Shown piece by piece: positions 1-64,000 of a DNA stretch of 64,000 bases (position 1 is the first letter of the stretch; every line of letters starts with the position of its first letter). The translations under genes and the position numbers were made by a program. Below the pieces are notes generated by a model. It was not told the DNA's origin, did not search any database, and saw nothing but the letters and a program-made list of their open reading frames with translations. This DNA comes from an uncultured Pelagibacteraceae bacterium (GTDB taxonomy: Bacteria; Pseudomonadota; Alphaproteobacteria; Pelagibacterales; Pelagibacteraceae), in the NCBI GenBank assembly GCA_902590465.1, contig CACIWX010000001.1:1-64000 (forward strand). Direction: 5' to 3'.

Positions 1-230
1 AAACCTATTATTTTATCTTTCTCATACTCAAGTTTCCAGCCTTTACCTTCAAGGATTTCAAATATTTTTTTTATTTTTTCATAGTTAATTCTTTTTAAAT
101 CACTCTTATTAAAAAGAAATTTTTCGTGTTCAACACCAATTCTTTGATTGCTTTTTTCTTTAATCCCTTCTGTGAAGTATTGAATTAACTGACTTTTATT
201 TTCGATAGTTGCTTTTGAATTATTGCTCAA
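1..230 (-). CDS. gshA: Glutamate-cysteine ligase N-terminal part, running off the left edge; probable TTG start at 228-230
   Basis: My translation of the reverse complement: (M)[75 protein letters not shown]. The R-I-G-x-E-H-E-K-F motif is typical of proteobacterial/plant-type GCL. Overlaps the stop of the VOC gene. Not in the ORF track because it is truncated and has a non-ATG start. Confidence 0.8.
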   Translation of the reverse strand, partial: MSNNSKATIENKSQLIQYFTEGIKEKSNQRIGVEHEKFLFNKSDLKRINYEKIKKIFEILEGKGWKLEYEKDKIIG

Positions 231-615
231 ATGTTTTTAGCTCTAATACATTTCCGTTAGGATCTTCAACAAAAAATGTATTTTGCTCAAATTCTGTTCC
301 TTTGAATCTCTTATAAGGCTTATCTATATAATTGATTTTGTTAAGCTCAATGTTAGCTTTAATTTTTTCAAATACATCTCTTTTTAAATGAACTCCAAAG
401 TGAGGAACTGGAACGTCTCCCATGTCTACGTCATGTCTTTCTCTAGGAAGTTTCATAGATGTTTGATGTAAAGTGAGTTCATTGCCCCAAAAATCTATAT
501 CAACCCATTTTCCTTTTTCTCTGTTACCAGTTTTGCACCCCAATATTTTCGTATAAAAAGCCTCAGCTTTTTCTAAGTCCCCAGCTGGGATGGCTAAATG
601 AAATGAACTACTCAT
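220..615 (-). CDS. VOC/glyoxalase-family protein
   Basis: [24 protein letters not shown] ... [21 protein letters not shown]-fold pattern. Confidence 0.85.
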
Positions 616-670
616 AAAAGTTTATATACAATCTTCTTTAAATTTTACAAGTAGTCATTATATATTAACT

Positions 671-1249
671 ATGAACGAATACTTAGAATCAATAAAAAAA
701 AGAGATCCTGCGGCTAAATCGATACTAGGTATCATTCTCACATACCCTGGAGTGAAAGCGGTTTTACTTCACAGAGTGGCAAATTTTTTTCACATTGCAG
801 GCTTTCATCTTATTGCAAGAATTATTTCTCAAACTTCTAGATTTTTTACAGGTATTGAAATTCATCCTGGAGCAAAAATTGGTAAAAATTTATTCATCGA
901 TCATGGCATGGGTGTTGTTATTGGAGAAACTTCAGAAATAGGTGATAATGTTACAATCTATCATGCTGTAACTTTAGGTGGAAGTTCCCCGAGTATTGAT
1001 AGCGAAAGACAAAGACATGAAAAAAGACATCCAACGATAGGTGACGAAGTTGTAATTGGTTCTGGCGCACAAATCATTGGCCCAGTTATAGTAGGCAAGT
1101 GTGCAAGGATTGCTGCAAATGCTGTCGTAGTAAAAGATGTACCAGAAAATGCCACGATGGTAGGAGTTCCTGCAAAAGCAGTTAAACTAGAGAATAAAGG
1201 TAAGTTCAGACCTTATGGTGTAGATGATAAAGTTAAAGATGAACAATAA
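671..1249 (+). CDS. cysE: Serine O-acetyltransferase
   Basis: Left-handed beta-helix hexapeptide repeats; [44 protein letters not shown]. Confidence 0.95.
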
Positions 1250-1616
1250 AGATTGGGATCCAAACTTAACCCCAGAGCAAAACTACGTTTTAAGGCAGGA
1301 AGGAACTGAGTCTCCAGGCAGTAGTCAATTAAATAATGAGAAGAGAGAAGGCTCTTATCACTGTGTAGGATGTGGAACAAAACTTTTTGACTCAAGCACA
1401 AAATATGAAAGTGGATCAGGCTGGCCTTCTTTTTACAAATCTCTGCCCGATGTTTTTGAGGAAAAAAAAGACATGCATATAGGTTACCCAAGAACAGAGT
1501 ATCATTGTAAAAAATGTGGTGGCCATCATGGCCATATATTTGAAGATGGGCCAAAACCCACAGGAAAACGTTATTGCAACAACGGTGTTTGCTTAGTTTT
1601 TAAACCTAAAAGTTGA
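1239..1616 (+). CDS. msrB: Peptide-methionine (R)-S-oxide reductase; likely start MNNKDW inside the listed ORF (1224)
   Basis: [17 protein letters not shown] ... [27 protein letters not shown]. Confidence 0.93.
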
Positions 1617-1717
1617 ATAGTTATTAACAAACCAATTAAGTGTTTTAATGCAACCTGGCAATAAATTAAATTATGCGATGCCATGTCCTCTAGACCAAGG
1701 CTACACAAGTTTGTAAG

Positions 1718-1775
1718 ACTTACTAACATCTTTGGTACATCATACAAAACATCTGGACGATTAAATTGTAACACA
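1718..1775. repeat. 58-bp exact direct repeat of 10478-10535 (internal dadA-like sequence, antisense to the local + strand ORF)
   Basis: acttactaacatctttggtacatcatacaaaacatctggacgattaaattgtaacaca occurs identically at both places. Confidence 0.97.
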
Positions 1776-2579
1776 TCTGAAGAAGATTTTGAAAAAAAAT
1801 TTAAAATCGGAAACTATTTAGCTCCATTAACAATTGCTATTTTTGCAAACTCTCCATTTAATGAAAAAAATCTCTCAGGTTATCTATCTTACAGAGGAAA
1901 AGTTTGGCAGGAAACTAATAGGGGCGGGATTATGCCAATTACTTTTGAAAAAGTTAATTTTGAAAAATATATTGATCATGCAATCAATTACCCAGTTTTA
2001 TTTCTTAAAAAAAAAGGAAAATACTACTCACCTAATGGTCAAACTTTTAAAGATTTTTTAAATGGTAATTTAAATTTTTTAATAGGAGAAAAGCCTACTT
2101 TGGAAGACTTTGAAAATCACTTAGGAACTATTTTTACTGAGATAAGATTAAAACAAGTAATTGAATTTAGATCTTTAGATACATGTAATTTTGGCTGTAT
2201 TTGTAACGGCCCTTCTTTTTTTACTGGATTAATTTATGGATCTTTAGATGAAACCTATGAAATAATTAAGGACTGGAAAAAAGAAGATGTAATGGAAGCA
2301 TATTTAAACGCGCCTAAACAAGGGTTAAATACTTTGCTTCACAATAAAAAGCTAATTGATTGGGGAAAAATATTTTTAGATTTATCTAAAAAAGGTTTAG
2401 AAAAAAGAAATGAGCTTGATAAAAGTGGAAAAAATGAAACCATCTACTTAAAACATATAGAGGAAATAATTAAAAATAAAAAAACTAGAGCAGAAATGTT
2501 GATTGAACAATTTAATAAAACAAAAAACTTAAACTTCTTGGTAAATCATGACGAAAATTTTAGCTATTCAGGGTTCTAA
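1776..2579 (+). pseudogene. gshA: Glutamate-cysteine ligase C-terminal part lacking its N-terminal ~180 residues; ORF 1683-2579 starts with foreign, dadA-antisense codons
   Basis: SEEDFEKKFKIGNYLAPLTIAIFANSPFNEKNLSGYLSYRGKVW ... FENHLGTIFTEIRLKQVIEFRSLD matches the C-terminal half of alphaproteobacterial GCL; residues before SEEDF come from the 58-bp repeat. Confidence 0.85.
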
Positions 2580-3465
2580 TCTTAAAAAGGTAAAAATCAA
2601 AACAGATACGACTATTCTATTAGCCACAGAGGCACAAAAAAGAGGATATAAAATATATTATTTTGAACCAAAAGATTTAAGTTTTTTGAATGGAAAAGTT
2701 ATAGCTTCCTGCAAACATATAAAAATTCACGATAACAAAAAGAAATTCTACTCAACAATTAAGGATATTAATTTTAATCTAGAAAAATCAAAGATTATAC
2801 TAATCAGAAATGATCCGCCTTTTGATAATCGATACTTATATACAACATTCTTACTTAACCATATTTCCAAAAAAGTTAAGATAATTAATCATCCATTTGC
2901 AGTAAGGAATGTTTCGGAAAAGCTATTCTCTATTAATTTTTTGAGGTATATGCCTCCTACCTTAATCAGTGAAAATCTAAAAGAAATACAAATTTTTTTT
3001 AAAAGACATAAAACTATTGTGGCTAAACCTATCAATGGTTTTAGTGGAAATAACGTAATTTTATTAAAGTCATTTAATGCTGGTAAAATTAAAAAATTAC
3101 TTAAATCTCATAATCATTTATTTTTTCAAAAGTTTTTACCCGGGGTTTCTAAAGGAGATAAAAGAGTTTTTATAATTAAAGGAAAGATTGTAGGTGCTAT
3201 ATCTAGAGTGCCTAAAAAAGGAAGTATTTTATCTAACATGAGTAAAGGTGCTCACGCTAAGTTAACTAAACTTACAAAAAAAGAGATTAAAGCAAGTAAA
3301 AATATAGGAAAACTATTATTGAAAAATAACATATATTTTGCTGGAATTGATTTTGTTCAAGAAAAATTAATTGGTGATATTAATGTTACCAGCCCTACTG
3401 GCATGGCGGCTTATAAAGAATTATCCGGAATAAACCTTGCAAAATCCTTCTGGAATAATATTTAA
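2548..3465 (+). CDS. gshB: Glutathione synthase, ATP-grasp
   Basis: IRNDPPFDNRYLYTTFLL ... VAKPINGFSGNNVILL ... GIDFVQEKLIGDINVTSPTG. Confidence 0.9.
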   Translation: MTKILAIQGSNLKKVKIKTDTTILLATEAQKRGYKIYYFEPKDLSFLNGKVIASCKHIKIHDNKKKFYSTIKDINFNLEKSKIILIRNDPPFDNRYLYTTFLLNHISKKVKIINHPFAVRNVSEKLFSINFLRYMPPTLISENLKEIQIFFKRHKTIVAKPINGFSGNNVILLKSFNAGKIKKLLKSHNHLFFQKFLPGVSKGDKRVFIIKGKIVGAISRVPKKGSILSNMSKGAHAKLTKLTKKEIKASKNIGKLLLKNNIYFAGIDFVQEKLIGDINVTSPTGMAAYKELSGINLAKSFWNNI

Positions 3466-3506
3466 TTACATGTTGACAGAGAGATAAAATTTTTGCTATA
3501 AGCCAA

Positions 3507-3557
3507 ATAGCGCCGAGTTAAGACAACTTGCGGGCGCTTAATAAATCCAGCTAAAGC
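3507..3557 (+). promoter_or_regulatory. SAM-II-like riboswitch aptamer
   Basis: atagcgccgagttaagacaacttgcgggcgcttaataaatccagctaaag resembles the SAM-II pattern (GCGC stem, TTGC..GCGC, ATAAAT..AGCTAAA), upstream of methionine genes. Confidence 0.85.
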
Positions 3558-3571
3558 GTTCAAGTCAAATG

Positions 3572-3600
3572 ACCACCGCTTTAGTCGGTGGTTTTTTTTT
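3572..3600 (+). terminator. Rho-independent terminator of the SAM-II expression platform
   Basis: CCACCG-CTTTAGT-CGGTGG stem followed by nine T. Confidence 0.9.
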
Positions 3601-3611
3601 GGAATAATCTA

Positions 3612-3675
3612 AAATAAAACCGGGTATTTGAACCATATTGTACACCTGGCATATGCCGAAGTACTAAAAAGGAGA
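3612..3675 (+). promoter_or_regulatory. SAM-V-like riboswitch including an SD sequence
   Basis: accgggtatttgaaccatattgtacacctggcatatgccgaagtactaaaaaggag; SAM-V-like motif ending in CTAAAAAGGAG, in tandem after SAM-II. Confidence 0.75.
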
Positions 3676-3680
3676 AGTAG

Positions 3681-3746
3681 ATGAAATCATTAGAACCCCT
3701 CAAAAGATTTCATCTCTCTCCGGTTAATTGGAGAGAGCATGAGTAA
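3681..3746 (+). CDS. 21-aa upstream ORF, MKSLEPLKRFHLSPVNWREHE, overlapping the bhmT start by 8 nt
   Basis: ATG lies 6 nt after GGAG of the SAM-V-like SD; stop TAA at 3744-3746 overlaps the bhmT ATG at 3739 (cATGAGTAA). Confidence 0.6.
   Translation: MKSLEPLKRFHLSPVNWREHE
3714..3737 (+). promoter_or_regulatory. Perfect 8-bp hairpin containing the bhmT SD
   Basis: CTCTCTCC-ggttaatt-GGAGAGAG ending 1 nt before the bhmT ATG (3739). Confidence 0.75.
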
Positions 3747-4797
3747 TATTTTATTAGACACATTAAAAAATCAACCTTTGATTTGTGCCGAAGGTTATTT
3801 ATTTGAAATGGAACGAAGAGGTTATTTAACTTCTGGTGAATTTGTTCCTGAAGTAGCGTTAGAACACCCCGAGGTATTAGAAAATCTTCACAAAGAATTT
3901 CAACATGCTGGTTCTAACATTGTTCAAGCATTCACTTACAATGGTCATAGAGAAAAAATGAGAGTGATCGATAAAGAGCATTTGCTTGAGCCTTTAAATA
4001 GAGCTGCTTTAAGAATCGCAAGAAAATGTGCTGACAACCCGCCTAAAAGTTTAGATGTGAGTTTAATGGCCGGCAACATTTCTAACAGTAATATTTGGGA
4101 AAATAATAATCCAAAAATTCAAGCTCAAGTAAAATGTATGTTTGCTGAAATGGTAAAATGGGCAAAAGAGGAAAAAGCTGATTTCATTATTGGTGAAACT
4201 TTTTATTACGCTGAAGAAGCATTTGCGGCATTACAAGAAATAAAAAAATCTGGACTTCCGTCTGTAATTACTATTTCACCAATGGGTGAAAATAAAATGA
4301 GAGATGGTTATACTATTCTAGAAACTTGCAAGAAATTAGAAGAACTTGGAGCTGATGTTGTTGGTTTAAACTGTTTTAGAGGACCAGCTACAATGCTTCC
4401 TTATATTAAAGAAATAAGAAAAGAATTAAAATGTCATGTTGCTGCTTTACCTGTTCCTTACAGAACAACAGAAAAGCATCCAACATTTTTTAATCTTCCA
4501 GATAATAATGGATGTAATTGTCCATCTCCTCATGGCAGAACTTTCCCTACTGCTTTGGATCCATTGCAATGCAATAGATACGAGATTGGAAATTTCGCAA
4601 AAGAAGTATTTGATTTAGGAGTCAAATATATCGGTGTTTGCTGCGGAGCTAGCCCAATGCATATACGTGAGGTTGCAGAGGCGATTGGTTTAAGAGTTCC
4701 AGCAAGCAGATTTAGGGAAAATATGAGTAAACATTTCATGTATGGTTCGGATAAAAAAATACCGAAACACATGAAAGAATATGGAAACGTAGCGTAA
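3739..4797 (+). CDS. bhmT: Betaine-homocysteine S-methyltransferase family protein
   Basis: Homocysteine S-methyltransferase domain; GADVVGLNCFRGPATM, GVKYIGVCCGASPMHIR zinc cysteines. Confidence 0.9.
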   Translation: MSNILLDTLKNQPLICAEGYLFEMERRGYLTSGEFVPEVALEHPEVLENLHKEFQHAGSNIVQAFTYNGHREKMRVIDKEHLLEPLNRAALRIARKCADNPPKSLDVSLMAGNISNSNIWENNNPKIQAQVKCMFAEMVKWAKEEKADFIIGETFYYAEEAFAALQEIKKSGLPSVITISPMGENKMRDGYTILETCKKLEELGADVVGLNCFRGPATMLPYIKEIRKELKCHVAALPVPYRTTEKHPTFFNLPDNNGCNCPSPHGRTFPTALDPLQCNRYEIGNFAKEVFDLGVKYIGVCCGASPMHIREVAEAIGLRVPASRFRENMSKHFMYGSDKKIPKHMKEYGNVA

Positions 4798-4810
4798 GGA
4801 GGCTATAATA

Positions 4811-4861
4811 ATGAGAAAAGAAACAACAAGAGAAACAGTAAGGGGGAAAATCAATGGCTGA
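4811..4861 (+). CDS. 16-aa upstream ORF, MRKETTRETVRGKING, overlapping the metY start by 8 nt
   Basis: AAGGAGG at ~4796-4802 then 8 nt to ATG 4811; ends TGA 4859-4861, overlapping metY ATG 4854. Confidence 0.45.
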   Translation: MRKETTRETVRGKING

Positions 4862-6146
4862 TTTTAAACATCCGGAAACTATTGGCTTACATGGTAGCGA
4901 TTACAGAAGTGATCCTGCAACTACAGCAGTAGCAGTTCCAATTTACCAAACTACATCATACCAATTTAAAAATGCAGAAACAGCTGCAAATTTATTTGGT
5001 TTAAAAGAGTTCGGTAATATTTACACAAGAATAATGAACCCAACATGTGATGTGTTAGAAAAAAGAGTTGCAGCACTAGAGGGTGGTGTAGCAGCACTTG
5101 CGGTTGGTTCAGGTCAGGCAGCATCAGCAATGTGCATACAAAATTTAGCACAAGCTGGTGATAATATCGTTGCTTCAACTGACTTGTACGGAGGTACAGT
5201 AAACTTATTCAAAAATACCCTAAGACAACAAGGTATTGAAGTTAGATTTGCAGATCCTGCGGATCCTAAAAACTTTGAAAAAGTGACTGATGATAAAACA
5301 AGAGCTTACTACGGTGAGTCTTGTCCAAATCCTTATCTTCGTGTGTTCCCAATCAAGGAAGTCTCAGATATCGGTAGAAAAAAGGGTATTCCTTTAATTA
5401 TCGATAACACAGCTTCACCAGTAATTTGTAAACCTTTAGCTCATGGTGCTGCAATCGTAATGCACTCATTGACGAAGTATATTGGTGGTCACGGAACTTC
5501 AATTGGTGGAATAATTGTTGATGGTGGAAACTTTGACTGGATTAAAGACAGAAAAAGACAACCATTAATAAACGAACCTGACCAAAGTTATGGTGGTGCT
5601 ATTTGGGCAGATGCGGTTCCTCAATTAACAGGAGCTAACATTCCTTTTGTAATCAGAGCAAGAGTGGTTTTATTGAGAGACTTAGGTGCTCCTTTAAGTC
5701 CATTTAATGCTTTCCAAATTATTCAAGGTTTGGAGACAGTTGCTCTTAGAATGAAACAACACTGTAGTAATGCAGAGAAAGTAGTTTCATTCTTAGAAAC
5801 ACAAAAGAAAGTGAAAAATGTAATCTACCCAACAAATCACCAAGGTGAGATTAAAGAAAGAGCTAAAAAATATATGCAAGGTGGATATGGTTCTTTAGTT
5901 GGAATGGATTTAGGTACTAAAGAAGCTGGTGCCAAATTCATCGATAACTTAAAGATGTTATATCATGTTGCTAATATTGGTGATGCTAGAAGTTTAGCAA
6001 TTCACCCAGCTACTACTACGCACAGTCAGTTAGATGACGCAGCGTTAGCAGCAGCAGGTGTAACACCAGGTTATGTGAGACTATCTATTGGTATCGAACA
6101 TCCTGATGATATTATTGCAGACATAAAACAAGCATTAGCTGCTTAA
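4854..6146 (+). CDS. metY: O-acetylhomoserine sulfhydrylase, PLP-dependent
   Basis: SDYRSDPATTAVAVPIYQTTSYQF ... VMHSLTKYIGGHGTSIGGII. Confidence 0.93.
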   Translation: MADFKHPETIGLHGSDYRSDPATTAVAVPIYQTTSYQFKNAETAANLFGLKEFGNIYTRIMNPTCDVLEKRVAALEGGVAALAVGSGQAASAMCIQNLAQAGDNIVASTDLYGGTVNLFKNTLRQQGIEVRFADPADPKNFEKVTDDKTRAYYGESCPNPYLRVFPIKEVSDIGRKKGIPLIIDNTASPVICKPLAHGAAIVMHSLTKYIGGHGTSIGGIIVDGGNFDWIKDRKRQPLINEPDQSYGGAIWADAVPQLTGANIPFVIRARVVLLRDLGAPLSPFNAFQIIQGLETVALRMKQHCSNAEKVVSFLETQKKVKNVIYPTNHQGEIKERAKKYMQGGYGSLVGMDLGTKEAGAKFIDNLKMLYHVANIGDARSLAIHPATTTHSQLDDAALAAAGVTPGYVRLSIGIEHPDDIIADIKQALAA

Positions 6147-6156
6147 CATTTGATTT

Positions 6157-6187
6157 AGTGGTTCCAATTATTTATATTGGAACCACT
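6157..6187. other. 12-bp perfect inverted repeat abutting the rhodanese start codon
   Basis: AGTGGTTCCAAT-tatttat-ATTGGAACCACT, then CA and ATG (6190); no T tract. Confidence 0.85.
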
Positions 6188-6189
6188 CA

Positions 6190-6558
6190 ATGATCAAAGA
6201 AATCAAATCCTCAGAAATAAAAAAATTTATACAGTCCAATCCAGAAACTGTTTTGCTAGATGTCAGAACAGAAGATGAATGGGGCACAGTCGGTAAACCC
6301 AATACAAAAGATCTTGGTATTAAATCTTTCTTCATTACAATTTCTCAAGACTCAAGATTTTTAGATAATGTAAAAAAAAATATTGATAAAAAAAAACAAA
6401 TACTTGTAATGTGTGCTGCAGGAGGCAGATCAATTGTAGCTGCTGAGCTTTTAGCAAAAGAGGGTTATGATACTTTAAACATCTCTGATGGTTTTTGTGG
6501 TAATGGTCAAGATCCCGGCTGGAAAAACTTAGGATTACCTTCTGTTATAGATAGTTGA
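6190..6558 (+). CDS. Rhodanese-like domain protein
   Basis: VLLDVRTEDEW ... ILVMCAAGGRSIVAAELLAKEGYDTLNISDG. Confidence 0.88.
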   Translation: MIKEIKSSEIKKFIQSNPETVLLDVRTEDEWGTVGKPNTKDLGIKSFFITISQDSRFLDNVKKNIDKKKQILVMCAAGGRSIVAAELLAKEGYDTLNISDGFCGNGQDPGWKNLGLPSVIDS

Positions 6559-6966
6559 TTTTTTAGCTATATTTTCAATTAGAGTCGTTTTTTTTTTTAT
6601 TTCAGATTTTATAGAAACAGAGAACTCTTTTGGGTATTTTTGAAAAACTTCATATGTCTTTTTTTTTAGTGCAGCAGATGTTGAAGATATTTGTTTTTTT
6701 GCAATTGTACAAAATTCAGACTTAGTTCTCTCGATAGAAGCGATGCAGGTTTCTTGTTTTTTCTCTGGATTTTTTTCCTCTGCATAAGCGATTGCGTGTT
6801 CTAAAGGAGTTTTTCCTGTTTGTTGTTTTACTCCATAGCTGATGGCTGTGTTTAACGAGGATTGAGCGATTTTTCCACTTTGTGCACTAGTACCTAGCAA
6901 AGCGATCGACTCAGCACATCCATTTAATAATAATAGAGCGGTCAAAAGACCAAATATTTTTTTCAT
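6535..6966 (-). CDS. Small lipoprotein, paralogue of 7099-7503
   Basis: Signal peptide plus lipobox LLNGC; shared SYGVK..TGK.P.EHA.AYAEEK.P. Confidence 0.75.
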   Translation of the reverse strand: MKKIFGLLTALLLLNGCAESIALLGTSAQSGKIAQSSLNTAISYGVKQQTGKTPLEHAIAYAEEKNPEKKQETCIASIERTKSEFCTIAKKQISSTSAALKKKTYEVFQKYPKEFSVSIKSEIKKKTTLIENIAKKSTIYNRR

Positions 6967-7098
6967 AATTTATTTCGATTTTATATATCTGATTTAATTA
7001 TAAAAAAAAGTTAATTATAAATATTACAAATTTTATTAAGAACAACTTATGATGGTTAATTCTCTAGATTTCTACCTGAGGTTTTCTTTTTAAAGTAA

Positions 7099-7503
7099 TT
7101 AATCTAAATACTTAATATTAGACTTTTTATCTAAATTTGGTTGTATTGATGAAGCAAGATCCCTTAAAGATCCATCTTCTGATTTTTTTAAGATTTTTGA
7201 TTTAGTTGAATGCAATTGTTTTTTTACAATTGAACAAACTTTTGAATTGGTTTTTATAACAAAAGATAAGCAAGGCTCTTTCTTTTTAATATCAGGACTT
7301 TTTTCCTCTGCATAAGCAACAGCGTGCTCTATAGGAAGTTTTCCTGTTGTTTTTTTTACTCCGTAACTAACTGTTGAAGTAAAGGCGCCTCTAGCTAAAT
7401 TTCCACTTGCTGCTGTTGTTGAAGCAGGTCCTAAAAGAGCCACTGATCCAAAGCAACCACTTAATAAAATAAGCATTATTAACAAGCAAAAATTTTTTTT
7501 CAT
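7099..7503 (-). CDS. Small lipoprotein, paralogue of 6535-6966
   Basis: Lipobox LLSGC; VSYGVKKTTGKLPIEHAVAYAEEKSP. Confidence 0.75.
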   Translation of the reverse strand: MKKNFCLLIMLILLSGCFGSVALLGPASTTAASGNLARGAFTSTVSYGVKKTTGKLPIEHAVAYAEEKSPDIKKKEPCLSFVIKTNSKVCSIVKKQLHSTKSKILKKSEDGSLRDLASSIQPNLDKKSNIKYLD

Positions 7504-7610
7504 ACTCCCTTTTGTAATACTTTTAATTTAAACCATAAATTCGACTTTAGTAAAACGAATCGAATCACTATAATGAGTTTAGTTAATACAACCTACAATA
7601 GAATAGTAAA

Positions 7611-8561
7611 TTATGCAATTATTCTTAGAGGTTTATTTTTTAAGCACCCCTCAAGATTTTCGATCATTTGTTCGTAAAATTTAGTGTAATTCTCCGCAGT
7701 TACATACCCTATATGGGGTAGTAACAAAGCGTTAGGAAGAAATCTTAGTTTATGATCTTGAGCTAAAGGTTCTTTGTCAAAAACATCTAAGCCAGCCCCT
7801 GCTATTTTTTCATCTTTAAGACACTCAACTAAATCATTTTCGTTAATGATTGGTCCTCTAGAAGTATTGATTAGAAAAGCAGTTTTTTTCATCATGGCTA
7901 ACTCTTTTTTAGTTATTAAATTTTTGTATCTTTCACCTAAAACTAAATGAATTGAGATTATATCTGAATTTTTAAGTAAGTCTTCTTTGGTCATTGGTAA
8001 AACTCCTAACTTATTTGCGTGAGATAAATTTAAATTTTCACTCCAAGCACAAACCTCCATGCCAAAAGCTTTGGCAACTTTAGCTACTTGTGTTCCAATT
8101 TTTCCAAGACCAATTAAGCCTAACATTTTTCCTTTAAGCTCAAAGCCAATAGTTGTTTGCCAATAACCTTGGAACATATTATCTATTTCCTGTTTCATGT
8201 TTCGATAAAGTCCTAGAATTAAAGCCCAAGTGACTTCTGCCGCTGGATTAGAATTAATTTCTGTACCACAAACAATAATATTTTTATTCTTTGTTGTTTC
8301 TAAATCAATCGCTTTATTTCTCATTCCAGAGGTCATAATGTATTTTAATTTAGGCAAGTTTTCTATTAAGGTCTTCGTAATTGGCGTTCTTTCTCTCATG
8401 ATAAATAAGGCTTCGAAATCTTCTAGTTCAACTGCAGCTTCTTTTTCATCTACAAAAGGTTCATTAAAAACTTTAAAATCAAATTTATCTTTATATTTTT
8501 CAGTATCAACAATTTGTTGAAAAGCATTTTGATAATCATCTAAAACTGCAATTTTAATCAT
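7611..8561 (-). CDS. D-isomer-specific 2-hydroxyacid dehydrogenase
   Basis: GLIGLGKIGTQVAKVAKAFGMEV; NTSRGPIINENDLVECL; GLDVFDKEPL. Confidence 0.92.
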   Translation of the reverse strand: MIKIAVLDDYQNAFQQIVDTEKYKDKFDFKVFNEPFVDEKEAAVELEDFEALFIMRERTPITKTLIENLPKLKYIMTSGMRNKAIDLETTKNKNIIVCGTEINSNPAAEVTWALILGLYRNMKQEIDNMFQGYWQTTIGFELKGKMLGLIGLGKIGTQVAKVAKAFGMEVCAWSENLNLSHANKLGVLPMTKEDLLKNSDIISIHLVLGERYKNLITKKELAMMKKTAFLINTSRGPIINENDLVECLKDEKIAGAGLDVFDKEPLAQDHKLRFLPNALLLPHIGYVTAENYTKFYEQMIENLEGCLKNKPLRIIA

Positions 8562-9447
8562 TGATTTTTTTATTTGATAGATAAATACCTGATACTATAA
8601 AAACAGCTCCAGCAAAATGATATAGTTCAAATTTTTCTTTAAAGATTATGATTGCCATGACTGCACTGAATAAAGGCATCAATTGAACAAACATGGTAGA
8701 TCTATTCGGACCAATTATCTGAACACCTTTCTGCCAACAGTAATAAGCAGCAATAGCTGGAAACACAACCACATAAAAAAGAATCAAAAAAAATGCTTTG
8801 TTTAAATTTAGCTCTAGACCAATAGATTTTTCATAAAAAAATTGAGGTATCAAAAAAAGTATCCCAACAGAAACCATTAACTGAATTAAAGTAAACTGTG
8901 AAAATTTAAATTTATGTTTTTTAAGTAAAGCAGTATAAAGTGACCACGTAACTACACAAACTAGCATCCATAAGTCACCTTTGTTAAAACTTAAAGAAAT
9001 AATTTTTTGAATGTCACCGTTGGAAATGATTGATCCAATTCCTATAATTGACAACAACAGTCCAATAATTTGAAAAAAATTTGTTTTATCAATTTTCATT
9101 AAAGACGAAAGCACAATTGTTGCTGCAGGAATAGCAGCTAACATTAGAACTGCGTTTATTACTTGTGTATAATTTAGTGCAAAATAAACAACAGAGTTAA
9201 AAGTGCTTATTGTAATTACTCCCATGAAGCTGATAACAAACCAATTTTTTTTTATATAAGATAAATTGTTGTAAATTTCTTTATATGTAAAAGGTATTAA
9301 TATAAACCAAACTGAAATCCATCTAAGAACATTTAGTGTTAATGGAGGAATTTCAAATAATGTTGCGAACTTTCCAACAATAAAATTACCCGACCAAAAT
9401 AGTGCTGCTAGCACTAGAAATAGATAAGCTAAATAATTTTTTGACAA
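8554..9447 (-). CDS. EamA/DMT-family transporter
   Basis: About 10 TM segments; WSGNFIVGKFA ... duplicated EamA pattern. Confidence 0.88.
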   Translation of the reverse strand: MSKNYLAYLFLVLAALFWSGNFIVGKFATLFEIPPLTLNVLRWISVWFILIPFTYKEIYNNLSYIKKNWFVISFMGVITISTFNSVVYFALNYTQVINAVLMLAAIPAATIVLSSLMKIDKTNFFQIIGLLLSIIGIGSIISNGDIQKIISLSFNKGDLWMLVCVVTWSLYTALLKKHKFKFSQFTLIQLMVSVGILFLIPQFFYEKSIGLELNLNKAFFLILFYVVVFPAIAAYYCWQKGVQIIGPNRSTMFVQLMPLFSAVMAIIIFKEKFELYHFAGAVFIVSGIYLSNKKIND

Positions 9448-9454
9448 AAATTTC

Positions 9455-10714
9455 CTAATTAAATCTTTTTGAGCTGTATGGAGTTAAATCTAGATTTGTT
9501 TTTTCTCCTGCAACTATTTTAGAAATAATCTTGCCTGTAATAGCTCCTAATGTCCAGCCTAAATGCTGATGTCCGAAAGCATAGATAATATTTTTATTTT
9601 TTAAAGATGGGCCTATTATTGGAAGAAAATCAGGAAGTGTGGGCCTAAAACCTAACCACTCATCCTCATGACTACCCAGATCAGGAAGGAGTTCTTTTGC
9701 GCATTTTATAATATATTCAATTCTTTTTTTTGATGGAGGATTTTTTAATCCACCTAATTCAACTGTTCCCACAGCTCTTAAGCCTTGATTCATTGGAGTC
9801 ATTCCAAAACCTCTATCTAAAAAAATTACTGGTCGACTTATAAGGTGGTCCTTGCCTTTAAAATGTACATGATAACCTCTTTCAGTATCTAATGGAATAT
9901 CTTCTCCTAATTGATCAGTTAATAATTTGGAAAATGCCCCAGAAGCTATTACTGTTTTTTCAAATTTATATTCCTCTTTTTCAGTTCTTATAACTGTTTC
10001 ATTAGTGTTTATTTGTTCTGAATTTTTTACACTACTTTGAATAAATTTTCCCCCCAGATTTATAAAAAGTTTGAATATTTTTTTTAGAATACCATGTGGA
10101 TCTCTGGCGTGCATTGCACTTTCATAAATTACGCCTGCATCAAAAACTGGTTGTAAATTTGGCTCTAAATCTAATACTTCTTTTTTTGTCAAAAGTTTTT
10201 GTTTAATCCCCAATTCTTCACGAACTTTTATCTCTAAATTCCTACTTTTAAGATTTTTGTTAGTCCAGACATAAATAATTCCTTTTTTTTCAACTAAACC
10301 TGTAGTGTCTATTTCTTGAAAAATTTCTTCATATGCATCATTTGATAAACTTAATATCTGATGCATAGACTTTGCCGTATGCATCATTGATTTTTGATTA
10401 CAATTTTTGAAATAATGTAAAAACCAATTCAACATTTTAGGAATGTAATTCCATTTTAACGCAAGTGGCCCGTAAGAACTTACTAACATCTTTGGTACAT
10501 CATACAAAACATCTGGACGATTAAATTGTAACACAGCGTAGGGAGAAAAATGTCCAGCATTTCCATAAGAAGCTGCTTTAAAAGCATTAGACATTGGATC
10601 GTGTATATCAAAAATAGTAACGGGAATTCCTTTTTTAATTAATTGAAGACCAGTGCAAACTCCTTGTATGCCAGAGCCAATTATTCCAACAGATTTACAT
10701 TTATAATTTTCCAT
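9455..10714 (-). CDS. FAD-dependent D-amino-acid dehydrogenase-like oxidoreductase (DadA/DAO family)
   Basis: GIIGSGIQGVCTGLQLIKKGIPVTIFD; GFRPTLPDFLPIIGPSLKNKNIIYAFGHQHLGWTLG. Confidence 0.9.
   Translation of the reverse strand: MENYKCKSVGIIGSGIQGVCTGLQLIKKGIPVTIFDIHDPMSNAFKAASYGNAGHFSPYAVLQFNRPDVLYDVPKMLVSSYGPLALKWNYIPKMLNWFLHYFKNCNQKSMMHTAKSMHQILSLSNDAYEEIFQEIDTTGLVEKKGIIYVWTNKNLKSRNLEIKVREELGIKQKLLTKKEVLDLEPNLQPVFDAGVIYESAMHARDPHGILKKIFKLFINLGGKFIQSSVKNSEQINTNETVIRTEKEEYKFEKTVIASGAFSKLLTDQLGEDIPLDTERGYHVHFKGKDHLISRPVIFLDRGFGMTPMNQGLRAVGTVELGGLKNPPSKKRIEYIIKCAKELLPDLGSHEDEWLGFRPTLPDFLPIIGPSLKNKNIIYAFGHQHLGWTLGAITGKIISKIVAGEKTNLDLTPYSSKRFN
10478..10535. repeat. 58-bp direct repeat partner of 1718-1775, inside the DAO-family gene
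   Basis: Identical 58 bp; in frame here as part of VLQFNRPDVLYDVPKMLVS. Confidence 0.97.
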
Positions 10715-10759
10715 CGAAGAATTATATTGTAAAGATCTAAAAATTAGTAGTGCGGTAGA

Positions 10760-11212
10760 TTAGGCAGTAGCTTCTTTATTAACCACGTCTGGTCTTTCTT
10801 CAGTTTGAGACTCTTCCTTCTTTTCTTTTTTCTTAAACAAGAAATCACCTGATAATTTAGATTTTGAGCTATTTGTTTTTTTAATATAACCGTCAATATC
10901 TGCACCATTTTCTGTTCTTAAATTGCTACCAAACTCTATATCGCCTTTTACAGTTCCGGTTGCACCAATTACTATGTTCTGTGCTGAAACTTTACCATCT
11001 AAATGTCCGTGAATTTCTACATCATCTGCTTCTATTGAACCTGTGATAGAGCCTGTATCTCTTATGATTAGCTCTTTTGAATAAACAGGTCCTTTAATTA
11101 AACCAGCAACATCTATTGCTCCTGAGCTATTAATAGTTCCCTCGATGCTTACAGTTTCACTTATAAGTGATCTTTCGGAGTCTTTAATCTTTATTTTCTT
11201 ATCACCAAACAT
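10760..11212 (-). CDS. Bactofilin (polymer-forming cytoskeletal protein)
   Basis: GTINSSGAIDVAGLIKGPVYSKELIIRDTGSITGSIEADDVEIHGHLDGKV beta-helix. Confidence 0.9.
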   Translation of the reverse strand: MFGDKKIKIKDSERSLISETVSIEGTINSSGAIDVAGLIKGPVYSKELIIRDTGSITGSIEADDVEIHGHLDGKVSAQNIVIGATGTVKGDIEFGSNLRTENGADIDGYIKKTNSSKSKLSGDFLFKKKEKKEESQTEERPDVVNKEATA

Positions 11213-11293
11213 AATTATTCTACTAACTAATCATCTATTGATAAAATATACAAGTTTTTATTTTAATAAAATTTGATCATTTTAGGCTTTGAT

Positions 11294-12418
11294 TTAATTG
11301 ACTGGAACGTCTTTATATATCTTGCAAGACATTACTATTCCAAGCCCAAACATGATTGCCATCATTGAGGATCCACCATATGACATAATTGGTAATGGTG
11401 ATCCTACTATAGGTAGTAAACCCAAGACCATCATCATGTTGACTACAACATAAATAAAGAAAGCAGTGGCAAAACTATAACAGTATAATTTGCCGAAATT
11501 ACTTCGAGTCACATTACCTATATTTATTATTCTGGAAATAATTACCGCATATAGAACCAAAATAAATAATGATCCAAAAAAGCCAAATTCTTCTGAGAAA
11601 AGTGTAAAAATAAAGTCAGTATGTTTTTCTGGAAGATAGTCTAGGTAGCTTTGAGACCCATTTAAGAAGCCTTTTCCAAATAATCCTCCCGAGCCAATAG
11701 CAATTTTAGATTGGATAATCTGATATCCAGCTCCAAGTGGATCTCTTTCAGGATTTAGGAAAGTTAAAATTCTTGATTTTTGATAAGGCTTTAAAAATGA
11801 AATGGCTATTGGCAGTAAAGCTAGCATTGCGACTCCAGATATTGTAAAGAACTTTGCTCTTACACCTGCTAACCATGCTACAACCACTCCGCCTGCGGCA
11901 ATTAAAATGGATGTTCCAAGGTCAGGTTGGGTTGCAACTAAGATTACAGGAGCAACGAGAACTGTTATAGGCAGAAGTAAATATCTAAAACTATTAACTC
12001 GTTCTATTGAAATACGATGATAATATTTTGCTAAAAATAAAATTAAAACTATTTTCATTAATTCTGAAGGTTGAAGATTCATAAAATAAAGATCTAACCA
12101 TCGTTTTGATCCTGACGATGTTAATCCAAAATACTTGACTCCAAGTAACAAAATAAATACTCCGATATAAATAAAATAACTTGTTTCATGCCAAAACCTT
12201 ATAGAAATAAACGATACGAAAAAAAACATTCCAAAAAATACAAAAAATCTTAAAATATGACTATTCGTATGATATTTAAATTCTCCGCCGTCTGTTGAGT
12301 ACATTGCAAACATGCTTGTAACTCCTAAAACTAAAATTGAAATTATTAAAATAAAATCCAGAGACAGAATTTTATCTCTAATATTTAGTGAAGATTGAAT
12401 CGATCTAGGTTGTAGCAT
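11294..12418 (-). CDS. rodA: Rod shape-determining SEDS protein RodA
   Basis: SEDS family; MNLQPSELMKI, QPDLGTSIL, GLLPIVGSPLPIMSYGGSSMM. Confidence 0.93.
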   Translation of the reverse strand: MLQPRSIQSSLNIRDKILSLDFILIISILVLGVTSMFAMYSTDGGEFKYHTNSHILRFFVFFGMFFFVSFISIRFWHETSYFIYIGVFILLLGVKYFGLTSSGSKRWLDLYFMNLQPSELMKIVLILFLAKYYHRISIERVNSFRYLLLPITVLVAPVILVATQPDLGTSILIAAGGVVVAWLAGVRAKFFTISGVAMLALLPIAISFLKPYQKSRILTFLNPERDPLGAGYQIIQSKIAIGSGGLFGKGFLNGSQSYLDYLPEKHTDFIFTLFSEEFGFFGSLFILVLYAVIISRIINIGNVTRSNFGKLYCYSFATAFFIYVVVNMMMVLGLLPIVGSPLPIMSYGGSSMMAIMFGLGIVMSCKIYKDVPVN

Positions 12419-14353
12419 TATACTGTCTTCCCAATTTGATTGTTAACACTTCTTCTCAACTCATGTCTTTCAAGAACTTTTTTAATCACTTTCTTTGCAA
12501 TTGGTGCTGCAGCTTTACCGCCTGAACCACCATGCTCTACTAAAACACTGATTGCATATTGGGGATTTTTTGTAGGGAGCAAATGCTACAAATAGTGCAT
12601 GGTCTCTATCTTTGTAAGGTAAACTCTCTTGTTTTACTTCAGCTTCTCGTTGTGCTTCTGTAAATCTTTTTATCTGTGATGAACCAGTTTTTCCGGCAAA
12701 GGTAAATTTTGGGTCTTCTAATCTGTGTCTATAAGAGGTTCCGCCAGGCTCGTTTGATGAAGAAAACATAGCATCTTTAATTAAATTAATATGTTCTTGA
12801 TTTTTAAATAAAGGTTTTAAGTCAAAATTTGATACCAGTAAATCTGTAGGAAGAGGTTCGTTTGGATTTTCATTTTTATGTTTTAAATAATTTCGTAAGT
12901 TGTCGTTATTTCCGTCAACCACTATTCTTGGCTTTATTTCAAAACCTCCGTTGGCTATTTGGGCAGTCATTAAACATAACTGTAAAGGTGTGCTTTGAAA
13001 ATACCCTTGACCAATTCCTGAGTGAAGAGTTTCACCTAAGTACCAATTCTGTCCAATAAATTTTTTCTTCCATTTTGTATTTGGAACTACTCCTGATCTT
13101 TCTTCAATAAAATCGTCTAAGACTTTTTTTCCTAAGCCAAATCGCTTTGCAGTTTCTGATAATCGATCAACGCCAAGCTTTCTAGCAACTTCATAAAAAT
13201 AAACATCGCAAGATCTCTGAATTCCCTTTCTTAGATTTACAATCCCGTGTCCATCTTTTTCCCAACAATGAAATTTTTCCCCATATAGTTCTATTTTTCC
13301 TTTACATCTAAAAGTATCTAAAGGCCTGATAATTTTATTTTCTAAAGCACTTAAAGCCACTAAAGTTTTAATCGTAGATCCAGGAGGATATAATCCTGAT
13401 AATGCTTTGTTCGCTAGGGGCTTCTTATCGTTTTTTATTAAACTATTCCAATAGTCCTTATCTACTCCATGAACAAATTCATTAGGCTCAAACGTTGGAG
13501 AGGAGACTAAAGATACGATATCTCCATTATATACATCCATCACACAAACTGCGGCTGCTTTATCTTTTAAAAGTTCGTTAGTATATTTTTGTACTTCGTA
13601 ATCTAAAGTTGTTTTAAAACTTTTTCCAGCCTGACCTTCATCAATCTTTATTTCTCTTATCCTTTTTCCAAAAGCATTAACCTCATACCTTTGATAACCA
13701 ACTTTACCAATTATCTGTTCATCAAGTTTTCTTTCTAGACCAGTTTTACCAATTGCCATACCTGGAACAGCTAACTCCTTAAGGTATTCTTTTGTTTGTA
13801 AATCTTTAGCACTTATTTGAGATACATAACCTAAAATATGAGCTGAGGAATTATCAGGATAAGTTCTTGCAACTGATACAATTGGTTCGACACCTTCAAG
13901 TTCATGTAAAAATAGATTTATTCTTGAAAAATCAGACCAATCTAAATTTTCAGAAACTATTACTGGCTCCCAAGGTTTTTGTTTTTTTATCACTCTTTTT
14001 AAATATGAAACTTTTCGATCGGTAATATTTAAAATTGCTTTTAATCTTACAAATAAATTATCTAGATCTTTAGAGTTTTCTGGAACTAAATGTAATTGGT
14101 AGAGAGGTTCACTAGATGCAATTTTTGTATCAAAGAAATCTTTTATTGCTCCTCTTTCGGGCGCTAACTTCCATTCTCTAAATCTATTCTTGTCTGACAA
14201 AGATTTATATTTTGTAGCTTGATTAATTTGTAATGAAATAAGCCTGCCAACTAAACCAACCATTACAACTACTTTTGCAGTTGTGATCAAAAACATTCTT
14301 CTGTTTATTAATTTTGATTTTATTACTGTATTGCCAGATCCGAGACTAAGCAT
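12418..14353 (-). CDS. mrdA: Penicillin-binding protein 2; ORF track ends at 12515 because of a frameshift at an A6 run (12566-12571)
   Basis: LYPPGSTIKTL, SGIGQGYFQSTPLQL, AGKTGSSQ; removing one A continues KNPQYAISVLVEHGGSGGKAAAPIAKKVIKKVLERHELRRSVNNQIGKTV* with the stop overlapping the rodA ATG. Confidence 0.9.
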
Positions 14354-14858
14354 CTTGATTACCTAAAAAACTAATTTGATAAATATTGAATAAAAGCCAA
14401 AACACAGGAAATAAAAATAATGTGAAGAAAGTATTATAACCAATTTTTGCATATGAAGTTACAACCTCTGAAAAATTATTTAACAATGAGAAGAAAAGTA
14501 AATTAGTCAATATTAAAGCAATAAAAAATGTAAACCAGTCAGATGCTATTGTAGTGTTAACACTTTTATTTCGAACGTAATTACCTACAAAACATGCAAC
14601 AAGATAAGATAATGAGCTAATGCCTAGAGGAAATCCCATAACTACATCATTGATAAGTCCTGCGAAAAAAATATGTTCCGTTCCCATTAAACTAGGACGT
14701 TTAATTATCCAAAAATAAATTATTATAATTTGTGAATTTAAAGAAAAAACTTCAAATAATTTTTCTAGATTTGTGTCAACTTCACTAATTGATAAGTAAT
14801 ATAATAAAATTAGAGGGCCTGACGCAAATATTCTGTTTATTAAATTTCTTCTAATCAT
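14346..14858 (-). CDS. mreD: MreD
   Basis: Multi-TM protein between mreC and mrdA; MGFPLGISSLSYLVACF. Confidence 0.8.
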   Translation of the reverse strand: MIRRNLINRIFASGPLILLYYLSISEVDTNLEKLFEVFSLNSQIIIIYFWIIKRPSLMGTEHIFFAGLINDVVMGFPLGISSLSYLVACFVGNYVRNKSVNTTIASDWFTFFIALILTNLLFFSLLNNFSEVVTSYAKIGYNTFFTLFLFPVFWLLFNIYQISFLGNQDA

Positions 14859-15703
14859 TAAAAAACTTCCTTTTTTGGTTTAATTAAATTTACCGTTACA
14901 AAGGATAATTGATTAGGGTCCACGAATAATTTAACTTCCCCATTTGCTTTTGTTTTTCCTATTGGTGTACCTGCGTTGAAAATTCCATCTTTACCAGAAG
15001 CAAATACAGTTATGTCTTCAACAAACTCATAATCTTCTGGTAGGTAAGATAACGTTGGCATACGTGTTCCCCCTCCAGTTAATATTGCTTGGGTGCTTTT
15101 TTCATCAAATGTAACTGGAATTCTGCTGTTTAAGTCATTGAGCAATAATACCCTTGATGATAAATAATTAGTTTCAACTATACGTCCGATTAAATATTTA
15201 TTTTGAGTAACAGGCATTCCTTTTATGATACCCTCTTTGCTTCCTTTGTTTATAATTATAGATTTTAGAAATGGACTATTACGATCAACTAAAACTTTGG
15301 CTAGTACAATATTCGAAACACTTTGCACATCCTCTGTATCTAATACTTTTTTTAAATTTTTATTTTCATTAGCAATATACTCTAAATTAAGATCTAGTGC
15401 TTTATAACGCTCTATAACTTGTTTTAATTTTTCATTTTCTTTTTTTAAATTAAAATGATTAGCTATGCCCTGATTTATATTAGGAAATAATCTAGTTGGA
15501 GCTGATACTAAATAAGTTACTCTATAGACTACATCATTAATGAAACTTCTTGCAGTTTTTACTGCTGTAAAACCATAGACATCTAAAAAGAAAATTATTA
15601 ACGCAACAATTATAAGAGATAAAATAGAAAATTTTTGGGATGCCCCTCTTTGTAAAAGAGCTGAACGAAAGGCTATACTAAAATCATCTCTGCTAACTGA
15701 CAT
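14858..15703 (-). CDS. mreC: MreC
   Basis: N-terminal TM, coiled coil, IINKGSKEGIIKGMPVTQNKYLIGRIVE. Confidence 0.92.
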   Translation of the reverse strand: MSVSRDDFSIAFRSALLQRGASQKFSILSLIIVALIIFFLDVYGFTAVKTARSFINDVVYRVTYLVSAPTRLFPNINQGIANHFNLKKENEKLKQVIERYKALDLNLEYIANENKNLKKVLDTEDVQSVSNIVLAKVLVDRNSPFLKSIIINKGSKEGIIKGMPVTQNKYLIGRIVETNYLSSRVLLLNDLNSRIPVTFDEKSTQAILTGGGTRMPTLSYLPEDYEFVEDITVFASGKDGIFNAGTPIGKTKANGEVKLFVDPNQLSFVTVNLIKPKKEVF

Positions 15704-15721
15704 TTTTTCGGTAAAAACAAA

Positions 15722-18327
<2,606 letters not shown>

Positions 18328-18430
18328 ACTTAAAACTTTTGTTAATTCAAAAGCTTCTCATAATACAATCAAAGATAGAATTTGCAAATTATTATGTATT
18401 CAATAGGAGCTATTAAAGAGTCAGATTGGG

Positions 18431-19453
<1,023 letters not shown>

Positions 19454-19460
19454 TTAACTC

Positions 19461-20012
19461 CTATTGTGTAAAAACTTCTTCACCTTTTGTCATTGCAACT
19501 GCGCCCGTTCTAGAAACACTTATAAGTCCCAGAGGCTTTAAGCTTACAACTAATTTATCAATTTCTCTTCTTAAAGCAGTTACTTGAATAACAAAAGACT
19601 TTTTTGTTTTATCCAAAATTAATCCGTCATGTTTTTTACATAATTTCTTCGCTTTATCCAGTTTTTTTGTAGCTCCAACCACTTTAAGTAAAGCAAGTTC
19701 CTTAAATAAAATTTTAGGATCATTCCTAGAAAAATCTGCTACTTTATGAACTGGAATTAATTTTCCAAGCTGTAATTTGATCTGCTGAATAACCTCAGGA
19801 GTTCCTTTAGTAACTATTGTAATTCTTGATAAGTGTTTTTTTTTATCTATTTCAGCCACTGCTAGAGACTCAATGTTATAACCTCTTCCAGAAAATAATC
19901 CTATAACTCTTGCTAAAACGCCCGCTTCATTATCTACCCATACAACAATTATATGATGGTCCTCTTTTCCAAATTTTGTAGGTTGGCTGTATGCTGATTT
20001 TGGTTTAGGCAT
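19461..20012 (-). CDS. ilvH: Acetolactate synthase small subunit
   Basis: ACT domain; VDNEAGVLARVIGLFSGRGYNIESLAV. Confidence 0.95.
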   Translation of the reverse strand: MPKPKSAYSQPTKFGKEDHHIIVVWVDNEAGVLARVIGLFSGRGYNIESLAVAEIDKKKHLSRITIVTKGTPEVIQQIKLQLGKLIPVHKVADFSRNDPKILFKELALLKVVGATKKLDKAKKLCKKHDGLILDKTKKSFVIQVTALRREIDKLVVSLKPLGLISVSRTGAVAMTKGEEVFTQ

Positions 20013-21781
20013 TAAACTAAAGTTTTTCCTTCATCTGAAACTTCTTCTTTTTCATCTTCAGGTCCAAGAAGCATTTGATTATGGGGTTTCCCAGAAGGTA
20101 TCATCGGATAACAGTTTTCTACTTTATCAACTACACAATCAAAAATAACGGGTTTATCCGTATTAATCATTTCTTTAATCTTTTCGTCTAGTTCATCAGG
20201 AGTTTTTGCTCTTATCCCTACAGCACCATAAGCTTCGGCTAACTTAACAAAATCTGGTAAAGCTTCTGTGTAACTTTCAGAATAATTTTTATCGTGCAAC
20301 AATTCTTGCCATTGTCGTACCATTCCCATGTATTCATTATTTAAAATAAAAATCTTAACTGGTAATCTATATTGTATTGCGGTCGACATTTCTTGAATAT
20401 TCATTAATATCGAAGCTTCACCAGCTATATCTACTACTAGCTTTTTAGGATGAGCAATTTGAACACCGATAGCTGCAGGTAAACCATATCCCATAGTACC
20501 TAGACCTCCAGAAGTCATCCATCTGTTAGGTTTATTAAACTTATAATGTTGCGCAGCCCACATCTGGTGTTGTCCAACTTCTGTAGTAATAAAAGTGTCT
20601 TGGTGTTTTGTTAATTCATATAATCTTTGTACAGCATGCTGCGGTTTAATAGTTTCCTTGCTATTGATAAAATTTAAAGATTTTTTTTCTCTCCATTTAT
20701 CAATTTGGCTCCACCACTTGGCAGTTTTTTGTTTATTCGACTCAATAAAATTTTTATTTCTTTCTTTAAATCTTTTTATAACTGCTTGTAATAATTCTGT
20801 GACATCACTTGTAATAGCTAGATCAACTTTTACATTTTTTCCAATTGAGGATGGATCTATATCAATATGAATTTTTTTTGATTTTGGAGAAAACTCGTCA
20901 ATTTTTCCTGTTATTCTGTCATCAAATCTTGCTCCAATATTAATCATTAAGTCGCAATCATGCATAGCATTATTAGCTTCATAAGTACCATGCATGCCAA
21001 GCATTCCTAAAAACTGAGGATCTTCTCCCGGAAAAGCTCCCAATCCTTGTAAGGTAGAAGTAATAGGAAAACCAGTTAATGAAACTAGTTCTCTTAAAAA
21101 TTCACTCGCTTTTGGACCTGAATTAATTACTCCTCCACCTGTATAAAAAATAGGTTTAGAAGATTTTTTTATCATCTCAATAAATTTATCAACGTCTTTT
21201 AAATTTATTTTATTAGTTAGAGTGCCATTTAATTTTTTTTCTAATTTATTTTTACTTACTTTATAAATACCTTTGTTAAATTGAATATCTTTAGGAATAT
21301 CTACTAAAACTGGTCCTGGTCGACCTGTTGTAGCAATTTTAAAAGCTTGGTTCATGATATCAGTTAAGTCATTTACATCTTTCACTAGCCAATTATGCTT
21401 TGTGCACGGTCGTGTTATTCCCGTTGTGTCACATTCTTGAAATGCATCAGTTCCAATTAAATGTGTTGGTACTTGTCCTGAAATACAAACTACAGGAATT
21501 GAGTCCATATAAGCATCTGTTAACGCAGTAACAGCATTCGTTGCTCCTGGTCCTGATGTAACTAATAAGACTCCAGGCTTACCACTGGATCTAGCGTAAC
21601 CTTCTGCAGCGTGACCCGCTCCTTGTTCATGTCTTGCTAAAATATGTTTTATAGTTTTATGATTTTTTAATTCATCATAAATAGGAAGCACAGCACCTCC
21701 AGGATAACCAAAAATATATTCTACTTTTTGGTCCTCTAATGCTTTGAATACTATTTCCGCTCCACTTAATAATTTCGGCAT
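20012..21781 (-). CDS. ilvB: Acetolactate synthase large subunit
   Basis: YIFGYPGGAVLPIYDEL; ARHEQGAGHAAEGYARSSGKPGVLLVTSGPGATN. Confidence 0.96.
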   Translation of the reverse strand: MPKLLSGAEIVFKALEDQKVEYIFGYPGGAVLPIYDELKNHKTIKHILARHEQGAGHAAEGYARSSGKPGVLLVTSGPGATNAVTALTDAYMDSIPVVCISGQVPTHLIGTDAFQECDTTGITRPCTKHNWLVKDVNDLTDIMNQAFKIATTGRPGPVLVDIPKDIQFNKGIYKVSKNKLEKKLNGTLTNKINLKDVDKFIEMIKKSSKPIFYTGGGVINSGPKASEFLRELVSLTGFPITSTLQGLGAFPGEDPQFLGMLGMHGTYEANNAMHDCDLMINIGARFDDRITGKIDEFSPKSKKIHIDIDPSSIGKNVKVDLAITSDVTELLQAVIKRFKERNKNFIESNKQKTAKWWSQIDKWREKKSLNFINSKETIKPQHAVQRLYELTKHQDTFITTEVGQHQMWAAQHYKFNKPNRWMTSGGLGTMGYGLPAAIGVQIAHPKKLVVDIAGEASILMNIQEMSTAIQYRLPVKIFILNNEYMGMVRQWQELLHDKNYSESYTEALPDFVKLAEAYGAVGIRAKTPDELDEKIKEMINTDKPVIFDCVVDKVENCYPMIPSGKPHNQMLLGPEDEKEEVSDEGKTLV

Positions 21782-21818
21782 TCATACAATCTAGCCTAGA
21801 AATGCCAACCGTCAAGTT

Positions 21819-22736
21819 TTAGCTTGTTACTTTTAATGTTTTTTTTAAAAGAATAGAGAAATTTTTAGAATATAGCTTAATCCAATTCTTCATATGACCA
21901 CGAGCCCACGTATTTTGTCTTTTGGCGTACTGCCTAGTCTTAATATTGATAAGTTCTTTACATTCGTCTAACGAGATCTTTTCTTTAATAAATCGATTAA
22001 TTTCTTGAACACCTATCAATTTATTAGCCGATAAACTCTTATTCAGTCTTAATGTATTAAATTTTTTAACCTCACCTAAACAGTTTTCTTTAAACATAAG
22101 TTCAGTTCTATTTGAAATTTTCAGAAGTAAATCTTTTCTTGGAATATCAATAAAAACTTTTCTTAAATCAAAATCTAGAAAGTCTGATTTCGTTTTTTCA
22201 AACCAATCAAATAAAGATTTTTTTGTTTTTAATTTTACCTCATACGCTCTTTGCATTCTTTGAGAGTCTTTTGGATAAATTCTATCTTTAACTTTAGGAT
22301 CTAGCTCTAAAAGCTTCTCATAAAATTTTTTTGAGCCAATTGTCTTAAATAAAGCTCTTACATTATTTCTCGTTTTGGTATCTATATCCGGAATTTTACT
22401 TATTCCTTTAGTAATAGTGTTAAAATATAAACCAGTGCCCCCAACAATAATTGGAATTTTTTTCTTCTTTAAACATAAGTTAACTTTTTTTTTGACTTCT
22501 TTAACCCAATCGCCTGCTGAGAAATATTTTTTAACAGAAACTACGCCATACATATGATGTTTGATTTTTTTTGTTTCAGATCTTCTAGGCCTAGAGGATA
22601 AAATAGAAAACTCCTTATATATTTGCATGCTGTCAGCATTTATAATCTCTCCATTCATTTTTTTTGCTAAATGAATCGCTAATTTTGATTTTCCTGAAGC
22701 TGTTGGTCCTGCTAAGAGAATAATTTTTTTTGACAA
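21819..22736 (-). CDS. miaA: tRNA dimethylallyltransferase
   Basis: LLAGPTASGKSKLAIHLAKKMNGEIINADSMQIYKE. Confidence 0.93.
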   Translation of the reverse strand: MSKKIILLAGPTASGKSKLAIHLAKKMNGEIINADSMQIYKEFSILSSRPRRSETKKIKHHMYGVVSVKKYFSAGDWVKEVKKKVNLCLKKKKIPIIVGGTGLYFNTITKGISKIPDIDTKTRNNVRALFKTIGSKKFYEKLLELDPKVKDRIYPKDSQRMQRAYEVKLKTKKSLFDWFEKTKSDFLDFDLRKVFIDIPRKDLLLKISNRTELMFKENCLGEVKKFNTLRLNKSLSANKLIGVQEINRFIKEKISLDECKELINIKTRQYAKRQNTWARGHMKNWIKLYSKNFSILLKKTLKVTS

Positions 22737-22738
22737 AA

Positions 22739-24142
22739 TTAATTTATTTTTACACCAAGATATCTTCTTCTATTATTGTTATTAATTACTGTTAACAATA
22801 AAGTCTTTTCACCCTTTTTAAAAATTCCATTAACTATTTTATTTAAATCATCAGAATTTTTTACAGGAGTTTTTTGTACTTCAATTATTATATCATTTAC
22901 ACTTAAGAGATTAGCTAAAGGGCTTCGATTAGAAATTTCAGTAATCACAACTCCCTTAGTTTTTTTGCTTAGATTTCTATTGGTAACATCCTTCTCATTT
23001 AAATCTCTTACTGCTATTTTTAAACTTTGAATGTCTATATCCTTTTTAACAATTTTTGGTTTTGTTTCTTTAAATTCCTCTGATGTTTCAAGTCTTCCTA
23101 AAGTTAATCTTTTTGAGATTAATTTTTTATTTCTCCAAATTTTAAGTTCAACACTTTTTCCTACTTCTGTACTTGCAACAACATTTGGAAGTTTTTTCAT
23201 TGTGTTTATTTTTTTTCCATCAAATTCTAAAATAATATCACCTGCTTTTATTCCAGCTTTTTCTGCTGGACTATTTTGGCCAACGCTCGCCACAAGAGCT
23301 CCTTCAGGTTTTTTTAATTTTTCAACATCTGCAATTTCTTTGGTTACTTCCTGAATCCTTACACCCAACCATCCTCTTTTTGTTTCACCAAATTTTATTA
23401 ATTGATCAATTACATTTGATGCTGCGTTAGCTGGTATTGCAAAACCGATTCCAATCGATCCTGATTGACCTGGAGCTATGATTGCGGTGTTAACTCCGAT
23501 TACCTCTCCTTTAAGATTAAATAACGGTCCACCAGAATTACCTTGGTTGATTGATGCATCAGTTTGAATAAAATCTTCATATCGCGTTAAACCAATTTGC
23601 CTGTTTCTTGCTGAGATTATTCCGGACGTTACTGTTCCACCTAAACCAAATGGGTTACCAATAGCAACAACCCAATCTCCCACTCTTGCTTTTGTTGAAT
23701 CACCAAAACTGACAGGTTTAAATTTATCTTTAGTTTTAATTTTTAAAACCGCAAGATCCATATAAGGATCAGCACCTATGACTTCAGCATTATATTCTTT
23801 ATCTCCCACTCGTATTAAAATATCTTCTGCATCGGCAATCACATGATTATTTGTAATTACGATACCATCTTCTTTAATAATAAACCCAGAACCTAGAGAT
23901 GATGCTTTTCTTTCTGTTGGTCTTTCAAAATCTTTAAACATTTCACCAAATGGTGAACCTGGGGGAAATTGAAATGGAAATTGATTTGTAGGTGTTCTAA
24001 CAGTTTGAGTTGTTGAAATATTTACCACTGATGGCATCAATTTTTCTGCTAAATCAGCAAAAGAACTTGGAACTGCTTTAGCTTGAATAGATGAAAAATT
24101 TAAAATTAATAATACAAAAAATATTTTCTTTAGAATATTCAT
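22739..24142 (-). CDS. degP: Do-like periplasmic serine protease
   Basis: Trypsin-like domain with GNSGGPLFN plus two PDZ domains. Confidence 0.93.
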   Translation of the reverse strand: MNILKKIFFVLLILNFSSIQAKAVPSSFADLAEKLMPSVVNISTTQTVRTPTNQFPFQFPPGSPFGEMFKDFERPTERKASSLGSGFIIKEDGIVITNNHVIADAEDILIRVGDKEYNAEVIGADPYMDLAVLKIKTKDKFKPVSFGDSTKARVGDWVVAIGNPFGLGGTVTSGIISARNRQIGLTRYEDFIQTDASINQGNSGGPLFNLKGEVIGVNTAIIAPGQSGSIGIGFAIPANAASNVIDQLIKFGETKRGWLGVRIQEVTKEIADVEKLKKPEGALVASVGQNSPAEKAGIKAGDIILEFDGKKINTMKKLPNVVASTEVGKSVELKIWRNKKLISKRLTLGRLETSEEFKETKPKIVKKDIDIQSLKIAVRDLNEKDVTNRNLSKKTKGVVITEISNRSPLANLLSVNDIIIEVQKTPVKNSDDLNKIVNGIFKKGEKTLLLTVINNNNRRRYLGVKIN

Positions 24143-24143
24143 G

Positions 24144-24329
24144 TTAATTTTTTATATACCAAATTATTAAAAAACCGATAATCAAAAAAAACAACCCGAA
24201 TGATCTCAGTTTATTTTCTGGTGTATTTTTGATCATCTCTAACATATTTTTTATTCTTGACGGGAAAATGGCAAGGAAAAGACCTTCTATAAAGAAAAGC
24301 AATCCGATTGCAGTAATAAGCTCTTTCAC
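24144..24329 (-). CDS. DUF2065-like small membrane protein
   Basis: 61 aa, GLLFFIEGLFLAIFPSRIKNMLEMI; between hflC and degP. Confidence 0.7.
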   Translation of the reverse strand: MKELITAIGLLFFIEGLFLAIFPSRIKNMLEMIKNTPENKLRSFGLFFLIIGFLIIWYIKN

Positions 24330-24341
24330 AAAGTGATTAGT

Positions 24342-25217
24342 TTATCTTTTAATATTTGGCTTTACAGATTTACCAAAAAATTTAAAGAATTCGCTGTCAG
24401 GAGATAATACAAGTGAAGTTTCTCCACCGATTAGCGCTTTTTCATAAGCCTGCATTGCTCTGTAAAATGCAAAAAACTGAGGATCTCTTCCGAAGGCATT
24501 AGCAAAAATTTTATTTCTTTCACCGTCACCTTCTCCTTTCATAATTTCTGACTTCTTATTAGCTTCTGCTAAAATTACTGTTACATCTTTATCTGCTGTT
24601 GATCTAATTTTTTGTGCTATCTCAGCTCCTTGTGCTCTAAACTCTTTAGCTTCTCTCTCCCTTTCAGTTTGCATTCTTTTGTAAATAGCTTCACTGTTTG
24701 CTGGGGGTAAATCAGCTCTTTTAATTCTAACATCTACAATTTGAATTCCAAAATTCTCTGCCTCTTGATTTACCTGAGATTGAATGTCTTGCATTTGTCT
24801 TGCTCTATCAGTTGATAATAAAGTCGCTAATTCTTGTGTACCCAATACACCTCTTATTCTAGAGTTTATGATTGTAGAAAGTCTTGATCTAGCAACTCTT
24901 TCATTTCCGACAGAAATATAGAATTTTAATGGATCAACAATTTTAAATCTTGCAAAAGCATCAACAATTAATCTCTTTTGGTCTGCGGCAATTACTTCTT
25001 CTGGATCGTTATCTAAGTTTAAAATTCTTTTATCTAGATAAACAACGTTTTGAATAAATGGTAATTTAAAGTTTAATCCTGCTTTAGTTATAATTTTTTT
25101 AGGGTCACCAAATTGAAGAACTATTGCTTGGCTAATCTCTTGAACTACAAATAAACATTGAAATACTACTACCGCTATTAAAACTATTGCAGGAATTATA
25201 AGTTTAACACCTCTCAT
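24342..25217 (-). CDS. hflC: HflC, SPFH-domain protease modulator
   Basis: SPFH domain; KRLIVDAFARFKIVDPLKFY. Confidence 0.92.
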   Translation of the reverse strand: MRGVKLIIPAIVLIAVVVFQCLFVVQEISQAIVLQFGDPKKIITKAGLNFKLPFIQNVVYLDKRILNLDNDPEEVIAADQKRLIVDAFARFKIVDPLKFYISVGNERVARSRLSTIINSRIRGVLGTQELATLLSTDRARQMQDIQSQVNQEAENFGIQIVDVRIKRADLPPANSEAIYKRMQTEREREAKEFRAQGAEIAQKIRSTADKDVTVILAEANKKSEIMKGEGDGERNKIFANAFGRDPQFFAFYRAMQAYEKALIGGETSLVLSPDSEFFKFFGKSVKPNIKR

Positions 25218-26332
25218 TAATTATTTCCTCCTGATTTTTTTAATTCAGGTAATGGTAAATAAGGAACTACTCCTGAGCCAGACTCTTTATCTATGATCAC
25301 TTTATCTATATCAGCTAAAACTTTTTCCATAGTTTCTAAATACATTCTCTCTTGGGTTACTTGTTTTGCATTTTTGTATTCATTATATATCGCTAAAAAT
25401 CTACTAGCTTCACCTTCTGCCTTTGCAACAACTTCTTTTTTATAGGCTTCAGCTTGTTGTAAAACTTGTTCTGCTTCCCCTCTTGCTCTTGGTATCACAT
25501 CATTAGCATAAGCCTCGGCTTCATTCTTTGATCTTTCTCTATCAGCCCTGGCAGCCTGCACATCACGGAATGCATCAATAACTTGCTCAGGTGGATCGGC
25601 TTGTTGAGTTTGAACTTGTGTGATTTGTATACCTGAACCATACTCATCTAAAATTATCTGTGTAATTTCTTGAACTTCTAATTCAATTTTCGATCTACCC
25701 TCAGTTAAAATATTTTGAATTCTATTTTTTGCTATAACTTCTCTCATAGCTGTTTCTGAAGCTGCTTTAACTGTTTCGATTGGACTTTGAATATTAAATA
25801 AAAATTTCTGAGCGTCTTTTATTACCCAGAACACAGAGTAGTTTATATCTACAATATTTTCATCACCTGTTAACATTAAACTTTCTTCAGGAACATTTCC
25901 TACTCCAGAAGATCTACCAGTGTCACTTGCAGGTCTAAAACCTACATCAACTCTATTAACCTTAGTAACTTTAGGAGTTAATACTCTCTCGAATGGTGTT
26001 GGAAAGTGATAATGTAATCCTGGTTGAGTAGTATTCACATATTTTCCAAATCTTAGAACAACACCTTGTTCATCGGGTAAAACTCTATAAAGACCACTCG
26101 CTACATAAAGAACAGCTAAAATTAATAAACCAATTATTATTGGACGTGAACCACCTGATTTTCCGCCAGAAAATTTATTAATCGTTTTTTGAAAATTTTT
26201 AATAATGTCATCAAGATTTGGTGGATCTTGTCTTGAACCTGATCCATTTCCACCCGGCATACGCCCGCCGCCTCCTGGAGGAGGTGACCCCCATGGAGAT
26301 TGGTTTTTGAAAATTTTGTCTTTAAAGCTCAT
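25217..26332 (-). CDS. hflK: HflK, SPFH-domain protease modulator
   Basis: Gly-rich N-terminus, VLRFGKYVNTTQPGLHYHFPTPFE. Confidence 0.92.
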   Translation of the reverse strand: MSFKDKIFKNQSPWGSPPPGGGGRMPGGNGSGSRQDPPNLDDIIKNFQKTINKFSGGKSGGSRPIIIGLLILAVLYVASGLYRVLPDEQGVVLRFGKYVNTTQPGLHYHFPTPFERVLTPKVTKVNRVDVGFRPASDTGRSSGVGNVPEESLMLTGDENIVDINYSVFWVIKDAQKFLFNIQSPIETVKAASETAMREVIAKNRIQNILTEGRSKIELEVQEITQIILDEYGSGIQITQVQTQQADPPEQVIDAFRDVQAARADRERSKNEAEAYANDVIPRARGEAEQVLQQAEAYKKEVVAKAEGEASRFLAIYNEYKNAKQVTQERMYLETMEKVLADIDKVIIDKESGSGVVPYLPLPELKKSGGNN

Positions 26333-26386
26333 GACACTTTATATAGTGACTTTTAATACAAAAACAAGTTAAGTAAGAGCGATATA

Positions 26387-27214
26387 ATGTCTGAAAAAAA
26401 AGTAGAAATGAGCAAAACAATGAGAGAAAAGCTTGCTCCAAAGAAATTTATCAAAACTCCCATAAATGGGACTAAAAATACAATATTAGTTTCTAGTGCA
26501 AAAGGCGGTGTAGGTAAATCTACGGTCGCAATTAATCTTGCCTTTGCTCTTCAAAATCTAGGTTTAAAAATTGGTCTCTTAGATGCTGATGTTTATGGAC
26601 CCTCTTTACCAAAATTAATTAACTTAAATGAAAAACCTAAAAGCGAGGATGGTAAAACAATGACTCCTTTAGAAAAATATAATGCACAATTCATGTCTAT
26701 GGGATTTTTGGTTGATGAGCAAACTCCAATGATTTGGAGAGGTCCAATGGTAATTAGTGCGATTAAAACAATGACACAAAAAGTTTTGTGGAAAGATAGA
26801 GATGTTATTATCATCGATATGCCGCCAGGAACTGGGGATACTCAATTAACATTTGCACAAGAAGTAAAAGTTGATGGAGCAATTATTGTTTCAACACCGC
26901 AAGATCTTGCATTGTTAGATGTTAAAAGAGGAATTCAAATGTTTGATAAAACAGGTGTAAAAATTTTAGGATTAATTGATAATATGAGTTATTTTAAGGG
27001 CGATGATGGTAAAGATTATAAAATTTTTGGAGAAAGCGGTGTAGAAAAAACTGCAAAAGAATTTGATAAAAAATTTTTAGGTCATATTCCTATTCATCGA
27101 GATTTAAGAAATTCAGCTGATAAAGGTGATCCATTAACACACTCTAATCCTGATCATGAGGTTTCAAAATTATTTAAAAATATAGCTGAAAAAATTAAAC
27201 AATCTTTTCTTTAA
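26387..27214 (+). CDS. mrp: Mrp/ApbC Fe-S cluster carrier ATPase
   Basis: [37 protein letters not shown]. Confidence 0.92.
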
Positions 27215-28142
27215 AATCAAAAGAAACCATTAATTCATTCCATTCTCTCTTTGAAAGACCGGAACTTTCAAAGCTAACTTTTTTACCTTTTGCCATTTGT
27301 TGAATAACTTTTTTTCCTTTAGCAGATACATGTACAGCACCCACTCTATAATCTAAAAATGCAGAATGTGTTATGGGAACCCATTTTTTAACGGTGTCTA
27401 ACATAGCTTCAGCATAAACTCTTATTTCATATTGAGCATGGCTATCAGCTCTTAAGAATAAAAAATTAAGTAAATTTAATAAATCTGTTTTCCAGTACCA
27501 CTGAGTATAAGAATTTAAAGTTAGATTCATTCTTGCTAATTCTCTTGCAAGACCAGCTTTACTTTCATCTATAGTGCTTCCATCAAATCTTTCATTAAGC
27601 ATTTTTTCATAATTGTCATAAGTTCTTGTTGCATCTTCTTTTAAAATTTTTAAAACTTCATCAGCTTGCTCTCCTGTAATCAAATCTCCTCTACCTTGCC
27701 TGTTAGTATTTGATTGAGCTGATAATTGATCTTTAGCTGGAATGTAGAACTCCTTATCTAATATTGAATATCTCGCTGAATATTCATTCACATTTGCAGT
27801 TCTATGTCTTATCCATTGTCGAGCAATAAAGATTGGTAGTTTTACATGGTATTTTATTTCACACATCTCAAAAGGTGTTGAGTGCCAATGTCTCATTAAA
27901 TATTTGATTAAACCCTCGTCTGTGGAAACTTTTTTTGTACCTTTTCCATAAGAAACTCTCGCAGATTGAACTATTGAACTATCATCCCCCATATAGTCAA
28001 CCACACGAACAAAACCATGATCTAAAACCGGTATTGCTTCATAGAGAATTTTTTCTAATTGAATAGAAGTAACTCTTTTTGTTTGATTTTTTTGAGCTTG
28101 TTGGTCAGAAATTTCTTGTCTTTGTTCTTTTGTTAATTTCAT
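27195..28142 (-). CDS. thyX: Flavin-dependent thymidylate synthase
   Basis: [19 protein letters not shown] matches the ThyX RHR-x7-S motif. Confidence 0.95.
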
Positions 28143-28228
28143 TAAGTTCTTTTAGTGTTTTATAAAAATATATTTATATAGTCGAATGTTGTAAAAATGA
28201 ATACAATTAGTTAACCAATAAATTTAAA

Positions 28229-29830
28229 ATGTTAATAAATAAAAAGTTGATATACGGTAATAACTTACACTTCATTTTTTTCTTTATTCTTTCTCTAAAC
28301 TATTTGATTCCGTTGTTATTGTTTGGTCAACCAACTCTATTTTATGTTGATACGCTTGACTCTGAAATTGTTTATAACTCTATAATCGGTAAATTATTAA
28401 AAGGAGATAATGAAGCAATAAAATTATTTTTAAATGGAGAAATAGACCCTCTATATTTAAGAAGAGTTTTTCAACCTTTTTCATTTCTATATGCATTATT
28501 CTCAATTGAAATTGCATATTGGTTTATAGATATTTTAGTAAAATTAACTTCCTACATTTGTTTTTACATTTTAGCGAAAAAAATTAATCAAAATAATTTA
28601 TTTTGTGGCTTAGTTTCTTGCCTATATGCTTCTTCAAATTATCCTTCTCATGAGGGATTTGGATTAGCTTTTTTCCCTTACTTAATTTATTTAATATTGT
28701 TCAAAGAACAACTGAGAATAAAACATTATATAATTTTATTCTTTTTTGGTCTAAATACAGAAGTTCTTTTTGGAGGTTTTGCGTTACCTAGTTTAATTTT
28801 TTTAATTATTCTATTATCAAAAAATATTAATTTTAAAAAAATATTTAAGATACTTATTGCTTTTTTAAGTCCGATGATCTTTGTAAATTTTAACCTTATT
28901 TACATGGCTTTAAGCAATTTTGAATTTCATAGAGATGAATTTATACGAGAGTCAAACTCAATGTATCAAAGTTTTAGTTTATTTTTAAACACCCTTTTTC
29001 CAATTCCAAATGTTAAAAAAGTTGACTACTCATTTATACAAACATTGCCATACACTTTATATGTAGTTCCAACAATTGTTTATTCTTTTTTTACTAATGA
29101 TAAAAACGTAAGAAAAATTTTAATAGTTTTACTGTCTACTATTATATTTACTGTCTCTTTAAAGAGTGCTTTTATAAGTGAGTTAGTAAATAATTTTATT
29201 TTATTAAATAAAATTTCATGGGGTTATTTAAGTAGATCATATTATCTTCTTTACTGTCTTATGATTATCTACATTTTAAGAAATGAAATAAAATTTTTTT
29301 TAAAAATATTATTATTTTTTATTACATTTAGTTTACTTATTTTTCAAATTGATTCATCTTTAGTTCCTTTTTATAAAAGCAAAATAAAAAAAATAGAGAA
29401 TTATCAAAATTTATATACTTTTGAAGGTTATTATAATTTTCATAATTATAAAAAAATAAAAGAAATAGTTAAAAATGAGAGAACTATTTCAGTAGGTTTA
29501 GATCCAATGGTAGCAGTAATTCATGAAATTTATGTTTTAGACGGTTACCATAGCATTTATCCCTTACATTATAAAAAAAAATTTAGAAAAATTATTGAAC
29601 CAGAATTAAATTTGAACTCAAACTATAAAAAATATTTTGATGATTGGGGTAGTAGAGTTTATACTTCTTTGTATAGACCAAAGTATCCTGAAAAATATCA
29701 GTTAAACTACGATTCAGCAAAAAGTTTAGGTGCAAGATATATTATTTCAAGCATCTCTTTAAACTCAAAATCTTTGAAATTGATTTTTGGCGACTGTAAA
29801 AACGGTTTTTGTTTATACAAAATTTTATAA
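28229..29830 (+). CDS. Polytopic membrane protein of unknown function (possibly DUF6044-like)
   Basis: About 10 hydrophobic segments then a soluble C-terminal tail; next to ssrA. Confidence 0.6.
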   Translation: MLINKKLIYGNNLHFIFFFILSLNYLIPLLLFGQPTLFYVDTLDSEIVYNSIIGKLLKGDNEAIKLFLNGEIDPLYLRRVFQPFSFLYALFSIEIAYWFIDILVKLTSYICFYILAKKINQNNLFCGLVSCLYASSNYPSHEGFGLAFFPYLIYLILFKEQLRIKHYIILFFFGLNTEVLFGGFALPSLIFLIILLSKNINFKKIFKILIAFLSPMIFVNFNLIYMALSNFEFHRDEFIRESNSMYQSFSLFLNTLFPIPNVKKVDYSFIQTLPYTLYVVPTIVYSFFTNDKNVRKILIVLLSTIIFTVSLKSAFISELVNNFILLNKISWGYLSRSYYLLYCLMIIYILRNEIKFFLKILLFFITFSLLIFQIDSSLVPFYKSKIKKIENYQNLYTFEGYYNFHNYKKIKEIVKNERTISVGLDPMVAVIHEIYVLDGYHSIYPLHYKKKFRKIIEPELNLNSNYKKYFDDWGSRVYTSLYRPKYPEKYQLNYDSAKSLGARYIISSISLNSKSLKLIFGDCKNGFCLYKIL

Positions 29831-29867
29831 AACAATTTTCAAAACTTCAATTTTGCAATATAATGGT

Positions 29868-30142
29868 TTTGTTGTTTACCAACTATGACGATAAACGAAT
29901 TTCGTAATAAACATTACGGACGTGGGGGCAGTACCCACCACCTCCACCATAATTTGCGGGGGTGAATTAGGATCGACGGATGTCTAAAGGCTATTCTTTC
30001 GTACGAGATGGTTCCGACGTAACGGGCCAATTTACAAATGCTAACGAAAGTTACGCACTTGCAGCTTAATTAACTTTGTTAATTAAGTAACGGGGTCTGG
30101 GGCACCTGGCAACAGAACGCCCCTGCGTATTGGCGTTAACAC
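29868..30142 (+). ncRNA. ssrA: Permuted two-piece alphaproteobacterial tmRNA; ends approximate
   Basis: Acceptor piece ...GTGGGGGCAGTACCCACCACCTCCACCA precedes coding piece GCGGGGGTGAATTAGGATCGACGG; tag ORF 30040-30069 = ANESYALAA*; CACCTNGCAACAGAAC pseudoknot motif. Confidence 0.92.
30093..30124 (+). repeat. tmRNA pseudoknot-derived repeat, copy A (within ssrA)
   Basis: gggtctggggcacctggcaacagaacgcccct. Confidence 0.85.
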
Positions 30143-30169
30143 TTATTAATTCACAATTTTTTTTAATTA

Positions 30170-30197
30170 GATCACAATAGGATCACACTGAACAAAG
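30170..30197. repeat. GATCACA/TGTGATC element, copy 1
   Basis: gatcacaataggatcacactgaacaaag; 24/28 identical to 31248-31275. Confidence 0.75.
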
Positions 30198-30219
30198 ACA
30201 AATCTTGTTCGCGGGGGAA

Positions 30220-30414
30220 TTAATGTGGTCCACCTAGTCTAGTAGAGAGAACAATAAGAAAAATAATAACTCCAATGATTATTGCTATTTCAACACCAAA
30301 AATAAAATAACTGATTAGTGCACCTACGATTGCAATTAAAAAGAAAGGATTTAGCATTAATCCTAAAATTAAAATGATGAAACCTATTAGCCAAAATAAT
30401 AAGATTGGATCCAT
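30220..30414 (-). CDS. Small hydrophobic membrane protein
   Basis: 64 aa, almost entirely transmembrane. Confidence 0.5.
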   Translation of the reverse strand: MDPILLFWLIGFIILILGLMLNPFFLIAIVGALISYFIFGVEIAIIIGVIIFLIVLSTRLGGPH

Positions 30415-30417
30415 AAA

Positions 30418-30747
30418 TTATTTTTTTTTATAATTTAGTTCAGCTCCTTCAAGATAAAAGCATCTCCAACCAAAATTCAACGCTTTTATTCTATCATTTT
30501 TTGATAGGTATATTTGAGGATATTCACCTTTATAAAAAAGTTTTTGTCCTGAGTCCGTATAAGTGATATCTCCGTTTTTTAAAACTTTATCAATTTTCCA
30601 TCCGTCATAAACATATCGATATAAATCTTTTTCATCTGAACATTTAACCCATTCACGATCTTCAGGTGCAAAAATTAAAGCTAAAACGATTGCAATAAAA
30701 AATGAAAGAAAAATTGAGAGGAAAAAGTATTTAAAGATTTTAATCAC
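30418..30747 (-). CDS. Hypothetical membrane-anchored protein
   Basis: N-terminal TM followed by a soluble domain; 109 aa. Confidence 0.5.
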   Translation of the reverse strand: MIKIFKYFFLSIFLSFFIAIVLALIFAPEDREWVKCSDEKDLYRYVYDGWKIDKVLKNGDITYTDSGQKLFYKGEYPQIYLSKNDRIKALNFGWRCFYLEGAELNYKKK

Positions 30748-30822
30748 TAATCTTTTTTTATTGTTTAACTTAGGCGCAAATTAGGTTCAATTAAGACAGA
30801 ACCACGATCGCTAAAAGTTTTT

Positions 30823-31023
30823 TCATTTAAATGAGTCGATTATATAAAAAAGAGCTATGCGTATAATAACAGGCAAAGCAACTGCAAACACTAAACCAAA
30901 AAAAATTTGTGTTGTATCTCCTTTATTAATGCCTCCAATAACAAGTAGTGCACCTAATGCAATCCATATCCAAAAACCTACATTAACTATTGCTTTAAGT
31001 CCTCTTCCGATATTCATGATCAC
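30823..31023 (-). CDS. Small two-TM protein (ATG at 31019 more likely than GTG 31023)
   Basis: MNIGRGLKAIVNVGFWIWIALGALLVIGG... Confidence 0.45.
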   Translation of the reverse strand: MIMNIGRGLKAIVNVGFWIWIALGALLVIGGINKGDTTQIFFGLVFAVALPVIIRIALFYIIDSFK

Positions 31024-31067
31024 ACCCGCTCAATATCAAACCCGAAACTATAATTGATAAAATTTTT

Positions 31068-31253
31068 TCAATTATAAATTTTCTCTTTTTCTTTTTGATC
31101 TAAATTAATGAAGAACCAATCAGAGATAAGATATTCTTCTAGATATTTAGTTCTAAAAAAAAATTCTTTTTCATCAAAACTATTAAAATAAGCTTCTAAT
31201 TCTTTTTCTAATTTCTTCATAATAACACTATATCCGGACTCACTGGCGATCAC
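31068..31253 (-). CDS. Hypothetical small acidic protein (start probably internal, MKKLEKELEAYF)
   Basis: ORF only. Confidence 0.35.
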   Translation of the reverse strand: MIASESGYSVIMKKLEKELEAYFNSFDEKEFFFRTKYLEEYLISDWFFINLDQKEKEKIYN

Positions 31254-31275
31254 AATACGATCACACCCAGCAAAG
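31248..31275. repeat. GATCACA/TGTGATC element, copy 2
   Basis: gatcacaatacgatcacacccagcaaag. Confidence 0.75.
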
Positions 31276-31326
31276 AAATAGCCGTTTTTTATGTTCTAGA
31301 ATTGTTGTATAACGTTAAAAGGTTAA

Positions 31327-31351
31327 GGGCACCTGGCAACAGAACGCCCCT
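31327..31351 (+). repeat. tmRNA pseudoknot-derived repeat, copy B
   Basis: gggcacctggcaacagaacgcccct, identical to ssrA internal sequence. Confidence 0.9.
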
Positions 31352-31358
31352 TTTAAAA

Positions 31359-31376
31359 GCACCTGGCAACAGAACG
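31359..31376 (+). repeat. tmRNA pseudoknot-derived repeat, copy C (truncated)
   Basis: gcacctggcaacagaacg. Confidence 0.85.
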
Positions 31377-31414
31377 AGCCATGATGTATATTACTATTAA
31401 CGAAAGGAATCAAA

Positions 31415-31465
31415 ATGGCGGAAGTTTTTATAGTTATAGTTATAATTGGCTATTTCTTTGGTTAA
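31415..31465 (+). CDS. 16-aa hydrophobic micro-ORF MAEVFIVIVIIGYFFG
   Basis: SD-like AAAGGA 6-7 nt upstream of ATG; lies between repeat copies C and D. Confidence 0.3.
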   Translation: MAEVFIVIVIIGYFFG

Positions 31466-31477
31466 ATTTTATTTTGA

Positions 31478-31508
31478 GGTCTGGGGCACCTAGCAACAGA
31501 ACGCCCCT
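31478..31508 (+). repeat. tmRNA pseudoknot-derived repeat, copy D
   Basis: ggtctggggcacctagcaacagaacgcccct; one mismatch to the ssrA copy. Confidence 0.9.
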
Positions 31509-31590
31509 AAAAAATATATTTGTCTCCTAAATAAATTAATATTCCAACAGCAACACCAAGCAATATCCAATAATAATTATCTTTTATCAT
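31507..31590 (-). CDS. 27-aa single-TM micro-[30 protein letters not shown]
   Basis: Complete ORF ending in repeat copy D. Confidence 0.3.
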   Translation of the reverse strand: MIKDNYYWILLGVAVGILIYLGDKYIF

Positions 31591-31958
31591 ACTACAAACT
31601 TTCCAAGATCTGGCCTAAAATAGTTGGGTCCCTTCATTACTTTACCTTTATCGTTATAGATTGGTTTGCCGTCTATGCCGAGTTTACTCATATTTGAATT
31701 TTGTACCTCTTCAAAGCATTTATCTAAATTAATTCCAAACGCGTGGCCTGCTCCATAAGTTACATATAAAATATCTGTTAAAGCATCGGCAACTTCTTTT
31801 ATGTCTCTACTATCCAAAGCTTCTTTTAACTCTTTTAGCTCTTCCTGAATCAGTTCATACCTGAGAGAGGTAATTTTTTCATCTGGAAAACATGGTTTTC
31901 CTTTAATTTCCTGACCAAATGTTTGCATAAATTTTTTAACTCTTTCAAAATTAGTCAT
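31587..31958 (-). CDS. MazG-like/phosphoribosyl-ATP pyrophosphohydrolase-like NTP-PPase
   Basis: [38 protein letters not shown], all-alpha NTP-PPase motif. Confidence 0.82.
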
Positions 31959-32018
31959 TTCTATTCCTTTATATTTTATAATTATTTAATAAGAGTGTAT
32001 TATAGCAAAGAATCAAAT

Positions 32019-33407
32019 ATGAAATATAGAATAGAGTCTGATAGTATTGGAAATATCAAAGTTCCTGGTGATAAGTATTGGGGCGCTTCAACAGAAAGAT
32101 CAAATAAATATTTTAATATAGGCGACTTTTTAGTCAGGCCATTGGTAATTCATTCCATAGCAATTATAAAAAAAGCTGCAGCAATAGTTAATGCAAAAAA
32201 TAAAGACCTAGATACTAAAATAAGTAAGTACATAATTAAAGCATCAGATGAAGTAATTAAAGGCAAGCATGACTCTCATTTTCCCTTAAAAGTTTGGCAG
32301 ACTGGCTCTGGCACACAGACTAATATGAACGTTAATGAGGTTATAGCCAACAGAGCAATTGAAATGATGGGTGGTATCTTAGGATCAAAGAAACCAGTCC
32401 ATCCAAATGATCATGTAAATAAATCTCAGTCTACTAATGATGTTTTTCCAACTGCTATGCACATTGCTATAGCGCTTAAAACTAAGGAAAAACTTTTACC
32501 ATCGCTAAAAATGCTAGAGAAAGAATTGCTAAAAAAATCTCAAGAATTTAAAAATATTGTTAAGGTTGGCAGAACACATTTGCAGGATGCAACTCCTTTA
32601 ACTCTGGGTCAAGAATTTTCAGGTTACCATGCGCAATTAAAAAAATGCATAATTAGAATAGAAAATGCCTTGAAAGAGATTCACCATTTAGCTCAAGGAG
32701 GAACTGCTGTTGGTACTGGACTAAATACTAGAAAGAATTTTGATAAAAAAGTTATTAAAGAGATTAGTAAAATTACAAAGATTCCATTTAAGCCAGCTAC
32801 AAATAAATTTGCAGCTTTAGCAGCTCATGATGAAATTGTAAATTTTTCAGGAACACTAAATACCACTGCTGTTTGCTTAATGAAAATTGCAAATGATATA
32901 AGATTCCTTGGCTCAGGTCCAAGAGCAGGTTATGGCGAACTTATTCTTCCATCAAATGAGCCAGGTTCATCTATAATGCCAGGTAAGGTTAATCCGACAC
33001 AATCTGAGGCAGTTACTATGGTCTGTGTAAAAGTAATTGGAAATCATAATGGTATTACTATGGCAGGATCTCACGGACATTTTGAGTTAAACGTTTTTAA
33101 ACCGCTAATCATTCATAATATTTTACAATCAATTGAAATTATGAGCGACTCATCAAAAACTTTTGCAATGTATTGTGTGAAAGGTATCAAAGCAGATAAA
33201 AAAAGAATAAAAAATTTGTTGGATAATTCTTTAATGTTAGTTACTGCACTAGCTCCAAAGATTGGTTATGACAAAGCAGCTCGTATTGCGAAAAAAGCGC
33301 ATAAAAATGGAACAACTTTAAAAAAAGAAGTTATTAAAGCGGGATTAATTAATGAAAAAGAATATGATAAGATTATGAATCCGCTCAAAATGACAAAGCC
33401 CAAGTAA
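32019..33407 (+). CDS. fumC: Class II fumarate hydratase (start at [11 protein letters not shown] rather than 31923)
   Basis: [16 protein letters not shown] signature; [14 protein letters not shown]. Confidence 0.95.
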
Positions 33408-33408
33408 T

Positions 33409-34812
33409 CTAAGAAACTTCTAAAATAAATTCTCTTATTTTTTTTGGATTAAAAATATCAAAAAAAGTTTCATCATATAAGACATCCTCGAAAGTTCTTT
33501 TAAAATAATTAAGATCATCTTTTAACGCTACATAATTTTTATTCATTTTAATTTCTTTAAAATTAACTTTTTTATTTAATATACTCAGAGTACCCTTAAT
33601 ATTAATTTCTAGGGTTTTATTTTTAATCTTGGGTTTAACATTAAATATTTTAAAAAAATTTTTTTTGTTTTCCGATTTTAAATTACAATTAAAAGTAATT
33701 ACTGGATAATCCTCTAAGAGATTGGTATCACCTTTACATTGAAATAAGTGGCCTGAAATAAAAACTAATTTCATAATAGTCATTCTTCCATAGGCTAAAT
33801 CTATTTTTAGGTTAAGTTCATCTATTAAGTCACTACTCAATTTATTTGATTTAAATTTAATTTCGTTTTTAAAATTAATTTTTTTAATCATATCTTTTTG
33901 TTCAAAAAGTTTTTCAAAATTAATTCTTTTTAATATTTTAGGATCAATCTCCTCAATATTGAAACTTGATTTTACATCCAGAAACGGTTTTAAGGAAATT
34001 GCATTCTCATTTTTAAAAGATATTTTTTTACTCCTAAAAAATAAATTATTAATGTTCATTGATTTATTATCGTAATCAAAATTAAATATTAAATTTGTAT
34101 TAAGTATTTTAGATTTTAATACTCCACTTATTAAGTTTGAATTTTGATTTTCATTAAAATTTATGTCTGCACTTATTCCAGATTTAACTAGTTTAAATTT
34201 AAAACCTTTAAGGTTATCTTTTGTTTCTATTTTAAATTTTTTTTTAAATATTTTCCCTTGAATCAAATTAAGCTTATAGCCATAGTTTGCAAAGACGATA
34301 TTTTCTAGTTTTACAATCGATTTATTTTTTTCCATTATTTCAAGATCTAAATTATCCACGTGTAATTTGTTTCTTTTTTTCAATATTTCTCTTATGAAAA
34401 AATTTAAATTTGAAGCCTCTAATTCAACTTTACTTTCTTTTAAAACTACTTTTTTAATTTGAAATTGATCGAAGTTATAAATGCTCAGAAAATTTGGGAG
34501 TATTTTTAAGTCTTTTAAGTTAATTTTAATGTCAGATCTATTCATATAAATTGAAACATTCTTTAATTCTAGCCTTGGTGTTGGAAAAGATTTAAAGTTA
34601 ATTTCTTCATAATTTTCAATTTTTAAATTATAGCTTTTTAAAAACTGATCTTTGATGATAGTCATCTTTTTTTCATGATTAAAAAAATTTGGAATAATTA
34701 GAAATAGTGTGAAAGAAACGAAGAATACTGCAAATAAATATCGTAGAAAAAAAATAAATCTGAAAAATCTATAATATTTATTGTGAATTATTTTAAAAGA
34801 TTTATTTAACAT
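33409..34812 (-). CDS. AsmA-like envelope protein
   Basis: N-terminal TM; YEEINFKSFPTPRLELKNVSIYMN, AsmA/DUF748-like opening. Confidence 0.6.
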   Translation of the reverse strand: MLNKSFKIIHNKYYRFFRFIFFLRYLFAVFFVSFTLFLIIPNFFNHEKKMTIIKDQFLKSYNLKIENYEEINFKSFPTPRLELKNVSIYMNRSDIKINLKDLKILPNFLSIYNFDQFQIKKVVLKESKVELEASNLNFFIREILKKRNKLHVDNLDLEIMEKNKSIVKLENIVFANYGYKLNLIQGKIFKKKFKIETKDNLKGFKFKLVKSGISADINFNENQNSNLISGVLKSKILNTNLIFNFDYDNKSMNINNLFFRSKKISFKNENAISLKPFLDVKSSFNIEEIDPKILKRINFEKLFEQKDMIKKINFKNEIKFKSNKLSSDLIDELNLKIDLAYGRMTIMKLVFISGHLFQCKGDTNLLEDYPVITFNCNLKSENKKNFFKIFNVKPKIKNKTLEINIKGTLSILNKKVNFKEIKMNKNYVALKDDLNYFKRTFEDVLYDETFFDIFNPKKIREFILEVS

Positions 34813-34856
34813 TTTTTTTATTTTTACAACTAGTATATAAGTGAAAATTCTCTCTT

Positions 34857-36889
34857 ATGAATAACATAGATAATTTAATTGGAAACCTTAACAAAGAGCA
34901 AAAAGAAGCTGTTTTGAGCACGGAGGGGCCAAACTTAATTGTAGCTGGGGCTGGTTCCGGAAAAACTAGAGTTTTAACTACTAGACTAATTCATATTATT
35001 AGCCAAAAGAAAGCTTGGCCTAATCAAATATTATGTGTGACCTTTACCAATAAAGCGGCAAAAGAAATGCAAAATAGAATTTTGCAATACTTAAAAGGAA
35101 GTTCAAATGCTGTTCCTTGGCTTGGCACGTTTCATTCAATTAGTGTCAAAATTTTAAGAAGACATGCAGAAGCTCTTGCTTATAAAAGTAATTTTACAAT
35201 TTTAGATACAGATGATCAAAAAAAATTAATTAGGAATATTGCCAAAGGTGAAAATTTAGATGCTAAAAAATTTTCCCCTCAATTAATTATGTATCATATT
35301 GATCAATGGAAAAACAAAGGTCTACTTCCCAAAGATATAAAATTAAAAAAAACAAGTTCTTTAATTAAATCAGTGTTAAAAGTTTATGATATATATCAAA
35401 ATAAAACAAAAGATTTAAACGCTTTTGATTTTGGTGATTTGATTTTATTTTGTGTAAAGCTCTTTGAAGAGCATAAAGAAATAAGAGAAATATATCAGAA
35501 AAATTTTAAATATATTTTAGTTGATGAGTTTCAAGATACTAATTTTATTCAAAACAAATGGTTAAATTTATTAGTTGATGAAAAAGAAAATATTTGTTGC
35601 GTTGGTGATGATGATCAATCAATTTATAGTTGGAGAGGTGCTGAAATTAAAAACTTCCTTACATTTGATCAAATATATAAAAATTGTAAAGTTTTTAAAC
35701 TAGAACAAAACTATAGGTCCACAAAAAATATTTTAGAAACTGCCTCTAATTTAATCTCTAATAACTCAAACAGAGTCGGTAAAAAATTATGGTCTTCGGC
35801 TAATCAAGGTGAATTGGTAAAATTAAATTGTTATAGAACAGGAAAAGATGAGGCACAAGGTGTTAGTGATATTATTGAACAAAAAATTAAAAAAAAATAT
35901 TCTTTAAATAATGTTTCAATACTTGTCAGAGCAATTTACCAAACTAGAGAATTTGAAGAAAGATTTCTTCAAGTAGGTATTGGTTATAGAGTCTTAGGAG
36001 GTATTAAGTTTTATGAAAGAGCTGAAATCAAAGATGCAGTATCATATTTAAGAATCATTAATCAAAAATACGATGACTTAGCACTAGAAAGAGTTATAGG
36101 CGTTCCCAAAAGAGGCGTAGGTGAAAGTACTCTTAATCAAATTTATGCATTCGGCAAAAATTACAAATTATGTTTAGAAGACTCTATTATTAAAATCATT
36201 GAAAAGGGAGGGTTTAAACCCAAAATAAAGACCTCACTTCAACAACTAATTGATATGATTCATAAATGGCGTAAAGACAAATTAAATATGAAACATTTTG
36301 ATTTATTGAAATTAATATTAGATGAGTCAGGATACTCATCAATGTTAAAAAATAAACAGGATCTTGAAAATGAAAATCGGTTAGAGAATTTAAAAGAATT
36401 ACTAAGAGCGATGCAAGATTATGATGATTTACAAAATTTTTTAGAGCATGTCGCTCTTGCAACTTCAATTGATCAGGAGTGGGAAGGTGAAAAAGTAAAT
36501 TTAATGACTATGCATGCTGCAAAAGGATTAGAATTTGACGTTGTTTTTCTCCCAGGTTGGGAGGAGGGTTTATTTCCTCATCAAAAATCTTTGGAGGAAA
36601 AAGGAGATTTTGCTTTAGAGGAAGAGAGAAGATTGGCATATGTGGGTATAACAAGAGCAAAAAAAGAGGCTTATTTGTCATTTGCAATGAAAAGAGCTTA
36701 TCATGGAGACTGGATGGATGTTCTGCCATCAAGATTCATCAATGAAATTCCCGACGAAAGTGTAGAAAAAAATGAAATTAGTATTAATGACTCAGATGAC
36801 TTTGATTTTAATCAAGACAACTCTATTAACCTCGATGAAGAATATAGAAGCCCAGGTTGGGATAGGTATAAAAAGAATAAAATGCTTAA

Positions 36890-36902
<13 letters not shown>
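34857..36902 (+). CDS. uvrD: UvrD/PcrA-family DNA helicase
   Basis: LIVAGAGSGKTRVLTTRLIHI; VDEFQDTN; GDDDQSIYSWRGA; TMHAAKGLEFDVVFLPGWEEGLFPH. Confidence 0.94.
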
Positions 36903-41466
<4,564 letters not shown>

Positions 41467-41513
41467 AATTTTATTAATACCATACCAAATAAAATTAATA
41501 TATTAATTTTAAA

Positions 41514-42437
41514 TTAAGCGTTAACTGCTAATTTTGTTGAGTTAAGTAAGTCTTTTTTTGAAATAATCTCTTCGTTTTCTTTTGAATAAATTTCTACCTG
41601 TTTCGAACTTAACAATTTTCTTAGAAATACGTTTGTTAGTTTATGTCCACCCTGATAACATTTCACATTTCCTTCAACTCTGCAACCAACAAGAAAGAAA
41701 TCACCAGCTAAATCTAATATTTTGTGATTAACGAATTCTTTTTTATTTCTTAAACCGTTTTCATTTAGAACTTTATCCTCTGAAACTACAACTGCGTTAT
41801 CTAGAGATCCACCTTTTGCTAATCCATTTTTTTTTATTTTTTCAATATCTTCAAATAAACAAAAAGTTCTTGCCTCTATTATTTCATTTAAATTATCAGT
41901 TTGAAAATTAATTAAATTTCTTTGGTTTCCAATAATTTTATTTTTGTAACTTAGTTGAAAATCAACCTCGAGAGACGATTTATTTGGTTCAATAGATATT
42001 TCTTTTTCGCCATCAGTCAACTTTATTTTTTCTAGAATTCTAAGATATTTTCTTTTACTATTTTGCTCAACAAGTTCTAATTTATTTATTTTATCTAAAA
42101 ATTCTTTTGATGACCCATCCATTATCGGAACTTCTTCTGAATTTATTTCTACTAAAGCATTATCAATTCCAGAAATATAAAGTGCTGCTAATAAATGCTC
42201 CACAGTCGAAACTTTTGCTCCATGTCTATTCTTTAATGTCGTGCATAGAACAGCTGAGGAAACATTTTGATAGTTTGCTTCAATCAAATTATTATCTTTT
42301 AAATCAACTCTTTTAAAAATTACCCCTTGGTTTTCCTTACCCGGTAAAATTGTAATTGTCGAAACCTGACCTGAATGAAGACCGGTTCCACTGAATTTTA
42401 ATGGTTCAGATATGGTTTTTTGATAGATTTCTTGCAT
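41514..42437 (-). CDS. lpxC: UDP-3-O-acyl-N-acetylglucosamine deacetylase
   Basis: TGLHSGQ; STVEHLLAALYISGIDNALVEIN; NHKILDLAGD. Confidence 0.95.
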   Translation of the reverse strand: MQEIYQKTISEPLKFSGTGLHSGQVSTITILPGKENQGVIFKRVDLKDNNLIEANYQNVSSAVLCTTLKNRHGAKVSTVEHLLAALYISGIDNALVEINSEEVPIMDGSSKEFLDKINKLELVEQNSKRKYLRILEKIKLTDGEKEISIEPNKSSLEVDFQLSYKNKIIGNQRNLINFQTDNLNEIIEARTFCLFEDIEKIKKNGLAKGGSLDNAVVVSEDKVLNENGLRNKKEFVNHKILDLAGDFFLVGCRVEGNVKCYQGGHKLTNVFLRKLLSSKQVEIYSKENEEIISKKDLLNSTKLAVNA

Positions 42438-42504
42438 ACCAGAGTCTTATAATGAAAATCTAATTTAATCTTAAAACAACTAATATTACTAAAAATGACA
42501 GATA

Positions 42505-43692
42505 TTAGCCAAATACGCTGTCAAAAAATCTTGCAAGTAGGGACTTTTTAGATTGAGAAATAGGAATTGCCTCTTTTTTCCAACCAAAATGAACAAGTCT
42601 ATTTGCAGTATTAACTAAATTCTTACTAGAAAAACCGTCTAAACGTTTGATATCTATTCTATTATTTAGTGAAAAAATCATACTGAAGATATCTCCTAAG
42701 CATTCGTTTTCTAATTTTTCATTTATATCTAAAAAAATGACCCTAAACTTATTATTATAATATTTAAAATTGATGTTTTTAAAAATAATTAATTCTGAAA
42801 TTTCTTTTACTCTTGCAAATATAATTTCATAAATAAGTTTTTTTTTGATTTTTCTATAAATAATATCATCAAAAAATTCTTGTTCGATTAACTCTTCGTC
42901 TGAAATCTGATTGAAATTAATCTTACGTAAAATTTTTTCAACTGTTTCAATTTTAAGAGATGTAATTTTTGATATATCTTTATATATTATTTCACTCCCA
43001 AATCTAAAGTCTTGCTCATATTTAAGAGAATTATTCTCAAAGAGAAAAATTTGAGAATTTTTTTTGTTAATCTTTATTTGAATGAAAGTTTCTAAATTTT
43101 TGTTATTATTGCTCAAATAAACTCCTTTTACAAAGTTTTTAAATAAAATTTTTTTTATTTTTAAATTACAATTGTTAAAAATTTTTTCAAAATTTTTATA
43201 ATCGCTCGTTTTTATAAGTGAAAAAGATAGCTCGTGAGAATAAAAATCTCCAAATAATCCAATTGGTAGATTTTCTATTTTCTTATAATCTAAATTAAAT
43301 TTAGTATTAAATATATGTATTATAGATTTTTTATTCTCTATTTCACCTACGTATGATTTAAGAGTGTTTATAATATAGGTAATATTTTCTCTTGATATTT
43401 GAGATCCATTTAATTTTTTATATCCTGATAAATTAATAAATGTAGCTTCAAGATTATCTATAATTAATGTTAATTCTTTAAAAGTAAAATTTACCTTTTG
43501 CTCAATTATATAAATTTTTTCTTTGATCGAATTAAATAATTTTTCAAAATCATTTATCCTGTTATTTTCAAATCCTTCTATTTGACTTTTCAGTCTATAA
43601 ATGATTTCAAAATTTTCTTGATCATCATTTTTTCCAATAGTAAAAACAAAATTTGAATTACTTATTTCTAAATAAAGTGCAGGATTCTTCAT
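42505..43692 (-). CDS. ftsA: Cell division protein FtsA (divergent)
   Basis: Position between ftsQ and lpxC; EIIYKDISKITSLKIETVEKI and C-terminal helix KKSLLARFFDSVFG. Confidence 0.78.
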   Translation of the reverse strand: MKNPALYLEISNSNFVFTIGKNDDQENFEIIYRLKSQIEGFENNRINDFEKLFNSIKEKIYIIEQKVNFTFKELTLIIDNLEATFINLSGYKKLNGSQISRENITYIINTLKSYVGEIENKKSIIHIFNTKFNLDYKKIENLPIGLFGDFYSHELSFSLIKTSDYKNFEKIFNNCNLKIKKILFKNFVKGVYLSNNNKNLETFIQIKINKKNSQIFLFENNSLKYEQDFRFGSEIIYKDISKITSLKIETVEKILRKINFNQISDEELIEQEFFDDIIYRKIKKKLIYEIIFARVKEISELIIFKNINFKYYNNKFRVIFLDINEKLENECLGDIFSMIFSLNNRIDIKRLDGFSSKNLVNTANRLVHFGWKKEAIPISQSKKSLLARFFDSVFG

Positions 43693-43694
43693 AA

Positions 43695-44351
43695 CTATTT
43701 CATTATTATTTGATTTTCTATCCTAAAATCAAACATTTTATACTTATTAAGATTTTGATTTCTAATTAAGTCTAAATAATTTTCTATACTTTTTAAATAA
43801 TTATTAGTGGGTAACTTTATTAATTTTTTATTAACGGTTTCTATATCCCATCTGTTCGACTCATAAAAAGTAAATTTTTTAATTTGATCAAGCGGAAAGT
43901 TTGTTTTTTTAAGATCAATATAAAAATCTTTGAATTTTTCTTTATTTCCTATCACTAAGGGTAAATTTTCATAATTTTTAATATACACAAATTCAATTAA
44001 ATCACTTTTTTCGCTCAGATAATATTTTTTTTTTTTATCAAATAAAATTGCAATAGGTTGTTTTTCAAAAATTATAATTTTTAAGGTATTTGGATATATT
44101 TTTTTTAGTTTAAAACTTTCAATAAAACTAATTTGCATAAGTGCTTTTTCAATTTCAATATTATTTAAAAAAAATAGATTTTTTCCGTAAATTGAAGCTA
44201 ATGATTTTTTAATTTCTTTTTCTTTAACAAAAAAATTATTTTCAATTTTAATTATCTTTAAGCTAAATTTATGAATAATATCTTTTTGCTGTGAGGTAAT
44301 TGTTGTCAATAAAATTAATAATACAAATGAAATAAATATTTTTTTTTTCAT
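43695..44351 (-). CDS. ftsQ: Cell division protein FtsQ
   Basis: POTRA-like, EIEKALMQISFIESFKLKKIYPNTLKIIIFEKQPIAIL. Confidence 0.85.
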   Translation of the reverse strand: MKKKIFISFVLLILLTTITSQQKDIIHKFSLKIIKIENNFFVKEKEIKKSLASIYGKNLFFLNNIEIEKALMQISFIESFKLKKIYPNTLKIIIFEKQPIAILFDKKKKYYLSEKSDLIEFVYIKNYENLPLVIGNKEKFKDFYIDLKKTNFPLDQIKKFTFYESNRWDIETVNKKLIKLPTNNYLKSIENYLDLIRNQNLNKYKMFDFRIENQIIMK

Positions 44352-45289
44352 CTATTAACACTTGCATCTAATAGAATTTTCTCAACTAAATTTTCAAAAT
44401 TTAAACCTTTGAATTTTGCTATTTCAGGCACTAAAGATAAACTTGTCATTCCTGGCTGTGTGTTAATTTCCAATAAATAAAAATTATTTTTATAAAATTT
44501 GAAGTCTGATCTTGTTACTCCTCTGCAGTGAAGTGCTTCATGTGTTTTTTTTGCAATTTTTAAAACTTCATTATATTTCTTTCGTGATAATTTAGCTGGC
44601 ATCACATGGAGTGTATTTGCCTTTTTTGTATATTTAGCTTTGTAATCGTAAAATAATCTTTTTGGAATAAGTTCAATTGCTCCGAGCGGCTTTCCATTAA
44701 TTACTGCGACTTGAACTTCTTGCCCAGCGATATATTCCTCTAATAATATTTCATCATATTGTTTTAAAAGATATTTAATTGATTTAAATAGATTTACTTT
44801 ATTTTTACAAATTTCTACTCCTAAACTAGAACCTTCATTATTAGGCTTTAAGACAATCGGTAAATTAATTTTTTTATTTCTAATAAATTTTTGTGCTAGT
44901 TTTTTTTTATAATTAACTTGATTTAACAGAATAAATTTAGGAGTTCTTATATTATTTTTGATAAATACTTTCTTTGAATATGCTTTATTCATAGCGTTGA
45001 AAGAACTTACTACCCCGGAGTGAGTGTAAGGAATTTTTAAATACTCAAAATAGCTTTGAGCGATACCATCTTCTCCATCTCTGCCATGAAGAGCATTAAA
45101 AATTACATCTACTTTTTTTTTATTAATAAAATTAAAATTTTGAAATTTAGGGTCGAATGACGAGACATTATAATTTTTTTTTTTAAGAGCCTTTATACAG
45201 GCCTTTCCACTTTCTAAGCTTACGGCTCTTTCTCCAGAGGTTCCCCCTAAAACTACTAAAACATTTTTAAATTTTTTTTTAATCACCAA
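44348..45289 (-). CDS. ddl: D-alanine-D-alanine ligase
   Basis: VLGGTSGERAVSLESG; NALHGRDGEDG; LEINTQPGMTSLSLVPEIA. Confidence 0.95.
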   Translation of the reverse strand: MVIKKKFKNVLVVLGGTSGERAVSLESGKACIKALKKKNYNVSSFDPKFQNFNFINKKKVDVIFNALHGRDGEDGIAQSYFEYLKIPYTHSGVVSSFNAMNKAYSKKVFIKNNIRTPKFILLNQVNYKKKLAQKFIRNKKINLPIVLKPNNEGSSLGVEICKNKVNLFKSIKYLLKQYDEILLEEYIAGQEVQVAVINGKPLGAIELIPKRLFYDYKAKYTKKANTLHVMPAKLSRKKYNEVLKIAKKTHEALHCRGVTRSDFKFYKNNFYLLEINTQPGMTSLSLVPEIAKFKGLNFENLVEKILLDASVNR

Positions 45290-46184
45290 TAATTTTTACC
45301 TCCAACTCTAAATTGACACCAGTTTTTTGCAGAACCTTTTTTTTTACTTTTTTAATTAAGTTTTCAATGTCAGAAGATTTAGCGTTACCATTATTAACAA
45401 AAAAATTACAATGTTTTTTCGAAATACTTGCATCTCCATCCCTAAGATTTTCGCAACCAGCCTCTTTGATTAGCATCCAGGCTTTTTGTGTTGCACTAAT
45501 GTTTTTAAATGTGCTACCGCACGTCTTAATTTGACTAGGTTGGGATAGTTTTTTTTTCTCAATTAAATCGTTTTGTTTTTTTTCAATTTCATTTCTTTTG
45601 CCAATAAGACCTTGAAGTTTGGCAGAGGTAATAATTAAATCACTTCTTAAATTAGTCCCTCTGTAAAAGAAGTTTATATCCTTCTTTGAAATTTCAATTT
45701 CAGTGAGATTATTTAAGTCAATTGCTTTAATTGATAATAAAACTTTTGAAATATCATTACTATAACACCCGCTATTCATAATGATGGCCCCGCCAATAGA
45801 CCCTGGAATGCATGATAAGAATTCGAAATTACTTAAATTATTATCTTTAGCAAAATTAGCTACTTTACGATCAAGTGTAGAGGCGCCTACTTCTAAAACG
45901 TTTTCTCCAACAAGTTTTGTGTAAGAAAAACCTTTTCCTAGTTTAATTACAACGCCTCTAACTCCATTATCTCTAAAAAGAGTATTAGAACCTGCACCTA
46001 AAATCGTTATTTTTAATTTTTTTTTTTTAATTTCGTTTAGAAACTCGAGTAATTGATTTTTATCATTAGCTTTATAAAAATACTCCGCCTTTCCCCCAAG
46101 ATTAAACCAACTATAATTTGAAAGATCAACGTTTTCACTTAAATCTTCTTTAAATTTTTTTAAAAAATTGATACTTAAGTTCAT
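45279..46184 (-). CDS. murB: UDP-N-acetylenolpyruvoylglucosamine reductase
   Basis: NYSWFNLGGKAEYF; LGAGSNTLFRDNGVRGVVIKL. Confidence 0.95.
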   Translation of the reverse strand: MNLSINFLKKFKEDLSENVDLSNYSWFNLGGKAEYFYKANDKNQLLEFLNEIKKKKLKITILGAGSNTLFRDNGVRGVVIKLGKGFSYTKLVGENVLEVGASTLDRKVANFAKDNNLSNFEFLSCIPGSIGGAIIMNSGCYSNDISKVLLSIKAIDLNNLTEIEISKKDINFFYRGTNLRSDLIITSAKLQGLIGKRNEIEKKQNDLIEKKKLSQPSQIKTCGSTFKNISATQKAWMLIKEAGCENLRDGDASISKKHCNFFVNNGNAKSSDIENLIKKVKKKVLQKTGVNLELEVKIIGD

Positions 46185-47578
46185 AGTGAAAATTTAAGAC
46201 CTCTAATCCATTTTGAGATTGATCCTGCTCCCATGCCAATAATTAATTCATCTTTTATTAAATTTTTTTTTAAGTATTTCACTAATTCTGTTTCATTATT
46301 AATTATGATTACTTGAGTTTTTGAATTTTTAGCAATTAGTTCAGCAAATTTTATATGATTATATTTTAGATTTTTCTTTTCTCCAGCTGGATATAAAGGA
46401 CACATGATCACTAAATCAGATTTTTCAAAACATTTTGAAAACTCTTTTTTTAATGTCATTACTCTAGAGTATCTATGAGGTTCAAAAATACTAATAATCC
46501 TTCTTTTAGAATTCACATTATGAACTCCCTCCAAAATAGAACCTATTTCTGTAGGGTGATGAGCATAATCATCATAAAAATCATTTCCATTTTTTGTAAA
46601 AATTTTGGTCATTCGTCTCTGAACTCCAGAAAAATTTTTCAGGGATTTTTTTGCGATATTTAAATTTGCTCCCAAATTATGACACAACACAAAAGCAGCG
46701 GCTGCATTTAAAGCGTTATGTTTACCCAGTAATTTTACATTAATATTTTTTATATTTTTGCTTCTATTATCTTTACCTTTAAAACTTAAATCAAAGGATG
46801 TGCTATTAAAATTATATTTTATTTTTTTAACCTGATATTTAGCATTTTTATTTTCACCGTACGTTAATATATTTTTATTTTTAATTTTAGTTATGATTTT
46901 TCTAATATTATTATTATCCATACAAATTATAGATTTTCCTGTGGGTGGTGTCTTGTTTATGAAATTTATGAACGATTTTTCCAAATTTTTATAATTTTTA
47001 TAAAAATCTAAATGTTCATGATCTATGTTTGTCACAATTGAATAGTTTATAGGTAGTTTTAAAAAACTTCCGTCTGACTCATCTGCTTCCAGTATAGCCC
47101 AATCACCTTTACCGAGCTTAGCATTACTATTAATAGAATTAATTACACCTCCATTAATTATAGTAGGATCTAGTTTTTGATCCGATAAAATTTTGGAAAC
47201 TAAAGAAGTAGTTGTTGTTTTTCCATGAGAACCTGTAATTATAATATTTTTTTTTAAAGATACAACATCAGCTAAAACTTCTGCTCTAGAATAAATTGGA
47301 ATTTTTTTATTTTTGGCATACTTCAATTCAATATTATTATTTTTAACAGCTGTTGATTTTACTAGGATAGTTGCTCTTTTAATATTATTAGAAGAATGCC
47401 CAATAAATATTTTTATTCCCGATCTTGCACAACTGACTGTATTTTTATTTTTAATTTGATCACTGCCTTGAACTCTAAAACCCATATTATTCATTATTTG
47501 AGCAAGCCCGCTCATTCCTATGCCGCCAATCCCAACAAAATGAATTATATCTTTGCTTCCTAAATTAATTTTTATCAT
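46181..47578 (-). CDS. murC: UDP-N-acetylmuramate-L-alanine ligase
   Basis: FVGIGGIGMSGLAQIM; ITGSHGKTTTTSLVSKIL. Confidence 0.96.
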   Translation of the reverse strand: MIKINLGSKDIIHFVGIGGIGMSGLAQIMNNMGFRVQGSDQIKNKNTVSCARSGIKIFIGHSSNNIKRATILVKSTAVKNNNIELKYAKNKKIPIYSRAEVLADVVSLKKNIIITGSHGKTTTTSLVSKILSDQKLDPTIINGGVINSINSNAKLGKGDWAILEADESDGSFLKLPINYSIVTNIDHEHLDFYKNYKNLEKSFINFINKTPPTGKSIICMDNNNIRKIITKIKNKNILTYGENKNAKYQVKKIKYNFNSTSFDLSFKGKDNRSKNIKNINVKLLGKHNALNAAAAFVLCHNLGANLNIAKKSLKNFSGVQRRMTKIFTKNGNDFYDDYAHHPTEIGSILEGVHNVNSKRRIISIFEPHRYSRVMTLKKEFSKCFEKSDLVIMCPLYPAGEKKNLKYNHIKFAELIAKNSKTQVIIINNETELVKYLKKNLIKDELIIGMGAGSISKWIRGLKFSL

Positions 47579-48659
47579 TCACTATTTTTTCAATTTGATT
47601 AATTAAGTTTTTAAAAATTTCTTTGTCAGAATATTGTCTTTGACTAGATAAAATTTTTTCTACAAGTGATTGGTCCTTAAAAATATTATCAATTAGATCA
47701 TATAATTTACAATTTATATCTTTTTCTTCCAATAAATACCCATAGCCTTTTTTCTGATAAAATTCAGCGTTTTTGTATTGATGATTATCTGCTGATGTTG
47801 GTAATGGTATCGAAATAAATGGAACATTCACATTAACTAATTCACCCAAAACAGAAGCTCCTGAACGTGTAATGACTAGATTTACTTTGGAATAATAATC
47901 AACAATTTTTTCTGTAAAATTAAATATTTTATGATCTATTTTAGCTTTTTGATAAAATTGTGATAATTGCTCATTTTGATTTTTTTGACACTGTTGGAAA
48001 ACTTTTATTGGTATATTGGAATTTTTAAATTTAACAAAAATTTTTGGTAATTTTTCAGCAAAAACTTTAGCTGCTTGACTTCCTCCTAATACCAATATTT
48101 TAATACCATTTATCATATTAACTTTGCGACTTGAAAAATTTGCATTTATTATTTCCTCTCTCACGATATTTCCAATTTCAAAAACTTTATTATCATATTT
48201 ATTTGAAATACCTGTTAACTCTTTATGTGAAACAAATATTTTTTCTGCAAAAGGTAGTAAATATTTATTTGCCTTCCCAACAATTAAATTGCTTTCATAA
48301 ATAATAAATTTAATTTTCAGTATTGTAGCGGCTATGCAAATCGGAAAAGATGAGTATCCTCCCATACCAAAAATAAGTGTAGGTCGATTAAAAATAAGAA
48401 ATAAAGTAGATTTAACTATTGCATAAAAAACTATAAGAGTAGAACTAAATAATTTTAATATATTTTCTTTTAATAAGGGAGATGAGGGTATTACTGTTAA
48501 ATTTAATTCTTTGTAATTTTTAAGATATTTTAAACCTCTTTTGTCAGTTGTCACTTTCACATTATAATTCTTGTTAATTAAAAACTTAGCTAAACTGTAT
48601 GCGGGAAAAATATGACCTCCCGTTCCTCCAGCTGTAATTAATATTTTTTTTTTAATCAT
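47565..48659 (-). CDS. murG: MurG N-acetylglucosaminyltransferase
   Basis: AGGTGGHIFPAYSLA; GGSQAAKVFAEKLP; RSGASVLGELVNVNVPFISIPLP. Confidence 0.95.
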   Translation of the reverse strand: MIKKKILITAGGTGGHIFPAYSLAKFLINKNYNVKVTTDKRGLKYLKNYKELNLTVIPSSPLLKENILKLFSSTLIVFYAIVKSTLFLIFNRPTLIFGMGGYSSFPICIAATILKIKFIIYESNLIVGKANKYLLPFAEKIFVSHKELTGISNKYDNKVFEIGNIVREEIINANFSSRKVNMINGIKILVLGGSQAAKVFAEKLPKIFVKFKNSNIPIKVFQQCQKNQNEQLSQFYQKAKIDHKIFNFTEKIVDYYSKVNLVITRSGASVLGELVNVNVPFISIPLPTSADNHQYKNAEFYQKKGYGYLLEEKDINCKLYDLIDNIFKDQSLVEKILSSQRQYSDKEIFKNLINQIEKIVNDKN

Positions 48660-49779
48660 ATAAATAAACTTTATTTTTTGTATAATTTAAAACTAATCCA
48701 GCTAAAATTGCACTGCCAATTAGAGACGAACCTCCATAGCTTAGGAAGGGCAAAGTCATTCCAGTGGTTGGTAATAAATTAGTATTAACACCAGCGTGAA
48801 TGAATGTTTGAAATATTAATAAGGTTACTAATCCGATTAAGGATATTTTTAAAAATAGATTATCTTGATTAAAACAATTTTTGATAATTCTAAATGAAAT
48901 ATACAAAAAAATTGTTAAAATCATGATTGAGACTAATGATCCAAACTCTTCAGATATAACAGCGATAACGTAATCTGTGTGAGCCTCGGGAACACTTTCC
49001 TTCAAAATACCTTCTCCCATTCCCTGACCGGTAAGTCCTCCTAGTTTTATAGCATCTAAAGCAGAAGATGATTGAAATTTATCACCCTGACTCGGATCAA
49101 AAAATGTTATTAAACGATTAATAATATAACCAAATTTTTCTGGTAAAAAAAATAACAATGAACTAATTGATATCAAAAAAACCAAAAAGAAAAAAAATAA
49201 TTGTACTATGCTAACTCCGGAGACAAAAACAGTTGCAATCCAGCTTCCTATTAATAATATTGATTGGCCTAAATCCGGTTGATCAATCAATAAAATAATA
49301 ATTGAAGCCAAAATTATGAAGCTAAGAAAATATTTTATCTGTGTATTATGAAACTTTTCGGAAGTTAAAATTTTTACTGTAATTAATATAAAAAAAGGTT
49401 TTAATATTTCAATAGGTTGTAATTTGAAAAAATACAGATTTAACCACCTTTTTGCACCCTTAACTTCTTCTCCAATTATTGGAACTAATGCCAATAAAAT
49501 AAAAGAAAAAATAAATAAAGGTAATACAAGTTTTATCAATAGATCAGTCTTTACAAGAGAGATTATTAGCATTATCGCTAAAGCTAAAAATGTATAAATG
49601 AGATGTTTTGTAAAAAAAAAATAATAATCCTTATTTAATCTTTCTCCAGCAAGAGAAGATGTTGAGGAAAATGAGAAGAATAAACCTAAAAAAAATAGTA
49701 TTAAAAAACAAAATAAAATTTTTTTATCAATACTCCTCCAATAATTTATAAATAAAAATCTAAATGTATCTTCTTGCAT
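48652..49779 (-). CDS. ftsW: FtsW (SEDS); likely start MQEDTF inside the listed ORF
   Basis: SEDS motifs; FKLQPIEILKP, QPDLGQSIL, NLLPTTGMTLPFLSYGGSS. Confidence 0.92.
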   Translation of the reverse strand: MQEDTFRFLFINYWRSIDKKILFCFLILFFLGLFFSFSSTSSLAGERLNKDYYFFFTKHLIYTFLALAIMLIISLVKTDLLIKLVLPLFIFSFILLALVPIIGEEVKGAKRWLNLYFFKLQPIEILKPFFILITVKILTSEKFHNTQIKYFLSFIILASIIILLIDQPDLGQSILLIGSWIATVFVSGVSIVQLFFFFLVFLISISSLLFFLPEKFGYIINRLITFFDPSQGDKFQSSSALDAIKLGGLTGQGMGEGILKESVPEAHTDYVIAVISEEFGSLVSIMILTIFLYISFRIIKNCFNQDNLFLKISLIGLVTLLIFQTFIHAGVNTNLLPTTGMTLPFLSYGGSSLIGSAILAGLVLNYTKNKVYLYD

Positions 49780-51037
49780 ATATTTTACATAATTTTTTAA
49801 ATTCCTCACCTCTTTCTTCAAAATTTAAATATTGATCAAATGAAGCTGCAGCAGGACTTAATAATATAAACTTCTTACTTTCTGTTTGCTTTTTTATATC
49901 TTTAAAAATTTGTACAAGAGAATTTTTTAAATTTTTAGTAATTGAAAAAATAACTTTACCTTTCACTTGATTCTTGAAAAAATTAATATTATTACCTATT
50001 AAATAACATTTAGTAATGTTTTTTTTGTACTTTGATAATTTAAATTTATCTCCTTTTTTTTGAAGCCCTCCTAGTATCCAGTAAATATTTTTAAGACTTG
50101 ATAAAGCAGATTGTGAAGCTTTAAAAGAAGTAGCTTTAGAGTCGTTTATAAATGTAACATTTTTACTTTTTAAAAAAATTTCAAATCTGTGAGGCAGACC
50201 TTTAAATGATTTCATTGCATCTATAAAAAAATTTTCTTTTATTCTTAACAGTTTTGAAAAAGTAAAAATAAAACTCATATTTTGATCATTTATATTAGAA
50301 TTTAAGTAATCATTTTTAATTTTAAATTTTATTTTTTTGTATTTTTTTTCCTCAGGGATTATTAACTTGCTTAAAAAATTTTTATTTATAAAAATTTTTT
50401 TAAATTGTTTATTTACAATTGCAAATTGATTTTTATTTTGGAGATTAAATATTCTTAATTTTGAATTTAAATAATTTTTAAAATTTCCATGCCAATCCAA
50501 ATGATCATTAGTTAAGTTTAAAAAAAAAGAGAAATCAGGACAAATAAATTTTGAGTGTGAAAGTTGGAATGAGGAAGCTTCAATAATTATAAAATCTTTT
50601 TTTGAATTACCTAAATTAAGAATAGGATTTCCTATATTGCCTCTTAAGGAACACTTAAATTTATTTTTTTTGAGAAGATGTTCAAGTAATTTGCACGTTG
50701 TTGACTTACCATTTGTTCCAGTTACTACAATAGTTTTTGCTTGAATATTTGATAAATAAAATAAGTCTATATCAGTAATTATTTTTTTTTTGAATTTTTT
50801 AAGACTTTTATTTTTAAATAAACTTATACCTGGTGCTAGAACAATATAATCAACATTGTTAAGAGTTTTTTTTAAGTTCTTTGACCTGTACTTCTTAAGA
50901 AGATTTTTATTTTTATCGTCCCAAACTTCGAAGTTTTTTATTTTATTTTTTAAAAAAAATGAAACAACAGAACGTCCAGATAAACCAAGACCGTAAACAA
51001 GGAACGAGAGTTCATTGAATTTTGGTTTTTTGAACAT
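49760..51037 (-). CDS. murD: UDP-N-acetylmuramoylalanine-D-glutamate ligase
   Basis: VTGTNGKSTTCKLLEHLL; LNLTNDHLDWHG. Confidence 0.93.
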   Translation of the reverse strand: MFKKPKFNELSFLVYGLGLSGRSVVSFFLKNKIKNFEVWDDKNKNLLKKYRSKNLKKTLNNVDYIVLAPGISLFKNKSLKKFKKKIITDIDLFYLSNIQAKTIVVTGTNGKSTTCKLLEHLLKKNKFKCSLRGNIGNPILNLGNSKKDFIIIEASSFQLSHSKFICPDFSFFLNLTNDHLDWHGNFKNYLNSKLRIFNLQNKNQFAIVNKQFKKIFINKNFLSKLIIPEEKKYKKIKFKIKNDYLNSNINDQNMSFIFTFSKLLRIKENFFIDAMKSFKGLPHRFEIFLKSKNVTFINDSKATSFKASQSALSSLKNIYWILGGLQKKGDKFKLSKYKKNITKCYLIGNNINFFKNQVKGKVIFSITKNLKNSLVQIFKDIKKQTESKKFILLSPAAASFDQYLNFEERGEEFKKLCKIYARRYI

Positions 51038-51043
51038 ACCACC

Positions 51044-52129
51044 TTACCTTAATTTCAAAGTTGCTAGTCCAATTAATGCTAGAATTATAGCTATTATCCA
51101 AAATCTAATTACAATTGTTGACTCTGCCCACCCTTTTTTTTCGAAGTGATGATGAATGGGTGCCATTTTAAAAATTCTTTTACCAGTAAGTTTAAATGAA
51201 ACAACTTGTATAATTACTGATACAGTTTCTAAAACAAACAAACCTCCAACGATTGCCAAAACAATTTCATGTTTTACAATAATTGCTATTGCTGCTAATG
51301 AACCACCTAGAGAAAGTGACCCTGTATCTCCCATAAAAATTTTTGCTGGGGGAGCGTTATACCATAAAAAGCCTAGACAAGAACCTACTATTGAACCGCA
51401 AAAAATAGATAACTCTCCTACGTCAGGTATGTATTGAATTTGTAAATATTCAGAAAAAATTGTATTCCCAACCACGTAAGAAATTAAAGTAAAAGAAATA
51501 GCTACTAACATTACTGGTACAGTAGCTAAACCATCTAAACCGTCGGTTAAATTAACTGCATTTGACGATCCAATAATTACAAACAATCCAAATGGAATAA
51601 AAAATAGACCCATGTACCATATTAAATTTTTGAAAAAAGGAAAATAAAGATTGTACAAATATCCATGTCCAGAATATTTTATTAATATTAATAATGTAAT
51701 TAGAGCTATTATAATTTGACCAAGAAATTTATACTTTGATTTAAGTCCTCTAGAATTTTTTAATTTTATTTTTAATATATCGTCTAATAATCCTAGAGCT
51801 CCTAATGACAAAGAAACAAAAATTAAAGTCCAAACATAAATATTCTTTAAATCTGCCCACAAAAGAGTACTTGAAATAATTCCGATTATAATGATTACTC
51901 CACCCATTGTAGGTGTTCCGGATTTTTTTATTATATGATCTATAGGTCCATCTTGCCTTATTGGCCCCGTTATCATTTTTTCAGAAAATAACTTTATTAA
52001 AGGACCGCCAACAATAAATACTACCACTAAAGAAGTAACTACGGATAAACCAGTTCTAAATGTAAGATATTTGAAAACATTTAAAAATGAGTACTGATCA
52101 ATTAATGAAGTTAATAAATTAAATAACAC
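51044..52129 (-). CDS. mraY: Phospho-MurNAc-pentapeptide transferase
   Basis: GTPTMGGVIII; NLTDGLDGLA; MAPIHHHFEKKGWAE. Confidence 0.96.
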   Translation of the reverse strand: MLFNLLTSLIDQYSFLNVFKYLTFRTGLSVVTSLVVVFIVGGPLIKLFSEKMITGPIRQDGPIDHIIKKSGTPTMGGVIIIIGIISSTLLWADLKNIYVWTLIFVSLSLGALGLLDDILKIKLKNSRGLKSKYKFLGQIIIALITLLILIKYSGHGYLYNLYFPFFKNLIWYMGLFFIPFGLFVIIGSSNAVNLTDGLDGLATVPVMLVAISFTLISYVVGNTIFSEYLQIQYIPDVGELSIFCGSIVGSCLGFLWYNAPPAKIFMGDTGSLSLGGSLAAIAIIVKHEIVLAIVGGLFVLETVSVIIQVVSFKLTGKRIFKMAPIHHHFEKKGWAESTIVIRFWIIAIILALIGLATLKLR

Positions 52130-54892
52130 CTATAAACCTTTTATCATTCTTTTGCTAAAATTATTAAGTCCTGTTGCGTTCGATCCTTTAATCATCAAAT
52201 AATCATTGTTCGATATAATTTTACTTAAACTAAAATCTATATCTTCGTCACTTTGCAAAATATTTCCTCTTTTTTCTTTAATAAGATGTTTATAAGTGAA
52301 AATAGTTTTTTTTCCTTTAATGAATACTTTGTCTATATTAGAATTGTTAATAACTTTAGATATTTCCTCATGATATTTTTTTGACTTTGAGCCTAATTCA
52401 AGCATATCCCCAAGTATCAAATACTTTTTTGATTTTTCTTTTCCAATAGAATTGAATTTTTCGATAGCAATTTTTACTGAAAGCGGATTAGCATTATAGC
52501 TTTCATCGATTAATTTAAACTTTTTATTATATCTTTTAATTATGTGTTTCTTTCCCCTGCCTTCTGATGACTCAAAGTTTTTCAACTTTGATTTTATCTT
52601 TTTTAAATCCAAATTAAGTTCATTAAGTAAAGTTATTGACGCAAGTACGTTATAAATATTTATATCTCCTATCAGAAGTTTTTCTATTTTATTGTTATGA
52701 TTAACAATAATTTTAGAAGAATTATCGTTTTTAATAATCTTTTTAAGATGTACGTCTGATTCTTTATGTTTTCCAAAAGTTAAAGTTTTCAATTTAAATT
52801 TTTTAGCTTTTTTGTAGAAAAAATTAAAATACTTGTCGTCTCTATTTAAGATAATTGTTCCATTAGTTTTAATTTTTTCTATAATTTCTGACTTAGCTTC
52901 TGCGATACCTCTAGTATTTTTGAAGTTTTCTATGTGCGCCTCACCAACATTTGTTATTATGCCAATATGTGGCTTAATTAATTTCGTTAAGTTTCTAATT
53001 TCGCCAGCTTTACTCATTCCGACTTCAAAAACTCCAAATTGATTACTGATATTCAAGTTAGACAAACTAATAGGTACACCTAAATGATTATTGAAAGATT
53101 TAGGAGAAGAGAAAGTACTTCCAAACTTTCTCAAAAGATCTCTTGTGAGATTTTTAAGAGATGTTTTACCCGCGCTTCCAGTAATTGCAATTATTATTGA
53201 TGAAGATAATTCTCTTTTGAAACTAGCAAATTTATTTAAAAAATAAATTGGATCTTTTACCTTAATTATTTTTTTACTTGTATTTGTTTCGTATTGGTTT
53301 GTTACAACCCCTGCTGCTCTTTTTTTTAACGCTTCTTTAATAAATTTATTCCCGTTGTTTTTTTTTCCTTTGATAGCAAGGAACAAATTATTTTTTTTAA
53401 TTGTTCTCGTATCAATTGAAAGCCCATTAAATTTTAAAGACTTATTTTTTTTTAATATATTTTTTAAAATCAACTCATTTTGTAGATAATTTTGTTTATT
53501 TTTATTAAATAATTTTTTTTTAATCTTTAAATTTTTTACAATTTTTTTATCCGAGATATAAATAGTTTTATTTTTATAAATTTGTTTTTCCTCGTGGCCT
53601 TTGCCAGCTATTAGAATTACTTCATGTGGGCTAGCATTTTTAATTGCCTTATAAATAGCTTGTGTTCGATTTCCTACATTATAAGTTTTTTTATGTGAGA
53701 TATGTCTTAAAAGTTCTTTTCTTATTTTTTTAGGATCTTCATTTCTTGGATTGTCGTCGGTTATATAAATTTTATTACAATAATTGTTAGATATCTTAGC
53801 CATTAATGGTCTTTTTTTTTTATCTCTGTCTCCTCCACAACCAAAAACTAAAGAAATTTTGTCTCTATATTTTTTATTCAGAAATTTTAGTGTCTTCAAT
53901 AATGCATCAGGCGTATGAGCATAATCAACAAATACTTTAATATTATTCGGGAACTTTCTTACTAATTCTAGTCTTCCGCTAACGTCCTTAAGTTTATTAA
54001 TTGATTGATAAATTGGTCTATCTTTTAAACCACATAATTTTGTTGCTAAGACAGCCATAGCAAGATTTTTTATTTTAAAATCACTTGTTGAAATCAAAGA
54101 ATTTTTTTTAATTTTAATTATCTCTTTTTGTATTCCTGTAATTTTTAAATTTCTTTTTAGAGCAATTTTTTTTAATTGATTGTATGGTTTTATTTCTTTA
54201 TCAGAAATTATCTTTGCCCTTTTTGCTAAGATTTCTTTGAATAATATTAATTTCGCATGAAGGTATGATTGCATTGTTTTATGATAATCTAGATGATCTT
54301 GGCTAAAATTTGTAAAAATTGCTCCTTTAAAAGAAATATCATGTAATCTTTTTTGATTTAACCCATGACTGGATGCTTCTATTATTACATTGTCAATTTT
54401 TTTTTTTTTCAAAAAATACAAATATTTATGAAGCAAAATTGTATCGGGTGATGTGAGATTAGTTTTAATAACTTTATCATCATATTTTATTCCCAAAGTA
54501 CCAATTGAAGCAACTGATACATTATTTAACCTCATTATTTGGTAAAAAATATCTGCAACTGAAGTTTTACCGTTTGTACCAGTAACTGCAATTATGTTTT
54601 TAGGCTTTAAATTGTAAAATTTAGCTGCTATTTTACTTAAAAGTTTCCTTACATTATCAGTTCTAATTAAAAAAATATCATTATTTTTTAAATTATATTT
54701 ATTTGAACAAACAATTACTACAGCTCCTTTATGAATCGCTTTTTTAATAAAATTTTCACCATTCGATTTATTTCCTCTAACTGCAAAAAAAATAAAATTC
54801 TTTTTAACTTCATTACTATTTGTGGCAAGACCACTGATAACAATATTTTTTCTATTTCCAGGAATTTTTTTAATTAATTTTTTCAACAACAT
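52130..54892 (-). CDS. MurE-MurF fusion (920 aa)
   Basis: N-half VTGTNGKTSVADIFYQI ... DNPRNEDP..I (MurE); C-half ITGSAGKTSLKNLTRDLL ... ESYNANPLSVKIAIEKF (MurF); uninterrupted ORF. Confidence 0.93.
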   Translation of the reverse strand: MLLKKLIKKIPGNRKNIVISGLATNSNEVKKNFIFFAVRGNKSNGENFIKKAIHKGAVVIVCSNKYNLKNNDIFLIRTDNVRKLLSKIAAKFYNLKPKNIIAVTGTNGKTSVADIFYQIMRLNNVSVASIGTLGIKYDDKVIKTNLTSPDTILLHKYLYFLKKKKIDNVIIEASSHGLNQKRLHDISFKGAIFTNFSQDHLDYHKTMQSYLHAKLILFKEILAKRAKIISDKEIKPYNQLKKIALKRNLKITGIQKEIIKIKKNSLISTSDFKIKNLAMAVLATKLCGLKDRPIYQSINKLKDVSGRLELVRKFPNNIKVFVDYAHTPDALLKTLKFLNKKYRDKISLVFGCGGDRDKKKRPLMAKISNNYCNKIYITDDNPRNEDPKKIRKELLRHISHKKTYNVGNRTQAIYKAIKNASPHEVILIAGKGHEEKQIYKNKTIYISDKKIVKNLKIKKKLFNKNKQNYLQNELILKNILKKNKSLKFNGLSIDTRTIKKNNLFLAIKGKKNNGNKFIKEALKKRAAGVVTNQYETNTSKKIIKVKDPIYFLNKFASFKRELSSSIIIAITGSAGKTSLKNLTRDLLRKFGSTFSSPKSFNNHLGVPISLSNLNISNQFGVFEVGMSKAGEIRNLTKLIKPHIGIITNVGEAHIENFKNTRGIAEAKSEIIEKIKTNGTIILNRDDKYFNFFYKKAKKFKLKTLTFGKHKESDVHLKKIIKNDNSSKIIVNHNNKIEKLLIGDINIYNVLASITLLNELNLDLKKIKSKLKNFESSEGRGKKHIIKRYNKKFKLIDESYNANPLSVKIAIEKFNSIGKEKSKKYLILGDMLELGSKSKKYHEEISKVINNSNIDKVFIKGKKTIFTYKHLIKEKRGNILQSDEDIDFSLSKIISNNDYLMIKGSNATGLNNFSKRMIKGL

Positions 54893-56591
54893 GCTGAGGA
54901 GTAGACTCTTTATTATTTATGGCTAAAATTGGTCCAATTTTTTCTATTATTTTGCCCGTTATGTAAACTGAATTCCAGCCAGAGGTATTGTAGGGTGCTT
55001 TTGTTTTGGTGCCTCGGTAGTTGTAAACTAAATCATTATTTAGTTGAGGATTTTCTAACATTACAAGCAAAGTATACTTAGGTTTATGAGAAGGAAACAT
55101 TGAAATGAAAGAGTTTATTCTATTTCTTGTATTTCCATAACTTTCAGCGGTACCTGTTTTTCCTCCCACATAATATCCATCTTTATCAGCTAAACTCGCT
55201 GTTCCGTTTTCACTACTTACAACTTTTCTTAAAATATTTTTTATTTCATTGCTGGTTTTTTTTGAAATTATTATTTTTTGCTCTGAATTTTTATTATTCT
55301 TAACTAAACTTGGCGTTATTAATTTTCCACCATTTATCATTGAGGCATATAAAGCAGTAACTTGAAGTGGCGTAGTAGTAATTCCATGACCAAATGAAAT
55401 AGTTTCCAATTTACATCTGTTCCATTTTATTTTGTGTGGTGTTCCAACTTCCTCTAATTCCACAATTGGGCTTTTTGTTAATTTTGTTCTATTTATAAAA
55501 TTTTTAAATTTAGTTTCACCAATTTTTTTAGCTAAAACGACCGATCCTACGTTAGACGACCTCACTAAAATTTCTTCTACAGTTAAATCTTTTGGATGCT
55601 CTTTTAAATCGGTGATTTCGTGAACCGAGCATCTAATTTTTTTAGGTATATCCTTAATAATTGTATCTGTTTCTACTATTTGATGATCAAGAGCTAGCGC
55701 TATAGTAAAAGTTTTAAAAATAGAGCCAAGTTCATACACACCTTTAGTAATTTTATTAATATATTTTTTGTCTTTGATGTCTGATCGATGATTTATGTTA
55801 AAATTTGGCAGTGAGACTAGAGATAAAATTTCACCGTTATTAGCATTTAGCAGTAATGCGCCACCGCCGGTAGCTTTAAAAGTTTCAATTGCATTGTTTA
55901 ACTCTTTATCTATTATGTATTGTATATTACTGTCCAACGTTAACTTTAAAGGTTTATCATGAAGAAGTTTATTTTTTAATTCTTTATCAAAGTATTTTTC
56001 AACACCTGATATTCCATAATTATCGTAGTCAACTTGTCCAATAATATGACTGAATAAATTTCCATGTGTATACATTCTTGCTTGAAATGGCTCAAATTTG
56101 ATTGCTTTTTCTCCAAGAGCCCAGAATTTCTCTTTTTCAATCTGATCAATTCTTTTTTTTATACGAAAGTACTTGTCTTTATTTAATTTTTTTTTTATTT
56201 CATCAATCTTCAATTCGGGAAAGTTTAATTTCAATTTTACTAAAAATTTTTTCTTATCTTTTACCTGTTTCGGGTCTACAGCTACATGGAAAGTATTTAT
56301 ATTTCTTGAAATAACAAAGCCATTTCTGTCTACTATATCCCTACGAAGCAAAAAAAATTTAGATTTTTGTTCCTCTAAATTGTAAAAATCTTTTTTATTT
56401 AAAGATATAAACGTAATCTTGATTGAAAAAATTAGAATTAAAGAAAAAAAGAAAAAAAATAACAAGTAAATTCTATCTTGTAAATTATTTGAATGTTTTG
56501 ATTTTTTATTTTTTCTATTTGTTTCAATATAATCTTCAAAATAAAAACTTGATTGGTTTATGTTATTATCTTTTTTTGATTTTTTTTTCAT
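54870..56591 (-). CDS. ftsI: Peptidoglycan D,D-transpeptidase FtsI (PBP3)
   Basis: GSIFKTFTIALALDH; VRSSNVGSVVLA; GGKTGTAESYG. Confidence 0.94.
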   Translation of the reverse strand: MKKKSKKDNNINQSSFYFEDYIETNRKNKKSKHSNNLQDRIYLLFFFFFSLILIFSIKITFISLNKKDFYNLEEQKSKFFLLRRDIVDRNGFVISRNINTFHVAVDPKQVKDKKKFLVKLKLNFPELKIDEIKKKLNKDKYFRIKKRIDQIEKEKFWALGEKAIKFEPFQARMYTHGNLFSHIIGQVDYDNYGISGVEKYFDKELKNKLLHDKPLKLTLDSNIQYIIDKELNNAIETFKATGGGALLLNANNGEILSLVSLPNFNINHRSDIKDKKYINKITKGVYELGSIFKTFTIALALDHQIVETDTIIKDIPKKIRCSVHEITDLKEHPKDLTVEEILVRSSNVGSVVLAKKIGETKFKNFINRTKLTKSPIVELEEVGTPHKIKWNRCKLETISFGHGITTTPLQVTALYASMINGGKLITPSLVKNNKNSEQKIIISKKTSNEIKNILRKVVSSENGTASLADKDGYYVGGKTGTAESYGNTRNRINSFISMFPSHKPKYTLLVMLENPQLNNDLVYNYRGTKTKAPYNTSGWNSVYITGKIIEKIGPILAINNKESTPQHVVEKIN

Positions 56592-56904
56592 TAAAATTTT
56601 CTAGATTTGATAATTTTTTTTGAAAGTTAGTGAAATCTTCAATATTAAGAAATAATTTTGAGAATACTATAGGCTTATAATCATCAAATCCAATTATATC
56701 CAGTCTTTTCTCAATTTCAGCTGGCGACGTTAAATAATAAAATTCTAATTGTGCTTCATTTTTATAAATTTTTTGTGATGCTATTTTTGAATTTAAAATT
56801 AAAATTTTTTTTTCAATTACTCTAGTTTTATTTTTTATTAGAGATGTTAAAATTAGAAATGTTATACAAATTGATATATAAACAATAAATTTTATTTTAA
56901 ACAT
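56566..56904 (-). CDS. ftsL: FtsL-like small bitopic protein
   Basis: N-terminal TM plus coiled coil, between rsmH and ftsI. Confidence 0.65.
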   Translation of the reverse strand: MFKIKFIVYISICITFLILTSLIKNKTRVIEKKILILNSKIASQKIYKNEAQLEFYYLTSPAEIEKRLDIIGFDDYKPIVFSKLFLNIEDFTNFQKKLSNLENFNEKKIKKR

Positions 56905-57907
56905 TTATAGATTCCAGATCTAAATATTTTTTAAATTTTTTAAACATATTATCAGGATATTGAAATTTATTTCTGCTCCTAATAGCAAATCTAAGCTTAG
57001 CAGAGCGAGATCTGCTATTATTGTCAATTTCTTTTTTTGAAGGTCTTAAAACTTTATTTTTATATTCGTTAAATAAAACTTGTTCGGCATCTAAATTTTC
57101 TGGAAAATATCTAGAAGGTTTTGACTTGTTTTTTGAAAAATTAGTAAAAAAATATTTTATAATTCTGTCTTCAATTGAATGAAAGCTTATAACTAAAATT
57201 TTGCCACCAGGTTTCAACTTTTTTGTAGCATGCGCTATACCGTTAACTAATTCTGTAACCTCTTTATTAACAAAAATTCTAAGAGCTTGGAAAGTTTTAG
57301 TACAAGGATTTATTTTATTATAAAAATTTTTTTTTTTACTTTTTTCTATTATTTGAACTAAATCAGCCGTATTAGTAATTCTTTTTATTTTTCTTTGACT
57401 TACAATATTCTTTGCAATTTTAGATGCCTCCTTTTCATCACCTAGAATCTTAATCACTAATTTTAATTCATTTTCACTTAAATTATTAATCGCGTCAAAA
57501 GCTGAAATTTGATTAAGACCCATGGACATATCGAGTTTCTCTTTTGATCGAAATGAAAAACCTCTATCTAAATCGTCCAACTGAATTGATGATAATCCTA
57601 AATCAAAGATGACCACATCAACACTTTCGTATAAAATTGTATTCAATTTACTAAATTTAATTGGATAAAATTTAAATCTTTTAGGAAACTGTTTTTCTAA
57701 ACTTCTAGCTATTGAAATAACTTTTTTATCTCTATCAACTGCTTGAAGATATGTTTTAGGAAATTTTAATATCTCTTTGGAATAGCCTCCGCCACCAAAC
57801 GTACAATCCAGAAATTTTCCCCCTCTTGAAGGGGAAGATATTTTTATAACTTCGCTTAACATCACTGGGTAATGGGAAGTTTCCAGTGATGAGATTTGTT
57901 TGATCAT
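56897..57907 (-). CDS. rsmH: 16S rRNA (cytosine1402-N4)-methyltransferase
   Basis: HYPVMLSEVIKISSPSRGGKFLDCTFGGGGYSKEIL; VISFHSIEDRIIKYFF. Confidence 0.96.
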   Translation of the reverse strand: MIKQISSLETSHYPVMLSEVIKISSPSRGGKFLDCTFGGGGYSKEILKFPKTYLQAVDRDKKVISIARSLEKQFPKRFKFYPIKFSKLNTILYESVDVVIFDLGLSSIQLDDLDRGFSFRSKEKLDMSMGLNQISAFDAINNLSENELKLVIKILGDEKEASKIAKNIVSQRKIKRITNTADLVQIIEKSKKKNFYNKINPCTKTFQALRIFVNKEVTELVNGIAHATKKLKPGGKILVISFHSIEDRIIKYFFTNFSKNKSKPSRYFPENLDAEQVLFNEYKNKVLRPSKKEIDNNSRSRSAKLRFAIRSRNKFQYPDNMFKKFKKYLDLESINV

Positions 57908-57925
57908 TATCCAAAAATAAAGTCA

Positions 57926-59419
57926 TTAAAACTTTTGTTTTCTTAAAAATGCAGGAATTTCAAAATCTTCTTCCTCGTTTGTGTCCTGATTAAATAGTTC
58001 CTCTGTTTCTCTATTTTCATTTTCATCCATCTCAATTTCATCATCCGATTGATGACTTTGATTTTCAGAAAATAATCTAGGCGTATACTCTTGCTCATTT
58101 TTTTCTGCAACTTCAGAAGAAATTTCATTTTCTTCAAGCTTGTTATTCTCTATATAAGAAGCGCTTTCAATTGAAACTCCAGTTGGAATGTTATTTGAAT
58201 GTTTTTCATTCAAACTTGAAATTTCAAATGTGTTTTCATTTTCTATAATTTTTTGAATATTGTTATGCGAATTGTTTTCTCTATCTTCTTTTAATTCGTA
58301 ACTTTCATCAAGTTTTAAAGCTGTTGCACCGTCAATAGAATTTAAAGTATTATTTTCCATTCTTGAGTTTTGAGAAAATAAATTGTCAGAGTAACCAGTA
58401 TTTCTATTTTGAACACGAGAAAACATGTTTAGAACTGTTTTGCTCTCAGTTTTATCACCATCAAGAGCTGTTGCGACTATAGATACTCTTATCTTACCAG
58501 TCATATTTTCATCTTTTATTGCACCAAATATAACTTCAGCATCTGAGTCAACTTCGGCTCTTATGGTATTTACTGATTGATCAACTTCAAATAATGTAAG
58601 ATCATTACCGCCTGTAATATTTATTAAAAGGCCTTTTGCGCCTTGAAGAGAATACTCATCAATTAATGGGTTGTTTAGCGCCATTTCAGTTGCAGTTTTA
58701 GCTCTATTTTCTCCCTCCGCTTCACCTGTTCCCATCATAGCTTTTCCCATTGAACTCATTACGGTTTCTACATCAGCAAAATCTAAGTTTATCATTCCTG
58801 GTCTAACCATCAAATCGGTAACACTTTGAACTCCATGCTTTAAAACATTGTTTGATAAATTAAATGACTCCTCAAAAGTAGTTGTTTCACTAGCTATTTT
58901 AAAAAGATTTTGATTAGGGACAACTATTACTGTATCTAAATGTTTTTTAAATTCTTCTAATCCATCAATTGCTCTTCTCATTCTTTTAGGACCTTCATAA
59001 GAAAAAGGTAAAGTGGTTACCCCTACTGTAAGAATATTTTGTTCTCTGGCTGCTTTTGCAATAACATGTGATGCTCCTGTTCCAGTACCACCGCCCATTC
59101 CTGATGTAATAAAAACCATATTTGCACCTTGTATATAATTAACAATTTCATTTAATGACTCATCAGCTGCTGCTTGACCTATATCGTGTTTTGCTCCTGC
59201 TCCAAGTCCTTTTGTTAAATTCATTCCAATTTGAATCTTTGCATGAGCTTTACTCATTTTTAAATCTTGAGCATCAGTATTAACTGCAACAAATTCTACA
59301 CCTTCCATACCTGACTCGATCATTGCATTTATTGCATTACCTCCAGCACCACCAACACCTAAGACTAAAATTCTTGGTTTCAATTCTTTCAACTCTCCTC
59401 CGCCAACATTTATACTCAT
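57926..59419 (-). CDS. ftsZ: Cell division GTPase FtsZ (start at MSINVGG, overlapping the mraZ stop)
   Basis: VLGVGGAGGNAINAMI; FITSGMGGGTGTGASHVIA; C-terminal tail DFEIPAFLRKQ. Confidence 0.97.
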   Translation of the reverse strand: MSINVGGGELKELKPRILVLGVGGAGGNAINAMIESGMEGVEFVAVNTDAQDLKMSKAHAKIQIGMNLTKGLGAGAKHDIGQAAADESLNEIVNYIQGANMVFITSGMGGGTGTGASHVIAKAAREQNILTVGVTTLPFSYEGPKRMRRAIDGLEEFKKHLDTVIVVPNQNLFKIASETTTFEESFNLSNNVLKHGVQSVTDLMVRPGMINLDFADVETVMSSMGKAMMGTGEAEGENRAKTATEMALNNPLIDEYSLQGAKGLLINITGGNDLTLFEVDQSVNTIRAEVDSDAEVIFGAIKDENMTGKIRVSIVATALDGDKTESKTVLNMFSRVQNRNTGYSDNLFSQNSRMENNTLNSIDGATALKLDESYELKEDRENNSHNNIQKIIENENTFEISSLNEKHSNNIPTGVSIESASYIENNKLEENEISSEVAEKNEQEYTPRLFSENQSHQSDDEIEMDENENRETEELFNQDTNEEEDFEIPAFLRKQKF

Positions 59420-59880
59420 AAAAGTTCTCCTTTCTGTTTTGTTTCCCACTTTAAATTTGATCTATTTTGATAAGCTTTTTTTCTTGCAACAATCTTAAAT
59501 TTTTCAAAATTTTTAGGCTCCCAAATTTGAAAAGTTTTTCCAAGGCCAACAAATAAAACACTATTTTTAATTTTTGCATGATTAAGAAGTTTATTTGATA
59601 AAGATACTCTCCCTTCAGTATCAAATTGTAAATTTTCACTTTCCGATAAAACTGAAGTAGCAAAAAAATCTCTTTTTTCTTCAAATGGATTTAATGAGTC
59701 AATTGTGTTAGAAAGTTTTTCTATTCTATCTTGAGAGCATGCATCTAGTGCAGAATGGTTGAAAGATGGATAGGTGATAAAACCATTATAGCCCACAGAA
59801 TTTAAATATGATCTAAATGTTGCGGGCACTGATACACGTCCTTTTTTGTCTATTTTGTTTTCGTAGCTTGATAAAAACAT
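59416..59880 (-). CDS. mraZ: Transcriptional regulator MraZ
   Basis: YENKIDKKGRVSVPATFRSYL ... DTEGRVSLSNKLLNHAKI. Confidence 0.93.
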   Translation of the reverse strand: MFLSSYENKIDKKGRVSVPATFRSYLNSVGYNGFITYPSFNHSALDACSQDRIEKLSNTIDSLNPFEEKRDFFATSVLSESENLQFDTEGRVSLSNKLLNHAKIKNSVLFVGLGKTFQIWEPKNFEKFKIVARKKAYQNRSNLKWETKQKGELL

Positions 59881-59931
59881 TTTTTAATAAAAACCTATTA
59901 ATTACTAAATTTAACAATTTACCCTCCATAT

Positions 59932-59956
59932 TGGGATTTAATGGGATAGTATGGGT
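59932..59956. promoter_or_regulatory. Candidate MraZ box: three TGGG repeats at exact 10-bp spacing
   Basis: ttgggatttaatgggatagtatggg, ~50 bp upstream of mraZ; TGGG at 59932, 59942, 59952. Confidence 0.6.
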
Positions 59957-60026
59957 TTTTAAAAATTAGTCAATAAGTTTGTAAAAGCTAAAAAGGTACA
60001 AATCATGAACATAAATTAAGGATTTT

Positions 60027-60382
60027 GCCAGACAATCTGTAAGCCGGGTTCTGTCATTTAAGATGTCATTTATCTAGGCTTAAATTCCCATTTAAGCTCA
60101 AGCGGTTAACCCAGAAGACTAACTAAAGACCGTTTTTAGTGTATAAACACAATGTCTTCTCTATTTAACCTTGCTCCCAGTGGGGTTTGCCGTGCGTTTT
60201 TTGTTACCAAAAAACCGGTGAGCTCTTACCTCGCCGTTTCACCCTTGCCTTGATAAGGCGGTTTATTTTCTGTGGCACTATCCCTGAAGTCACCTTCGCC
60301 AGTCGTTAACTGGCACTGTGTCTTTACGGAGCCCGGACTTTCCTCTGTTAAATTTAAAACAGCGACAATCCAATTATCTGGC
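60027..60382 (-). ncRNA. rnpB: RNase P RNA
   Basis: Reverse complement contains GAGGAAAGTCCGGGCTCC, AGGGTGAAACGGCGAGGTAAGAGCTCACCGG, ACAGAACCCGGCTTACAGATTGTCTGGC. Confidence 0.95.
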
Positions 60383-60428
60383 AAGAAATCTTTTATTTAA
60401 TTACTCTCAATTAATCAAGTTATTAGAA

Positions 60429-61142
60429 TTAATGTGTTAAAAAATGGCTTATTTCAAAGGTTTTTTGATCAATTGTTCCAGTAACATTATTTGGTAAAAA
60501 ATGCTGCTGAAAAGATTTAACTACTCTTTTATCGTGAACGCTACTTTTATGAATTCTAAAATATCTATACCCCAATTTTTGTAGATTTCTGAAAAACATA
60601 TTTCTACTTTTTTTTTTATTTTTTATAATATTTTTTGGATTTAAGCTGTACCATCTACCAAGATTATACTTGCTTAACTTTTCCCAGGGGAATTTTTCGC
60701 CTGGATCAATTTTCCTTAATGGCGCAATATCCGAATGGCCTAAAAAATTTTCTCTTTTTACTGAATATTTTTTTTTTAATTTTTTACATATGGCAATAAG
60801 ACTTTTTATTTGTTTATCGCTAAAATTTTGATACCCGAATTTATGCCCCTTATTTACTAGCTCAATACCTATGGATTGACTGTTTAAGTTTTTGAAGTGC
60901 TGCCATTTTGATTTTCCTGCATGCCAAGCTATGTTGGTTTCTTTTACCATTTGGACAATTTTGCCTTTCCTATTAATTAAATAATGGCAACTCACTTTGT
61001 GTTTAGGATTTTTAAGTCTTTTAATAGATTCAATTTCAGATTGCATTCCTGTATAGTGAATAATTACAAATTTAATATGACTTTTTGCTCTTGTTTTTTT
61101 TGAGAAATTAGGGGAAAAATTTGTTATAATCTTCATAATCAA
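60429..61142 (-). CDS. N-acetylmuramoyl-L-alanine amidase, AmpD/AmiD type
   Basis: FVIIHYTGMQSEIESIKRL; HYLINRKGKIVQMVKETNIAWHAG; GHSDIAPLRKIDPGEKFPW. Confidence 0.92.
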   Translation of the reverse strand: MIMKIITNFSPNFSKKTRAKSHIKFVIIHYTGMQSEIESIKRLKNPKHKVSCHYLINRKGKIVQMVKETNIAWHAGKSKWQHFKNLNSQSIGIELVNKGHKFGYQNFSDKQIKSLIAICKKLKKKYSVKRENFLGHSDIAPLRKIDPGEKFPWEKLSKYNLGRWYSLNPKNIIKNKKKSRNMFFRNLQKLGYRYFRIHKSSVHDKRVVKSFQQHFLPNNVTGTIDQKTFEISHFLTH

Positions 61143-61228
61143 AGAATTTAAACTATTTTTTTAAAAATTTAGATAATTTAAGCTAAATTTTATATAGAAT
61201 ATAGATAAAAATTATATATATAGCCAAT

Positions 61229-61972
61229 ATGCACCAATTTAGAAATTTAAATATTGTACTTACTTTTCTTGTTTGTTTTTTAATAACAACTCCTAAAGCG
61301 ATAGCATCAGATGAATGTTTTGAGAAGGTGAGTAGGTCTATTTTCAAATTTAATATGGCTTTTGACGAAATAATTTTAGAGCCGTTAGCCAAGGGCTATA
61401 ACAAACTGCCAGATCCAGTCAAGAAAGGCACAAGTAATTTTACGTCAAACGTAGCAACTTTATTATCAATACCTAACTCTATGCTGCAGGGGAATATAGA
61501 ACAAGTCGGTCATTCTACAGGTAGCTTCCTCGTAAACTCCACGGTTGGAATATTTGGCTTTTTAAATCCGGCAGAAAAAATGGGTTTAAAACCACATAAA
61601 GAAGATGTAGGCCAAACATTAGGCAAGTATGGTGTGGGACCAGGTTGTTACTTAGTGCTTCCAATTTTAGGCCCATCAACTGCTCGGGACTCATTTGGTC
61701 TAATAGCAGACACTTTTGTTGATCCTTTTGCTCATGTAACAATAAGAGAAAACGAATTATTTGGTGTATCTGGAAATGATTTAGATTATTTTTCTGTAAA
61801 AGGAACAACTGCAATTGATTTTAGAGCAGACAATGTCAATAACTTTGAAAGTTTGGAAAAAAATTCTATTGACTTATATTCCTCATTAAAAAGTATCTAC
61901 TTGCAAGATAGAGAAAATAAAATTAAAAATTCCGTTCAAAATGATGATGAATGGGGAAATTTAGACAACTAA
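61229..61972 (+). CDS. mlaA: MlaA/VacJ-family lipid asymmetry protein
   Basis: FNMAFDEIILEPLAKGYNKLPDPVKKG; DVGQTLGKYGVGPGCYLVLPILGPSTARDSFG. Confidence 0.93.
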   Translation: MHQFRNLNIVLTFLVCFLITTPKAIASDECFEKVSRSIFKFNMAFDEIILEPLAKGYNKLPDPVKKGTSNFTSNVATLLSIPNSMLQGNIEQVGHSTGSFLVNSTVGIFGFLNPAEKMGLKPHKEDVGQTLGKYGVGPGCYLVLPILGPSTARDSFGLIADTFVDPFAHVTIRENELFGVSGNDLDYFSVKGTTAIDFRADNVNNFESLEKNSIDLYSSLKSIYLQDRENKIKNSVQNDDEWGNLDN

Positions 61973-61980
61973 AATAACTA

Positions 61981-62577
61981 ATGAAAAAATTTAGTGTTTA
62001 TTTAATAACTTTATTTTTTTTCATTAAAAGTCCTTTACTTGCTTACAGCTCAAATCCAAAAGATTTTGTAAATGAATTAGTAAATGACGCTATTAGTAAA
62101 TTATCAGATAAAAATCTAAACCAAGAACAAAAAGAAAAGTTTATTGAAGATATAGCAACAGAAAACGTTGATATAAATGCACTGGGTCTTTATACGTTAG
62201 GCGAATTGAGAAAATCATCTAGTGAAAATGATATTTCAAATTTTCAAAAATCATTCGAAAAATACTTTCTTAAAAGTCTAACTTCAAGATTATCAGATTA
62301 TTCATCAAACATATTTGAGATTTTAGGAGAAGATAAAAAAAGTGCTAACTACACAATGATTAATTCAAAGGTAACTCCGAAAGATGGTGGCCCTGAAATT
62401 AAGATTGATTGGAGGATTTATACTAAAAATCCTGATAAACCTTTAATAAGAGATCTAATTGTAGAGGGTTTGAGTCTAGCAAGAACTCAAAAAGAGGAAT
62501 TTGCTTCTATTTTAAGCTCAAATAATAATGACATTAAAGTTTTAATTTCAAAGTTAAACGAATTCGTGAGCAACTAA
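61981..62577 (+). CDS. mlaC: MlaC/Ttg2D-family phospholipid-binding protein
   Basis: ABC transporter auxiliary fold; IDWRIYTKNPDKPLIRDLIVEGLSLARTQKEEFASIL. Confidence 0.88.
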   Translation: MKKFSVYLITLFFFIKSPLLAYSSNPKDFVNELVNDAISKLSDKNLNQEQKEKFIEDIATENVDINALGLYTLGELRKSSSENDISNFQKSFEKYFLKSLTSRLSDYSSNIFEILGEDKKSANYTMINSKVTPKDGGPEIKIDWRIYTKNPDKPLIRDLIVEGLSLARTQKEEFASILSSNNNDIKVLISKLNEFVSN

Positions 62578-62579
62578 TC

Positions 62580-62656
62580 TGGTGGGCCCGCCAGGACTCG
62601 AACCTGGGACCAATACATTATGAGTGTACTGCTCTAACCAACTGAGCTACAGGCCC
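62580..62656 (-). tRNA. tRNA with CAU anticodon (elongator Met or Ile2), CCA encoded
   Basis: GGGCCTGTAGCTCAGTTGGTTAGAGCAGTACACTCATAATGTATTGGTCCCAGGTTCGAGTCCTGGCGGGCCCACCA folds as a cloverleaf; loop CUCAUAA. Confidence 0.95.
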
Positions 62657-62685
62657 AAAACATTGCTCTTTTATATCACAATTAA

Positions 62686-64000
62686 TTATTTTTCTAAGAA
62701 ACTTTTTAATTGTTTAGATCTGCTCGGGTGTTTAAGCTTTCTCAATGCTTTTGCTTCAATTTGTCTTATTCTTTCTCTTGTGACTGAAAATTGTAAACCT
62801 ACTTCTTCCAAGGTATGATCTGTGTTCATGCCAATACCAAAACGCATCCTCAAAACTCTTTCTTCTCTTGGAGTCAAAGATGCCAAAATTTTTGTAGTAG
62901 ACTCACTTAGATTTGATTGAATAGCTGTATCTAAAGGCTGTAATGCGTTTTTGTCCTCAATAAAATCTCCTAAACTACTATCCTCTTCATCTCCAACAGG
63001 TGTCTCAAGAGATACAGGTTCTTTTGCAATTTTTAAAACTTTTCTAACTTTTTCTAATGGCATTGCTAATTTTTTTGCTAATTCTTCAGGAGTTGGTTCT
63101 CTTCCAAATTCGCTCATTATTTGACGCTGAGTTCTTACAATTTTATTAATTGTTTCTATCATATGAACAGGAATTCTAATCGTTCTTGCCTGATCAGCTA
63201 TTGATCTTGTTATCGCTTGTCTTATCCACCATGTAGCGTATGTTGAAAATTTATATCCTCGTCTATATTCAAATTTATCGACTGCTTTCATTAGACCTAT
63301 ATTTCCTTCTTGAATAAGATCTAAAAATTGAAGTCCCCTATTGGTGTATTTTTTTGCAATAGAAATTACTAATCGTAAATTAGCTTCCACCATTTCTTTT
63401 TTTGCTATTCTCGACTCTCTTTCACCTTTTTGGATCCTGCTTACTAATTTCTTAAATTCACCTACTGACAAACCAATTTTTTTGCTAAATTCAACTAATC
63501 TGTCCTTAATCTCGGTAAAATCTTTTTTATATTTTTTAAAGAAAGCTTTCCAAGTTATATTTTCTTTTAAAAAGGACTCAAATTTAGGGTTTATTTCGTT
63601 TCCAACATAATATTTTAAAAATTCTTCTCGAGAAATTTTATTATCCATTGCTAACCTTAAAAGAACACCCTCTAGAGAAACAATTTTTTTATTTTCTTTG
63701 TAATGAGATTGAACCAATTCCTCAACAACATGAGGGGCTAGTTGCAAATTTTTAAAATTATCTACTAAAATCTCTTGAATTTTTTTAAAATTTTTATTTT
63801 TTGATACTGATAATTCTTTTGATGCTAATAAACATTCGAGTTTTTCAACTTGATACTTTTGAAGTTTAGAATAATTTTTATTTAATGAGTCTAAAATATT
63901 TATGATTTTAGGTTTAATTTCTTCCTCCATTTTTGCTAGTGAAACATTAAATTCATCATCTTCACTAGTTGGGTTTTCCTCTTTTTTATCTGACTCTACA
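62686..64000 (-). CDS. rpoD: Primary sigma factor RpoD, 5' end beyond the right edge
   Basis: [59 protein letters not shown]; frame stays open to 64000 upstream of the listed Met. Confidence 0.95.

Follow-up and report, generated by a model that had tools for sequence, protein, structure and literature searches.

At positions 1 to 3465 of the stretch analyzed here (the window, 64,000 nucleotides), gshA, the gene for the plant/alphaproteobacterial-type glutamate-cysteine ligase (GCL), is split into two pieces on opposite strands. The question is whether a SAR11 chromosome really carries this broken gene or whether the break arose while the DNA was being amplified. The earlier note had offered two readings of the layout, a lineage in which glutathione synthesis is broken or rebuilt and a chimeric assembly such as an MDA chimera. 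Our analysis favors the second: in all likelihood, the split gshA is a chimera formed in vitro during amplification and now located at a contig end, in what is probably the genome of a single SAR11 cell.

The gshA gene is assembled in two pieces at a contig end

The window is the start of contig C1 of its own assembly (G000; 706,305 bases in 30 contigs, 66% complete). Two facts bearing on the junction had gone unnoticed in the earlier note: the presence of a 58-bp patch (see below), and the position of the locus, since window position 1 is itself the contig end (G000:C1:1), with no sequence further left in the assembly. The smallest contig is 2,305 bp, so that all contigs exceed 2 kb, in agreement with a single-cell genome pipeline in which 100 bp is trimmed from each contig end and contigs of >2 kb are kept (PMC5519541).

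Profile searches confirmed the split layout that had been read from the open reading frames (Table 1). The minus-strand frame running from 230 to 3 matched TIGR01436 positions 2 to 73 (E 6.7e-13, 47.9 bits), and the plus-strand frame at 1683-2579 matched positions 177 to 440 (E 1.2e-64, 218.4 bits). Neither piece reaches the curated cut-off of 463 bits, a threshold that intact SAR11 gshA copies also miss, at 370 to 408 bits. The N-terminal piece shares 94% DNA identity with positions 5461-5690 of the nearest relative locus (L034, from G021:C2), and the VOC gene, which overlaps the gshA start, has the same orientation as gshA, as in relatives. On the plus strand, gshA homology to the nearest relative begins at 1771-1776 (codon 181, SEEDFEKKF), in line with the breakpoint previously placed at about 1776. 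The first 31 codons of the 1683-2579 frame (MSSRPRLHKFVRLTNIFGTSYKTSGRLNCNT) are read-through of the msrB flank and the patch, and thus do not form a divergent GCL core. A scan against Rfam found the known SAM-V riboswitch upstream of a homocysteine methyltransferase gene at 3739, and nothing besides.

Table 1. Features of the window around the gshA junction and at the source of the patch
Feature	Position	Strand	Evidence or remark
gshA, codons 1-76, TTG start	1-230	-	Runs off contig end
VOC/glyoxalase-family protein	220-615	-	PF00903, E 1e-6
cysE, serine O-acetyltransferase	671-1249	+	TIGR01172, E 9.6e-64, over cut-off
msrB, peptide-methionine (R)-S-oxide reductase	1224-1616	+	TIGR00357, E 1.5e-41, over cut-off; PF01641
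msrB downstream flank	1617-1717	+	92% to L034 4074-3974; homology to relatives stops at 1717/1718
Left joint	1713-1718		GTAAGA, common to relatives' msrB flank and patch donor with a one-base slip
58-bp patch	1718-1775	+	58/58 identical, same orientation, to 10478-10535
Right joint	1771-1775		ACACA, common to patch donor and relatives' intact gshA
gshA, codon 181 to stop	1776-2579	+	95% to L034 6001-6804
gshB, glutathione synthase	2548-3465	+	NF003573, E 1.6e-86, over cut-off; usual place after gshA
SAM-V riboswitch	3613-3677	+	Rfam RF01826, 72 bits
Patch donor	10478-10535	+	Inside an intact gene at 9455-10714 (-), read from its sequence as a putative FAD-dependent (DAO-like) oxidoreductase

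Most gshA-bearing relatives keep gshA intact and collinear

Relatives from this SAR11 genus with loci covering the region have the arrangement msrB<- cysE<- VOC-> gshA-> gshB->, and window positions 1-1717 are inverted relative to it. In the nearest relative, window 1-1718 corresponds to G021:C2 44215-42498 on the minus strand and the window from 1771 onward corresponds to 44521 onward on the plus strand. The proposed inversion of a segment with one end inside gshA thus agrees with dozens of collinear relatives. Codons 77 to 180 are absent between the two assembled pieces, which amounts to about 305 to 310 bp of missing gshA DNA (L034 5690 to 6001; G021:C2 44215 to 44521), within the missing length of 300 to 350 bp that the earlier note had predicted. 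The break in gshA and the break in the msrB flank lie about 2.0 kb apart in the relative (L034 3974 to 6001).

An open gshA frame of at least 430 amino acids is present in 69 of the 82 additional genomes of the genus that carry gshA, the remainder having partial or interrupted copies, many of them at contig ends. In none of these 82 genomes do gshA pieces lie on opposite strands of one contig. Likewise, the 33-base junction pattern GGACGATTAAATTGTAACACATCTGAAGAAGAT, with up to three mismatches allowed, was found in 1 of 169 genus genomes, its own assembly alone. One contig that ends at gshA codon 79 (in G138) was considered as a similar chimera and rejected: its order is normal up to the contig end and gshB begins another contig, and it is therefore an ordinary assembly gap. 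In AG-359-K05 (G030; L089 3914-4650 / L021), gshA lacks about 50 nt internally and is split into two frames, as would follow from an error of assembly or from some different form of damage to gshA.

The junction contains a patch copied from a nearby gene

The two blocks are separated by the 58-bp patch, an exact copy of DNA 8.7 kb away; in relatives, too, the putative oxidoreductase gene that holds the donor lies downstream of gshB. When the whole 706-kb assembly was compared with itself, no near-identical repeat longer than this patch came up. Sequence shared across the joints is short; on the left, strict microhomology is 1 to 3 nt, and the longer match is obtained only by admitting the slip.

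These details bear on whether an assembler might have jumped through shared k-mers with no chimeric molecule present. At 58 bp, the patch exceeds a k of 55 and is thus a repeat within the assembly graph, which speaks for such an error. The joints, in contrast, share only 1 to 6 bases, far under any k-mer length, and the path could therefore have been built only if chimeric reads were present. We give a pure assembly error a very slim chance.

Neither a second junction nor a second gshA copy is found in the assembly

A chromosomal inversion should leave a second, reciprocal junction. Neither the missing middle of gshA (codons 77 to 180) nor the DNA that lies beyond msrB in relatives was found in G000, which is 66% complete; thus, no reciprocal junction was seen in it. 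Contig C1 itself stops about 305 bp before it would reach the breakpoint. The same searches address the suggestion that an intact gshA-gshB pair lies elsewhere and that the plus-strand piece is a truncated extra copy. Relatives carry one intact copy, which would fit such a partial duplication, but the 66%-complete assembly holds just two gshA pieces and one gshB, with no second gshA copy, and both gshA pieces adjoin their usual single-copy neighbors. The likelihood of a partial duplication is accordingly next to nil.

A second inverted contig end occurs in the same assembly

Comparison of the whole assembly with G021 revealed inverted terminal blocks at two places, C1:1-1718 and C5:40428-41043. 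At the right end of contig C5 (38574-41043; L139 18574-20000 and L146 1-1043), a gene whose translations read as a probable photolyase lies in opposite halves, the C-terminal half on the minus strand up to 38574 and the N-terminal half on the plus strand running off the contig end, with the inverted upstream region between them. Compared with G144, a relative that is 97 to 98% identical, 45 bp of this gene is missing. The right end of C5 is apparently a second chimera in the same assembly. If the 100-bp trimming is added back, C5 would end exactly 55 bp past the breakpoint, and the largest k in the single-cell mode of SPAdes is 55 by default. An end placed one k overlap past the breakpoint is what would be expected at a fork where the reads also contained the normal gene path. 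The same rule (fork plus 55 bases, with 100 trimmed) was tried on C1 and failed, since C1 would still end about 205 bp short of its breakpoint with the trimmed 100 bp added back, and so the fork argument is used for C5 only.

Near this end, a gene for a trypsin-like protease, located upstream of the photolyase gene, has on either side one of two 159-bp copies (C5 38712-38870 and 40334-40492) that are 91% alike. Their core of 61 to 63 bp is 98 to 100% conserved across the genus and is doubled in G070 too; it may be a promoter or another conserved element with a regulatory role.

Origin of the junction

The records of the relatives are labeled "Pelagibacteraceae bacterium" and are single-cell assemblies, the nearest ones including AG-917-K20, and the present sample is probably likewise a single-cell genome amplified with phi29 polymerase. 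Among chimeras made by phi29, 85% combine an inverted join with an intervening deletion, for the most part between sites <10 kb apart, which makes such joins the commonest class, and >70% are primed at complementarities of 2 to 21 nt (PMC1855051). A benchmark by the same laboratory of the pipeline likely used here gave 1.5 misassemblies per 100 kb (PMC11247762), from which about 10 would be expected in 706 kb.

We suggest that the joining took place in the tube rather than in the cell. While the genome was being amplified with phi29, a 3' end that was copying gshB and gshA may have been displaced and then have re-primed twice through short matches. The first switch would have been into the oxidoreductase gene 8.7 kb off, where 58 nt was copied. 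The second would have landed a short way past msrB on the other strand, and synthesis would then have returned through msrB, cysE, and VOC into the first part of gshA. The chimeric molecule would afterward have been incorporated by the assembler as the terminal part of contig C1. We think that switches in this direction and order best account for the layout. In the cell, the order is very probably msrB<- cysE<- VOC-> gshA-> gshB->, with gshA intact.

The main competing explanation is that about 2 kb of the chromosome was truly inverted by microhomology-mediated template switching, with the oxidoreductase patch as a templated insertion and gshA destroyed. Template switching with short patches can happen in living cells too, and these natural events carry both patches and microhomology, so the structure of the junction is compatible with them, and the inverted geometry fits. 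Both gshA halves remain near-identical to those of relatives, which is the state expected shortly after such an event, and gshAB is dispensable in some relatives. If true, an inversion of this recency, inactivating gshA in one SAR11 cell, would be a snapshot of the glutathione pathway while it is being lost in a genus where gshAB is already patchy. Against this explanation, neither the reciprocal junction nor the flank beyond msrB was found in the 66%-complete assembly, the contig stops ahead of the second breakpoint, the junction is confined to 1 genome among 169 and shared with no relative, the end of C5 in the same assembly has a like inverted terminal segment, and exactly such artifacts are known to arise at a high rate (PMC1855051, PMC11247762). 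We therefore consider a genuine inversion highly improbable.

Some observations weigh against an amplification chimera as well. Even with the 100-bp trimming restored, the C1 end falls short of its breakpoint, unlike the textbook fork-plus-k end of C5, and the true loss of gshAB in some relatives means that cells of the genus could survive with gshA disrupted. An amplification chimera is nevertheless preferred over a chromosomal inversion because of the patch, the contig end with no second junction seen, the restriction of the junction to a single genome, the C5 case, and the match to the class of chimera that phi29 makes. The reading in which glutathione synthesis is broken or rebuilt in this lineage is thus left unsupported, and the alternative of an MDA chimera, raised at the outset, is the one that the same evidence favors.

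Presence and absence of gshA-gshB in the genus

Since the split is almost certainly an amplification artifact, the C1 layout says nothing about glutathione synthesis in the organism, and a false claim that this synthesis is broken in a SAR11 lineage is removed. There is real biology nearby, in the presence and absence of gshA-gshB, that can be traced independently of contig C1. Among the 169 genomes of the genus, many of them incomplete, gshA is present in 83 and gshB in 87, and a TIGR01436 match is absent from 5 of the 14 genomes that are at least 90% complete. In the close relative G116 (L223, G116:C2:120001-135000, at 7072-7345), gshA-gshB is missing between VOC and bhmt, while metY, bhmt, VOC, cysE, and msrB are all kept in place; this is a clean deletion of the pair. 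The patchiness is seen in several independent assemblies, none of them depending on C1, and gshA-gshB is really a presence/absence pair in this genus. The locus also supplies a signature by which amplification chimeras in single-cell genomes may be recognized from sequence only, namely, an inverted terminal block joined to a short, exact, nearby-copied patch at a contig end.

Comparison with known systems

Set beside the TIGR01436 glutamate-cysteine ligase and gshB of SAR11, both C1 pieces belong to the family, and gshA and gshB have their usual neighbors. Unlike the family, the assembled gshA never forms one frame, with codons 77 to 180 missing and one part on each strand. Rearrangements of the chromosome by template switching, of the MMBIR/FoSTeS type, would leave the same microhomologies and templated patch. 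Such rearrangements, however, need a second junction and show no preference for contig ends, and C1 matches neither feature.

The closest likeness is to the inverted chimeras made by phi29 in MDA (Lasken & Stockwell 2007, PMC1855051). C1 differs from the typical case in that two switches follow one another, a 58-nt patch lying between them, and in that one of its joins is a same-strand jump; same-strand jumps of <10 kb are rarer, making up 11 of 475 phi29 chimeras (PMC1855051). In other respects C1 resembles them closely. Its join is likewise inverted with an intervening deletion, and its partners likewise lie within about 10 kb of each other (about 2.0 kb, with the patch donor at 8.7 kb). Of the 2 to 21 nt of complementarity typical of these chimeras, C1 has ACACA on the right and, with the slip, GTAAGA on the left (strictly 1 to 3 nt), and the relatives of G000 are themselves single-cell amplified genomes.
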